A stretch of 47,990 nt of DNA from Oscillospiraceae bacterium (lineage in GTDB: Bacteria; Bacillota; Clostridia; Oscillospirales; Oscillospiraceae). Location: the NCBI GenBank assembly GCA_015067525.1, contig SVMH01000011.1:1-47990 (forward strand). Reading direction: 5' to 3'. Positions 1 through 47,990 of the stretch are shown here, one piece after another (the first letter of the stretch is position 1; each line of letters begins with the position of its first letter). The notes under the pieces were generated by a model that was given only the letters and a program-made list of their open reading frames with translations, made no database searches and was not told where the DNA came from. Made by a program: the position numbers and the translations under genes.

Positions 1-1
1 G

Positions 2-598
2 GGCGACAGCTTTGTGGGCCTCCACGCCCGCTTGATGAGCCAGGCACTGCGTAAGCTCACCGGCATCATCAGCAAGACCAACTGCATCGTCATCTTCATC
101 AACCAGCTGCGCGAGAAGGTGGGCGTCATGTACGGTAACCCCGAAGTCACCACCGGCGGCCGTGCCCTGAAGTTCTATGCCAGCGTCCGCATCGACGTGC
201 GCCGCGTGGAGACCCTGAAGAGCGGCGGCGAGATGATCGGTAACCGCACCCGCGCCAAGGTGGTGAAGAACAAGGTGGCGCCTCCCTTCCGTGAGGCGGA
301 GTTTGACATCATGTACGGCGAGGGTATCTCTCTCCTGGGCGAAATGATCGACCTGGGCGTGAAGCTGGATCTCATCCAGAAGAGCGGCTCGTGGTTCAAC
401 ATGGGCGAGGTGCGTCTCGGTCAGGGCCGCGACGCTGCCAAGCAGTATTTCAAGGACCATCCCGAGGAGGCCGACAAGCTGGAGGCCGCCATCCGCCGCG
501 ATTTCCATAAGCTGATGAGCAACCAGTCCCGCATTGCCGCCAAGGCGGCCGGCCGTGCCGTGGACGTGTCCGCTGACGATTTCGACGATGCGGATTGA
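2..598 (+). CDS. recA: Recombinase RecA, 3' part (5' end outside window)
   Basis: The reading frame is open from base 2, so the gene starts upstream of the window; the visible part is 198 codons. It begins in the stretch [16 protein letters not shown], followed by [18 protein letters not shown] and [14 protein letters not shown], which are the ATP-binding core, loop 1 and loop 2 regions of RecA. RecA forms the ATP-dependent strand-exchange filament on single-stranded DNA and activates LexA cleavage. The C-terminal domain is complete and ends with an acidic tail (SADDFDDAD), as is usual. The downstream recX start codon lies inside the last codons of recA, so the two are translationally coupled. 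Confidence 0.97.
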
Positions 599-1214
599 GA
601 AAATCGAACCATCCAAGCATAAGCAGGAGCGAGTGCTGGTGTATCTGGAGGGGGGCGACCTCCTCCGGCTCACCGGTGATGCGCTCCTGCGCTTTGGCTT
701 GCAGGTGGGTATGGACTTATCCGATGAAGATGTGGTAGAATTGAAAGAAGCCGAGCGGCACTACCGCATCCGCAGCCGCGGCGCCAACATCGCCTCCAGC
801 CGCATGCTCTCGCGCAAGGAGCTGACGGACCGTCTCGCCCGCCGCGGCGCTACCGAGGAAGAGGCGGCAGACACCGCCGACTGGCTGGAAGAACTGGGCG
901 CGCTGGATGACGCGGCCTACGCCGCCGCCGTGGTGCGGCACTACAGCCGTATGGGCTACGGCACGCTGCGCATCCGGCAGGAGCTTTCCCGCCGCGGCAT
1001 CGACCGCGCGTTGTGGGACGAGGCGCTGACGCAGGCTGATGAGAGCGAAGCGATCATCGAAGCGCTGCTGCAAAGCCGCCTGCGCGGCCGCACGCCGGAC
1101 GCGGAGGAGGGCCGCAAGCTTGCCGCCATGCTTTCCCGCCGCGGCTTTATCTGGCAGGAGATCCGCCCCGTGCTGAGCCGCTTTCTGGACGGCGAAGACC
1201 TGCCGGAAGAGTAA
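588..1214 (+). CDS. recX: Regulatory protein RecX
   Basis: This 208-residue protein has the RecX layout of short three-helix repeats. Examples are [36 protein letters not shown] and a final repeat around [17 protein letters not shown]. RecX binds the RecA filament and modulates its activity. The start is placed at ATG 588 ([12 protein letters not shown]) because family members begin close to this sequence; a longer frame from 534 would run through the recA end with an unrelated sequence. The gene overlaps the recA stop (596-598) by 11 nt, which fits the recA-recX operon common in Firmicutes. Confidence 0.93.
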
Positions 1215-1237
1215 GAAGAATTGTGAGGAAACGGACA

Positions 1238-2560
1238 ATGAAGGTATCCTTTATTTCCCTTGGCTGCGCCAAGAATACGGTGAATGCCGAGCAGATGATG
1301 GCCCTGTGCCGCGACGCCGGCATGGAGCTGCTTGCCGCCCCCGAGGGGGCCGACGTGGTGGTCATCAACACCTGCGGCTTTATCGACAGCGCCAAGAGCG
1401 AGGCCATCGACAATATTCTGGCCATGGCCGAGCTGAAGGCCGAGGGTCAAATCGGCAAGATCTTGGTCACCGGCTGCCTGAGCCAGCGCTATAAGGAAGA
1501 GATTCTCAACGAACTGCCCGAGGTGGACGGCATTCTCGGCACCGGCAGCTACAGTGAGATCGTCTCCGCCATCGAAGAGGTGGCCTCCGGCGGCGTGCCC
1601 TGCCGCTTCGGCAGCATCCACGCCCCCGTGGAGGAGCTGGACCGTGTGCTGACCACGCCCCCCTACATCGCCTACCTGCGCATCGCCGAGGGCTGCGACA
1701 ACCACTGCGCCTACTGCGTCATCCCGTCTCTGCGTGGCAAGTACCGCAGCCGCTCCATGGAAAATGTGCTTGCCGAGGCCAAGAAGCTCTCCGACGGCGG
1801 CGTCAAGGAGCTTATCATCATCGCGCAGGACATCACCCGCTACGGCATCGACCTCTACGGCGAGAAGAAGCTCAGCGCCCTGCTGCGTGAGCTGTGCAAA
1901 ATGGACTTCCGCTGGATCCGCCTGCACTACCTCTATCCTGACGAGATCGACGATGACCTCATCGACACCATTGCCGAGGAGCCCAAGATTTTGAAGTATC
2001 TGGATATCCCCATCCAGCACTGCAACGATCAGGTGCTTGCCGCCATGAACCGCCGCAACACCAAGGCCGAGCTCCTGGAGCTGTTCTATACGCTCCGCGG
2101 CCGCATCGACGGTCTGGTGCTGCGCACCAGCCTCATCACCGGCCTGCCCTTTGAGGATGAGGACGCCTTTGATGAGCTGTGCCGCTTCCTGCGCGAGGTG
2201 CAGATCGAGCGTGCCGGCGTGTTCCCCTACTCCCCCGAGGAGGGTACCCGCGCCGCGCTGATGGAAAACCGGGTGGACACCGCCGAGGCCGAGCGCCGCG
2301 CCGAGCTGGTGGTGGACGTGCAGTCCCGTATTATGGATGACTTCAACGAAAGCCGCATGGGCGAGATCACCGAGGTGTTGTGCGAGGGCTGGGACGGTCA
2401 GGCCATGAGCTATGCCGGCCGCAGCTGGGCCGAGTCCCCGGATATTGACGGACGCATTTACTTTACCGCCGAACGCGAGGTGGCGGACGGCGAATTTGTG
2501 CCGGTGCGCATCACCGGCTCTATGGACGGCGAATTGACCGGTGAACTTTGGGAGGAATAA
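1238..2560 (+). CDS. rimO: Ribosomal protein S12 methylthiotransferase RimO
   Basis: RimO is a radical-SAM methylthiotransferase that modifies an aspartate of ribosomal protein S12. The 440-residue frame begins MKVSFISLGCAKN, the hallmark of the N-terminal 4Fe-4S domain. It carries the radical-SAM triad CxxxCxxC in GCDNHCAYC near residue 155 and ends with a TRAM-like domain rich in beta strands (ITEVLCEG to VRITG). ATG 1238 is preferred over GTG 1223 because GTGAGGA at 1223-1229 is a good ribosome binding site for it. The gene starts 23 nt after recX and ends 4 nt before pgsA, so it is probably in one transcript with both. Confidence 0.95.
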   Translation: MKVSFISLGCAKNTVNAEQMMALCRDAGMELLAAPEGADVVVINTCGFIDSAKSEAIDNILAMAELKAEGQIGKILVTGCLSQRYKEEILNELPEVDGILGTGSYSEIVSAIEEVASGGVPCRFGSIHAPVEELDRVLTTPPYIAYLRIAEGCDNHCAYCVIPSLRGKYRSRSMENVLAEAKKLSDGGVKELIIIAQDITRYGIDLYGEKKLSALLRELCKMDFRWIRLHYLYPDEIDDDLIDTIAEEPKILKYLDIPIQHCNDQVLAAMNRRNTKAELLELFYTLRGRIDGLVLRTSLITGLPFEDEDAFDELCRFLREVQIERAGVFPYSPEEGTRAALMENRVDTAEAERRAELVVDVQSRIMDDFNESRMGEITEVLCEGWDGQAMSYAGRSWAESPDIDGRIYFTAEREVADGEFVPVRITGSMDGELTGELWEE

Positions 2561-2564
2561 GGAA

Positions 2565-3089
2565 ATGACAACTGCAAACAAACTGACGATCCTGCGTGTG
2601 GTAATGATCCCCGCCTTTCTGGCCGTGGTGTACGCCGGCTTCCCCGGCAGCGGCTATGTGGCCCTCGCCATCTATATCGTGGCGTGCCTGACCGACTGGC
2701 TGGACGGCTACATCGCCCGCCACTATAATCAGGTGTCCGATTTCGGCAAATTCATGGACCCCCTGGCCGATAAGTGCCTGGTGGTGGCAGCTCTGTGCTG
2801 GTTCGTGGAAAACGGCCAGATGGCCGGCTGGGTGCTGGCCGTGGTGCTGCTGCGCGAGTTCGCCGTGTCCGGCATGCGCCTTGTGGCCGTGGAAAAGGGC
2901 CGCGTCATTGCCGCCGGCTGGTCCGGCAAGGTCAAGACCGCCAGCACCATGGTGTGCATCTGCCTGATGCTCTTCGGCATCCCCGGCTGGGCCGAGCGTG
3001 TGTGTGAGGTCATTATCCTTGTCACCACCATCTACTCCGGCGTGGAGTATTTTGCCAAGAATCTGGACGTCTTCAAGGATGTCAAGTAA
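2565..3089 (+). CDS. pgsA: CDP-diacylglycerol-glycerol-3-phosphate 3-phosphatidyltransferase
   Basis: PgsA makes phosphatidylglycerophosphate from CDP-diacylglycerol and glycerol-3-phosphate at the membrane. The 174-residue protein holds a complete CDP-alcohol phosphatidyltransferase signature: D44, D47-G48, A51-R52, G61, D65 and D69 with the expected spacing. Several hydrophobic helices surround it. ATG 2565 is chosen because GGGAGGAA lies at 2550-2557 just upstream; the frame is open further 5' but without a site. The pgsA-recA neighbourhood is common in Firmicutes. A terminator follows at 3103. Confidence 0.94.
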   Translation: MTTANKLTILRVVMIPAFLAVVYAGFPGSGYVALAIYIVACLTDWLDGYIARHYNQVSDFGKFMDPLADKCLVVAALCWFVENGQMAGWVLAVVLLREFAVSGMRLVAVEKGRVIAAGWSGKVKTASTMVCICLMLFGIPGWAERVCEVIILVTTIYSGVEYFAKNLDVFKDVK

Positions 3090-3102
3090 GAACGGCTGCA
3101 AA

Positions 3103-3128
3103 AGAGGGCGCATTGCGCCCTCTTTTTT
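3103..3128 (+). terminator. Intrinsic terminator after pgsA
   Basis: A 9-bp perfect stem (3103-3111 with 3115-3123) with a 3-nt loop is followed by a T-run. It ends the recA-recX-rimO-pgsA transcript. Confidence 0.9.
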
Positions 3129-3227
3129 CTCTATGCAACGCTCCGTTGCGCAAAAGCAAGGGGCGGTTGGTGGCACAAAATGGATGGGTGTGGTAGCTTT
3201 GTGGCAGAAAAGGGAGGTGGCTGTACC

Positions 3228-3845
3228 ATGAAAAAACAACTGTGGTGGCTCATCGTGGGATGGATGCTCCTGCTGACCGGCTGCGCCGCGCCGTCGGCGG
3301 AGGAAACACGCACCGACGAGCAGCGGCTCTCCGACGCCATGCTCCTGTGCCGCGAAGATTTCTCCAAAGGACAGGCTGCGCTGCGGGAGCTGGACGCCCA
3401 AATCGTGGGAGGCAAGCAGACCGCCGGAGAGAGCAGCACCCTCGCCCTCTGGCAGCTCCACTGCGGAGAACAGTACCTGCTGCTGTGGCAGCTGACCTGC
3501 ACTGCGGCGGAGGAACATCCCGGCACACTGGATACCCTGCGTTTGACGTGGGAAGGCGGTAAGTATTACCGCTCTGAGGGCGACGAAACTTGGAGTACCG
3601 TGCAGGGGCGGACGGAGAACACCGTATCTTTCAACATCGAAGATGACCGCCTCGCTGCCGGAGACACGACCTGCGGCGCCGTGTACCTGCAAGCCCCGGC
3701 CATCGCCTACGGCGCGGAGCTGGAACACACTGCCGCGGCGCAGGAGACAACGCTGACCGCCGAGGGCGACACTGTCACCGCCACCACCCGGGACGCGCAG
3801 CAGACGTGGACGCTGTCGCTGGAACACAAGGAGGACACACCATGA
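3228..3845 (+). CDS. Predicted lipoprotein, function unknown
   Basis: The 205-residue product begins MKKQLWWLIVGWMLLLTGCAAP: a basic N-terminus, a hydrophobic core and a lipobox LLTGC, so it should be lipidated on the Cys and held outside the membrane. The rest is hydrophilic with a probable amphipathic helix (about residues 30-60) followed by beta-rich sequence. No family is recognised. ATG 3228 is preceded by AGGGAGGTGG (3211-3220). Its stop overlaps the next start (ATGA at 3842-3845), so it is translationally coupled to a membrane-anchored XRE regulator; the two probably act together, which is inference from position only. Confidence 0.8.
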   Translation: MKKQLWWLIVGWMLLLTGCAAPSAEETRTDEQRLSDAMLLCREDFSKGQAALRELDAQIVGGKQTAGESSTLALWQLHCGEQYLLLWQLTCTAAEEHPGTLDTLRLTWEGGKYYRSEGDETWSTVQGRTENTVSFNIEDDRLAAGDTTCGAVYLQAPAIAYGAELEHTAAAQETTLTAEGDTVTATTRDAQQTWTLSLEHKEDTP

Positions 3846-4375
3846 CATTATCCGAAAAATTACAAAATCTCCGTAAGGCCGCCGGCCTTTCCCAGGAACA
3901 ACTGGCTGAGCGGCTGAACGTCACCCGTCAGGCCGTCAGCAAGTGGGAGACGGGGGAGGGCAAGCCCGATATCGACAATCTCCTGCCGCTGGCGAAGCTC
4001 CTGGGCACCACCGTGGACTATCTGCTGGATGACGGCGCCGCGGAGCCCCGACAGAGCGAGCCCCAGCCTGCGCCCCAGACCGAGAGCGTGGGCCGTGAGC
4101 TGTGGGAGCAGCTGAAAACCTTCGGCCGCCGCTGGGGCTGGCTGGGCGGCTACGCCATCGCCCTCATCGGCGCGGTGCGCTTCGTGACCACGCTGGTGGT
4201 GCTCTTTGCCGGCGGCACGGCGCTGGGCGGCATCATCCACGCCGATTTCGGCATGGCGGCGGGCTTCGGCCTTGCCTATTACCTCATCGGCATCGTCCAG
4301 CTGGCGGTCTACGCCGCCATGATCGTGGGCGGCATTTGGCTGGCCCGGTGGCTGAAGCGAAAATACGCGGAATAA
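3842..4375 (+). CDS. XRE-family regulator with C-terminal membrane segments
   Basis: Residues 1-65 form a Cro/C1-type helix-turn-helix (LAERLNVTRQAVSKWETGEG is the recognition region, then LLPLAKLLGTTVDYLL). A proline/glutamine-rich linker follows. Residues about 100-170 hold two hydrophobic spans separated by a short loop, then a basic end (RWLKRKYAE). The protein is thus a membrane-tethered DNA-binding protein of 177 residues. Many Clostridia carry such proteins, often coupled to a membrane partner; here the partner is the overlapping lipoprotein. The signal sensed is unknown. Confidence 0.82.
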   Translation: MTLSEKLQNLRKAAGLSQEQLAERLNVTRQAVSKWETGEGKPDIDNLLPLAKLLGTTVDYLLDDGAAEPRQSEPQPAPQTESVGRELWEQLKTFGRRWGWLGGYAIALIGAVRFVTTLVVLFAGGTALGGIIHADFGMAAGFGLAYYLIGIVQLAVYAAMIVGGIWLARWLKRKYAE

Positions 4376-4379
4376 AAAA

Positions 4380-4423
4380 GGCTCCCTTGTGTAAAGGGAG
4401 CTGTCAGCGAAGCTGACTGAGGG
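4380..4423 (+). repeat. Intergenic two-hairpin repeat, copy 1
   Basis: Hairpin A pairs 4381-4388 with 4394-4401; hairpin B pairs 4403-4408 (GTCAGC) with 4412-4417 (GCTGAC), followed by TGAGGGA. The same layout is at 9428-9471. Elements of this kind recur in intergenic regions of Ruminococcaceae genomes (recalled, not checked). Confidence 0.75.
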
Positions 4424-4470
4424 ATTGGCAACCCCTCGGAGACTTGAGCGCGCGCATAGAACGACCGCAA

Positions 4471-4504
4471 AACAAGGGAGCAGCCGCAAGGCCGCTCCCT
4501 TGTT
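4471..4504. terminator. Bidirectional hairpin between convergent genes
   Basis: An 11-bp perfect stem (4471-4481 with 4494-4504) encloses a second GCC/GGC stem. It lies between the plus-strand XRE gene and the minus-strand gene ending at 4506. The T-run is weak on both sides. Confidence 0.6.
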
Positions 4505-4505
4505 A

Positions 4506-4721
4506 TCAATCATCTGTTTCGTAGACTTCAAAATCTACATCATCGTCTTCGTCGAGGGGATAATCACCCGGATTGGACATGTGAAGAATTTCGCCGCCTG
4601 TGTGATAGCAACTGCAAAGATACTCACCGTGTGCGCGAGCTTCCGCTTCGGTGTCAAACAGGTTGTCATCCTCTTCGCTGGTGCCGTCGGAGTAGAACAT
4701 TTCTACATAGTATTTTGCCAT
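4506..4721 (-). CDS. Small acidic hypothetical protein (71 aa)
   Basis: The product starts MAKYYVEMFYSDGTSEEDD and ends in a run of Asp/Glu (PLDEDDDVDFEVYETDD). It is very acidic, contains two Cys (LCSCYH) and has no membrane segment. The start is well supported by AAGGAGGAT just upstream on the minus strand. It is the last of three small minus-strand genes (5157 to 4506) behind one promoter. No family recognised; an XRE-controlled small cytosolic protein is all that can be said. Confidence 0.7.
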   Translation of the reverse strand: MAKYYVEMFYSDGTSEEDDNLFDTEAEARAHGEYLCSCYHTGGEILHMSNPGDYPLDEDDDVDFEVYETDD

Positions 4722-4744
4722 AATACGATCCTCCTTCTCGCTGT

Positions 4745-4954
4745 TTATTGTCCATTAAGGAATTTTTTTCTGTCAGACATGTGCTTGGCGGCGAGGGAAC
4801 TGCCGTGTCGCAAGCCATCGGCGATAGATTCTTTAAAAAAGGAGTCTTTTTCTTCGCATAGGCGTTCCAACTGTCGAATACGTTTTTTGCTTGTTCGTAA
4901 TTCACTTTCCAAAATTTGAATTCGTTTCTTGTCTTTAGAACCAAACAAACCCAT
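4745..4954 (-). CDS. Small coiled-coil protein (69 aa)
   Basis: The protein begins MGLFGSKDKKRIQILESEL and continues as one strongly helical stretch (KKRIRQLERLCEEKDSFF) with heptad-like leucine/isoleucine spacing, so a short coiled coil is likely. ATG 4954 is preferred over the in-frame TTG at 4960 because AGGAGG sits 7 nt upstream of the ATG and would be in contact with the TTG. The function is unknown; it lies in the same small operon as its neighbours. Confidence 0.65.
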   Translation of the reverse strand: MGLFGSKDKKRIQILESELRTSKKRIRQLERLCEEKDSFFKESIADGLRHGSSLAAKHMSDRKKFLNGQ

Positions 4955-4974
4955 TTGCAATCCTCCTATACGGT

Positions 4975-5157
4975 TTATTCCTCATCGCAGGTGTCGATAT
5001 AAATATCCTCCGCGCGCTGTTGTCCCCGCGCCAAAATCAGCGTCACCTCTGTGCGCAGCGCAATTTCGCTGTCGGGGAAGGGAAGCTGAGAAAGCCGCTC
5101 CATGGCCGCCTCGGCGGCATCCACCATGGCCAGATACATGTGCTTGTAGTCCGTCAT
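4975..5157 (-). CDS. Small hypothetical protein (60 aa)
   Basis: The 60-residue product (MTDYKHMYLAMVDAAEAAMERL...) looks all-helical at the start and acidic at the end. ATG 5157 is chosen because the upstream in-frame GTG lies within the ribosome binding site GTGAGGTGAT. It is the first gene behind the minus-strand promoter at 5176-5204. Proteins of this type, a short YKxMYxxM helix followed by a Leu-rich stretch, occur beside phage-like XRE genes, but no family can be named. Confidence 0.65.
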   Translation of the reverse strand: MTDYKHMYLAMVDAAEAAMERLSQLPFPDSEIALRTEVTLILARGQQRAEDIYIDTCDEE

Positions 5158-5175
5158 ATCGATCACCTCACTACC

Positions 5176-5204
5176 AGTTTAGAACAGAGTGTTCAAAAAG
5201 TCAA
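5176..5204 (-). promoter_or_regulatory. Sigma-A promoter of the small minus-strand operon
   Basis: On the minus strand TTGACT (5204-5199), 17 nt and TAAACT (5181-5176). The palindrome at 5182-5194 fills most of the spacer. Confidence 0.75.
5182..5194. promoter_or_regulatory. Operator-like palindrome 1, GAACA-N3-TGTTC
   Basis: Perfect 5-bp inverted repeat inside the spacer of the minus-strand promoter. An identical half-site pair with a different core is at 5207-5219, 25 bp away centre to centre. Confidence 0.65.
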
Positions 5205-5206
5205 TA

Positions 5207-5219
5207 GAACAAATTGTTC
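5207..5219. promoter_or_regulatory. Operator-like palindrome 2, GAACA-N3-TGTTC
   Basis: Perfect inverted repeat that extends to 7 bp per arm (5206-5220). It lies just upstream of the minus-strand -35 and just upstream of the TATACT box (5225-5230) of the divergent XRE gene. Confidence 0.65.
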
Positions 5220-5246
5220 TTCCGTATACTGAGCATGGTGACGTAT

Positions 5247-5483
5247 ATGGAGAAATACCAAAGAATCCGCGATTTGCGGGAAGATAAGGATAAGACACAG
5301 CGTGAGGTGGGCGAAGCGATCAATGTGCCGCAGCGCACCTATGCCTATTATGAGAGCGGCGAGCGGATGATCCCGCCCCATGTCCTCATCGCCCTTGCCG
5401 CCTATCACGGCGTCAGCGTGGACTATCTGCTGGGGCTGACGGACAAGCGTGAGCCCTATCCCCGGGGTAAACAGCGCACTTGA
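5247..5483 (+). CDS. Small XRE-family transcriptional regulator
   Basis: The 78-residue product (from ATG 5247, MEKYQRIRDLREDKDKTQ) is a single Cro/C1-type helix-turn-helix domain: REVGEAINVPQRTYAYYESG is the HTH, then PPHVLIALAAYHGVSVDYLL. A start at ATG 5235 adds four residues and cannot be excluded; neither has a strong ribosome binding site. It is divergent from the three-gene small operon, with two matching palindromes in between. It is therefore likely to repress itself and that operon (inference). Confidence 0.82.
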   Translation: MEKYQRIRDLREDKDKTQREVGEAINVPQRTYAYYESGERMIPPHVLIALAAYHGVSVDYLLGLTDKREPYPRGKQRT

Positions 5484-5508
5484 CACCGCTTGCATCCTCT
5501 GCTAAAAT
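5480..5508 (+). promoter_or_regulatory. Sigma-A promoter of the cysS T-box leader
   Basis: TTGACA (5480-5485), 17 nt, TAAAAT (5503-5508). The -35 overlaps the stop codon of the XRE gene. Transcription should begin near 5515. Confidence 0.85.
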
Positions 5509-5514
5509 ATTCAG

Positions 5515-5748
5515 TAATCGCATAGCGTGTGGATCGGGAAGAGTATGCCCCCACCTTTGCCCAGAGAGAGACCGTCAGCGGCTGGAAGCGGTCTTGCGAA
5601 GAGGAGCAGAAAGTGCGCCCGGGAGCGCGGGGGACATGGGAGCCCTCCGGTTGGTCACCGTCACAAGGCCGCCATCGAGTGAGAAACGAGAGTGGAACCG
5701 CGATAGCTTTTATCGCCTCTCATGCCTGCGGGCGTGAGAGGCGTTTTT
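5515..5748 (+). promoter_or_regulatory. Cysteine-specific T-box leader
   Basis: The leader of cysS has the signature T-box sequence TGGAACCGCG at 5693-5702, preceded by GAGAG. The terminator is a 9-bp core stem (5714-5722 with 5735-5743) followed by T5. Upstream, the stem I features GGAAGAGTA and AGAGAGACCG are visible. After the stem I arm GCGGTC a TGC triplet stands at 5595-5597, which would be the specifier codon for tRNA-Cys. Uncharged tRNA-Cys should pair with the TGC and the T-box bulge and prevent termination. The specifier assignment is by eye and matches the downstream gene. Confidence 0.9.
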
Positions 5749-5790
5749 ATTTTTTCAATTCAAAAATTGACAATAGAAGGAGTAAACCCC

Positions 5791-7242
5791 ATGTATCTGT
5801 ACAATTCTGCCACTCATAAGAAGGAAGAATTCAAGACCCACACCCCCGGCCATGTGGAGATGTACACCTGCGGCCCCACGGTGTACCACTTTGCCCACAT
5901 CGGTAACCTGCGCAGCTACCTGATGGAGGACGTGCTGGAGAAGTATCTGCGTTTTTCCGGCTATGATGTCCACCGCGTCATGAACATCACCGACGTGGGC
6001 CATCTGACCAGCGACGCCGACGAGGGCGAGGACAAGATGCTCAAGGGCGCCAAGCGCGAGAACAAGTCCGTCATGGACATCGCCAAGTTCTACACCGACG
6101 CTTTCTTTGCCGACTGCGCCAAGCTGAACATCAAGACCCCCGACGTGGTGGATCCCGCCACCAACTGCATTGACGAGTATATCCACATCGTCTCCACCCT
6201 GCTGGAGAAGGGCTTTGCCTATGTGGCCGGCGGCAACGTCTATTTTGACTCTTCCAAGCTGGACCGCTACTACGTCTTCAACGACCACGACGAGGAAGAT
6301 CTGGCCGTGGGCGTCCGCGAGGGCGTGGAGGAGGACACCAACAAGCGCAACAAGAACGACTTCGTGCTGTGGTTCACCAAGTCCAAGTTTGAAGATCAGG
6401 CCCTGAAGTGGGATTCCCCCTGGGGCGTGGGCTATCCCGGCTGGCACATTGAGTGCACCGGCATCTCCCTCAAGCACAACGGCGAGTACCTGGACCTGCA
6501 CTGCGGCGGCGTGGACAACGCCTTCCCCCACCACACCAACGAGATCGCCCAGTCCGAAAGCTTCCTGGGTCACGCATGGTGCCCCCACTGGTTCCATGTG
6601 GCCCACCTGAACACCAACACCGGCAAGATGAGTAAGTCCAAGGGTGAGTTCCTCACCGTCTCCCTGCTGGAGGAGAAGGGCTACGATCCGCTGGCTTACC
6701 GCTTCTTCTGCATGCAGAGCCATTACCGCAAGGGCCTGGTGTTCTCCTGGGAGAATCTGGACAACGCCGTGGTGGCCTACAACAAGCTGCTCGCCCGCGT
6801 GGCCGGCCTGAAGCCGGAGGGCGAGGTGGACAGCGCCGCCTATGACGAGCTGCGCGGCAAGTTTGCCAAGGCCATGGACAACGACCTGAACACCTCCATG
6901 GGCGTCACCGTGCTGTACGACGTGCTCAAGGCCAAGACCAATGACGCCACCAAGCTGGCCGTCATCGAGAGCATCGACACCGTGCTGGGCCTGAAGCTCA
7001 TCGAGAAGGCCGCCGAAGTCCGCGCCAAGCAGGCCAAGGCCGCTGCCGCCCCCGCTGCCGGTTTCACCGTGGTCAGCGAGTCCGGCGAGGAGAACGCCGA
7101 AGTGGAGGCCCTCATCCGCGCCCGCGCCGACGCCAAGAAGGCCAAGAACTTTGCCGAGGCCGACCGCATCCGCGACGAGCTGAAGGCACAGGGCATCGAG
7201 ATCATCGACGTGGCCGGCGGCGCCAAGTGGAAGCGCGTGTAA
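5791..7242 (+). CDS. cysS: Cysteinyl-tRNA synthetase
   Basis: The 483-residue class I synthetase charges tRNA-Cys. It opens MYLYNSATHKKEEF, with the zinc Cys and HIGN signature in YTCGPTVYHFAHIGNLRSY (C27, H36-N39). Further zinc-site and adenylate motifs are GWHIECTGIS and CGGVDNAFPHHTNE, and the KMSKS loop is at about residue 279. The C-terminal part is the helical anticodon-binding region, with an Ala/Lys-rich stretch (AKQAKAAAAPAAG) before the final domain. ATG 5791 has AGAAGGAG upstream. Expression is controlled by the T-box. Confidence 0.97.
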   Translation: MYLYNSATHKKEEFKTHTPGHVEMYTCGPTVYHFAHIGNLRSYLMEDVLEKYLRFSGYDVHRVMNITDVGHLTSDADEGEDKMLKGAKRENKSVMDIAKFYTDAFFADCAKLNIKTPDVVDPATNCIDEYIHIVSTLLEKGFAYVAGGNVYFDSSKLDRYYVFNDHDEEDLAVGVREGVEEDTNKRNKNDFVLWFTKSKFEDQALKWDSPWGVGYPGWHIECTGISLKHNGEYLDLHCGGVDNAFPHHTNEIAQSESFLGHAWCPHWFHVAHLNTNTGKMSKSKGEFLTVSLLEEKGYDPLAYRFFCMQSHYRKGLVFSWENLDNAVVAYNKLLARVAGLKPEGEVDSAAYDELRGKFAKAMDNDLNTSMGVTVLYDVLKAKTNDATKLAVIESIDTVLGLKLIEKAAEVRAKQAKAAAAPAAGFTVVSESGEENAEVEALIRARADAKKAKNFAEADRIRDELKAQGIEIIDVAGGAKWKRV

Positions 7243-7260
7243 TCCCCACTTACCCAATCA

Positions 7261-7289
7261 AAAGCGCACCGCTTACGGCGGTGCGCTTT
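7261..7289 (+). terminator. Terminator after cysS
   Basis: A 12-bp perfect stem (7261-7272 with 7278-7289) with a short loop; the T-tract is weak (TTTCTCT). Confidence 0.8.
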
Positions 7290-7324
7290 CTCTGTGCCGT
7301 TTAACGAAAAATCGGCAAAAGCCC

Positions 7325-7354
7325 TTGACAGCTTCTTGTCGGCGGGTGTACGAT
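7325..7354 (+). promoter_or_regulatory. Sigma-A promoter of the XRE-cupin gene
   Basis: TTGACA at 7325-7330, 18 nt, TACGAT at 7349-7354. Confidence 0.65.
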
Positions 7355-7391
7355 ATTGTTGAAAAGAGACAAAATATTGGGGGAAAGCACC

Positions 7392-7946
7392 ATGGACATC
7401 CATCAGGCAGTGGGACTGAATATCCAGCGTATCCGCAAGGCGCAGAAGCTGAGCATTGACCGCGCGGCGGAGCTGGCGGGCATCTCCAAGAGTATGCTGG
7501 GCCAGATCGAGCGCGGCGTGGTGAACCCCACCATTTCCGTGCTGCATAAGCTGGCGCAGGGTCTCCATGTGCCGCTGGAAAAGCTGATCGAGTATACGGA
7601 GGAGCCGGGTGTTACCCTCTACCGCAGCGTGGACACGGTGGGCCAGCGGCTCTACGGCGGCAAGGTGATCCGCTACCAGCTTTTCCCCTATGACGTGGAC
7701 AGCGGTGCCGAGAGCTGCCAGATGGACATCTTCATCTCCGGCGCCTACGAGGCTGAGGATCATATCCCCGGCAGCCGCGTGTACCTGACGGTACTCTCCG
7801 GCATGGTGGAGGTGCAGGTGGGGGAGGAGAGCTTCCGGCTGGAAAGCCGCGACAGCCTCATGTTTCCCGGCAGCCTGCCGCGCAAATACATCAATAAGGG
7901 CAACAGCACCGTGCGCCTCATTGAGCGCATCATGTACAAGAAATAA
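7392..7946 (+). CDS. XRE-cupin transcriptional regulator
   Basis: The 184-residue protein has an N-terminal helix-turn-helix (residues about 8-62; RAAELAGISKSMLGQIERG). Its C-terminal cupin domain (about 110-180; EDHIPGSRVYLTVLSGMVEVQVG and RDSLMFPGSLPRKYIN) is the usual small-ligand sensor of this family. The regulated metabolite cannot be told. ATG 7392 has GGGGGAAAG upstream. The gene stands alone between two terminators. Confidence 0.88.
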   Translation: MDIHQAVGLNIQRIRKAQKLSIDRAAELAGISKSMLGQIERGVVNPTISVLHKLAQGLHVPLEKLIEYTEEPGVTLYRSVDTVGQRLYGGKVIRYQLFPYDVDSGAESCQMDIFISGAYEAEDHIPGSRVYLTVLSGMVEVQVGEESFRLESRDSLMFPGSLPRKYINKGNSTVRLIERIMYKK

Positions 7947-7975
7947 AAAGAAGCGCCTGCGGGCGCTTCTTTTTT
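7946..7975 (+). terminator. Terminator after the XRE-cupin gene
   Basis: A 10-bp stem (7948-7957 with 7962-7971) followed by a T-run. Confidence 0.88.
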
Positions 7976-7976
7976 A

Positions 7977-8005
7977 TTGCCATCGGGCCGCGGCGGCGCT
8001 ATACT
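7977..8005 (+). promoter_or_regulatory. Sigma-A promoter of the GNAT gene
   Basis: TTGCCA (7977-7982), 17 nt, TATACT (8000-8005). The leader that follows is about 105 nt long and holds the hairpin 8013-8025 and the short frame 8050-8091. Confidence 0.65.
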
Positions 8006-8049
8006 GGACTTGCAGGCAACGCCTGACATCATTTTAAGGAGACTGCTGT

Positions 8050-8091
8050 TTGAAAAACAACACCTTGGAGACTGTGACCGATCTTTTCTGA
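8050..8091 (+). CDS. Possible 13-residue leader peptide
   Basis: A TTG-started frame encodes MKNNTLETVTDLF. AAGGAG at 8036-8041 stands 8 nt before the TTG, which is an ideal ribosome binding site with no other gene to serve. It ends 28 nt before the acetyltransferase. The leader also has a 5-bp hairpin (8013-8017 with 8021-8025). It may be a regulatory leader peptide, or simply a remnant; there is no direct proof of translation. Confidence 0.35.
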   Translation: MKNNTLETVTDLF

Positions 8092-8119
8092 GATACAAAA
8101 TAAGAAAGGAAAGGTTACC

Positions 8120-8740
8120 ATGAACCACATCACTATCCGCAACGAGACCCCCAACGACCACCGCACGGTGGAGGAGCTGGTACGCGAAAGCTTCTGGAAC
8201 GTGTACCGCCCCGGCTGCTATGAGCACTATGCGCTGCACGTGCTGCGTGACGATCCCGCCTTTGTGAAAGAACTGGACTTCGTCATGGAGAAAGACGGCC
8301 GTATCATCGGCCAGAACATGTTTATGCGCGCCCATATTGCCGCCGACGACGGCCGGCAGATCCCCATCATGACCATGGGCCCCATCTGCATCGCCAATGA
8401 CTTGAAGCGTCAGGGCTACGGCAAAATGCTGCTGGATTTCTGTCTGGAAAAGGCGAAGGAGCTGGGCTGCGGCGCGCTGTGCTTTGAAGGAAACATCGGC
8501 TTTTACGGCAAAAGCGGCTTTGGCTATGCCCGGGAAAAGGGCCTGCGCTACCGCGGTCTGCCGGAGGGAGCGGATGACTCCTTCTTCCTGTGCCGTGAGC
8601 TGATCCCCGGCTATCTCAACGGCGTCACCGGCGTCTACGGCCCGCCCGAGGGCTACTTTGTGGATGAGGCGGCCTGCGAAGAATTCGACCGCAGCTTCCC
8701 GCCCAAAGTGAAGCTGAAACTCCCCGGCCAGTTGGTCTAA
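8120..8740 (+). CDS. GNAT-family N-acetyltransferase
   Basis: The 206-residue product starts MNHITIRNETPNDHRTVEELVRESF, the usual first strand and helix of the GNAT fold. The acetyl-CoA loop is KRQGYGKMLLDF near residues 95-105, and the C-terminal substrate part includes ENIGFYGKSGFGYAREKG, with the FYxKxGF motif typical of the family. The substrate is unknown. AAAGGAAAGG precedes the start. It is monocistronic and has its own promoter and leader. Confidence 0.88.
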   Translation: MNHITIRNETPNDHRTVEELVRESFWNVYRPGCYEHYALHVLRDDPAFVKELDFVMEKDGRIIGQNMFMRAHIAADDGRQIPIMTMGPICIANDLKRQGYGKMLLDFCLEKAKELGCGALCFEGNIGFYGKSGFGYAREKGLRYRGLPEGADDSFFLCRELIPGYLNGVTGVYGPPEGYFVDEAACEEFDRSFPPKVKLKLPGQLV

Positions 8741-8747
8741 GAGCAAG

Positions 8748-8777
8748 AAAGAAGCGCCCTGCGGGGCGCTTCTTTTT
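8748..8777. terminator. Bidirectional terminator between GNAT and UDG genes
   Basis: Stem 8751-8759 with 8764-8772, flanked by an A-run on the left and T6 on the right. It serves the convergent genes on both strands. Confidence 0.85.
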
Positions 8778-8780
8778 TCA

Positions 8781-9356
8781 CTAAAAGTCCAGTTTTGTCC
8801 GCGTGCATACCTGCCGGATCTTGGCCTGCAATCGCTTGAGATCCACAAAGGTGTCCGGCTTCTTGTCGGTATCCCGCAGCAGAGCGGCGGGGTGGTACAG
8901 CGCCGTCATCAGCACACCGTTCTTCTCAAAGAACTGGCCGTGCTCCTGCGTGATCTTGAAGTCCGACTTGATCATCTCCATGGCGCTGATCCGGCCCAGA
9001 CACACGATGATTTTCGGCTGCATCAGCTCCAGCTGCCGCTGCAGGAAGGGGGCGCAGGCCTCCTTTTCCGTGTTCAGCGGATCGCGGTTCTGGGGCGGGC
9101 GGCACTTGATGGAGTTGGTGATGTAGATGCGGCTGCGGTCAAGGCCGATCATGGCCAGCATGTCGTCCAGCAGCGCTCCTGCCTTGCCCACAAAGGGCTC
9201 ACCCAGCGCATCCTCCCGCTCGCCCGGGGCCTCGCCCACGAACAAAACTTCCGCCGCGGGATCACCCACGCCGAACACCACGTTGGTGCGCGTTTCACAC
9301 AATCCGCAGGCGCGGCACTGCAGACACCGATCACGCAAAGCTTCCCATTCGCCCAT
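8781..9356 (-). CDS. Family 4 uracil-DNA glycosylase (4Fe-4S)
   Basis: The enzyme removes uracil from DNA in base-excision repair. The 191-residue protein has the four Cys ligands expected for the iron-sulfur cluster: C14 and C17 (QCRACGLC) and a later C-x15-C starting in [11 protein letters not shown]. The active-site motif GEAPG and the C-terminal motif HPAALLR are present. The start is set at the ATG 9356 because the upstream ATG (9365) abuts GAGGAGG, leaving no spacing. A promoter lies at 9384-9412. Confidence 0.93.
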
Positions 9357-9383
9357 TGTGCTCATCCTCCTCGCTTTTTTCTC

Positions 9384-9412
9384 AGCATAGCACGTTTACC
9401 TCCGTTTGACAA
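9384..9412 (-). promoter_or_regulatory. Sigma-A promoter of the UDG gene
   Basis: On the minus strand TTGTCA (9412-9407), 17 nt, TATGCT (9389-9384). It is nearly the same as the promoter at 12331-12359. Confidence 0.75.
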
Positions 9413-9427
9413 CTGCCCCTTTTGATT

Positions 9428-9471
9428 AGCTCCCTCTGACGAGGGAGCTGTCGGCGCAGCCGACTGAGGGA
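9428..9471 (+). repeat. Intergenic two-hairpin repeat, copy 2
   Basis: Hairpin A pairs 9428-9436 with 9441-9449; hairpin B pairs 9450-9455 (GTCGGC) with 9459-9464 (GCCGAC), then TGAGGGA. Compared with copy 1 at 4380, hairpin B has changed both members of base pairs while the flanks CTGTC and GACTGAGGGA are kept. Confidence 0.75.
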
Positions 9472-9479
9472 GAGAAAAG

Positions 9480-9502
9480 CCCCTCCCGGAAAACGGGAGG
9501 GG
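9480..9502 (-). terminator. Terminator after the MmeI-like gene
   Basis: Stem 9480-9488 with 9494-9502, 8 nt beyond the stop codon on the minus strand, followed on that strand by a short T-rich run. Confidence 0.7.
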
Positions 9503-9510
9503 CAAAACGG

Positions 9511-12300
9511 TTATTGCTCTGTCAGCTTTTGATACAGTTTCATCAGCTCGGCCACGCAGGAGGACTCCGTGGTGGTTTTTACGTCAAAACCGTATGCCTG
9601 CATGACGGCCTTGTCATTCTGCTGGTGTGCTTTTCGCAGTTCCGGCGGCATGGCAACTTCGTCGTAGAGGTCGGCAAGGCTGGCCTCAGGATACAGGGCA
9701 CGGGCGTCAAGGATGGCCTGTGCGGTCTGTTCGATCTTGGCCTTTTGTGCGTCGGTGGGTGTCGGCCACGGGAAGTTGTTATAGACAACATTCACAGAAT
9801 ATCTATAGTCGCTCTTAATTCTTCCGCATACTGTTCGCATCCAAGCGTTGTGGACATTTGACAACATAACACCGAAATGGAACAAGGAGGCATCTGGCAT
9901 CAATAGATTGGCGTCTCCGCAAATTATCTCAGGTGACACAAAACCTATCGGAATATAACGTCTGTTCTGAGAAGAATGTCGCGGAATAATAATATATTCT
10001 GCTTCGGGCTGACGAATTTCTCCAAACAGAGTTGGCGTTTGCGCCAATTTTTTTGTTGCTTCACGGTTGCTGCTTTCGCGCATTTCCTTTACTGCAGAAA
10101 CAGCTTCTAATACTTTTGGCACTTTTCTCAACTGGGAGGGGGAAATCCCCTTTAGCCAAAGACACCAGCGTTCTTTGTTGTGCAAAAATTCTGTTGCACC
10201 GAGAAAACGCTTAAACATAACAGATGCCTCTGGATGCTCTGCGACAATAGCATTTTTCTCCTCGGCTGAATAATCGCTCAAATGGCCGCCGTCATTAGGC
10301 ATACTTCCGAACACGACATTTGGAACATCGCATAAAGTTCGCTTCCGACTATCAATTAAAACGGTCGGACCATCAACCAAGTAAGGATTGATATTCTCAA
10401 CAAAAGTTGCTCTTTCCGAAGTAAACAATTGCTTTGCTTTGGTGCAGGGTGCAATGCTAAAGCCGATAATAACACAATGCACATGAGCCTTGATTTTTGC
10501 CTCGCTATCCCATCTAAAAGTCCGGTGCGCGAAGTCAATATGAACACCATCATCAATCAAGGATTTCCAAAGAATAGGGACTTGTTCGCCTTGCGTAATA
10601 GAGTTTGTAGAAACCAATGCTGCCCGGATTGAACTGCCGTTCATCAGTGCAGCCGCTTTCTTATACCAACCCGATACATAGTCCAGATTTCCAACGTTTT
10701 TCAAGCCAGAAAATACAACACTCAAGTCATCCTTCTGTTCTTTTTCCATCAGTCGAGCGCCCACAAACGGCGGGTTGCCCATGATGTAGTCAAGCTCGCG
10801 CTTGGGTACAACGCTCTCCCAATCCAGCCGCAGGGCGTTGCCCTCCACAATGTTGGCGTAGGATTTCAGCGGCAGGAAGTCCAGCGACATGTGGACGATG
10901 TCCTCCGTCTCCTTCATCATCTGGCTCTCGGCGATCCACAGAGCCGTCTTAGCCACGGTGACGGCAAAGTCGTTGATCTCAATGCCGTAAAACTGGCTGA
11001 TGGATACCTGAATGGGGTTGACGGTGCTGTCGGTACCCAGCGCGATCTGACCTTCCACCGCACCTTTCTCGGCGGCGATCCGCAGGGCAATGACTTCGTT
11101 TTCCAGTCGGCGCAGGGAAATATAGGTCTCGGTCAAAAAATTGCCGCTGCCGCAGGCGGGGTCGAGGAAAATTTTCGATTTCAGGACGTCCTGAAATGCT
11201 TTAAGCCGCTGGCTTAAAGCATTAAAAGCTTTGATTTCCTTGATGGCGGCCAGTTCCGCCCGCAGATCGTCCAGAAACAGGGGGTCGATGACCTTGTGGA
11301 TATTTTCGATGCTGGTGTAGTGCATGCCGCCGCTGCGGCGGGTCTCCGGGTTGAGGGTGCTTTCAAACACGGCGCCAAAGATAGTGGGGCTGATGGCAGA
11401 CCAGTCAAAATCGGCGCTGGCTCGGTTGACGATCAGGTCTACGATGTTCGCATCCAGCTTGGGGATAACAAGACTTTCGTCGGCGAAGAGACCGCCGTTG
11501 ACATAGGGGAAGGCGGCAAGGTCGTTGTCCATGTAGGGGTCACGATCGTCTTCCTTGGTGTCCAGCACCTTGAAAAGGTCGATCAGCGCCCGGCGGGCGT
11601 CGTGGATGTGCTGCTGGAGATAATTGTGGAACAGGCCGTGAGGGCCGAAAATGCCCGCATCCTCGGCATACAGGCAGAAGACCAGCCGCACGCACAGGGC
11701 GTTAAGGCTTTTCAGCGTTTCGGGACTTTCGGGGTCTTTGTACTGCTTGAGCAGGGCATCGTACAGCACGCCCACCAGTTCACCAGCTTTCAGGGAAACC
11801 TCGGTTTCCCTGCGGATATTGCTGTCGCCGGTGTCCACAAGGAACTGCAAGCGATAGTATTCCTTTTCAAGGTCAGCCAGCTTGATGACCTCTGCCTCGC
11901 CGGTGGGGCGTTCCATGTCGTAGACGTGGAACTCGGCAAAGTTGCAGGTCACAATCCAGCGCGGGCGCTGGGAGTAGGGCAGTTCGGCGGCGTAGCGTTT
12001 GGCCTGCTGGAAGGGGGTCAGCGAGGTGCCGTCGGACTGCTTGATAGGTTTGTTGAGGTCCTTGCCCAGCCCCTTCTGCTCGATGAGTACGTGGGTGGCG
12101 GGGATAAAGCCGTCGATGAACGAGGTGTGATCCAGCATGATCTGGTCTTCAAAGACAATAAACTTGTCCGGCTCTGCCACGCCGTAGACCTTTTGGAGCA
12201 GGGCGAGCCAGAAGGTCTGGCTCTGACCTTTTTCGTAGCCTTTGCCTGCCCAATCGGCGGCGAACTGTTTAGCTGCGGAGCGGCGCTGGGCGTCTGTCAT
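9511..12300 (-). CDS. MmeI-like single-chain restriction-modification enzyme (type IIL)
   Basis: The 929-residue protein combines a nuclease and an adenine methyltransferase. Near the N-terminus the nuclease motif is D63...E74-Q-K76 (in IDGFIP and LIEQKG). The helical connector follows, then methyltransferase motif I DPACGSGNF near residue 380, the FYGIEINDFAVTVAKTALW motif, and the catalytic GNPPF near 507. After this comes a target-recognition region and a helical end. No separate restriction or modification gene is adjacent, which fits this one-protein class. ATG 12300 has AAGGAAGGG upstream; the longer frame to 12348 lacks a site. The segment after NPPF (about 9780-10750) is clearly AT-rich, e.g. 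20 G/C of 60 at 10381-10440 against 38 of 60 at 11041-11100. Confidence 0.88.
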   Translation of the reverse strand: MTDAQRRSAAKQFAADWAGKGYEKGQSQTFWLALLQKVYGVAEPDKFIVFEDQIMLDHTSFIDGFIPATHVLIEQKGLGKDLNKPIKQSDGTSLTPFQQAKRYAAELPYSQRPRWIVTCNFAEFHVYDMERPTGEAEVIKLADLEKEYYRLQFLVDTGDSNIRRETEVSLKAGELVGVLYDALLKQYKDPESPETLKSLNALCVRLVFCLYAEDAGIFGPHGLFHNYLQQHIHDARRALIDLFKVLDTKEDDRDPYMDNDLAAFPYVNGGLFADESLVIPKLDANIVDLIVNRASADFDWSAISPTIFGAVFESTLNPETRRSGGMHYTSIENIHKVIDPLFLDDLRAELAAIKEIKAFNALSQRLKAFQDVLKSKIFLDPACGSGNFLTETYISLRRLENEVIALRIAAEKGAVEGQIALGTDSTVNPIQVSISQFYGIEINDFAVTVAKTALWIAESQMMKETEDIVHMSLDFLPLKSYANIVEGNALRLDWESVVPKRELDYIMGNPPFVGARLMEKEQKDDLSVVFSGLKNVGNLDYVSGWYKKAAALMNGSSIRAALVSTNSITQGEQVPILWKSLIDDGVHIDFAHRTFRWDSEAKIKAHVHCVIIGFSIAPCTKAKQLFTSERATFVENINPYLVDGPTVLIDSRKRTLCDVPNVVFGSMPNDGGHLSDYSAEEKNAIVAEHPEASVMFKRFLGATEFLHNKERWCLWLKGISPSQLRKVPKVLEAVSAVKEMRESSNREATKKLAQTPTLFGEIRQPEAEYIIIPRHSSQNRRYIPIGFVSPEIICGDANLLMPDASLFHFGVMLSNVHNAWMRTVCGRIKSDYRYSVNVVYNNFPWPTPTDAQKAKIEQTAQAILDARALYPEASLADLYDEVAMPPELRKAHQQNDKAVMQAYGFDVKTTTESSCVAELMKLYQKLTEQ

Positions 12301-12330
12301 GATAGATCCCTTCCTTTTACGTTTTTTCTC

Positions 12331-12359
12331 AGCATAGCAGATTTCCACCCGTTTGACAA
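12331..12359 (-). promoter_or_regulatory. Sigma-A promoter of the MmeI-like gene
   Basis: On the minus strand TTGTCA (12359-12354), 17 nt, TATGCT (12336-12331). The same bases read TTGACA (12353-12358) on the plus strand, with TATACT at 12374-12379 (15-nt spacer), a possible divergent promoter for the gene at 12400. Confidence 0.72.
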
Positions 12360-12399
12360 CTGCTCTGTGCGGGTATACTGCCGGAAGAGGAGGGATGGC

Positions 12400-12942
12400 A
12401 TGAATTGGTTTTGGCTCTTTCTTTTTTACAGCTTCGGCGGCTATCTTCTGGAAAAGGCCTTCGCCTTTCTGACCGCCGCACCGCTGCAGGTGCGCAAATG
12501 CTTCCTTGTGCTGCCCCTGTGCCCCGTGTACGGGCTGGGGATGCTGGCGGTGCTGGCACTGCCGCTGCCGCTGCGCACCTCACCGTGGGCACTGGGCTTC
12601 TGGGGCGCGCTGGCGGTGACGGCGGTGGAGTTCGCGGTGCACTGGCTGTACGAGAAGCTGCTGGGGGTACGGTTCTGGGACTACAGCCCCGTGAAAGGCG
12701 ATGTGGCAGGGCGGGTATGCCTGCCATTTACGGCCATCTGGGGTGTGCTGGTGGTGCTGACGGTGCGCTTTGTCCACCCCTGGGCGCTGTGGCTGGCGGG
12801 GCGGATGCCGCTGTGGCTGGGCTACGCCACGGTGCTGCTGCTGACGGCGGACGGATTCTTCTCCGCCCGTGTGCTGCGCCGCGGCGGCGATGTGGAGCTG
12901 ATGAGCGTGAAAAACCTGATGCACGCGCTGCAGCGGGAATAG
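12400..12942 (+). CDS. Putative ABC-transporter permease, CmpB-like membrane protein
   Basis: The 180-residue product is almost entirely hydrophobic with four to five predicted membrane spans. Landmarks are FYSFGGYLLEK, LPLCPVYGLGMLAV, WLYEKLLGVRFWDYSPVKGDVAGRVCL (split by a loop) and a cytoplasmic end RRGGDVELMSVKNL. These match the Firmicutes membrane-protein family annotated as putative ABC transporter permease (CmpB-like). The transport role is not proven for this family. ATG 12400 has AGAGGAGGG upstream; the open frame continues far 5' only as the antisense of the MmeI-like gene. Confidence 0.78.
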   Translation: MNWFWLFLFYSFGGYLLEKAFAFLTAAPLQVRKCFLVLPLCPVYGLGMLAVLALPLPLRTSPWALGFWGALAVTAVEFAVHWLYEKLLGVRFWDYSPVKGDVAGRVCLPFTAIWGVLVVLTVRFVHPWALWLAGRMPLWLGYATVLLLTADGFFSARVLRRGGDVELMSVKNLMHALQRE

Positions 12943-12945
12943 GAA

Positions 12946-12969
12946 AAAGGACGGCACAGGCCGTCCTTT
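12946..12969. terminator. Bidirectional terminator at 12.95 kb
   Basis: A 9-bp perfect stem (12946-12954 with 12961-12969) between convergent genes, with A-rich and T-rich flanks. Confidence 0.82.
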
Positions 12970-12973
12970 CTTC

Positions 12974-13909
12974 TTACAGATGTGCTTCCAGCCAGCGCAG
13001 GATGGGAGGATACACCGCCTCGGCCGCGCAGCGTTCGTTGAGGATCTCGTGCCGCAGGCCCGGGCAGAGGCACAGCTCCACATCTGTCATGCCGGCGGCA
13101 AGGAAGGCGTCGCGGGTCTTCTCCACGCCGCGGCCCATATCGCCCACCGGATCGTCTGCGCCGGCGATGAAAAGGATGGGGGTGGAGGGCTCCATTTTGC
13201 GCAGCTCGGCCGCGCTCTGGTTGAGGCGGAAGCCGTCCATCATGTCGCCCAGAAGGCCCACGGAGGGTTCCTCGCCGCACTTAGGATCGGCGATATAGCG
13301 GGCCACCGCATCCTCGTTGGCGGCGATCCAGTCAAATTCGGTGCGGCTGGGGACAAAGGGCTTGCTGTAGCCGCCGAAGGCCAGGGAGGAGAGGAGGGGG
13401 CTGGTGGCGCGCTTGCCCTTGATGGCGGACATGACCGCCGTGGCCGCCTTGCCGGCGGTGATGGCGGCGCCGCTGTTCCACGCGGTGCCCATAATGATGG
13501 CGCCGTCTGCGCAGCCGGGATAGCGGATCAGCAGGCTGCGGGTGAGGAACGAGCCCATGCTGTGGCCCAGAAGAAAGCAGGGGAGGCCGGGGTATTTCTG
13601 CCGCAGCAGCGTGTGCAGGGCATAGACGTCATCGGTGGCGGTTTGCCAGCCGTCTTTGGCACGGAAAAAGATGGGCGTGCCGCCGCGGGGCAGGGAATCG
13701 CCGTGGCCCAGATGGTCGTGCCCTGCCACCACGAAGCCCTTTTCCGCCAGAAAACGGGCAAAGCGGTCGTAGCGGCTGATATGCTCGCGGACGCCGTGGA
13801 CCAGCTGCACCACGGCCCGGGGCGCACGGTCGGGGTCAGTCCACAGCCGCGCCGCCAGAGCGGTGACGCCGTCGGTGGAGGGGAAGGTAAAAAGCGTCAT
13901 ATTTGTCAT
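12974..13909 (-). CDS. Alpha/beta hydrolase, monoacylglycerol-lipase-like
   Basis: The 311-residue protein has the lysophospholipase/monoacylglycerol lipase layout. The oxyanion motif is HGVREHISRY, a GHDHLGHGDS segment follows, the nucleophile elbow is GHSMGS, and the acid/histidine pair is in IAGADDPVGD and LRHEIL. No signal peptide is seen, so it should act in the cytoplasm or at the membrane face. The start at ATG 13909 (MTNMTLF) is supported by AAGGA about 10 nt upstream. It is divergent from glpK, and a link of lipid hydrolysis to glycerol use is tempting but only positional. Confidence 0.86.
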   Translation of the reverse strand: MTNMTLFTFPSTDGVTALAARLWTDPDRAPRAVVQLVHGVREHISRYDRFARFLAEKGFVVAGHDHLGHGDSLPRGGTPIFFRAKDGWQTATDDVYALHTLLRQKYPGLPCFLLGHSMGSFLTRSLLIRYPGCADGAIIMGTAWNSGAAITAGKAATAVMSAIKGKRATSPLLSSLAFGGYSKPFVPSRTEFDWIAANEDAVARYIADPKCGEEPSVGLLGDMMDGFRLNQSAAELRKMEPSTPILFIAGADDPVGDMGRGVEKTRDAFLAAGMTDVELCLCPGLRHEILNERCAAEAVYPPILRWLEAHL

Positions 13910-13986
13910 AGTCAACGCGTCCTTTCTGTGATATAATGTAATAAAAGTATACCACATAACTGGCTGAAAGGAAAGAGGAGGCTGCT

Positions 13987-15480
13987 ATGGGAGACTATAT
14001 TCTGGCGCTGGATCAGGGAACCACCAGTTCCCGGGCAATTTTGTTTGACAAGGCCGGAAATATTGCCGGCAAGGGACAGCATACCTTCCCCCAGTACTAT
14101 CCCAAACAGGGCTGGGTGGAGCACGACGCCGAGGAGATCTGGGAGACCCAGCGGCAGGCGGCAGCGGAGGCCATCAACTGCGTCAGCGACGCCACTGTGC
14201 TGGGCATCGGCGTGACCAACCAGCGGGAGACGGCCATCGTCTGGGACAAGGCTACCGGCAAGCCGGTGTACAACGCCATCGTCTGGCAGTGCCGCCGCAC
14301 AGCGCCGCTGTGCGAGGAGCTGAAAGCCAAGGGTCTTGCCGGCTACATCCGCGACACCACGGGATTGCTGATCGACGCCTATTTCTCCGCTACCAAGATC
14401 CGCTGGATCCTGGACAACGTGCCCGGTGCGCAGCAGCGTGCCGAGCGGGGCGAGCTCCTCTTCGGCACGGTGGAAACGTGGCTCATCTGGCGCCTGACGG
14501 GTGAGCATGTCACCGACCATTCCAACGCCTCGCGCACCATGCTCTTTGATATCCACAGCCTGTGCTGGGATAAGGAACTGTGCCGCCATTTGAACATCCC
14601 CATGAGCATGCTGCCCCGCCCCGTCAGCAACAGCGAGGTTTACGGCCGCGTGAAAAGCGGCATCCGAGGTCTGGAGCGTCTGGCGGGCGTGCCGGTGTGC
14701 GGCGCGGCGGGTGACCAGCAGGCGGCCCTCTTCGGCCAGACCTGCTTTGCGCCGGGCCAGGCCAAGAATACATACGGCACCGGCTGCTTCACACTGATGA
14801 ACGTGGGCACGGAGCCGGTGCAGTCTACCACGGGCCTTGTGACCTCCGTGGGCTGGACGCTGAACGGCAAGACCACCTACGCGCTGGAGGGCAGCGTTTT
14901 CAACGCCGGCAGCACCATCCAGTGGCTGCGCGACGAACTGGAGTTGGTGGACTCCGCGCCGGAGTGTGACCGTCTGGCGGAAAAGGTACCCGATTCCGGC
15001 GGCGTCATCGTGGTGCCCGCCTTTACCGGCTTGGGCGCGCCCTACTGGGATATGTACGCCCGCGGCGCCATTCTGGGCATCACCCGCGGCACCAAGCGCG
15101 CCCACATCGCCCGTGCCGTGCTGGAGAGCATCGCCTTTCAGGTGGCTGATCTGATGTTGGCCATGCGCACCGACGCCGGCTGCGAGATCACCACGCTGCG
15201 GGCCGACGGCGGCGCCAGCGTCAGCGATATCCTCATGCAGATGCAGGCCGACCTGCTGCGCATTCCGGTGGACCGTCCCGTCATGGTGGAAACCACCGCT
15301 TTCGGTGCGGCGGCACTGGCGGGCCTGAGCTGCGGTATGTGGGGCAGTCTGGAGGAGCTGTCGGCCCTGCGCCGCAGCCAGCGGCAGTTTGTGCCCCACC
15401 GTCCGGCGGAGGCCTGTGAGAAGGAATACGCCCTGTGGAAGCGGGCCGTGGGCCGCGCCGCAGACTGGGTGGAGCATTAA
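13987..15480 (+). CDS. glpK: Glycerol kinase
   Basis: GlpK phosphorylates glycerol to glycerol-3-phosphate. The 497-residue sequence is full length and begins MGDYILALDQGTTSSRAILFD. It carries the FGGY-family signatures, including TNQRETAIVWDKATGKPVYNAIVWQ (glycerol-binding R/E/W/D residues, split here by reading), GAAGDQQAALFGQ, and AYxxGC-like NTYGTGCFTLMN, ending with ADGGASVSD. AGAGGAGG precedes ATG 13987. TATAAT at 13932-13937 is a likely -10. No glpF or glpD is adjacent. Confidence 0.97.
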   Translation: MGDYILALDQGTTSSRAILFDKAGNIAGKGQHTFPQYYPKQGWVEHDAEEIWETQRQAAAEAINCVSDATVLGIGVTNQRETAIVWDKATGKPVYNAIVWQCRRTAPLCEELKAKGLAGYIRDTTGLLIDAYFSATKIRWILDNVPGAQQRAERGELLFGTVETWLIWRLTGEHVTDHSNASRTMLFDIHSLCWDKELCRHLNIPMSMLPRPVSNSEVYGRVKSGIRGLERLAGVPVCGAAGDQQAALFGQTCFAPGQAKNTYGTGCFTLMNVGTEPVQSTTGLVTSVGWTLNGKTTYALEGSVFNAGSTIQWLRDELELVDSAPECDRLAEKVPDSGGVIVVPAFTGLGAPYWDMYARGAILGITRGTKRAHIARAVLESIAFQVADLMLAMRTDAGCEITTLRADGGASVSDILMQMQADLLRIPVDRPVMVETTAFGAAALAGLSCGMWGSLEELSALRRSQRQFVPHRPAEACEKEYALWKRAVGRAADWVEH

Positions 15481-15485
15481 AACAC

Positions 15486-15514
15486 TTGCATTGTGTGCCG
15501 GAATGGGGTATACT
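15486..15514 (+). promoter_or_regulatory. Sigma-A promoter of the zinc-ribbon gene
   Basis: TTGCAT (15486-15491), 17 nt, TATACT (15509-15514). Confidence 0.75.
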
Positions 15515-15564
15515 ACGTGCAAACAGGTATTTTAACGCCTTATTACTGAAAGGAGACTTTTGTT

Positions 15565-16038
15565 ATGGCATTTTTTGACAAGCTGAAGGATATGGCCGAG
15601 GTCGTGGCTGAAAAGGCCAAGGACGCCGCTGAGGTAGTCAGCGAGAAGGCCAAGGATGTGGGCGAGAGCGCCAAGGCCAGCATGGAGATCATGAGCGAGC
15701 AGCGCGAGCTGGAGAAGAATTACCGCGCCATCGGCGAGTGGTTCGTCTCCGAGTATGAGGGCGAGATCCCCGACGCCGTGAAGGATGTTGTGGCCGCCGT
15801 CAACGCTTCCAAGGCCAAGATCGCCGAACTGGAAGCCCAGAAGGCCGAGCGCGCCGCCGAAAAGGAAGCAGCCGCCGAGGAAGCCGCCGCTGTGGAAGCC
15901 CCTGCTGAGGAAGCTCCCGTCGCGGTGGAAGAGCCCGTGGTGGAGGAGCCCGCTCAGGAGCTGCCCGTCTGCCCTGTGTGCGGCAAGCAGTCCGAGGGTA
16001 AGTTCTGCCCCGAGTGCGGCGCACCCATGAACGAGTAA
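15565..16038 (+). CDS. Zinc-ribbon protein with helical N-terminus
   Basis: This 157-residue protein has a repeated amphipathic start (two similar stretches, AEVVAEKAKDA and AEVVSEKAKDV) and a long charged helix. An Ala/Glu/Pro-rich linker (about 100-135) leads to a C-terminal zinc ribbon, CPVCGKQSEGKFCPECG, with two CxxC pairs. It resembles the zinc-ribbon-tailed cytoplasmic proteins common in Clostridia, whose function is unknown. GAAAGGAG precedes ATG 15565, and it has its own promoter and terminator. Confidence 0.82.
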   Translation: MAFFDKLKDMAEVVAEKAKDAAEVVSEKAKDVGESAKASMEIMSEQRELEKNYRAIGEWFVSEYEGEIPDAVKDVVAAVNASKAKIAELEAQKAERAAEKEAAAEEAAAVEAPAEEAPVAVEEPVVEEPAQELPVCPVCGKQSEGKFCPECGAPMNE

Positions 16039-16050
16039 GATAAAACCCCA

Positions 16051-16084
16051 AAAGAGGCACGGCCTGCGCCGTGCCTCTTTCTTC
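16051..16084 (+). terminator. Terminator after the zinc-ribbon gene
   Basis: A 13-bp perfect stem (16051-16063 with 16068-16080) followed by a T-rich run. Confidence 0.9.
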
Positions 16085-16145
16085 TTGCCAAAATCCGCCG
16101 TTTGCGCTATCTTAGTAGGAGAAAAGAAACTGTGGAGGCTTTGCC

Positions 16146-16976
16146 ATGAAAAAGGATATCCGCATCATCGCCCTGGATCTGGACGGCACGCTTTTGAACT
16201 CCGACAAGGAGCTGACCGAGCGCAGTTACCGCGCGCTGGAGGCCGCTGCGGCGAAGGGTATCGAGATCGTGCCCACCACGGGCCGCTTTTACGGCGGCAT
16301 GCCTGAAGTGATCCGCGACCTGCCCTTTGTCAACTACGTCATTACCATCAACGGCGCGCAGGTGGCCAACGTCCGCACCGGCGAGGTGCTCTACCGCGCT
16401 GAGATCCCGTGGCAGCGGGCGGTGGAGCTGATGGAGTATTTCGACACGCTGCCGCTGGTGTACGACTGCTATTTGGGCAACGGCGCGTTTATGACGGCGC
16501 AGATGCGGGAAAATATCAACGACTACACCGATAACCCCCACTACCGCAAGATGGTGCTGGACCTACGCGTGCCGGTGCCGGAGCTGAAGGCCTTCCTCGC
16601 CGAGCGGAAGGAGGACGTGCAGAAGAGCCAGATCTTCACCATGGACGCGGCGCTCCGCCGGCAGGTGCTGGAAGAGGTGCCCCGCCGATTCCCCGACCTG
16701 ATCGCCACCTCGGCCCTTGCTCACAACGTGGAGGTCAACGAGGTGCGGGCCAACAAGGGCGCGGCGGTGCTGGCGCTGGCAAGGCATCTGGGTCTGGGTG
16801 CGGAGCATGTCATGGCCTTTGGCGACGGTCTCAACGACATCTCCATGCTCGAGGCGGCCGGCACCGGCGTGGTGATGGCCAACGGCTTTGACGAGGTGAA
16901 GGCCTGCGCCGACTATATCACCGACGACTGCGACCACGACGGCGTGGCCGCTGCCATCGAAAAATTCTGCCTGTAA
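16146..16976 (+). CDS. HAD-superfamily phosphatase, Cof type
   Basis: The 276-residue protein is a class IIB HAD hydrolase. Motif I is LDLDGTLLN (catalytic Asp pair), motif II PTTGR, and motifs III/IV are a Lys in ANKGAAVL and GDGLNDISML. Such enzymes dephosphorylate sugar phosphates or related metabolites; the substrate cannot be told. GGAGG stands about 9 nt before the ATG. A zinc/iron ZIP transporter follows on the same strand 82 nt downstream. Confidence 0.92.
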   Translation: MKKDIRIIALDLDGTLLNSDKELTERSYRALEAAAAKGIEIVPTTGRFYGGMPEVIRDLPFVNYVITINGAQVANVRTGEVLYRAEIPWQRAVELMEYFDTLPLVYDCYLGNGAFMTAQMRENINDYTDNPHYRKMVLDLRVPVPELKAFLAERKEDVQKSQIFTMDAALRRQVLEEVPRRFPDLIATSALAHNVEVNEVRANKGAAVLALARHLGLGAEHVMAFGDGLNDISMLEAAGTGVVMANGFDEVKACADYITDDCDHDGVAAAIEKFCL

Positions 16977-16984
16977 GGGACAAA

Positions 16985-17002
16985 CTGTGGCAACTGTCAC
17001 AG
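16985..17002. promoter_or_regulatory. Imperfect palindrome upstream of the ZIP gene
   Basis: CTGTGGCAACTGTCACAG pairs in 7 of its 9 dyad positions. It lies 56-73 nt before the ZIP start and upstream of a TATGAT at about 17020. A metal-regulator operator is possible but not shown. Confidence 0.4.
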
Positions 17003-17058
17003 ATTCGCGGCGGTAAGCGTAGTATGATACTGCCAAAGAAAGAGAGGAGGCGCTGAAT

Positions 17059-17844
17059 ATGATGAGACCGGAGGTGCTGCAGGGTGTCTTTATCCCCTTC
17101 CTTGGCACGGTGCTTGGCTCGGCGTTTGTGTTTTTCCTCAAGGGGGCTATGCCCCGCGCTGTGCAGCGCTCGCTGACCGGCTTTGCCGCCGGCGTCATGA
17201 CCGCCGCGTCCGTTTGGAGTCTGCTGATCCCCGCCATGGACCAGTCGGAGCATCTGGGCAAGCTGGCTTTCCTGCCGGCCTTTATCGGCCTGTGGGTGGG
17301 CGTGCTGTTCCTGCTGGCGCTGGACCGGCTGATCCCCCATCTGCATATGAACAGTGACTGCCCCGAGGGCCACGCCTGCGGGCTGGGGAAGTCCACCATG
17401 CTGGTGTTTGCCGTGGCGCTGCACAACCTGCCTGAGGGCATGGCGGTGGGCGTGCTGCTGGCCGGCTGGCTGGCGGGCAACGAGACCATCTCCTCGGCGG
17501 CGGTGCTGGCGCTCGCCATCGGCATCGCCATCCAGAATATGCCGGAGGGCGCCATTATCTCCATGCCCTTGAAGAGCAACGGCATGAAGAGTGGAAAGGC
17601 CTTTTTGCTGGGCGCCGCGTCCGGCGCGGTGGAGCCCATCGGCGCCGTGCTGACGCTGTTGCTGGCCGGTATCCTGACCCCCGTGCTGCCCTATGTACTG
17701 GCCTTTGCCGCCGGCGCCATGCTGTACGTGGTGGTGGAGGAGTTGATCCCCGAGATGAGCGAGGGCGACCACTCCAACATCGGCGTCATCTTCTTCACCG
17801 TGGGCTTTTCGGTGATGATGATGCTGGACGTGGCGCTGGGATAA
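17059..17844 (+). CDS. ZIP-family metal transporter
   Basis: The 261-residue protein is a membrane transporter for divalent metals such as Zn, Fe or Mn. It has about eight membrane spans and the two ZIP motifs HNLPEGMAVG and QNMPEG, which supply the metal site in helices IV and V. A third acidic site, VVVEELIPE, is in the next-to-last span. The His-rich loop (HLHMNSDCPEGHACG) is short. ATG 17059 or the next codon (also ATG) may be used; GAGAGGAGG is upstream. Confidence 0.93.
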   Translation: MMRPEVLQGVFIPFLGTVLGSAFVFFLKGAMPRAVQRSLTGFAAGVMTAASVWSLLIPAMDQSEHLGKLAFLPAFIGLWVGVLFLLALDRLIPHLHMNSDCPEGHACGLGKSTMLVFAVALHNLPEGMAVGVLLAGWLAGNETISSAAVLALAIGIAIQNMPEGAIISMPLKSNGMKSGKAFLLGAASGAVEPIGAVLTLLLAGILTPVLPYVLAFAAGAMLYVVVEELIPEMSEGDHSNIGVIFFTVGFSVMMMLDVALG

Positions 17845-17860
17845 AAACATATAAACGCGA

Positions 17861-17896
17861 AAGTCCCCGTTTGCCGAGCAAACGGGGACTTTTTTA
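17861..17896. terminator. Bidirectional terminator at 17.87 kb
   Basis: A 13-bp perfect stem (17861-17873 with 17879-17891) with T5 on the plus side. It sits between the convergent ZIP and AI-2E-type genes. Confidence 0.9.
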
Positions 17897-19039
17897 TTCG
17901 ATTTCTGCTTCCGCTTCCGCCTCCACAGGGGTAGGGGCGGCGTTTTTGTTCATGTCGTTGCGCAGCAGGGTATAGGCGGCGGCTGCCAGCGGTACGCCCA
18001 GCAGCATGCCCAGCACGCCCATCACGCCGCCGCCCACGGTAACGGCGGCCAGCACCCAGATGCCCGGCAGACCCAGCGAGGAGCCCACCACCTTGGGGTA
18101 GATGAGGTTGCCCTCCAGCTGCTGCAGCACCACAAGGAAGATGAGGAAGATCAGCGCCTGCATGGGGGACACCATGGCGATCATAAAGGCGCCCACCGCC
18201 GCGCCGATGTAAGCGCCGGCCACGGGGATCAGGGCGGTAAAAGCGATCAGCGCGCCGATCATGGTGGCGTAGGGCAGGCGCAAAATCAGCATGCCCGCGG
18301 CGCACAGGGCGCCCAGGATCACGGCCTCGATGCACTGGCCGGTGATATAGCGGCGGAAAGCGTTGTTCAGCACCGCCAGCACGTACAGGATGCGGCTGTT
18401 AAGCTTTTCGGGCAGGTAGTGGGCCATCAGGCGCTTGCACTGGCTCTGCAGCTTATCCCGGCCCAGCAGCAGGTACAAAGAGAAGATGAAGGCCAGAAAG
18501 CCGGTGACAATGGCGGAGAACACGGAGGACACGGTGGAGATCACCACGCCCATCACGTTGCCCACACCGGAGGTAACAATACCGGCGATGTCGCCGATTT
18601 TGCTCTGCCAGTCGATGCTGTGCAGGGTGCTGAGCAGCTCTTCGGACAGGAAGGGCACCGTGTCCAGCCATGCGATGACCGTTTCGATGGCACCGGGCAG
18701 CTGGGAGATCAGCAGCTCCACGCAGTCCACCAGCTCCGGCAAAATCAGCCAGACGATCACGGTGATGATGGCCAGCAAAGAAATGTAGGCCAGCAGCATG
18801 CACACCGGGCGGCGCAGCTTAATGACTTTGGTATTGGTGCTGCGGGGGAAGAAGCGCTTTTCATAGGCGCTCATCAGCAGATTGACCACATAGGCCAGCG
18901 CCGCACCGATCAGCAGCGGCGCGGCGGCCGACAGCAGCGTGCCCAGCAGGCCCGCCGCGGCAGGCCAGTAGTGGATGGCCAGATATAAAAGAAAAATGCT
19001 CAGCGCGATGCGCAGGCAGCTTTTCAGGGTGATGTTCAT
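17894..19039 (-). CDS. AI-2E-family (PerM/YtvI-like) membrane protein
   Basis: The 381-residue protein has about eight membrane spans. The C-terminal half carries family hallmarks: FRRYITGQ, the stretch IGALIAFTALIPVAGAYIGA, and LQQLEGNLIYPKVVGSSLGL. Family members export small molecules or sodium, and the substrate here is unknown. The start is ATG 19039 (MNITLKSCLR) with GGAGAGGAG upstream; the longer frame to 19111 overlaps the promoter. The C-terminal tail is acidic (VEAEAEAEIE). Confidence 0.9.
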   Translation of the reverse strand: MNITLKSCLRIALSIFLLYLAIHYWPAAAGLLGTLLSAAAPLLIGAALAYVVNLLMSAYEKRFFPRSTNTKVIKLRRPVCMLLAYISLLAIITVIVWLILPELVDCVELLISQLPGAIETVIAWLDTVPFLSEELLSTLHSIDWQSKIGDIAGIVTSGVGNVMGVVISTVSSVFSAIVTGFLAFIFSLYLLLGRDKLQSQCKRLMAHYLPEKLNSRILYVLAVLNNAFRRYITGQCIEAVILGALCAAGMLILRLPYATMIGALIAFTALIPVAGAYIGAAVGAFMIAMVSPMQALIFLIFLVVLQQLEGNLIYPKVVGSSLGLPGIWVLAAVTVGGGVMGVLGMLLGVPLAAAAYTLLRNDMNKNAAPTPVEAEAEAEIE

Positions 19040-19082
19040 GCCCCAAGCTCCTCTCCAAAGAAAAAGTGGATAAAGTGGATTT

Positions 19083-19111
19083 ATTATAGGATATTTTGAC
19101 CCGGTTGACAA
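19083..19111 (-). promoter_or_regulatory. Sigma-A promoter of the AI-2E-type gene
   Basis: On the minus strand TTGTCA (19111-19106), 17 nt, TATAAT (19088-19083). The plus strand reads TTGACA (19105-19110), 17 nt, TATACG (19128-19133), but no plus-strand gene follows. Confidence 0.85.
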
Positions 19112-19177
19112 CGGTTCTGCTTTGTATTATACGGGGAATTTATGTCCGGAATATGAAAAAATCTTTTATTTTGCAAA

Positions 19178-19210
19178 AATATCCCGGCGCGCAGTGCGTG
19201 CCGGGATATT
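19178..19210 (-). terminator. Terminator after the suf genes
   Basis: An 11-bp stem (19178-19188 with 19200-19210); on the minus strand a T-run follows. Confidence 0.85.
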
Positions 19211-19223
19211 GATCTGCATCGAA

Positions 19224-20150
19224 TCAAGCCAAAAAGCCCTTGAGAATGGTGTCCTCTGCCTCCTCGGCGGTGAGACCCAGCGTCTCCAGCTTCAAAAGCT
19301 GGTCACCGGCGATCTTGCCGATGGCGGCCTCGTGGATCAGCTGCGCCTCGGGATGGTTGGCGGAGATCTCCGGAATGGAGCGGATCTTGGCCTCACCCAT
19401 AATGATGGAGTCGCACTGCACGTGGCCGAAGCAGGGGGCGTTGCCCACCACGCGGGGGTAGAACACCTGCACGGACTCATCCTGACCCACGCTGCGGGAG
19501 ATGACGCGGCACTTGGCGTCGGCGCCGTTGAGCTCCACTTCCATGTCGCTGATGGCCTCCTGCTTGCCGTGGGTCAGCAGGCGCTCGGTGATGACCGCCT
19601 CGCTGCCGGCCTCACAGACGAACTTGGTGAAGCGGCGGGTGGAGTCGATGCCGCGGATCTGCACCGTGTCCATCTGGATGGTGGCGTTCTCGCCCAGATA
19701 CACGATGGTCTGGGGGTTCATGATGTTCTGGCCGGTCTGGCCGGGGTCGTTTTCGCCGTAATGTTTCTCGGCATAGCGGACGCGGGAATTCTTGCCCACA
19801 TAGAAGGTGTGCACGCCGTCGTGGCGGGACTCGTTGCAGCCGGAGTTGTGGATGCCGCAGCCGGCAATGATCTCCACGTCGCAGTCGTCACCGATGAAAA
19901 AGTCGTTGTAGACCATCTCGGTCACACCGGTCTTGCTGATGATGACAGGGATATAGCACTTTTCCCCCTTGGTGCCGGCCTTGACGCGGATGTCAATGCC
20001 CTCCTTGTCGGTCTTGGGGGTGATCTGGATAAACTCGGTGCTCTGGCGGGCCTCACAGCCGCTGTCCTTGCGGATGTTGAAGGCGCCCACCGGCTGGCCG
20101 GTCAGATCGGCGATCTGCTCAAGCAGCTTGGCGTCAATATCGTTGATCAT
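19224..20150 (-). CDS. SufB/SufD-family Fe-S assembly scaffold
   Basis: The 308-residue protein is the beta-helix core of the SUF scaffold family, including YLGENATIQMDTVQIRG, CEAGSEAVITERLL and the C-terminal IPEISANHPEAQLIHEAAIGKI, where the H-P-x-A and HEAAIG motifs are those used for partner contact. It is shorter than classical SufB (about 470). It overlaps sufC by 4 nt (ATGA), and no sufD, sufS or sufU is adjacent, so this is the two-gene SUF system found in anaerobes. Cluster assembly on a SufB-C complex with ATP hydrolysis by SufC is the expected role. Confidence 0.92.
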   Translation of the reverse strand: MINDIDAKLLEQIADLTGQPVGAFNIRKDSGCEARQSTEFIQITPKTDKEGIDIRVKAGTKGEKCYIPVIISKTGVTEMVYNDFFIGDDCDVEIIAGCGIHNSGCNESRHDGVHTFYVGKNSRVRYAEKHYGENDPGQTGQNIMNPQTIVYLGENATIQMDTVQIRGIDSTRRFTKFVCEAGSEAVITERLLTHGKQEAISDMEVELNGADAKCRVISRSVGQDESVQVFYPRVVGNAPCFGHVQCDSIIMGEAKIRSIPEISANHPEAQLIHEAAIGKIAGDQLLKLETLGLTAEEAEDTILKGFLA

Positions 20151-20884
20151 TTCTGTTCCTCCTTCCGCAGTACGGGACAGCCGCCCAGCGTATTGGCCAG
20201 GATCAGGGGGAAGATCTCCTCCGTGGAGCCGCGGTGGGCGATCTGGCCGCCGGCCACCACCACGATCTCGTCGGCCAGCTGGATGATGCGCTCCTGATGG
20301 GAGATGATGATCATCGTGGCGTCCTGCGCGCGGTGGATCTGCTCAAAGGTCTCGGTCAGACGGGCGAAGCTCCACAGGTCGATGCCGGCCTCGGGCTCGT
20401 CAAAGATCATAAGGGAGCTGTTGCGGGCCAGAATGGTGGCGATCTCAATGCGCTTGACCTCGCCGCCGGACAGGCTCACGTCCACCTCACGATCCAGATA
20501 GTCGTTGGCGCACAGGCCCACCTTGGTCAGATACTGGCAGCAGCGGTCCTTGGTCAGCTTCTTCTCGCCGGCGGCAAGCAGCAGCAGGTCGTGCACGGTG
20601 ATGCCCTTGAAGCGGGGCGGCTGCTGGAAGCCGTAGCTGATGCCCAGCTTGGCGCGCTCGGTAATGCTCAGGTCGGTGACGTCCTGCCCGTTGAAGATCA
20701 CCTTGCCGGAAGTGGGCTGCACCAGACCCATGATGACCTTGGCCAGCGTGGTCTTGCCGCCGCCGTTGGGGCCGGTGAACACCACCAGCTTGTTGTCGGG
20801 GATGGTGATGTTGACGTCGTTCAAAATGTGCAGCTCACCCTCGGGGGTGGCTACGCTATAGCAAATATGTTGTAATTCCAGCAT
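20147..20884 (-). CDS. sufC: Fe-S assembly ATPase SufC
   Basis: The 245-residue ABC-type ATPase has Walker A GPNGGGKTT (38-46), the SufC-typical FQQPPRFKGI, the signature SLSGGE, and Walker B LMIFDEPEAGID followed by the switch His in IIISHQERII. It powers the SufB-type scaffold. The start is ATG 20884 (MLELQHICY) with AAGGAGG upstream; the frame continues 5' without a site. A minus-strand TATACT lies at 20924-20919. Confidence 0.95.
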   Translation of the reverse strand: MLELQHICYSVATPEGELHILNDVNITIPDNKLVVFTGPNGGGKTTLAKVIMGLVQPTSGKVIFNGQDVTDLSITERAKLGISYGFQQPPRFKGITVHDLLLLAAGEKKLTKDRCCQYLTKVGLCANDYLDREVDVSLSGGEVKRIEIATILARNSSLMIFDEPEAGIDLWSFARLTETFEQIHRAQDATMIIISHQERIIQLADEIVVVAGGQIAHRGSTEEIFPLILANTLGGCPVLRKEEQK

Positions 20885-20946
20885 GGATGTTTCCTCCTTG
20901 CTTTTGGTGTCTATCCATAGTATAACGGCGGCGAAAATTGGAATCT

Positions 20947-20960
20947 GTTGCCGATGCAAC
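20947..20960. promoter_or_regulatory. Palindrome upstream of sufC
   Basis: GTTGC-N4-GCAAC is perfect and lies about 65 nt before sufC, at the place of the -35 to -40 region of the minus-strand TATACT. It is a possible operator; an Fe-S regulator would be logical but none is visible. Confidence 0.35.
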
Positions 20961-21108
20961 GAAGCCCTGCTTCTGCCACAGTCTGCACAACACTCATAGT
21001 TTAGCAGAAACCGTAGCGGAAAGCAACGGCTTAGTGCCCTTTTTTCACCTTTGCGGCACCGAAAAGGGGGCTGATACATAGTATATCATGAGAAAGGAGC
21101 GTTCAGTC

Positions 21109-21660
21109 ATGGAGTATGAAAAGATGACACCGGAGGATTACGTGCGCTGTGACCGCATCTGGCAGCGGGTGGCGCCGGAACTGGAGCCCTATCCCCACCT
21201 GCGCGGCGGCGATGCGCTGCCCGCGCCGGCGCCGGAATGCTGCTCGCTGGCGCGGGTGCGGGAGACGGGGGAGCTGCTGGCGTCCTTCATCGAAGAGGAG
21301 CTGGCGGACCGGCGGACGTATCTGGCCCATCTGCGCTGCGCGCCGCCTGCCGCCCGCCGCACCCTTCGCCAGCTGGCCGATGAGGAGGGGTCCCACGCCC
21401 GCCGCCTGATGGGCCTTTACTATATGCTGACAGGGGAGAGCTACCGCGCCGCGGTATGCACCGGCGAGGGAACGATGCTCTGGCAGGCGCTGCTGCGCCG
21501 CCGCTATGGGGAGGAGTGCGCCGGCGGCTACGCCTACGCCAAGGCGGCGGAGGAGACGGAGGATATGTGCCTGCGCCGCATTTTGCAGCGCTTTTCTGCC
21601 GATGAATACCGCCACGCAGAGCTGCTGCTGCGCCTGCTGGAGGGGAATCTGCCGGTGTAG
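21109..21660 (+). CDS. Ferritin-like (rubrerythrin-type) four-helix protein
   Basis: The 183-residue protein contains two helix pairs with metal-ligand patterns: FIEEELADRRTYL, ADEEGSHARRLMGLYYML (ExxH), YAKAAEETEDMCL and ADEYRHAELLL (ExxH type). This is a ferritin-like di-iron arrangement, although no rubredoxin tail is present. A role in iron or oxidative-stress handling is a family inference, strengthened by its position between suf and feo genes. The start is ATG 21109 with GAAAGGAG upstream. Confidence 0.75.
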   Translation: MEYEKMTPEDYVRCDRIWQRVAPELEPYPHLRGGDALPAPAPECCSLARVRETGELLASFIEEELADRRTYLAHLRCAPPAARRTLRQLADEEGSHARRLMGLYYMLTGESYRAAVCTGEGTMLWQALLRRRYGEECAGGYAYAKAAEETEDMCLRRILQRFSADEYRHAELLLRLLEGNLPV

Positions 21661-21661
21661 C

Positions 21662-21690
21662 TTGCATTGGAAGGCTGACGGTGGTACAAT
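21662..21690 (+). promoter_or_regulatory. Sigma-A promoter of the HD-domain gene
   Basis: TTGCAT (21662-21667), 17 nt, TACAAT (21685-21690). Confidence 0.72.
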
Positions 21691-21720
21691 GCAGCTAACC
21701 GTAACGAAGGAGGATGCCCC

Positions 21721-22305
21721 ATGAAGACGTGCATCGCAAGAGAGGCGGCACTGGCCGCGCTGAAAGAGTACAACACCGAGTCCTTCCACATCCAGCATGC
21801 CCTGACGGTGGAGGGCGTCATGCGCTGGTACGCCGCGGAGCTGGGCTACGGCGAGGACGCCGACTTCTGGGCCACCGTGGGCCTGCTGCACGACATCGAC
21901 TTTGAGATGTGGCCCGACGAGCACTGCCTCAAGGCGCCGGAGCTGCTGGAAAAGGCTGGCTGTGACGATGACTTCATCCACGCCGTCTGCAGCCACGGCT
22001 ACGGCCTGTGCTGCGATGTGGAGCCCCGGCACGAGATGGAGAAGGTGCTCTTCGCCGCCGACGAGCTCACCGGCCTTATCGGCGCCGCCGCCCGCATGCG
22101 CCCGTCCAAGAGCTGCATGGACATGGAAGTCAGCAGCCTGAAGAAGAAGTTCAAGGATAAGAAGTTCGCCGCCGGCTGCAGCCGCGATGTGATCCGTCAG
22201 GGTGCGGAGATGCTGGGCTGGGAGCTGGAGAAGCTGATGGACCTGACCATTCAGGCCATGCGCTCGTGCGAGGAGAGCGTCAACGCCGCTGTTGCCGCGC
22301 TGTAA
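21721..22305 (+). CDS. HD-domain hydrolase
   Basis: The 194-residue protein has the HD metal-site series H23 (FHIQHALTVEG), HD in LLHDIDFEM, H in AVCSHGYG and a C-terminal Asp in FAADELTG. Such small HD proteins are phosphohydrolases of unknown substrate (annotated in related genomes as HDIG or hydrolase). GAAGGAGG precedes the ATG. The C-terminal half is helical and Lys/Cys-rich. The gene has its own promoter and terminator. Confidence 0.85.
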   Translation: MKTCIAREAALAALKEYNTESFHIQHALTVEGVMRWYAAELGYGEDADFWATVGLLHDIDFEMWPDEHCLKAPELLEKAGCDDDFIHAVCSHGYGLCCDVEPRHEMEKVLFAADELTGLIGAAARMRPSKSCMDMEVSSLKKKFKDKKFAAGCSRDVIRQGAEMLGWELEKLMDLTIQAMRSCEESVNAAVAAL

Positions 22306-22322
22306 AAAAGAGGTTAAGAATG

Positions 22323-22361
22323 CCCGCTGCTGTCGAAACATGACAACAGCGGGTATTTTTT
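22323..22361 (+). terminator. Terminator after the HD-domain gene
   Basis: Stem 22323-22329 with 22347-22353, continued after one mismatch by 22331-22334 with 22342-22345, and T-run 22356-22361. Confidence 0.85.
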
Positions 22362-22370
22362 GCGCCTTAG

Positions 22371-22387
22371 GATAACGAACCGTTATC
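22371..22387. promoter_or_regulatory. Palindrome GATAACG-AAC-CGTTATC
   Basis: A perfect 7+3+7 inverted repeat 31 nt upstream of the feo -35. It is distinct in sequence from the three palindromes downstream of the promoter. Confidence 0.6.
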
Positions 22388-22418
22388 AAAAAAAGGAGAA
22401 AAATCTGGTAAAAAAGGA

Positions 22419-22447
22419 TTGACAATCAACCATACAAAGACTATAAT
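22419..22447 (+). promoter_or_regulatory. Consensus sigma-A promoter of feoAB
   Basis: TTGACA (22419-22424), 17 nt, TATAAT (22442-22447): both boxes are exact consensus, so control must lie elsewhere, probably in the palindromes that follow. Confidence 0.92.
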
Positions 22448-22455
22448 CATACCGT

Positions 22456-22507
22456 GGTTAGCGAAGGCTAACCGAAAATTTCGGTTGATGGTTAGCTGAT
22501 GCTAACC
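22456..22507. promoter_or_regulatory. Three-palindrome operator/leader array of feoAB
   Basis: IR1 is GGTTAGC-GAAG-GCTAACC (22456-22473). IR2 is AACCGAAA-A-TTTCGGTT (22470-22486), sharing bases with IR1. IR3 is GGTTAGC-TGAT-GCTAACC (22490-22507). IR1 and IR3 have identical arms, 34 bp apart. The array begins at about +1 and lies wholly in the transcribed leader, so it could be a repressor road-block or a set of RNA hairpins. The GGTTAG/CTAACC arms equal those of DtxR/IdeR operators but with wider spacing. Confidence 0.78.
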
Positions 22508-22545
22508 GAGAGAGAAGAGCCGCTCGGCGGCAGGAGGAGAAGAGA

Positions 22546-22767
22546 ATGAAGACCCTCAAAGAAATCAAAGTGGGGCAGACCACCACGGTGGTAAAGCTTC
22601 ACGGCGAAGGCCCGGTGCGTCGCCGCATCATGGATATGGGCATTACCAAAGGCGTGGAGATCTACGTGCGTAAGGTAGCGCCGCTGGGCGACCCCATCGA
22701 GATCAATGTGCGCGGCTACGAACTGAGCCTGCGCAAGGCCGACGCTGAAATGGTGGAAGTTCGCTGA
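22546..22767 (+). CDS. feoA: Ferrous iron transport protein A
   Basis: The 73-residue FeoA is an SH3-like cytosolic partner of FeoB. Its beta-barrel pattern and the motif RRRIMDMGITKGVEI are typical, as is GDPIEINVRGYELSLRKADAEMVEV. It is followed by feoB after 29 nt. AGGAGGAGA precedes the start. Confidence 0.95.
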   Translation: MKTLKEIKVGQTTTVVKLHGEGPVRRRIMDMGITKGVEIYVRKVAPLGDPIEINVRGYELSLRKADAEMVEVR

Positions 22768-22796
22768 GCCCCGCCGAGAAAAGAGAGGAAAGTAAG

Positions 22797-24962
22797 ATGA
22801 GCATTAAAATTGCGCTTGCCGGTAACCCCAACAGCGGCAAGACCACCCTTTTCAATATTCTGACCGGCTCCAACCAGTACGTGGGCAACTGGCCCGGCGT
22901 TACGGTGGAGAAGAAGGAGGGCAAGCTCCGCGGCCACGATGACGTGGTGATTCAGGACCTGCCCGGTATTTACTCCCTGTCCCCTTACTCCCCCGAGGAA
23001 GTGGTGACCCGCGCCTATCTGGTGGATGAGCATCCCGATGCCATTTTGAACATCGTGGACGGCACCAATATTGAGCGCAACCTGTACCTGACCACCCAGC
23101 TGATGGATCTGGGCCATCCGGTGGTGGTGGCGGTGAACATGATCGATCTGGTGCGCAAGAACGGCGACAAGATCGATCTGGAAAAGCTGAGCCGCGCCAT
23201 TGGCTGCCCCTGCATTGAGATCAGCGCCCTGAAGGGCGAGGGTTGTCTGGAAGCCGCCGAAAAGGCGGTGGAACTGGCCCGCAGCCACACCCACGAGGAT
23301 ATGCCTCACGTTTTCGGCGGCAGCGTGGAACACGCGCTGGCCCACATTGAGGAGTCCATCGAGGGCAAGGTCAAGTCCAACTACCTGCGCTGGTACGCCA
23401 TCAAGCTCTTTGAGCGCGATGAGATGGTGCGCGCCGAGCTGCAGCTGGATGAGACGCTGCTGGCTCATCTGGAAAAACATATTACCGACTGCGAGCGGGA
23501 AATGGACGATGACGCCGAGAGCATCATCGCCGACCAGCGCTATACTTACATCGCAAAGCTGGTGAGCAAGGCAGTGACCAAGAAGGCCGCCAAGCACGCC
23601 ATGAGCTTTTCCGACAAGGTGGACAGCATCGTCACCAACCGCGTGCTGGCCCTGCCCATCTTCGCCGGCGTCATGTTTTTGATGTACGCCATTGCCATGG
23701 GCAGCTTCCCCTTCTCCATCGGCACCATGGGCACCGACTGGGCCAACGATGTGCTGTTTGGCGAGTGGGTTCCCAACCTCTTTGACAGCATCCTCTCCGC
23801 ACTGGGCGTCAGCGGCTGGCTGTACGGCCTCATCATGGACGGTATTCTGGCCGGTGTGGGCGCCGTGCTGGGCTTTGTGCCTCAGATCCTGGTGCTGAGC
23901 CTGCTTTTGAGCATTCTGGAGGACGTGGGCTATATGTCCCGCGTGGCCTTCATTATGGACCGCATCCTGCGTAAGTTTGGCCTCAGCGGCAAGTCCATCA
24001 TCCCCATGCTGGTGGCCACCGGCTGCGGCGTGCCCGGTATTCTGGCCAGCCGCACCATCGAGCAGGAGAACGACCGCAAGATCACCGTCATGACCACCGG
24101 ATTCATCCCCTGCGGCGCCAAGATGCCCATCATCGGCCTCTTCGCCGGCGCCGTGTTCGGCAACTCCCCTCTGGTGGCTGTGTCCGCCTTCTTCATCGGT
24201 ATCGCCGCCGTGGTGATCTCCGGTGTGATCCTCAAGAAATTCAAGACCTTTGCCGGTAAGCCCGCTCCCTTTGTCATGGAGCTGCCGACTTACCATATGC
24301 CCTCTGCCCGCAATGTGCTGCGCTCTACGCTGGACCGCGGCTGGGACTTCGTTAAACGCGCCGTGACCATCGTGCTCCTCAGCTCCATCGTGCTGTGGTT
24401 CCTGCAGAGCTACGGATTCGTGGACGGTGTCTTCACCGCCGTGGAGGACAGCAACCTGTCCCTGCTGGCCGCTATCGGCAACGCCATCGCCTGGATCTTC
24501 TATCCTCTGGGCTGGGTGGGCGACATGGCCTGGAAGGCCACCGTGGCTACCTTCACCGGTTTGATTGCCAAGGAAGAAGTGGTCATGACCTTCGGTACCC
24601 TGTATAACTTCGCCGGTGAGCTCAGCGAGAACGGCGACGAGATCTGGGCCCTGATCGCTGCCGACTTCGGTCCCGTCCGCGCCTACAGCTTCATGATCTT
24701 CCAGCTGCTGTGTGCCCCCTGCTTCGCCGCCATCGGCGCCATCCGCCGTGAGATGGGCAGCCGCAAGTGGACGGCCGGCACCGTGGCGTACATGTGCGGC
24801 TTCGCCTACGCCGTGTCCCTGATCGTCTACCAGATCGGCGGCCTCATCAGCGGTGAGGCAGTCTTCGGTCTGTGGACCGTGGTGGCGCTGGCCGTGCTGG
24901 CTGTGCTGTGCTGGCTGACGCTGCGCCGCGGCTACCGTCCCGACACCCACAAGAATGTGTAA
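22797..24962 (+). CDS. feoB: Ferrous iron transport protein B
   Basis: FeoB imports Fe(II) across the cytoplasmic membrane. The 721-residue protein opens with a small G domain: G1 GNPNSGKTT (9-17), G3 DLPG (54-57) and G4 NMID near 117. A helical linker and a membrane part with paired Gly-rich gate motifs follow, including the conserved Cys in ATGCGVPGI and in IPCGAKMPII. The C-terminal half has additional spans up to RRGYRPDTHKNV. It lies in one operon with feoA and the Cys-rich peptide gene. Confidence 0.97.
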   Translation: MSIKIALAGNPNSGKTTLFNILTGSNQYVGNWPGVTVEKKEGKLRGHDDVVIQDLPGIYSLSPYSPEEVVTRAYLVDEHPDAILNIVDGTNIERNLYLTTQLMDLGHPVVVAVNMIDLVRKNGDKIDLEKLSRAIGCPCIEISALKGEGCLEAAEKAVELARSHTHEDMPHVFGGSVEHALAHIEESIEGKVKSNYLRWYAIKLFERDEMVRAELQLDETLLAHLEKHITDCEREMDDDAESIIADQRYTYIAKLVSKAVTKKAAKHAMSFSDKVDSIVTNRVLALPIFAGVMFLMYAIAMGSFPFSIGTMGTDWANDVLFGEWVPNLFDSILSALGVSGWLYGLIMDGILAGVGAVLGFVPQILVLSLLLSILEDVGYMSRVAFIMDRILRKFGLSGKSIIPMLVATGCGVPGILASRTIEQENDRKITVMTTGFIPCGAKMPIIGLFAGAVFGNSPLVAVSAFFIGIAAVVISGVILKKFKTFAGKPAPFVMELPTYHMPSARNVLRSTLDRGWDFVKRAVTIVLLSSIVLWFLQSYGFVDGVFTAVEDSNLSLLAAIGNAIAWIFYPLGWVGDMAWKATVATFTGLIAKEEVVMTFGTLYNFAGELSENGDEIWALIAADFGPVRAYSFMIFQLLCAPCFAAIGAIRREMGSRKWTAGTVAYMCGFAYAVSLIVYQIGGLISGEAVFGLWTVVALAVLAVLCWLTLRRGYRPDTHKNV

Positions 24963-24978
24963 TTAGGAGGAATCCTCT

Positions 24979-25107
24979 ATGTTTGGTGACCTGATCGTTT
25001 TGGCCGTACTGGGCGGCGTCGTGTTTCTGGCGATCCGTTCTCTGCGGAAAAGTAAAGAAAAGGGCGGCTGCTGCGGCAACTGCCAAGGCTGCAAGGGCTG
25101 CCACTGA
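24979..25107 (+). CDS. FeoB-associated Cys-rich membrane peptide (42 aa)
   Basis: A single N-terminal membrane span (DLIVLAVLGGVVFLAI) is followed by a basic stretch RSLRKSKEKGG and a Cys-rich tail CCGNCQGCKGCH. This is the small FeoB-associated Cys-rich protein of Firmicutes, thought to take the place of FeoC. AGGAGGAA stands just before the ATG, 16 nt after the feoB stop. The six-Cys tail could bind iron or a cluster (inference). Confidence 0.85.
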   Translation: MFGDLIVLAVLGGVVFLAIRSLRKSKEKGGCCGNCQGCKGCH

Positions 25108-25280
25108 GTTTGTTCGACCCGCGGGATCGGCAGACGAGCCCGGGCTGCAAAGTGCTGTGTCTTCACCTCCATCTGACACGAAAGCGTATTTGGTCTTTGC
25201 TGTCCGCTGCCGGCCCGACCGGCGCCGAGGAGATACATCGTTTGTGCCATGAGCGATCGATCTCCGGAGCCCATTGATAC
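25108..25280 (+). other. Intergenic stretch after the feo operon, no gene seen
   Basis: About 170 nt without a credible reading frame or promoter. It holds short self-complementary pieces (AGCCCGGGCT; TCTCCGGAG). Together with the terminator at 25281-25316 it is either the long 3' UTR of the feo operon or a small RNA; no family could be recognised. Confidence 0.4.
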
Positions 25281-25316
25281 AAAAAGAGACGCGAACATGT
25301 TCGCGTCTCTTTTTTT
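25281..25316 (+). terminator. Terminator of the feo transcript
   Basis: A fully palindromic stem centred at 25297-25298 (25281-25296 with 25299-25314) with T-run. Confidence 0.9.
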
Positions 25317-25327
25317 GCGTCTGCCTC

Positions 25328-25356
25328 TTGACATTGCTCTGTGCAAGTGATATCTT
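25328..25356 (+). promoter_or_regulatory. Sigma-A promoter of the SPFH operon
   Basis: TTGACA (25328-25333), 17 nt, TATCTT (25351-25356), overlapped by the palindrome at 25348-25366. Confidence 0.78.
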
Positions 25357-25366
25357 TTTGATATCA
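25348..25366. promoter_or_regulatory. Operator-like palindrome TGATATC-N5-GATATCA
   Basis: A perfect 7-bp inverted repeat covering the -10 box and the likely start of transcription of the SPFH operon. The operon itself encodes a ribbon-helix-helix protein that could bind it. Confidence 0.6.
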
Positions 25367-25403
25367 AATAGAAACGCAACGCTTCTGTGAGGAGGAAATA
25401 CGT

Positions 25404-26393
25404 ATGGAAGAGAAAGTATTGCACGGCAAGAAGATCGGCATGCTGGTCCTGCTTTTGTGGCTGGCGGTGACCGCCGCTGCCATTGTAGGTGTCATCTTTG
25501 GCGGCATCAAAGAATCCGTCCTGCTGCTGGTGCCCTGCATCGCCTGGCTGGCACTGGGCTGGATCGTCCTGCCGGGCCTGAAGGTGCTCAAGCCCCAGGA
25601 GGCACTGGTGCTGACCCTGTTCGGCAAGTACGTAGGCACGCTGAAGGGCGCGGGTTTCTACTTCGTCAACCCCTTCTGCACGGCGGTGAACCCCGCGGCT
25701 GCCACCAAGCTCAGCCAGAGCGGCGATGTGGACGGCCACGGCAAGTCCGACGGTCAGGCGGCGGTGGCGGTAGCCCCTACCAAGAAGATCTCCCTGAAGC
25801 TCATGACCCTCAGCAACGCCCGTCAAAAGATCAACGACTGCCTGGGTAACCCCGTGGAGATCGGCATCGCCGTCACCTGGCGCGTGGTGGACACCGCCAA
25901 GGCCGTGTTCGACGTGGACAACTATAAGGAGTACCTGTCCCTGCAGTGCGACGCGGCGCTGCGCAACATCGTGCGCATCTATCCCTATGATGTGGCCCCC
26001 AACGTGGATACCACCGGTGACGGCCATGCCGACGAGGGCAGCCTGCGCGGCTCCAGCGAGGTGGTGGCCGAGCGCATCCGCGCCGAGATCCAGAGCAAGG
26101 TGGCGCAGGCCGGTCTGGAGATCGTGGAAGCCCGCATTACCTACCTGGCCTACGCACCGGAGATCGCCGCCGTCATGCTGCAGCGTCAGCAGGCCTCGGC
26201 CATCATCGACGCCCGCAAGATGATCGTGGACGGCGCCGTGGGTATGGTGGAAATGGCTCTCGAGCGCCTGAGCGAAGGCGGCATGGTGCAGCTGGACGAG
26301 GAGCGCAAGGCCGCCATGGTCTCCAATTTGCTGGTGGTGCTGTGCGGCAACCATGACGCCCAGCCCGTGGTCAATTCCGGAAGCCTCTATTAA
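25404..26393 (+). CDS. SPFH/Band 7 domain membrane protein
   Basis: The 329-residue protein has two N-terminal membrane spans (about 12-32 and 38-55). An SPFH domain follows: [36 protein letters not shown] and the helix region [25 protein letters not shown], then [23 protein letters not shown] proteins form membrane-associated rings or cages. It is first in an operon with a small membrane protein, a YbjQ-like protein and a ribbon-helix-helix protein. GAGGAGGAAA precedes the start. Confidence 0.92.
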
Positions 26394-26394
26394 G

Positions 26395-26622
26395 ATGAAA
26401 AAAAGAAAAGGTTATTTGGCGCCCGCCCTTGTGGTGGCCTTCATTGTGTTGTATTATGGTGGTATGGCGGCGCTGTTCGCCTTCGTGCCCGGCATCCCCG
26501 GCTGGACCAAGGCGCTGCTGTGCATCATACCTGCGGCGGTGTGTGCGCTGGCCGTTTATGTGCTGGTGCAGCGCATCCGGGAGATCCAAAGCGGGGAAGA
26601 AGACGATCTGGACAAGTATTAA
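26395..26622 (+). CDS. Small two-span membrane protein (75 aa)
   Basis: The protein begins MKKRKGYLAPALVVAFIVLY, has two hydrophobic spans separated by FVPGIPGW, and ends in a charged tail RIREIQSGEEDDLDKY. It begins 1 nt after the SPFH stop and is probably translationally coupled, as its own ribosome binding site is poor (GGAAG). No family is recognised; position suggests a partner of the SPFH protein. Confidence 0.75.
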   Translation: MKKRKGYLAPALVVAFIVLYYGGMAALFAFVPGIPGWTKALLCIIPAAVCALAVYVLVQRIREIQSGEEDDLDKY

Positions 26623-26634
26623 GGAGGAAGAAAT

Positions 26635-26946
26635 ATGCTGCTGGTAACAACGGAGTATATTGCCGGTAAGGAACTGGAAATGCTGGGTCTGGTGAAGGGC
26701 AGTACCATCCAGAGCAAGCACATGGGCCATGACATCTCCCAGAGCTTCAAAACGCTGGTGGGCGGTGAACTGAAGGCCTATAACGAGATGATGAACGAGG
26801 CCCGGGCCCTGGCCACCAAGCGCATGTGCGCCGAAGCCGAGGCGCTGGGCGCTGACGCCATCGTCTGCGTGCGTTACGCCAGCGCTGCTGTGATGCAGGG
26901 CGCCGCCGAGGTCATGGCCTACGGAACGGCTGTGAAGTTTCGCTGA
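26635..26946 (+). CDS. YbjQ/UPF0145-type protein
   Basis: The 103-residue product ([23 protein letters not shown]) shows the YbjQ fold hallmarks: a first strand plus Ix[11 protein letters not shown], an internal helix [16 protein letters not shown] and [14 protein letters not shown]. The family forms oligomeric rings and is sometimes called heavy-metal-binding. AAGGAGGAAG is upstream. Its stop overlaps the next start (TGATG). Confidence 0.88.
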
Positions 26947-27152
26947 TGGCTGACCAGAACGCCAAAAAGCAGGTGCCGCTGCGCCTGTCGCCCAAGCTGT
27001 ATGCTGCCATCGCCGCCTGGGCGGAGGACGATTTCCGCTCCGTCAACGGTCAGATCGAGTATCTTCTGACCGAGTGCGTGCGTCAGCGGAAAAAGAACGG
27101 CAAATACGTCTCCGACGAGATCGACATGCCCATCGAACTGGATATCGAGTGA
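26946..27152 (+). CDS. Ribbon-helix-helix (Arc-type) DNA-binding protein
   Basis: The 68-residue protein has the Arc-like pattern: a basic N-terminus, strand [13 protein letters not shown], then helix [19 protein letters not shown] and a second helix with a charged tail. Such proteins bind DNA as dimers, often at inverted repeats. It is coupled to the YbjQ gene by one nucleotide and is the natural candidate to act on the palindrome over the operon promoter (inference). Confidence 0.8.
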
Positions 27153-27155
27153 AAC

Positions 27156-27185
27156 AAAGCCCTGCGGCACACGCCGCAGGGCTTT
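27156..27185 (+). terminator. Terminator of the SPFH operon
   Basis: A 13-bp perfect stem (27156-27168 with 27173-27185). The same stem recurs at 27730-27759. Confidence 0.88.
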
Positions 27186-27218
27186 TGCTGTATTTTGGAA
27201 GTATTTACACCGAAAATG

Positions 27219-27247
27219 TTGCGCAAAAAAGCGAAATATGGTATTAT
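27219..27247 (+). promoter_or_regulatory. Sigma-A promoter of the secreted-protein gene
   Basis: TTGCGC (27219-27224), 17 nt, TATTAT (27242-27247). Confidence 0.6.
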
Positions 27248-27310
27248 AAAACAACAAGTCCGAATGAATACCGGTTCATGCAAAGGCTTCACGCGTATGG
27301 AGGTGGCACA

Positions 27311-27727
27311 ATGACGAAGAAAACCGTTTCCCTCGCCGCGATCACCTTGCTTGCGGCGGTCGTGGTCTGGCTGCTGATCGCTCTGCCCACGGACCGACAG
27401 CTGGTCGCCACGGACTCCACCCACGAGAACATCCAATATCTGACCGTCGATGCCCCCGAGCTGAAAGAGGGCCGGCAACTGCGGTTTGCCGCCTACGATG
27501 CCGACTGCGGCATGGTGCAGCTGTGCTTTTCGCTGAAAAAGGGCGACCGGGTCTTCTGGCAGGGAGAAGATATTGCCATCACCGTCAACGGTACCGCGGT
27601 GGAGAAATGGGAGCATTTGACCCATTCCACATGGAAGCGGGATTATTTCAGCATTCTTCTTGCGGGCGTGGCGCCCGGCGCGCAGATCATCTTTACCTAT
27701 AACGGACAGACGATTACGATTCAATAA
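27311..27727 (+). CDS. Membrane-anchored or secreted protein, unknown function
   Basis: The 138-residue product starts MTKKTVSLAAITLLAAVVVWLL, a signal anchor, and continues as a hydrophilic, beta-rich domain (SLKKGDRVFWQGEDIAITVNG ends before residue 110) with two Cys near the middle. ATG 27311 has GGAGG at the correct distance; the longer frame upstream runs through the terminator. No family recognised. It lies between two identical terminators. Confidence 0.72.
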   Translation: MTKKTVSLAAITLLAAVVVWLLIALPTDRQLVATDSTHENIQYLTVDAPELKEGRQLRFAAYDADCGMVQLCFSLKKGDRVFWQGEDIAITVNGTAVEKWEHLTHSTWKRDYFSILLAGVAPGAQIIFTYNGQTITIQ

Positions 27728-27729
27728 AC

Positions 27730-27759
27730 AAAGCCCTGCGGCGTATGCCGCAGGGCTTT
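27730..27759. terminator. Terminator, near-copy of 27156-27185
   Basis: Stem AAAGCCCTGCGGC with its perfect complement and T-run on the plus strand. It also ends the convergent LysR gene (stop at 27766) with A/T-rich flanks. Confidence 0.85.
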
Positions 27760-27765
27760 TGCGCT

Positions 27766-28605
27766 TTATTGTGCCTTTTCCCGCAAAAACTGCAAAAACT
27801 CGCCCACATTGCCGTAGGCGGCAGTGGTTTTGTAGTATACGCACACCACATACTCTTCGTGGAAATCTGCCACATCCAGATAGGCAGTGGCGCTGTTCCC
27901 GTCGGTGCGGCGTCGCTCCAGCCCGATGCCCATTCCCGCCGCCACCAGCGCCTCATAGCACTGAATATCGTTGCTGGACACGGCAATGTGGGGCGTGAAC
28001 CCGGCGGTGCGGCAGGCGTTGTGGAGAATGCGGGTCATGTTGCTCTCCTCGCCCAGCGACAGGAATTCCTCGCCTCGCAGCTGCGTCATGGTCAGCGATT
28101 TTCCCAGCAGGGGATGGCCTGCTGCCACCTTCAGTCCCAGCTGCATCCGGTGCAGCACGAAGCTGCCGCAGCCGGGATGATCGGCGCCCTCCCGGTCGAT
28201 GATGATGTCGTACTCCTGCTCCCGGGCGGGGTGGAAGTCGAAGGCGGTGCGAAAGCGGATTCGGGGATGCAGACTGCGGAAGGCTACAATGTGGTCGGTG
28301 ATGTCCCGTCGCAGAGAGCGCACCAGCATGCGAATCTCCCGGGTGTCTTCCTTTTGTGACAGGGCGCTGACGGTGCCGTCCAGTCGGGGAAAGACTTCTT
28401 CCAGCGTCTGCAGCAGCCGCACGCCGTTCTCGTTCAGCGTGATGCGGTTGCTGGTGCGGTCAAAAAGCTGACAGCCCAGTTCCTGCTCCAGCCGCCGCAC
28501 GGCAGCGGACACAGAGGTGGCCGGCACCATGTATTGCTCCGCCGTGGCGGCAAAGCTGCCCCTTTGGGCACTCTCCATAAAATAGCGCAGCTGCAAAAGT
28601 TCCAT
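27766..28605 (-). CDS. LysR-family transcriptional regulator
   Basis: The 279-residue protein has the LysR N-terminal helix-turn-helix (MELLQLRYFMESAQRGSFAA, then TSVSAAVRRLEQELGCQLFDR) and a substrate-binding domain of the periplasmic-binding-protein fold. GGGAGGGCGAAGG precedes the start. It is divergent from the ornithine-cyclodeaminase-like gene with a 132-nt gap, the arrangement usual for LysR and its target. Confidence 0.93.
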   Translation of the reverse strand: MELLQLRYFMESAQRGSFAATAEQYMVPATSVSAAVRRLEQELGCQLFDRTSNRITLNENGVRLLQTLEEVFPRLDGTVSALSQKEDTREIRMLVRSLRRDITDHIVAFRSLHPRIRFRTAFDFHPAREQEYDIIIDREGADHPGCGSFVLHRMQLGLKVAAGHPLLGKSLTMTQLRGEEFLSLGEESNMTRILHNACRTAGFTPHIAVSSNDIQCYEALVAAGMGIGLERRRTDGNSATAYLDVADFHEEYVVCVYYKTTAAYGNVGEFLQFLREKAQ

Positions 28606-28631
28606 TCCTTCGCCCTCCCTGCGTTTTTCTC

Positions 28632-28660
28632 AGTATACCCCATCTTGAAAAGTGGTGCAA
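28632..28660 (-). promoter_or_regulatory. Sigma-A promoter of the LysR gene
   Basis: On the minus strand TTGCAC (28660-28655), 17 nt, TATACT (28637-28632). Confidence 0.72.
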
Positions 28661-28737
28661 GGGCATATTAGCCTATTCTGTACAGTTGGCTTATGGTGGC
28701 GTATGATAGTGGCAGAAAAAATGCGGAGGTGCTGACC

Positions 28738-29763
28738 ATGAGTAAGGCAGAAGTTTTGTTTTTGAATAACAAGGCCATGGAACGGCTGGGCGTGGGCGAC
28801 ATGCTGGCCGCCATCGCTGATGTGGAGCAGGTCTACCGCCTCAACGACAGCGGTGACGTCATCGCTCCCGGCAAGTGTGTGCTGCGCTGGGGACAGACGG
28901 TGGAGGATGAGAATGTCTTAGGCCGCATCAATGCCATGCCCGGCTACATCGGCGGTAGCTACGACATGGCTGGCATCAAGTGGATCGGCAGCGGCCCTAT
29001 GAACTACAAAAAGGGCCTGCCCCGTGCCAGCGTCACCATGATCCTCAACGACCCCGACACCAAGCTGCCCGTCTGCATCGCTGACGGCACCGAGGTCAGC
29101 ACCATGCGCACCGGCGCTTCCGGCGGCGTGGCCATCAAGTATCTGTCCAAGTCGGATGCTTCCGTCATGACCATCTGCGGCTGCGGCGCACAGGCGGTGA
29201 CCCAGTTGGCGGCGGCCCTCATTGCTCGCCCTACCATCACCACCGTCTACGCCTACGATATTCGTCCCGAGGCGGCGGTGCGGTTCGCCGAGAACGCCAT
29301 GGCCGCCCAACCCGGTCTGCAGGTCATCCCCACCCAGGATGTGGAGCAGGCAGTGCGGCAGAGCGACATCGTGGACTGCGTGACCCTGGCCTTTGAGCCT
29401 TTCATCCGTGGCGAGTGGCTCAAACCCGGCTGCTTCGTCATGAATATGGCCGACTTTGAGGTGGACTACGACTGCGTCCGCCGCTCGGCCAAGATCGTGG
29501 TGGACTACTGGGAGAGCATCAAGCACCGCATGATCAGTACCGTGGCCCTCATGTGGCGTGACGGTCTGGTGAAGGACGAGGATATCCACGCCGAGATGGG
29601 CGAGATCCTCAACGGCAAGAAGCCGGGCCGTGAGAACGACGAGGAGATCATCTACTTCAACGCCGTGGGCGCCGGTATCATGGATATCGCCGTCACCGCC
29701 CGCTGCTACCGTGCCGCTCTGGCAAAGGGCGACGGCATTGTGATCCCCTTTTGGGAGGACTGA
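28738..29763 (+). CDS. Ornithine cyclodeaminase/mu-crystallin-family protein
   Basis: The 341-residue protein is an NAD(P)-dependent enzyme of the ornithine cyclodeaminase family. The pattern includes VGDMLAAIADVEQVY, GTEVSTMRTGASGGVAIKYL, the dinucleotide motif CGCGAQAVTQ and a later DIVDCVTLAFEP. Relatives in Clostridia are annotated as tyramine oxidase subunit B, which I recall but cannot verify here. The true substrate is unknown. ATG 28738 has GGAGG upstream. It is likely controlled by the divergent LysR protein. Confidence 0.85.
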   Translation: MSKAEVLFLNNKAMERLGVGDMLAAIADVEQVYRLNDSGDVIAPGKCVLRWGQTVEDENVLGRINAMPGYIGGSYDMAGIKWIGSGPMNYKKGLPRASVTMILNDPDTKLPVCIADGTEVSTMRTGASGGVAIKYLSKSDASVMTICGCGAQAVTQLAAALIARPTITTVYAYDIRPEAAVRFAENAMAAQPGLQVIPTQDVEQAVRQSDIVDCVTLAFEPFIRGEWLKPGCFVMNMADFEVDYDCVRRSAKIVVDYWESIKHRMISTVALMWRDGLVKDEDIHAEMGEILNGKKPGRENDEEIIYFNAVGAGIMDIAVTARCYRAALAKGDGIVIPFWED

Positions 29764-29771
29764 CCAACAAA

Positions 29772-29807
29772 AAAAGAGGCTGTTTCCTGTGGGAAACAGC
29801 CTCTTTT
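29772..29807. terminator. Bidirectional terminator at 29.8 kb
   Basis: A 16-bp perfect stem (29772-29787 with 29792-29807) between convergent genes. Confidence 0.92.
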
Positions 29808-29818
29808 GACGTAAATTC

Positions 29819-31486
29819 TTATTCGATGGAGATGATATAGTAGTACACGGGCTGGCCGCCGGGAATAGCGGAAACCTCGGCGTCGGGGCAGCGCTGGGCA
29901 AAGATCTCAGCGGCGGCATTGGCGTGATCCTCGTCCACGCCCTCGCCGAAGAAGGCGGTGACGAACTCGGCGCCCTGCTGGGCTGCCACATCGGCCAGCT
30001 TGGAGAGCAGCACGTTGATGTCGCGGTCGGTGCCGAAGAGCTTGCCGTTCAAGAGAGCCAGATAGTCGCCCTCGTTGATGGCGAAGCCGTCAAAGTCGCT
30101 GTTGCGGGCGGCGTAGGTGATCTGCGCGGTGGTGACGGTGGCGGCGGCGTCGGCCATGGTCTGTGCGATGACCTGGGGATCTGCCTCCTCAGTGTCCACG
30201 TTCATCATGGCGGTGATGCCCTGGGGCACGGTGGCGGTGGGGATGACAATGACTTCCTTCTCCGTCAGACCCTGGCACTGCTGGGCGGCCATGACGATGT
30301 TCTTGTTGTTGGGCAGGATGAACACCACTTCGCTGGGAGTCAGGTTGACTTCCTTGAGGATGGCCTCGGTGGAGGGGTTCATGGTCTGGCCGCCGCTGAC
30401 GATGCGATCCACACCCAGATCGCGGAAAGCGGCCTCCAGACCCTCACCGGCGCACACGGCCAAGAAGCCGTAACGCTTTTCGGCGGGAGCAAAGGTGACT
30501 TCTTCTTCAGCAGCCATCTCTTCTTCGTTGTCCAGATCGTCGGCGCTGATGGTCTTCTTGCCGGCGGCCACATCGTCGGCCTGAATGCGCATGTTCTCGA
30601 TCTTGCAGACCTCGAGGATGCCGTACTTCTGGGCCTCGTTGATGGCGTTGCCGGGGATGTCGGTATGGACATGTACCTTGAAGGCGTCGTCATCCTCGCC
30701 GATGACCAGGCTGTCGCCGATGCTGCTGAGGTACTCGCGCAGGGGCTTCAGGTCCACATTCTCGCTGGCCTTGCGCACGATGAACACGGTGTCGAAGGTG
30801 AAGGTGATCTCCTCTTCGCTGATGGCGGCGAAATCGGCCTTCTCCCGCTGCTCTTCCACCTGAGGGATCTCCTCGCCGCGCAGGGCGCGCAGCATGCCTT
30901 CGAGAATGACGAGGTAACCCTTGCCGCCGGCATCCACCACGCCGGCCTTCTTCAGCACGGGGTTCATGTCGGTGGTCTGGGCCAGCACTTCGGCACCTGC
31001 CTTGATGGTCTCTTCCAGCACGTATTCGGCGCTGTTATTCTCGCAGGCAGCGTCAGCCGCGCGGACGGCGGACAGGCGCGAAACGGTCAGCACCGTGCCC
31101 TCGGCGGGCTTCATCACGGCGCCGTAGGCGGTGGAGACGCCTTCCTGCAGTGCGGCGGCCAGAGCGGCGCCGTCCAGCTCGTCAAGGCCCTTGGTGGCCT
31201 TGGAGATACCGCGGAAGAGGAGGGAGAGGATGACGCCGGAGTTGCCGCGTGCGCCGCGCAGCAGGGCGCTGGCGGTGATCTTGGCGGCCTCGCCCACGGT
31301 GGCGGGCTGGCTCTTGCGCAGCTCCGCGGCGGCGGTCTGGATGGTCAGGCTCATGTTGGTGCCGGTATCGCCGTCCGGCACGGGGAACACGTTCAGGTCA
31401 TTGATGGGCTGCTTCTGCGCCGTGATGCAGGCGGCGCCGAAGAGCACCATCTGCTTAAAAGCGCTGCCGCTGATTCTATCTGTCAT
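29819..31486 (-). CDS. fakA: DAK2-domain fatty acid kinase FakA-like protein
   Basis: The 555-residue protein starts with a DAK2 nucleotide-binding domain (PDGDTGTNM at 37-45, then RGARGNSGVILS). A middle FakA domain and a C-terminal EDD/DegV-like fold follow. FakA phosphorylates fatty acids held by FakB to feed phospholipid synthesis. The partner gene for Asp23 lies 24 nt upstream, the same order as yloU-yloV in Bacillus. No fakB is in view. AAAGGAGA precedes the start. Confidence 0.9.
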   Translation of the reverse strand: MTDRISGSAFKQMVLFGAACITAQKQPINDLNVFPVPDGDTGTNMSLTIQTAAAELRKSQPATVGEAAKITASALLRGARGNSGVILSLLFRGISKATKGLDELDGAALAAALQEGVSTAYGAVMKPAEGTVLTVSRLSAVRAADAACENNSAEYVLEETIKAGAEVLAQTTDMNPVLKKAGVVDAGGKGYLVILEGMLRALRGEEIPQVEEQREKADFAAISEEEITFTFDTVFIVRKASENVDLKPLREYLSSIGDSLVIGEDDDAFKVHVHTDIPGNAINEAQKYGILEVCKIENMRIQADDVAAGKKTISADDLDNEEEMAAEEEVTFAPAEKRYGFLAVCAGEGLEAAFRDLGVDRIVSGGQTMNPSTEAILKEVNLTPSEVVFILPNNKNIVMAAQQCQGLTEKEVIVIPTATVPQGITAMMNVDTEEADPQVIAQTMADAAATVTTAQITYAARNSDFDGFAINEGDYLALLNGKLFGTDRDINVLLSKLADVAAQQGAEFVTAFFGEGVDEDHANAAAEIFAQRCPDAEVSAIPGGQPVYYYIISIE

Positions 31487-31510
31487 GTCGTTTATCTCCT
31501 TTGGCTCCGA

Positions 31511-31861
31511 TTACACCGTGATGGAGTCAACGAACACGTTGACATCGCGTACTTCCACGCCGGTGTTTTTATTCACCACATACTTGACCTCGCTCATGAT
31601 GGAGCGGCACACGGTGGTGATGTTGACGCCGTTTTCCACCACGATGTGCAGCTGGATGGAGACGGAGCCGTCTTCGTTATAAGTGACTTTTACGCCCTTG
31701 CTCATGGACTCGCGGCGCAGCAGGTGCACGATGCCGTCGGTCATGCTGCGGTAGGCCATACCCTTGACGCCGAAACAGTTGGTGGCGGCGGCGCCGGTAA
31801 TGGTGGTGAACACAGCACTGCTGACGGAGATCTCGCCCTGATCGGTCTGGACTCTAATCAT
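31511..31861 (-). CDS. Asp23/Gls24-family protein (YloU-like)
   Basis: The 116-residue protein begins MIRVQTDQGEISVSSAVFTTI and carries the family pattern: a short helix, VKVTYNEDGSVSIQLHIVVENG and VNITTVCRSIMSEVKYVV, ending NVFVDSITV. Asp23-type proteins sit at the membrane and affect envelope stress. ATG 31861 has AAGGAAG upstream. It is transcribed with fakA. Confidence 0.92.
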   Translation of the reverse strand: MIRVQTDQGEISVSSAVFTTITGAAATNCFGVKGMAYRSMTDGIVHLLRRESMSKGVKVTYNEDGSVSIQLHIVVENGVNITTVCRSIMSEVKYVVNKNTGVEVRDVNVFVDSITV

Positions 31862-31912
31862 ATCTTGCTTCCTTTCTGAAAGAGGATAGGGAATTACGTA
31901 AAGATTCAATTT

Positions 31913-31941
31913 ATTATATACGATAACGCCAATAATAACAA
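31913..31941 (-). promoter_or_regulatory. Sigma-A promoter of asp23-fakA
   Basis: On the minus strand TTGTTA (31941-31936), 17 nt, TATAAT (31918-31913). Confidence 0.85.
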
Positions 31942-31952
31942 GGGGAAAAATT

Positions 31953-31990
31953 CAAAAACAGACACTTCTTGGGAAAAGTGTCTGTTTTTG
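31953..31990 (-). terminator. Terminator after the 2-hydroxyacid dehydrogenase gene
   Basis: A 15-bp perfect stem (31953-31967 with 31976-31990), A/T-rich at the base, usable in both directions. Confidence 0.88.
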
Positions 31991-32006
31991 GCACATATAC
32001 ATGCTT

Positions 32007-32972
32007 TTAGTAGCCCAGTTTGCGGTCCACCAGCTGCTGCAGAGGGCGGCCGGCGGCGTAATTGGCGAGGTCGCGGCAGAAAAGATCCACGTCCAGATCA
32101 CGGGTGATACCAAGAGACATATTGCCGGAGATGTGGGGCGTGATGAGAATGTTTTTGGCCGTCCACAGGGGATGGTCGGCGGGCAGAGGCTCGGGCACCA
32201 TCACGTCCAGCGCGGCGCCGGCGAGGCGGCCGCTGTTGAGCGCATCGATGAGGGCGTCCTGATCGATGGCGCTGCCGCGGCCCACGTTCACCACGATGGC
32301 GTGGGCGGGCAGCAGGGCGATGCGCTCACGGCTCAGCGTGCCGGCCGTCTCGGCGGTGCCGGGCAGAGCCATCACCAGAATGTCGGTCTCGGGCAGGATG
32401 GCTTCCAGCTCGTCCATGCCGTACATGGCGTCGAAGCAGGGATCTCCGGCCTTTTTGGTGCGGCGCACGCCGTACACGGCGCGGGCGCCCAGCGCCTTGG
32501 CGCGGCGGGCAAAGTTGGTGCCGATGTCGCCGGTGCCCAGCACGGTGATGGTGCTGCCGCAGATGGAGCGCATGGGCATGGACCGCACCCAGCGGCGCTC
32601 GGCCACCACCTGCTGGAAGGCGGGCATCTGACGCAGCAGCATCAGCGTGACCATGAGGATGTGCTCGGAAATGGTGATGCCGTAGGCACCGGCGGAGTTG
32701 GTCAGCATCACGCCCTCATGGGGATAGATCTCATCGGGGGTGTAGGGCTCCACACCGGCGGAGGGGGTGCAGAACCACTTCAGATTCGTCATGTGCTTGA
32801 GCAGAGAAGCACCGGGCATGCCGTAAAGTACCTCGTAGTCGGCGCACTTGTCGCGGGGCAGACGGTCGTCGGCGTAGAAGTCGGCGGTGAAGCCGCAGCT
32901 TTCGGCCAGGGTGCGGATCTTTTCGATGTGGTGTTCCTCCATGAAAGAGGAGAGGACAGCGATCTTTCTCAT
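32007..32972 (-). CDS. D-2-hydroxyacid dehydrogenase family protein
   Basis: The 321-residue enzyme reduces 2-oxoacids with NAD(P)H or the reverse. The nucleotide fold is VLGTGDIGTNFARRAKALGA, the Arg of NVGRGSAIDQDAL and the catalytic Glu region DVMVPEPLP lead to the His in LITPHISGNMS. The specific substrate is not determined. It overlaps the FAD-oxidoreductase gene by 4 nt (ATGA). GGAGGTAACAC is its ribosome binding site. Confidence 0.92.
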   Translation of the reverse strand: MRKIAVLSSFMEEHHIEKIRTLAESCGFTADFYADDRLPRDKCADYEVLYGMPGASLLKHMTNLKWFCTPSAGVEPYTPDEIYPHEGVMLTNSAGAYGITISEHILMVTLMLLRQMPAFQQVVAERRWVRSMPMRSICGSTITVLGTGDIGTNFARRAKALGARAVYGVRRTKKAGDPCFDAMYGMDELEAILPETDILVMALPGTAETAGTLSRERIALLPAHAIVVNVGRGSAIDQDALIDALNSGRLAGAALDVMVPEPLPADHPLWTAKNILITPHISGNMSLGITRDLDVDLFCRDLANYAAGRPLQQLVDRKLGY

Positions 32973-34555
32973 GTGTTACCTCCTGTGATGTGTTCGGCGC
33001 AGCGCATGCCGTCCGCCGCGGCCGAGAGGATGCCGCCGGCATAGCCGGCCCCCTCGCCGCAGGGATAGACGCCGCGGATGTTGGCTTGATACGTTTCGTC
33101 ACGGGGGATGCGCACCGGTGCGGAGGAGCGGCTCTCCACCGCCGTCAGCAGCGCGTCGGGTGCGGCGTAGCCGGGGAGCTTTTTCTCCAGCTCCGGCAGG
33201 GCCAGCTCCAGCGTCTGGGCCACAAAGTCGGGGAGACAGTCGTGCAGGTCGCACCATGTGACGCCGGGCCGGTAGCTGGGCGTTACGCTGCCTGCGCCCG
33301 TTGAGGGCCGGCGCAGCAGGAAATCCTCCACCCGCTGACAGGGGGCGCGGTAATCGCCGCCGCCCAAAGTGAAGGCGGCTTCCTCCAGTTTGCACTGGAA
33401 GGCGATACCGGAGAGGGGATGGTCTGTGGGGAAGTCGGCAGGGGTGACATTTACCAAAAGCGCGCCGTTGATGTTTTCCCTGTCGCGGGCGTATTCGCTC
33501 ATGCCGTTGGTGACGGCGCGGCCCGTTTCCGATGCGGCGGCCACCACCTGTCCGCCGGGACAGACGCAGAAGGAAAAGGCGCTGCGGCCGTTGGGAAGGT
33601 GGCACGAGAGCTTGTAGGTGGCGGCGCCCAACGCCGGGTGACCGGCAAATTTCTTATACTGTACCGCGTCGATGGCGCTCTGACGGTGTTCAATGCGTAC
33701 GCCCACGGCAAAGGGCTTGGCCTCCATCTGAAGGCCGCAGCCGTAAAGGCTTTCCACCGTATCCCGGGCGCTGTGACCCAGCGCCAGAATGAGCTGACGG
33801 CAGGGGAGGCGGTAAGTGCCATCGCCGCCGCGCACGGTGATGGCGGTCAGCACGCCGGCCTCGTGGTGGATGGCCTCCAGACGGTGGCCGAAGCGGATGT
33901 CGCAGCCCAGCTCCTGCAGTCTGCGGCGCAGGTTTTTCAGCACGATGTGGAGATAGTCGGTGCCTACATGGGGCTTGGCGTCCATTAAGATGGATGCCGG
34001 TGCGCCGCAGTCCGCCAGCTGCTGCAGAATGAAGCGGTGGCGCAGGTCCTTCGTGCCGGTGTTGAGCTTGCCGTCGGAAAAGGCGCCGGCGCCGCCCTCG
34101 CCGAACTGGACGTTGGACTCGGTGTCCAGCGTGCCGTCCGACCAGAACCGTTCCACGTCCAGCGTGCGCTGCTCGGTGGGCTGGCCGCGCTCGAGAAGGA
34201 TAGGTTTGAGGCCTGCGTGGGAGAGCACCAACGCGGCAAAAAGGCCGGCGGGTCCCGCGCCTACCACCACCGGCGGCAGGTCATCGGCAGCACGGGGGGC
34301 GGGGAGGCGGTAGACCTCCGGCGTATAGCGTCCCACCCGCTTGTCGCGGCAGCGGCGCAGTACCTGGGCCTCGTTTTTCACCTCGGCGGCCACGGTGTAG
34401 ACGAAAAAGAGTTCCTCCCGGGCGTCCACGGCGCGGCGCAGGATCTCGGTACGGAGGACGTCGCCCTCGCCCACGCGCAGCAGCTTGGCGATTTTGCCGC
34501 GCAGCAGGGATTCACTTTGATCCGGCGTCAGACGCAGCTGGTCGATGCGCAGCAT
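32969..34555 (-). CDS. FAD-dependent oxidoreductase (COG2509-like)
   Basis: The 528-residue protein has a short N-terminal extension and then the dinucleotide-binding motif VVVGAGPAGLFAALVLSHAG with ERG, FGEGGAGAFSDGKLNTG, GHSARDT and a C-terminal GEGAGYAGGILSAAADG that binds FAD. It matches the uncharacterised FAD-dependent dehydrogenase family widespread in Firmicutes. Its reaction is unknown. AAAGGAGG precedes ATG 34555. It is co-transcribed with the 2-hydroxyacid dehydrogenase. Confidence 0.92.
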   Translation of the reverse strand: MLRIDQLRLTPDQSESLLRGKIAKLLRVGEGDVLRTEILRRAVDAREELFFVYTVAAEVKNEAQVLRRCRDKRVGRYTPEVYRLPAPRAADDLPPVVVGAGPAGLFAALVLSHAGLKPILLERGQPTEQRTLDVERFWSDGTLDTESNVQFGEGGAGAFSDGKLNTGTKDLRHRFILQQLADCGAPASILMDAKPHVGTDYLHIVLKNLRRRLQELGCDIRFGHRLEAIHHEAGVLTAITVRGGDGTYRLPCRQLILALGHSARDTVESLYGCGLQMEAKPFAVGVRIEHRQSAIDAVQYKKFAGHPALGAATYKLSCHLPNGRSAFSFCVCPGGQVVAAASETGRAVTNGMSEYARDRENINGALLVNVTPADFPTDHPLSGIAFQCKLEEAAFTLGGGDYRAPCQRVEDFLLRRPSTGAGSVTPSYRPGVTWCDLHDCLPDFVAQTLELALPELEKKLPGYAAPDALLTAVESRSSAPVRIPRDETYQANIRGVYPCGEGAGYAGGILSAAADGMRCAEHITGGNT

Positions 34556-34792
34556 AGGTGTTCCTCCTTTACAAAAAGTTCAAAGTTGCGCGATGAAACT
34601 TAAAGCTTGGTTTAAGCTTTGGCCGTATCATAAAGAACATACGGTGGATGTTCATAAAGGCATCATACCATATTCCCGCCCGCCTCACAAGGCGAGTGCG
34701 GGGTAAAATTCAAAAATTGGTTGTGTTTTCTTCATAATTATGACACAATCTAACGGTATGGTATCAATAAGGAAATAAGGAGGCAAGACTCT
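34556..34792. other. Divergent intergenic region, FAD gene and htrA
   Basis: This 237-nt stretch holds the minus-strand promoter at 34662-34690, an inverted repeat GAACAT-N7-ATGTTC (34635-34653), an AAAGCTT-N5-AAGCTTT repeat near 34610, and a GC-rich hairpin near 34675-34702. The plus-strand promoter of htrA is not clear. Confidence 0.55.
34662..34690 (-). promoter_or_regulatory. Sigma-A promoter of the FAD-oxidoreductase operon
   Basis: On the minus strand TTGTGA (34690-34685), 17 nt, TATGAT (34667-34662). Confidence 0.65.
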
Positions 34793-36193
34793 ATGTATAA
34801 CGAAGAAAACAATTCCTACCGCTATTCCCGCGGAGATGAATCCCTGCCCCGTGACGACTATCAGCCCCAGAGCTATCAGCCGCCGGTGTACAGCTACGAT
34901 CCCGAGCAGAAGGCCAAGCCGAAAAAGAAGGGCACGGGCTTGAAGGTGGTGGCCCTGATCCTGGCCTGCGCCCTGGTGGGCGGTCTGAGCGGCTTTGGCG
35001 GTGCGCTGCTGGCCCGCCGCATCACCTACGGCAGCGCCACCATCCATGAGAGTGACCGGCTGGTGGCCGACGTGGAGATCCAGAAGGTGGACGGCAAAAC
35101 GCTCATGACGCCGGCGGAGGTCTACGCCGCCACCGTCAACAGCGTGGTGTCCATCAACACCTCCGTGACCACCAACATCTTCGGCCAGCGGGTGGAGACG
35201 GCTTCCTCCGGCAGCGGCTTTGTCATCACCGCCGACGGCTATATCGTCACCAACTACCACGTCATCGAGGACGCGTCCTCCATTTCCGTCACCATGTATA
35301 ACGGCGACACCTATCAGGCCAAGCTGGTGGGCGGCGACAGTGACTACGATCTGGCCGTGCTGAAGATCGAGGGCAAGGACCTGCCCGCCGTGACGCTGGG
35401 CGACAGCACCAAGGTCAACGTGGGTGACACGGTGCTGGCCATCGGCAACCCCCTGGGCGAGCTGACCTTCAGCCAGAGCCAGGGCAGCGTGTCCTCGGCC
35501 AACCGCGCCATCAATGTGGACGGCACCCCCTTCAACATGATCCAGGTGGACGCCTCCATCAACCCCGGCAACTCCGGCGGCCCGCTGATGAACCTGTACG
35601 GTGAGGTGGTGGGCATCGTGTCCGCCAAGTACACCAGCTATGCCAACACCGTGGTGGAGGGTCTGGGCTTCGCCATCCCCATCGGCGATGTGCAGGCCAT
35701 CATCACCGATATCATGGAGAACGGTCAGGTCACCGGCAAGCCCTACCTTGCCATCACCGCCGGCACCATGACGCAGGAGATGGGCGTACAGTATCAGATC
35801 GACCTGACTGAGGGCGTGTTTGTCTACTCTGTGGAGAAGGGCGGCGCCGGCGCCAACGCAGGCCTGCGCCTGGGCGACGTCATCACCAAGATGGGCGACA
35901 AGGACATCAAGTCCATGGAGGATCTCTCCGCCGCCAAGAAGGGCTATAAGGCCGGCGACACCGTCACCGTCACCTATTACCGCGACGGCGAATACCACAC
36001 CACCGAGCTGACCTTCGATGAGCAGCCCCTCGTGACCGATACCACGCCCGACAGCAGCCAGAACCAGCAGGACGGCCAGAACGGTCAGAACGGCCAGTAC
36101 CCCGGTGGCCAGTACCCCGGTGGCCAGTACCCCGGCGGTAACTACGGCTATGACATGTTCGACCTGTTTGACTATTTCTTCGGCAGAAACTGA
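34793..36193 (+). CDS. HtrA/DegP-type serine protease with PDZ domain
   Basis: The 466-residue protein has a Tyr/Pro-rich cytoplasmic start, one membrane span (about 49-72) and an extracellular protease. The catalytic triad is H156 (TNYHVIE), D186 (DYDLAVL) and S261 (NPGNSGGPL). A PDZ domain covers about 300-405. The tail contains Gln/Asn-Gly repeats and three QYPGG units before a final acidic-aromatic stretch. It degrades or refolds damaged envelope proteins. AAGGAGG precedes the start. Confidence 0.95.
   Translation: MYNEENNSYRYSRGDESLPRDDYQPQSYQPPVYSYDPEQKAKPKKKGTGLKVVALILACALVGGLSGFGGALLARRITYGSATIHESDRLVADVEIQKVDGKTLMTPAEVYAATVNSVVSINTSVTTNIFGQRVETASSGSGFVITADGYIVTNYHVIEDASSISVTMYNGDTYQAKLVGGDSDYDLAVLKIEGKDLPAVTLGDSTKVNVGDTVLAIGNPLGELTFSQSQGSVSSANRAINVDGTPFNMIQVDASINPGNSGGPLMNLYGEVVGIVSAKYTSYANTVVEGLGFAIPIGDVQAIITDIMENGQVTGKPYLAITAGTMTQEMGVQYQIDLTEGVFVYSVEKGGAGANAGLRLGDVITKMGDKDIKSMEDLSAAKKGYKAGDTVTVTYYRDGEYHTTELTFDEQPLVTDTTPDSSQNQQDGQNGQNGQYPGGQYPGGQYPGGNYGYDMFDLFDYFFGRN
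36093..36137 (+). repeat. Short tandem repeat in the htrA tail
   Basis: Three tandem copies of a 15-nt unit encode QYPGG. The first two are almost identical in DNA; the third has a synonymous change at its end. Confidence 0.7.
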
Positions 36194-36211
36194 GCCAACA
36201 CCCCTTGACTG

Positions 36212-36243
36212 AAAAAACCCGCAGCGTATGCTGCGGGTTTTTT
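36212..36243. terminator. Bidirectional terminator after htrA
   Basis: A 14-bp perfect stem (36212-36225 with 36230-36243) with A6 and T6 ends, between convergent genes. Confidence 0.92.
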
Positions 36244-36259
36244 GTTGTGCGGTGTATTT

Positions 36260-37408
36260 TCAGCGCAGCTCCTCAGCCAGCGCCTCCAGCTGCGTCATGC
36301 TCTTGTCATTGAGGGCAGAGAGGATAGTGACGTTATTTTCGGTGTAGGTCAGCGCCTTGCTCTTTTCCAGCAGGCCCCGCATCACCCGGATGGCGGCGGG
36401 CGCCCAGCTGCCGTTTTCGATCATGGCCACGGTGCGCTTCGTGTAGCCCCGCTCGGTCAGGTGGTGGATGAAGGTGTGCATAAAGGGGAAGATGCCGCCG
36501 TTGTAGGTGGTGGTAGCCAGCACCAGCTTGCTGTAGCGGAAGGCATCCTCCACCGCCTCAAACATGTCGCAGCGGGCCAGGTCGTGGAGCACCACGGTGC
36601 AGCCGTTTGCGCGCAGCTTTTCGGCCAGCAGCTTCACGGCGCGCTCGGTGTTGCCGTAAATGGAGGTGTAGGCGATGACCACGCCCTCTTCCTCAGGTTC
36701 GTAGGAGGACCAGATGCGGTAGAGGTTCAGGCAGTAGTCCACGTTTTCCTGCAGTACTGGGCCGTGGAGGGAGCAGATGGCAGCGATGTCCAGTTCTGCT
36801 ACCTTTTTCAGCAGTGTCTGGGTGGGTCCGCCGTACTTGCCCACGATGCCGAAGTAATAGCGCCGCGCCTCGCAGGTCCATTCCTCGTCCACGTCCAGCG
36901 CGCCGAACTTGCCGAAAGCGTCGGCGGAGAAGAGGACGCGGTCAAAGCTGTCGTAGGTGACGATGACCTCAGGCCAGTGGACCATGGCGGCGGTATAGAA
37001 GGTCAGCTCATGGCGTCCCAGCTGCAGCTTGCTGCCCTCGGCCACCGTGATGTGGTCTGCCGCCAGATCTGCGCCGTAGAAGTTGCGGATCATCACGAAG
37101 GCCCGCTGGGAGGCGACCAGAACAGCGTCGGGGAAAGCTTCCAGAAAGCGCAGGATGCTGCCGGAGTGATCCGGTTCCATGTGCTGTACGATGAGATAGT
37201 CGGGGGTGCGGCCCTTCAGGGCGGTGCGGATATTGTTCAGCCATTCATCGGCAAAACCGGCCTCCACCGAGTCCATAATGGCGATCTTTTCGTCCACGAT
37301 GGCGTAGGAGTTATAGGCCATGCCGTTCGGTACGGGGTATTGGCTCTCAAAAAGATCGATCTCGTGGTCGTTGACGCCTACATACAAAATATCTTTGGTA
37401 ATGCTCAT
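36260..37408 (-). CDS. Flavodiiron protein (FprA/Flv type)
   Basis: The 382-residue enzyme reduces O2 or NO with electrons from rubredoxin or flavin. The N-terminal metallo-beta-lactamase-like domain has the di-iron motif H76-x-E78-x-D80-H81 and later ligands in AAMVHWPE, SADAFGKF and SLHGPV. The C-terminal flavodoxin domain starts near residue 250 with the FMN loop YTSIYGNT and GSWAPAA. It protects anaerobes against oxygen. The gene is monocistronic. Confidence 0.95.
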   Translation of the reverse strand: MSITKDILYVGVNDHEIDLFESQYPVPNGMAYNSYAIVDEKIAIMDSVEAGFADEWLNNIRTALKGRTPDYLIVQHMEPDHSGSILRFLEAFPDAVLVASQRAFVMIRNFYGADLAADHITVAEGSKLQLGRHELTFYTAAMVHWPEVIVTYDSFDRVLFSADAFGKFGALDVDEEWTCEARRYYFGIVGKYGGPTQTLLKKVAELDIAAICSLHGPVLQENVDYCLNLYRIWSSYEPEEEGVVIAYTSIYGNTERAVKLLAEKLRANGCTVVLHDLARCDMFEAVEDAFRYSKLVLATTTYNGGIFPFMHTFIHHLTERGYTKRTVAMIENGSWAPAAIRVMRGLLEKSKALTYTENNVTILSALNDKSMTQLEALAEELR

Positions 37409-37458
37409 GTGATTCTCCTTTTTTCTTGTTAGAAGGGTGAGCGGTGATTTCTGAATCT

Positions 37459-37487
37459 ATTATACACGGCTGGGAAATACCTGAAAA
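37459..37487 (-). promoter_or_regulatory. Sigma-A promoter of the flavodiiron gene
   Basis: On the minus strand TTTTCA (37487-37482), 17 nt, TATAAT (37464-37459). Confidence 0.7.
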
Positions 37488-37515
37488 GTGGATTTCGCAA
37501 CAGGATAAAAGAAAA

Positions 37516-37539
37516 GCGGCGCCCTGCGGGGCGCCGCAT
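37516..37539 (-). terminator. Hairpin after the OadG-like gene
   Basis: GCGGCGCC-N5-GGCGCCGC type GC-rich hairpin just beyond the stop codon at 37544, followed on the minus strand by TTTTC. Confidence 0.7.
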
Positions 37540-37543
37540 GTCA

Positions 37544-37678
37544 TTATTTCTTGCGGGAGAAGAACCAGTTCAAAAAGGCGGTGACGGCGATGATGACGCA
37601 CATCACGATGAGGATGCACAGCATGCCCATGCCCATATAGTACAGGTTATCCACAAAAGCCATCGGGTTGATGTTCAT
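37544..37678 (-). CDS. OadG-like small membrane subunit (44 aa)
   Basis: The 44-residue peptide MNINPMAFVDNLYYMGMGML continues with a single hydrophobic span (CILIVMCVIIAVTAFL) and a basic end (NWFFSRKK). GGAGGGCGCGAAC is a strong ribosome binding site 13 nt after the oadB stop. Position and shape match the short OadG-related subunits next to Na+-pump decarboxylase beta subunits. It would anchor or assemble the pump (inference). Confidence 0.78.
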   Translation of the reverse strand: MNINPMAFVDNLYYMGMGMLCILIVMCVIIAVTAFLNWFFSRKK

Positions 37679-37691
37679 GTTCGCGCCCTCC

Positions 37692-38810
37692 TTACATAAA
37701 GAACTTGAGGATCAGACCGCCTGCGATGACCGAGGCGATCTGGCCGGAGACGTTGACGCCGATGGAGTGCATCAAAAGGAAGTTCTGGGGATCCTCCTGC
37801 AGGCCCATCTTGTGCACGATGCGGCCGGACATGGGGAAGGCGGAGATGCCTGCCGCGCCGATCATGGGGTTGATCTTGGTCTTGAGGAACAGGTTGAGGA
37901 ACTTGGCAAACAGCACGCCGCCGGCGGTGTCAAAGATGAAGGCCACCAGGCCCAGACCCAGGATCAGCAGTGTCTCCTTCCGGAGGAAGTTCTCCGCCTG
38001 CATCTGGGAGGCGATGGTGATGCCCAGGAAGATGGTGATGAGGTTGGCCAGCACCTTCTGGGCCGTTTCGGACAGGGAGTTCAGCACGCCGCACTCGCGG
38101 ATCAGGTTGCCGAACATCAAAAAGCCGATGAGGCTGACAGAGGCGGGGGCGATCAGACCGGTGATGACGGTGATGATGATGGGGAAGAGGATCTTGGTGA
38201 TCTTCTTGACCTCCTTGGGCTGATAGGGCATGCGGATCATGCGCTCTTTCTTGGTGGTCAGCAGGCGGATGATGGGCGGCTGGATGATGGGCACCAGCGC
38301 CATATAGGAGTAGGCGGCTACCATGATGGCGCCCAGATACTTGCTGCCCAGCTTCAGTGCCACCACGATGGAGGTGGGGCCGTCGGCGGCACCGATGATG
38401 GCGATGGAGGCGGCGTCGTTGATGTCAAAGAACATGGAGGCAAGGCACAGCGTAAAGAAAATGCCGAACTGGGCCGCCGCGCCGAAGATCATCAGCTTGG
38501 GGTTGGTCAGCAGCGGGCCAAAGTCGATCATGGCGCCGATGCCGATGAAGAGGATCAGGGGGAACAGCTCATTGGAAATGCCGGCGTCAAAGAGGACGCT
38601 CAGCGCGCCGTGCTCGGCCACACCGTCCACGATCTGGGTGACGGCGCCGGAATTGGGCAGGTTGACCATGATGGCGCCAAAGCCGATGGGCAGCAGCAGC
38701 GTGGGCTCCATGTCCTTGGCGATGGCCAGATAGATCAGAAGTCCGCCGATGGCCCACATGATGACCATGGGCAGCGTCAGGTCTAAAAAGTTTTCGTACA
38801 GGATCTCCAT
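37692..38810 (-). CDS. Na+-translocating decarboxylase beta subunit (OadB/GcdB/MmdB family)
   Basis: The 372-residue membrane protein is the sodium-channel subunit of biotin-dependent decarboxylase pumps. It couples decarboxylation of oxaloacetate, methylmalonyl-CoA or glutaconyl-CoA to Na+ export. The family stretches GFGAIMVNLPNSG, FIGIGAMIDFGPLL, AADGPTSIVVALKL and GISAFPMSGRIVHKMG are present. Which acid is used cannot be told because no alpha or biotin subunit is in view. AAAGGAGAG precedes the start. Expression should depend on the structured leader upstream. Confidence 0.93.
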   Translation of the reverse strand: MEILYENFLDLTLPMVIMWAIGGLLIYLAIAKDMEPTLLLPIGFGAIMVNLPNSGAVTQIVDGVAEHGALSVLFDAGISNELFPLILFIGIGAMIDFGPLLTNPKLMIFGAAAQFGIFFTLCLASMFFDINDAASIAIIGAADGPTSIVVALKLGSKYLGAIMVAAYSYMALVPIIQPPIIRLLTTKKERMIRMPYQPKEVKKITKILFPIIITVITGLIAPASVSLIGFLMFGNLIRECGVLNSLSETAQKVLANLITIFLGITIASQMQAENFLRKETLLILGLGLVAFIFDTAGGVLFAKFLNLFLKTKINPMIGAAGISAFPMSGRIVHKMGLQEDPQNFLLMHSIGVNVSGQIASVIAGGLILKFFM

Positions 38811-38858
38811 ACATTCTCTCCTTTATCGTTTTGGGGGATGTGCTCTTTATTTTGCCGC

Positions 38859-38898
38859 AAAAAAAGACTCTTATTGCACCTGCAGCGCAATAAGAGTC
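38859..38898 (-). terminator. Intrinsic terminator in the oadB leader
   Basis: On the minus strand a 12-bp perfect stem (38898-38887 with 38877-38866) followed by T7. It lies between the aptamer-like region and the oadB start, and its 5' arm contains the CTCTT that closes the aptamer stem P1. Confidence 0.88.
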
Positions 38899-38974
38899 TC
38901 GCTTTTTCAGGCAGGGGCGGGCTTTCGCCGTCGTGACGCCCTGTGCCGCGGCATGCCGCAAGCTACTCCCTCTT
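38892..38974 (-). promoter_or_regulatory. Riboswitch-like leader (yybP-ykoY type) of oadB
   Basis: On the minus strand AAGAG pairs with CTCTT (38974-38970 with 38896-38892) to form P1, enclosing GGAGTAGC on the 5' side and GCGAGA on the 3' side. These are the conserved loop sequences of yybP-ykoY RNAs. Inside are a GCGGC-AT-GCCGC hairpin and a longer hairpin (GGCA, GGGCG, asymmetric bulge TCACGAC, GGC-GAAA-GCC). The usual fourth small hairpin before GCGAGA is missing. Binding that stabilises P1 would hide the 5' arm of the terminator and allow read-through (ON switch). Mn2+ is the known ligand of the class; given the gene, sodium or another ion should be considered. Confidence 0.62.
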
Positions 38975-38988
38975 GGATCGATGAATGC

Positions 38989-39017
38989 ATGATAACAGGA
39001 TTTGGCGGGAAATGCAA
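38989..39017 (-). promoter_or_regulatory. Sigma-A promoter of the oadB leader
   Basis: On the minus strand TTGCAT (39017-39012), 17 nt, TATCAT (38994-38989). Transcription would start near 38982, eight nt before the aptamer. Confidence 0.78.
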
Positions 39018-39033
39018 GGCTGCGAAACGCAGA

Positions 39034-39062
39034 AAAAACGGACGGCAAAGCCGTCCGTTTTT
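39034..39062 (-). terminator. Terminator after the Sel1-repeat gene
   Basis: A 13-bp perfect stem (39034-39046 with 39050-39062) with A/T ends. Confidence 0.88.
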
Positions 39063-39072
39063 GGGAAAACCG

Positions 39073-42000
39073 TTACTTTTTCTTCCAGCGAACCAGTGCG
39101 GCGATGCAGCCTGCCAGCGCGCACACCGACAGCCACAAAGCACTGAAGTCGTAGTCCGGCGCCGTGCCGAAAAAGGCCAGCAGGAGGAAGGCGCACAGCA
39201 GGGCGCACACGATGCCCAGGATCAGCAGCAAAACGCGCCAGACCGGGTGCAGGGTTTTTTCCTCCATGGGGCGGAAGCGGCGCAGCATCCGGAGACACAG
39301 CTTGGTGCCCGCCAGACCCGCCGTCAGCAGTACGCCGTCCTGACTGTTCCACGTGCTGAAGAACATGACGCCGCACACCACCGCCACCACGGCGGTGAAA
39401 ACGGTCATGATGGTGTAGGCGATGCGGTTGGAGCTGCGATCCGTGGTCAAACGCTTGATGGCCTCCGTGCAGTCGATGCCGCCGGCCTGGGCCTTGCGGT
39501 AGTGCTCCAGCGCCGCCTTTTCGTCCTTCTTACAGCCGGTGCCGCCCTCCAGATGGATGGCCAGATTCTTGTGACCCAGCGCCATGCCCAGCTCTGCGGC
39601 CTTGCGGTACCACGCCACTGCCTTTTCCACGTTCTTTTCGCAGCCGTAGCCCTTTTCGTACATGAAGCCCAGATTGTTGCAGCCGGTCTCGTCGCCGCCC
39701 TCGGCGCTCTGGAGATACAGCTCGAAGGCCTTGGCGGAGTCCTGCTCCGTGCCCATGCCCTTTTCGTGGCAGTAGCCGGCCTGACACTGGGCGCCGGCGT
39801 GGCCCTGCTGGGCAGCCAGCATGTACCAGTGCAGTGCCTGCTTGAAATCCTTTTCCACGCCGCGTCCGGAGAAGTAGAGGTTGCCCAAATAGTACTGCGC
39901 CTTTTCGTCGCCCTGCCGGGCGGCCAGCGTGTACAGCTCGGCGGCCTTTTCCATGTCCTTGGGGCAAACGGTGCCGCTTTCGTAGCAAAGACCCAGCGCC
40001 CGCTGGCCCTCGGAATAGCCCTGCTCGGCGGAATGGCCGTACAGCAGGAAGGCGTACTTGGGGTCTTCCTTGACGCCGCGTCCGTGCTCATAGCAGATGC
40101 CCAGCAGATACTGGGCCCGGGCGTGGTCCTGCTCGGCCGCCTTTTTGTACCAGTGTACCGCCTGCTCAAAGCTCTGCTCTACACCGCGTCCGGTGCGGTA
40201 CATCCAGCCTAAGTTGCACTGCGCGTCGGCAAGACCCATCTCAGCCGCCTGCTGATAGTACGCCACAGCGCGGCTCAGATCCTCTTCCACGCCGCGTCCC
40301 AGCTCATAGCACAGGCCAAGGCGGTTGATGGAGGCGGCATTGTTCTCCGCGGCGGCCTTTTCAAACCAGCGCACCGCCTCGGCGTCGTTGTTCTCCGTGC
40401 CGTGGGCGAAATAGTAGCAAAGACCCGCCTGATGCATGGCGTCCACGTAGCCGCCCTCCGCCGCGCGCAAAAAGCAGCGCATGGCCTCCGCTTCGTCCAC
40501 TTCCACGCCAAAGCCGTTGTCATAGCACTTGCCCAGAAAATACTGAGCCCGGGGCAGACCCTGCCGGGCCGCCTTTTCAAAGAGGCGGAAGGCCTCGTTG
40601 TCGTCCTTTTCCACACCCTCGCCGATGTGGCGCAGCACGCCCAGCGCGCAGGTGCCGTCGGCATAGTCCCCCTCGTGGGACAGACGGTAGCACTCAGCGG
40701 CCTTTTCCATGTCCTCCGCCGTGCCGCGGCCCGCCTCGTGGCACAGACCCAAAAAGAAGTGGGCACGGGGCCAGTTCTGCGCTGCGGACAGGGAGAAGAG
40801 GCGGAAGGCCTCGTCGTCATTCTGCTCCACGCCGTAGCCGGAGCGGTACAAAACGCCCAGATTGCACTGCGCGCCGGCGTCGCCTGCCTCGGCGGCGCGG
40901 CGGTAGCAATCCACCGCCTTTTCCAGATCCTCCTCCACGCCGCTGCCGGTCTCGTAGCAAAGACCGGTGCGGGTCAGGGCGCCCATGTGGCCGGCCTCGG
41001 CCGCCTTCTGGAAGAGCACAAAGGCCTTTTGCAGGTCTTCTTCGGTGCCGTGGCCGTAGGTGTAGCACATGCCCAGCTGATAAAGGGCGGGGGCGGAGCC
41101 GCCCTCGGCGGACCGGCGGTAGCACTCAAAGGCTTTTTCCGCGCTCTGCTCCACGCCGAAGCCGCCGTCATAGCTCTTGCCAAGGAAGTAGTGGGCACGG
41201 GGCAGCTCCAGCGCGGCGGCGCGGCGGAACAGCTCCACGGCGCGTTTGTCGTCCTCCTCCACGCCCTTGCCCAGATGGTACATCACGCCCAGCGAGCACA
41301 GCCCCTCGGGATAGTTCTGGCGGGCGGCTTCCTCATAGAGCAGTACCGCCTTCTTGTGGTCCTCCTCCACGCCCTGACCGAACTCGTAGCACACGCCCAG
41401 CAGGTGCTGGGCACGGGCCAGCCGCGCCTCGGCGGCCTCGGTGAAATACTGCGCGGCGGTGTCGAAGCTCTGCTCCACACCGGAGCCGAAGTAGTACAGC
41501 GCGCCAAGGTTGCACTTGGCCATGGCGTAGCCCTGCTCCGCCGCCTGGGTGTAAAGCTCGATGGCGGTGTCCATGTCCCGTTCCACTTCCACGCCGTTTT
41601 CGTAGAAGATGCCCAGATCGCACTGGGCGGGGGCGTAGCCCATGTCCGCCGACTCGCGGAACAGGGCGAAGGCCCGCGCCGTGTCGCGGGGCGTGCCGGC
41701 GCCGGAATTGTGGCATACGGCCAGCCAGTAAAGACCCACCGGATCGTCCGGCGCCGTCTGGCTGAACCACTCAAAGGCCTTGTCTGCGTCTTTTTCCGCA
41801 CCGTTCGTGCCGTATAGATGGTTCAACCCCATCTGCACCTGCGCGTGTCCGTCGCCCTGCTCGGCGGCGGCGCGGCAGTCGGACAGCTGCTCGCGCTGGC
41901 GGCGCTGCTTATCCTCCACCAGCCGCAGCATCTCGGGAGCAAAGACCACCACGTCCTGCGCTGCGCTCTCCTGTGGCTGCAGGTTTTTGTTCTCGTCCAT
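39073..42000 (-). CDS. Sel1-repeat protein with C-terminal membrane domain (975 aa)
   Basis: The protein starts MDENKNLQPQESAAQD with an AAGGAGGA site; the open frame runs on 5' only as the antisense of the NTPase gene. Residues about 43-833 are 22 tandem Sel1-like units, twenty of exactly 36 residues, with the pattern AxxGxxxAxxxLGxxYxxG. Residues 859-970 hold about four membrane spans, then a basic end RWKKK. Sel1 repeats form alpha-solenoids that bind proteins or peptides. No catalytic domain is seen. The gene is divergent from a STAND-type NTPase with TPR repeats, the only other giant repeat protein here. A membrane-held scaffold or sensor is the likely role (inference). Confidence 0.9.
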   Translation of the reverse strand: MDENKNLQPQESAAQDVVVFAPEMLRLVEDKQRRQREQLSDCRAAAEQGDGHAQVQMGLNHLYGTNGAEKDADKAFEWFSQTAPDDPVGLYWLAVCHNSGAGTPRDTARAFALFRESADMGYAPAQCDLGIFYENGVEVERDMDTAIELYTQAAEQGYAMAKCNLGALYYFGSGVEQSFDTAAQYFTEAAEARLARAQHLLGVCYEFGQGVEEDHKKAVLLYEEAARQNYPEGLCSLGVMYHLGKGVEEDDKRAVELFRRAAALELPRAHYFLGKSYDGGFGVEQSAEKAFECYRRSAEGGSAPALYQLGMCYTYGHGTEEDLQKAFVLFQKAAEAGHMGALTRTGLCYETGSGVEEDLEKAVDCYRRAAEAGDAGAQCNLGVLYRSGYGVEQNDDEAFRLFSLSAAQNWPRAHFFLGLCHEAGRGTAEDMEKAAECYRLSHEGDYADGTCALGVLRHIGEGVEKDDNEAFRLFEKAARQGLPRAQYFLGKCYDNGFGVEVDEAEAMRCFLRAAEGGYVDAMHQAGLCYYFAHGTENNDAEAVRWFEKAAAENNAASINRLGLCYELGRGVEEDLSRAVAYYQQAAEMGLADAQCNLGWMYRTGRGVEQSFEQAVHWYKKAAEQDHARAQYLLGICYEHGRGVKEDPKYAFLLYGHSAEQGYSEGQRALGLCYESGTVCPKDMEKAAELYTLAARQGDEKAQYYLGNLYFSGRGVEKDFKQALHWYMLAAQQGHAGAQCQAGYCHEKGMGTEQDSAKAFELYLQSAEGGDETGCNNLGFMYEKGYGCEKNVEKAVAWYRKAAELGMALGHKNLAIHLEGGTGCKKDEKAALEHYRKAQAGGIDCTEAIKRLTTDRSSNRIAYTIMTVFTAVVAVVCGVMFFSTWNSQDGVLLTAGLAGTKLCLRMLRRFRPMEEKTLHPVWRVLLLILGIVCALLCAFLLLAFFGTAPDYDFSALWLSVCALAGCIAALVRWKKK
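39502..41874 (-). repeat. Array of 22 Sel1 units (about 108 nt each)
   Basis: Units 4, 10 and 16 share AQCNLG...GVEQ; 5, 11 and 17 share RA(Q/H)xxLGxC(Y/H)E; 7 and 13 share LPRAxYFLGKxYDxGFGVE; 8 and 14 share GxGTE-type ends; 9 and 15 share GLCYExGxGVEEDL. The array therefore has a super-period of six units (216 residues, 648 nt), repeated about three times. Confidence 0.8.
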
Positions 42001-42043
42001 AACCGATCCTCCTTGAAAAAGGGGTTTTCCTGTCTTTGCCGCC

Positions 42044-42072
42044 ATGATACCACATTTTTCGCCGCGGGGCAA
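42044..42072 (-). promoter_or_regulatory. Sigma-A promoter of the Sel1-repeat gene
   Basis: On the minus strand TTGCCC (42072-42067), 17 nt, TATCAT (42049-42044). Confidence 0.68.
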
Positions 42073-42116
42073 TACAGGGGGGATATAGGGGGAGGGGGAA
42101 ATTCTGTGTCTCTCCC

Positions 42117-42145
42117 TTGTACTTTGACGGCGCAAATGGTAAAAT
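42117..42145 (+). promoter_or_regulatory. Sigma-A promoter of the STAND NTPase gene
   Basis: TTGTAC (42117-42122), 17 nt, TAAAAT (42140-42145). The preceding CTCCC and following TTT resemble the ychF promoter at 46446. Confidence 0.7.
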
Positions 42146-42243
42146 AAAGGAAAATCATGCCGAAAGACCGCGCCGGTGTGCGCGTTTTGCCCCGAAAAAA
42201 GAAACGCCGCATCCCGCGGGATGCAGACAGGAGAGGGAAGCGT

Positions 42244-45105
42244 ATGAAGATCCGCACCAAAAAGACACAGCTGAAAGCCAGCCGCATTTTTACCGACCGG
42301 GAAGAGCCCCGTGCCGCCTTCTGGCAGCAGTATCAGCGATTGCAGCAGGAGCTGGAGCAGGAGGAGGCCAATGTCCACGTACTGACCTACTACGGCATCG
42401 GCGGCATCGGCAAGAGCAGCCTTTTGAAGAAGATCATGGAGGAGATGGAGGAGCGGCTGGATGATCCGGCCTGCGTCTACTTCGACTTCAACCTGCAGCA
42501 GGAGTGCCGCGCCGTGCTGGAGGCGCTGAAGAATAAGCTCTCCGCCGAGTGCCAGTTTGAGTTCCCGCTCTATGAGCTGGGCGCCTATATCTACGCCAAG
42601 AAGATCGGCGAAAATCCCGACGCGCCCGAGGCCAAGCCGCTGCTGAAAAAGAGCCCCGCGCTGGAGCTTTTGCTGGGCATTGCCGGCGAGATCCCCGTGG
42701 TGGGCTCGGCCACCAAGATCCTGGATCTGGCGGAAAAGGGCGTGGCCGCCTTCCGCGGCTACCTGCAGGATCACCGCAAGGAGCTGCGCCAGATCGAATA
42801 TATGGAGGCAGAGGAACTGTATGCTTACCTGCCCACCCTCTTTGCCGAGGATATGACCCATGCGCTGGAAAAGAAGTCGGCGCCGCTGGTGATCTTGCTG
42901 GATACCTATGAGCGGCTGGTCAACGAGATGAGCGCCACCGGCGAGCCGCTGAGCAAGGACCTGTGGCTGCGCGGCGAGGACGGTCTGGTGCAGAACATCC
43001 CCGGCGTGCTGTGGGTCATCGCCGGCCGCGAAAAGCTGAAGTGGGTGCGCTTTGACACCGAGTGGGACGAGGCGCTGGAGCAGCATCTGCTGGGCAGCCT
43101 CTCTTCTCAGGACAGCGACCAGTTCCTGCTGGCCGCCGGTGTGGCGGACGCCGCGCTGCGCGAGGGTATCTACGGTCTGACTGCCGGTACGCCGGTGTAT
43201 CTGGACCTGTGCGTGGACCAGTACCGCCGTCTGGTGGAGCGGGACGTGGAGCCCAAGCTGGAGATGTTCGGCCGCGACACCTTTGAACTGATCGAGCGCT
43301 TTGCCCGCTATATGGACGACGCCCAGAAAGACATCGTCTATGTGCTCTCCTGCATGGGCCACTGGAACGACAGTGAGATCGCCGCCATCGCCCAGCCGGT
43401 GGTGCCGGGATTCAGCATCACCACGTATGAAAAGGTCAAGGGCCTTTCCTTTATCACCCAGTCCGACGACGGCGACTACAACATCCACCAGACGGTGGGT
43501 GAGGTGCTGCTGGAGTCCTGTCCGGCCCTGCTGCGCACCCGGACGGCGCAGGTGGCGCTGGAATACTTCTCCGGCGTGCTGCAGGAGGCGGGACTCATGG
43601 AGCCGCGCTACGCCGAGGCGCTGCGCTACTGCGTGCGGTTTTGCATCATGCTCCATGACGGGGATGACGACGCGCTGTGGGATGCCTGTGTGCAGTACAT
43701 CTGCGAGCCGCTGCGCCGTGTCTCCCTGAGCGGCGGCTTTGCGCAGGCGGAAAACGCCCTTGAGCCGCTGATCCGCCGCGCTGAGGAGCGGCCCGGCACC
43801 CGCTTTTACGGGAATATTTATGCCGAGTACTCCCGCGCTCTGCGGGCCAAGGGTGACTTTTTTGCTGCCCTTGCGGCCAGCGAAAAGGCGTGGAACTGCC
43901 TGTGCGCCTGTCTGGGCAAGGAGCACGAGGACACACTGCGGTGCGGATTTGTCCACACCTGCTCTTTGTGGGAGCTGGGCAGACACGATGAGATGATGGA
44001 ACTCGATACGTTTATTTACGAAACGAGTCTCAGACTGCTGGGAGAGGATCACCCGGATACCCTGACGGCGATGCGCGCTTTGGCATTGGATTACTCCAAT
44101 GTGGACAGGGACGATGAAGCACTGGAACTGAATACCCGGGCCATAGAAAAGATGCTGCGTGTCCACGGAACGGCCCATCGCGAGACGCTCATTGCCATGG
44201 CCAATCAGGTCAACTTCCTCAAGTATGTGGGCCGCACGGAAGAATCGCTGGAGATGGCCGACAAGGTGCTGGCTCTGCGCCGGGAGATCTACGGTGACAG
44301 TCATCCCGATACCCTCACCAGCATGGCCAACAAGGCCGGCACGCTGCGCTCCCTGAACCGCTATGAGGAGGCACTGGCTCTGCGCCGAACGATTTGGGAG
44401 AAGCGCGTAGAGGTGCTGGGTGAGCGGCATCCGCGTACGTTGGATTCGCTCTCTGCCATGGCGAACCTGCTTTATGACATGGACCGCTGCGACGAGACGC
44501 TGTCCATGTACCGTGAGGTCTACGCGGGCCGCTGCGAGGCATTGGGCGAAAAGCACGAGAAGACGCTGAATACGGCCAACGACATTGCCTATTGCCTGCG
44601 GGATCTGGGCCATCGGGAGGAAGCGGCGGAATATTTCCGCATTACGGTGGAAGGCCGCCGGGAGGTCTTAGGCCCCAGGCACAGTAAGACTTTGTGGAGC
44701 ATGAATGCCTGGGCCGGTGTTCTGTACGGTTTGGACCGTTACGACGAGGCGCTGCCCCTGTACGAGGAGGCCTATGCCGGTTTTTGCGAGACGAAAGGCC
44801 GTCTGGACGATAAAACGATCCGGGCAACCGAAGATCTGGCAGATTGCCTCCGGATGCTGAAGCGCAGGGAAGAGGCCCTGCCTCTGTACCGGGAGGCGTA
44901 CGAAGCCTGTCTGGAAGCAAAGGGTGAACACCATAAGACCACAGCCCGCATTGTCAACAGCCTGGCCTACTGCTGCAAGGCGCTGGGCCGTAAGGAGGAG
45001 ACGGAACAGTATTTCCGCGCCACGGCGGAAAGCTTCCGCGTGGTCTACGGCGAAAAGTCGCCCACTGCCCTGTGCGTTGAACGACTGGGCAGACGCTCTC
45101 TATGA
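42244..45105 (+). CDS. STAND-type NTPase with TPR repeats, N-terminal part of a frameshifted gene
   Basis: This frame codes for 953 residues. After a short basic start comes IFTDREEPRAAF, a lead-in typical of STAND NTPases. Walker A is GIGGIGKSS (51-59), a Walker B-like segment LVILLDTYE has D220, and AGRE at 260-263 resembles the sensor region. A helical arm and winged-helix-like part run to about 510. From there on are 42-residue TPR units (kinesin-light-chain type, LGxxHxxTL...YEEALPLY). No N-terminal effector domain is present. The frame ends at 45105 after an ERLGRRSL tail that does not fit the repeat. A 2-nt deletion at 45075-45081 explains this. ATG 42244 has GGAGAGGG upstream. Confidence 0.85.
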   Translation: MKIRTKKTQLKASRIFTDREEPRAAFWQQYQRLQQELEQEEANVHVLTYYGIGGIGKSSLLKKIMEEMEERLDDPACVYFDFNLQQECRAVLEALKNKLSAECQFEFPLYELGAYIYAKKIGENPDAPEAKPLLKKSPALELLLGIAGEIPVVGSATKILDLAEKGVAAFRGYLQDHRKELRQIEYMEAEELYAYLPTLFAEDMTHALEKKSAPLVILLDTYERLVNEMSATGEPLSKDLWLRGEDGLVQNIPGVLWVIAGREKLKWVRFDTEWDEALEQHLLGSLSSQDSDQFLLAAGVADAALREGIYGLTAGTPVYLDLCVDQYRRLVERDVEPKLEMFGRDTFELIERFARYMDDAQKDIVYVLSCMGHWNDSEIAAIAQPVVPGFSITTYEKVKGLSFITQSDDGDYNIHQTVGEVLLESCPALLRTRTAQVALEYFSGVLQEAGLMEPRYAEALRYCVRFCIMLHDGDDDALWDACVQYICEPLRRVSLSGGFAQAENALEPLIRRAEERPGTRFYGNIYAEYSRALRAKGDFFAALAASEKAWNCLCACLGKEHEDTLRCGFVHTCSLWELGRHDEMMELDTFIYETSLRLLGEDHPDTLTAMRALALDYSNVDRDDEALELNTRAIEKMLRVHGTAHRETLIAMANQVNFLKYVGRTEESLEMADKVLALRREIYGDSHPDTLTSMANKAGTLRSLNRYEEALALRRTIWEKRVEVLGERHPRTLDSLSAMANLLYDMDRCDETLSMYREVYAGRCEALGEKHEKTLNTANDIAYCLRDLGHREEAAEYFRITVEGRREVLGPRHSKTLWSMNAWAGVLYGLDRYDEALPLYEEAYAGFCETKGRLDDKTIRATEDLADCLRMLKRREEALPLYREAYEACLEAKGEHHKTTARIVNSLAYCCKALGRKEETEQYFRATAESFRVVYGEKSPTALCVERLGRRSL

Positions 45106-46366
45106 ACTGGACCGCTACGAAGAGGCACTGCCGCTGTACCGCGAGGCCTATGAGGGCCGCCGCGAGGTGCTGGGCGAAAAGGATGAGAAGACGCTCATCA
45201 GCGCCAACGACCTTGCCTATTGCCTCAGAAATATGGACCGCCGGGAAGAGGCGCTGGAATATTACCGCATCACGGTGGAAGGCCGCCGCGAGACGCTGGG
45301 CGCAACCCACTCTTCTACACTGTGGAGCCTGAAAGCATGGGCCGGGGTGCTGCAGAAGCTGGATCGCCGGGAAGAGGCGCTGCCCCTGCTCCGTGAGCTC
45401 TATGAGGGATATCGGGATACGCTGGGCGAGCATCACGAGAATACGGCCGATGCTGTCAACGATCTGGCCTACTGCTGCAAGGCGCTGGGCCGTAAGGAGG
45501 AGACGGAGCGGTATTTCCGCATCACGGCGGAAAGCTTCCGCGCCGTCTACGGTGAAAAGGCGCCTACCGCCCTGTGGGCGAAGAGCGACTGGGCCGACGC
45601 CCTCTATGCGCTGGATCGCTACGAAGAGGCCCTGCCTTTGTACCATGAGGTCTATGAGGGCCGCCGCGAAGTGCTGGGCGAAAAGCATGAAAAGACGCTC
45701 ATCAGCGCCAATGATCTGGCCTACTGCTATAAGGCGCTGCGCCGGTACGAGGAGTCTCTGCCCTGGTTCACGGTTGTGGTGGAGGGCCGCCGCGAGATCC
45801 TGGGCGCCAAGCACCCCTCCACGCTGTGGAGCATCAACGGCAACGGTGATGCGCTGTACCGTCTGCAGCGGTATGAAGAGGCGCTGCCGCTGTACCGCGA
45901 GGCCTTTGAAGGCCGGCTGGCGCGCAACGGATGGGACAATGCCCAGACCGTCACCTCGGCCACCAATGTGGCCCTCACGCTGAAGAAGCTGGGTGAGTAT
46001 GCCGAGGCGCTGCCGCTGTACCGTCAGCTTTTCGATACCTGCAGCAGCTTTTACGGACGGACGAACTACCGCACCACCGATGCGCTGGATGATCTGGCCT
46101 TTGTGCTGGCGCGGGTCGGACAGAAGGAAGAAGCGCTGGAGAAATACCGGCTTCTGGCGGAGCTGTACGGGGAAGACCCGCAGCAGCGCGGAAACCAGCT
46201 GTACGCACGCAGAAACGCGGCCATCTCGCTGTGGAATCTGGGATGCAAGGACGAGGCGCGGGAGGATTGCCGCCAACTGCTGGCGGAGCATACCGCCCTG
46301 TACGGCGCCGATCACGAGAAAACCATGTCAATGGCCGATCTGCTCCGGCGGATGGGCGGAGCGTAA
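45077..46366 (+). pseudogene. C-terminal TPR part of the same NTPase, out of frame
   Basis: In the next frame the TPR pattern resumes without loss (NDWADALYELDRYEEALPLY) and continues through about nine more 42-residue units to LLRRMGGA. It has no start codon or ribosome binding site of its own. Adding 2 nt to 42244-46366 gives 4125 nt, an intact 1374-residue protein. The fragment could reflect a real mutation, phase variation or a sequencing/assembly error. Confidence 0.82.
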
Positions 46367-46384
46367 GGACATTCTGCCGCAATC

Positions 46385-46414
46385 AAAAAGAGGACGGTTC
46401 GCCGTCCTCTTTTT
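46385..46414 (+). terminator. Terminator after the NTPase gene
   Basis: A 13-bp perfect stem with TTCG loop (46385-46397 with 46402-46414) and T-run. Confidence 0.92.
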
Positions 46415-46445
46415 GGCGGCGGGACGGAAAAATCACCGCCCTCCC

Positions 46446-46474
46446 TTGCACTTTTGCGCGGGAAATGATACAAT
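46446..46474 (+). promoter_or_regulatory. Sigma-A promoter of ychF
   Basis: TTGCAC (46446-46451), 17 nt, TACAAT (46469-46474). Confidence 0.78.
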
Positions 46475-46508
46475 CATTTGTCAGAATAATAAGAGGAGGA
46501 CATCCTTT

Positions 46509-47582
<1,074 letters not shown>

Positions 47583-47599
47583 AATTTCACAACAAACAG

Positions 47600-47630
47600 G
47601 AACAACCGGGTAATGCCGGTTGTTCTTTTT
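47600..47630 (+). terminator. Terminator after ychF
   Basis: A 10-bp perfect stem (47600-47609 with 47616-47625) followed by T5. Confidence 0.9.
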
Positions 47631-47718
47631 CGCTAAAATTTGCAGGAAAGGGCAATTTTCGTCGTCAAAAGGCACAAAAATGTGGATGAAATTTTGACGA
47701 AAAAAACAGAAAACGTGC

Positions 47719-47747
47719 TTGAATACCATGCGAAAGCGTGGTATATT
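47719..47747 (+). promoter_or_regulatory. Promoter with internal palindrome before the permease
   Basis: TTGAAT (47719-47724), 17 nt, TATATT (47742-47747). The spacer is filled by TACCATGC-GAAA-GCGTGGTA (47724-47743), a palindrome with one G/T-type mismatch, so a repressor site is likely. Confidence 0.65.
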
Positions 47748-47812
47748 AACAACAATCAAACCGGCTGCAGCGTAGCGGCGTGGTTTTATCCCAAAGAGAG
47801 AGGATTTGACTT

Positions 47813-47990
47813 ATGGAAAAACGCTATAACCTTCTGACGGCCATCGCAATGGTGGTTGGCACTGTCATCGGCTCCGGCGTGTTCTTCAAGGCCGAAGTGG
47901 TGCTGAAGAATACCGGCGGCAATCTGATGATCGGTGTTCTGTCCTGGCTCATCATGGGTATCGTGATGATCATCTGCACCTATACCTTCG
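47813..47990 (+). CDS. APC-family amino acid permease, 5' part (3' end outside window)
   Basis: The 59 visible codons begin MEKRYNLLTAIAMVVGTVIGSGVFF, the first membrane helix of APC-superfamily permeases with the GxxIGSGVF substrate motif. A second span, MIGVLSWLIMGIVMIICTYTF, follows. Amino acid import or exchange is expected. AGAGAGGATT stands before ATG 47813. The remainder lies beyond the window. Confidence 0.88.
   Translation, partial: MEKRYNLLTAIAMVVGTVIGSGVFFKAEVVLKNTGGNLMIGVLSWLIMGIVMIICTYTF

Follow-up and report, generated by a model that had tools for sequence, protein, structure and literature searches.

The window analysed here, a stretch of 47,990 nucleotides from an Oscillospiraceae bacterium, carries on its minus strand a structured leader (39017-38859) in front of a gene of the OadB family of sodium-pump subunits. 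An earlier note had read this leader as a yybP-ykoY-like riboswitch, and took the unusual gene and a missing fourth hairpin as hints that the RNA might respond to an ion other than Mn2+. Which ion does this RNA sense, and why is such a switch placed before oadB? The leader very probably works as a manganese sensor, a pared-down RNA switch that the Rfam cut-off misses. It belongs, as a variant without P4, to a known riboswitch class; what is new is the gene that it precedes, a second OadB paralog that stands alone.

Anatomy of the leader

All parts of the 83-nt element described in the earlier note (the P1 arms AAGAG/CTCTT, the L1 motifs, GTCA and a GAAA-capped hairpin) are found on the minus strand (Table 1). 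The L1 5' motif with its following bases, GGAGTA(GC), spans 38969-38962 and the 3' motif, (GC)GAGA, spans 38902-38897; GTCA of loop L3 lies at 38937-38934 and the GAAA-capped hairpin at 38929-38920. The element (38974-38892) begins about 8 bases past the expected transcription start. The promoter is only fair: the proposed hexamers (TTGCAT-17-TGtTATCAT) are present with a 17-nt spacer, matching at 3/6 and 5/6 positions, and a strict sigma-70 scan of the leader region lists no promoter. The terminator is as claimed, a perfect 12-bp stem (arms 38898-38887/38877-38866) followed by T7, with a fold energy of -24.0 kcal/mol (z -7.5; 0/200 shuffles as good). Its 5' arm takes in the entire 3' strand of P1, and P1 and the terminator are therefore mutually exclusive.

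Without the full terminator, the 95-nt leader has a minimum-energy fold no better than that of shuffled sequences (z -0.06; 86/200 as good). Free-energy folding was set aside as proof of P1, since it returned a shifted register in place of the proposed helix, and covariation was used instead. Because the promoter fails the strict scan and the leader alone folds unremarkably, the case for the structure rests on comparison, and the pairing of P1 is proposed from covariation.

Table 1. Features of the leader and of the regulated gene in the window, with two further R1-preceded genes of the same genome (R1, covariance model described in the text)
Feature	Position	Strand	Basis or remark
-35-like hexamer TTGCAT	39012..39017	-	3/6 to TTGACA
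-10-like hexamer TATCAT, extended -10 (TGT before)	38989..38994	-	17-nt spacer from the -35-like hexamer; 5/6
Aptamer of P4-less yybP-ykoY type, presumed Mn2+ riboswitch	38892..38974	-	R1 match 38891-38975, 79.7 bits (one of the 20 R1 training sequences, so not an independent score)
P1 switch helix, 5' strand AAGAG	38970..38974	-	Helix 1 covariation: 3/5 pairs change on both sides, 96.8% of cells paired
P1 switch helix, 3' strand CTCTT	38892..38896	-	Common to the terminator 5' arm; covariation and sequence
Loop L1, 5' side GGAGTA	38964..38969	-	Each position identical in 101 or 102/102 aligned matches
Loop L1, 3' side GAGA	38897..38900	-	AGA part: 101 or 102/102 at each position
P1.2, 5' strand GCTT, pairing with 38904-38901 (AAGC)	38960..38963	-	4/4 pairs change on both sides, 95.5% paired
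P2 hairpin	38949..38958	-	4/4 pairs change on both sides, 97.2% paired
P3 arm and loop L3 (GTCACGAC, 38937-38930), with presumed Mn2+-contacting adenosine 38934	38911..38946	-	C and A of GTCA in 102/102; site spacing as in L. lactis
Intrinsic terminator, expression platform; stem 38898-38866, T7 38865-38859	38859..38898	-	Fold energy and sequence
Ribosome-binding site AAAGGAG	38818..38824	-	Sequence
Stand-alone OadB paralog, 372 aa, regulated gene	37692..38810	-	PF03977 504 bits; TIGR01109 426 bits; own clade
mntP of the same genome	C76; gene match from 41889		R1 match C76:41585-41673
P-type cation ATPase of the same genome, 888 aa	C68		Behind R1 match (42.5 bits)

Relation to yybP-ykoY and SSRC10 RNAs

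At gathering cut-offs, no Rfam family matches the window. The best Rfam match to the element is SSRC10 (RF02617), aligned over its full length (1-113) at 38859-38974 with 33.3 bits (E 7.8e-5), short of its gathering score of 56; this RNA of Streptococcus shares with the window element the P4-less layout, L1, L3, a CUGAAA joining stretch and the terminator. Searched over 197 genomes of the order, the SSRC10 model finds matches in 38 (E<=0.1). Among 30 loci from that search (window included), the 20 with the L1 motif were kept and the 10 without it were dropped. These 20 elements, which precede 11 oadB, 4 mntP and 3 P-type ATPase genes, 1 CaCA exchanger gene and 1 other gene, are the seed of a new model, R1. 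By its rough E-values, R1 has matches in 247 of 394 genomes of the order (E<=0.01) and in 105 of 398 genomes of the phylum (E<=0.001).

The comparison was made on 102 aligned R1 matches (100 distinct), in an alignment that is fitted to the model's own structure and so leans towards it. Paired cells amount to 92.7%, against 65.7% in shuffled and 25-47% in slid alignments. For covariation, the score of 0.712 compares with 0.225 in shuffles, and 0/500 shuffles reach a value as high. Changes on both sides occur in 21 of 23 pairs, a count to which shuffles come close (mean 19.4; 31/500 as high). Conservation is nearly complete in L1 (GGAGUA and AGA) and at C and A of L3, each identical in 101 or 102 of the 102 matches; the first G of the L1 3' side GAGA varies (64 G, 35 A, 3 C). 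By a simple test, P1 overlaps the terminator in 93 of 150 R1 leaders and in 0-10 of 150 shuffled controls; the overlap is present in 33/37 oadB leaders and in only 17/45 mntP leaders.

The search proposed for the leader with the yybP-ykoY model, RF00080, found nothing in the element at E-values up to 10. This model also finds nothing in the bacterium's own genome at E<=0.001 and nothing at E<=1 in the 20 R1 seed loci, and its gathering score (45 bits) is reached in none of 197 genomes from the order. Even the mntP riboswitch of E. coli stays beneath that cut-off, at 41.6 or 44.9 bits with RF00080. Twelve weak RF00080 matches (E<=0.01) occur in the 197 genomes, and R1 matches 11 of them on the same strand. 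In the E. coli K-12 mntP region, the single named control, R1 gives a weak match (14.2 bits, E 0.018 in 4.5 kb) that falls where RF00080 matches, and the mntP leader of the bacterium's own genome has an RF00080 match of 22.2 bits. Since R1 and RF00080 coincide at 11 of 12 places and at E. coli mntP, both describe one family. This homology, together with the covariation and the conservation of L1 and L3, upholds the yybP-ykoY-like reading of the earlier note.

Compared with known yybP-ykoY elements (E. coli mntP, L. lactis yoaB and X. oryzae yebN), the window element has the same L1 (GGAGUAGC...GCGAGA, identical in E. coli mntP), L3 GUCA with its invariant A, the presumed sensor as mapped by spacing, the same order of P1, P1.2, P2 and P3, and a P1 3' strand shared with an intrinsic terminator, as in transcriptional ON switches. 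It differs in scoring below the cut-off, in having a stand-alone OadB paralog as target and in lacking P4: where the solved aptamers form a four-way junction, the window has a short unpaired stretch and thus a three-way junction. The E. coli mntP element has a P4 hairpin. Given the absence of P4, the element is filed as a variant of yybP-ykoY and not as a plain member. By inspection, P4 is absent from all 20 R1 seed elements, four MntP leaders included, and the structure line of SSRC10 shows no such hairpin either. The lack of the fourth hairpin is thus normal for the group and does not indicate another ligand, contrary to what the earlier note had suggested.

Ligand, switching and regulated genes

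The Mn2+ site of the L. lactis aptamer includes nucleotides U39, C40, A41, U44 and C45, according to excerpts of PMC9190785. In loop L3 of the window, G-U-C-A-C-G-A-C, the U, C, A and final C are spaced as in that site, and an A stands where L. lactis has U44. By spacing and sequence, A38934 is presumed to be the adenosine that contacts Mn2+; this A and the C of GTCA are kept in 102/102 aligned R1 matches. In X. oryzae, a change of the sensor A abolishes stabilization by Mn2+, and P1.1 is stabilized by Mn2+ against invasion by the terminator strand (excerpts of PMC6754395); the L. lactis switch is described as operating like that of X. oryzae (excerpts of PMC11087558). Because the window contains the same parts as these two switches as well as the overlap of P1 and terminator, the leader is most probably a Mn2+-sensing transcriptional ON riboswitch that acts by antitermination, in the form of a three-way-junction (P4-less) yybP-ykoY variant. 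Of the ON switch proposed in the earlier note, the anatomy is seen, and the switching we infer from the studied relatives. At low Mn2+, the 3' strand of P1 would be drawn into the terminator and transcription would end before oadB. Rising Mn2+ would bridge L1 and L3 (at adenosine 38934) and hold P1, so that RNA polymerase could read through into oadB.

In the bacterium's own genome, R1 matches precede three genes: the window oadB, mntP and a gene for a P-type cation ATPase. This makes oadB one of three genes in a presumed Mn-overload regulon, and it runs against the earlier idea that the gene and the variant RNA point to another ligand. First genes were classified for the best 150 R1 matches of the order plus the match before the ATPase gene of the bacterium's own genome. 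The 150 comprise 48 MntP, 37 OadB, 28 P-type ATPase, 23 CaCA exchanger, 4 Na/Pi-type, 2 CitMHS, 1 PhoU_div and 7 other genes (3 of the 7 scanned against Pfam), the OadB share being inflated because 11 of the 20 training leaders of R1 came from oadB. The expectation that the same leader would recur before oadB in relatives was borne out, both by these 37 and by 30 of the best 80 titled OadB loci. In two loci (L136 and L170), one R1 match is followed by MntP and then by a P-type ATPase, an apparent export operon. The less classic genes encode Na/Pi-type (L071, L097, L138, L065) and CitMHS (L094, L118) products, which are membrane ion or anion transporters, as well as PhoU_div (L082), SPFH/Band 7 (L069) and TetR-like (L121, L132 and, by eye, L181) proteins.

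By a simple pattern, L3 occurs in two types. Type A is found in 37/37 oadB leaders, 19/23 CaCA leaders and some ATPase leaders; type B, the E. coli/RF00080 form, is found in 45/48 mntP leaders, and the other 3 match both types. A descendant of yybP-ykoY now responding to a different ion (Na+, Li+ or Ca2+) would suit a sodium pump of the OadB family, and the split between type A before oadB and type B before mntP could be read in this way; Na+ riboswitches of the DUF1646 motif, which are ion switches too, are also reported to precede oxaloacetate decarboxylase genes occasionally (excerpts of PMC9337991). Such a change of ligand is nevertheless very improbable: in layout and nucleotides, type A agrees with the Mn2+-bound site of L. 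lactis (excerpts of PMC9190785), it also stands before CaCA and ATPase genes, and the site's C and A do not vary. The DUF1646 motif is a different RNA, and the search suggested by the earlier note does not find it among the 6 Rfam matches to the element up to E 10.

Even less credible is an independent small RNA in place of a cis switch. SSRC10, the best Rfam match, is filed as an sRNA, unlike the window element; it has a terminator and gave Northern signals, its authors discarded candidates directly upstream of open reading frames as likely riboswitches, and the strand wording may set it opposite its neighbor genes (excerpts of PMC3675131). It nonetheless lies between SPyM3_0439 and SPyM3_0440, a 'putative calcium transporter' gene, in the same excerpts, and the R1 element precedes a co-directional transporter gene across many genomes. 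A riboswitch in the OFF state would also yield a short terminated RNA. A study of 2019 by Martin et al. reportedly concerns, by its title, a Mn-sensing riboswitch before a Mn2+/Ca2+ ATPase in Streptococcus, and SSRC10 may be this riboswitch. The sRNA annotation of RF02617 may merit a check, as the family resembles a Mn riboswitch leader.

Several observations tell against a Mn2+ switch and are to be weighed with the rest: RF00080 finds neither the window element nor the seed loci (E<=1) and nothing over its cut-off in the order, P4 of the solved structures is absent, A38934 is equated with the Mn2+-contacting A by spacing and sequence, the count of both-side changes is near that of shuffles, few mntP leaders pass the overlap test, and 50 of the best 80 OadB relatives lack R1.

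The stand-alone OadB paralog

The earlier note had assigned the gene to a decarboxylase subunit of the OadB family. The family holds (PF03977 and TIGR01109; Pfam OAD_beta covers residues 16-371, and the residues of the Na+ site are present). The OAD beta subunit proper of this genome is a different gene, which lies on contig 73 with the alpha subunit and biotin carrier; at the window locus, oadB is encoded without these two partners. In a TIGR01109 search of 37 riboswitch-oadB genomes, 32 also have a canonical copy (468-535 bits), and the full-length riboswitch copies score 400-437 bits. A tree of 35 riboswitch and 30 canonical OadB proteins, in which two long rows were flagged, parts the two kinds at one branch (100/100), and R1 is found at 0/30 canonical loci.

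With Salmonella OAD as reference (excerpts of PMC7274780), the riboswitch OadB proteins keep E40, D203, S382, N412 and S419 (Salmonella numbering) in 35/35, and change T148I, G201A and V416Q in 35/35, R304 in 33/35 and N311 in 22/35. Like OAD beta of known structure (PDB 6iva, 6iww), the window protein has the OAD_beta domain and D203, S382 and N412 of the Na+ site; the riboswitch proteins differ in being a separate, stand-alone clade with G201A, T148I, V416Q and an added acid, D294. This acid (StOAD G353) is present in 80/80 titled relatives, against G 16, A 9 and S 5 in 30 canonical proteins. A loss of decarboxylase chemistry, considered from the changes at R304 and N311, is not claimed, because E40 is kept and these two positions also differ in relatives that adjoin OadA.

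The titled relatives are the best 80 of 571 OadB loci, mostly from metagenome-assembled genomes; one, which has R1 as well as this OadB, is Gemmiger formicilis ATCC 27749 (L275). R1 (E<=1) is found at 30 of them and lies directly upstream of oadB in 28 and likewise in L278, which is cut by a contig end; in L290 it precedes an mntP-oadB pair. At L280, oadB comes after a P-type ATPase gene. The clade thus also occurs apart from the Mn riboswitch, at 50 of the best 80 loci (range L220-L299). Some leaders of such loci, for instance those of L220 and L231, resemble other terminator-bearing leaders by eye and may hide another switch. A scan of 18 of these 50 loci at Rfam gathering cut-offs found no other riboswitch before oadB, and one group II intron far from the gene.

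Does this OadB work with a decarboxylase? It might be an alternative beta subunit that joins OadA and the biotin carrier, Mn2+ then inducing an extra decarboxylase Na+ pump. The conserved E40 and Na+-site residues are in keeping with this reading, as are the row riboswitch-oadB-oadA-BCCP in one genome (G033, completeness 76), which leaves room for a decarboxylase role, and 4 of the best 80 relatives in which oadB adjoins OadA and BCCP (L235, L238, L249 and L292). An OAD_gamma-like protein also adjoins OadB in L294 (25.4 bits, cut-off 27) and, by eye, in L285. The decarboxylase reading is possible, if rather doubtful, since OadA or BCCP is found at 0/30 R1-bearing titled loci (flanks up to 4 kb) and at 0/20 further riboswitch-oadB loci (0.9 to 4.7 kb downstream, with less than 3 kb left by contig ends in four), G033 being the exception. 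The changes at T148, G201 and V416 and, with the same reservation as above, at R304 and N311 also argue against it. In a search of 8 genomes for OadA and the biotinyl domain, G132 (completeness 100, 40 contigs) has the stand-alone kind as its sole OadB besides a 29.5-bit fragment; its one OadA match is partial (28.9 bits), and biotin/lipoyl domains are absent at E<=1e-5. Likewise, G040 (completeness 99) has only the stand-alone OadB and lacks a full OadA, with two partial matches, one of 24.6 bits and one of 43.9 bits at the single biotinyl protein of the genome. As both genomes are nearly complete, they suggest that this OadB works alone, and from this search it can apparently exist without a decarboxylase.

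Thus, although we are less sure of the protein than of the RNA, the edge is given to an ion transporter that works alone, in cation export or on an accompanying ion gradient, over a beta subunit of a decarboxylase. A more specific proposal is made tentatively: the clade may consist of unrecognized exporters of Mn2+ (or another divalent cation), in which the transport core has been freed from decarboxylation and bears the acid D294 besides D143, switched on by Mn2+ through the P4-less riboswitch to assist or replace MntP and P-type ATPases.

The neighborhood of the gene in the window was noted as well. A flavodiiron/FprA-like protein (36260-37408, minus strand; best NCBIfam 172 bits, below cut-off) lies downstream of oadB on the same strand. 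On the other side, a long Sel1-repeat-like protein (39073 to about 41820, minus strand) adjoins, by eye, a divergent 982-aa protein (42157-45105, plus strand) that looks, by eye and from the list of open reading frames, like a P-loop/TPR protein of the STAND type.

As far as searches of open-licence papers show, a stand-alone OadB is not described as a riboswitch target. The only open-licence paper that brings yybP-ykoY together with oxaloacetate decarboxylase is that on the Na+ riboswitch (PMC9337991), and none of the open-licence matches listed pairs this enzyme with manganese terms. This type of switch, probably for Mn2+ and common in the order, has remained under the Rfam family cut-off, and R1 would help to correct the filing of its nearest Rfam entry as an sRNA. 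The regulon of the switch marks genes that cells want at high Mn2+. Because the switch recurs in relatives before the same stand-alone gene, this oadB is a candidate new player in the handling of excess manganese; it is often found in the regulon beside known and likely Mn2+ exporters, which makes the function of OadB a sharp and cheap test. The stand-alone OadB could turn out to be a new fold among bacterial Mn2+ exporters, or reveal a Na+-pump arm of manganese stress.
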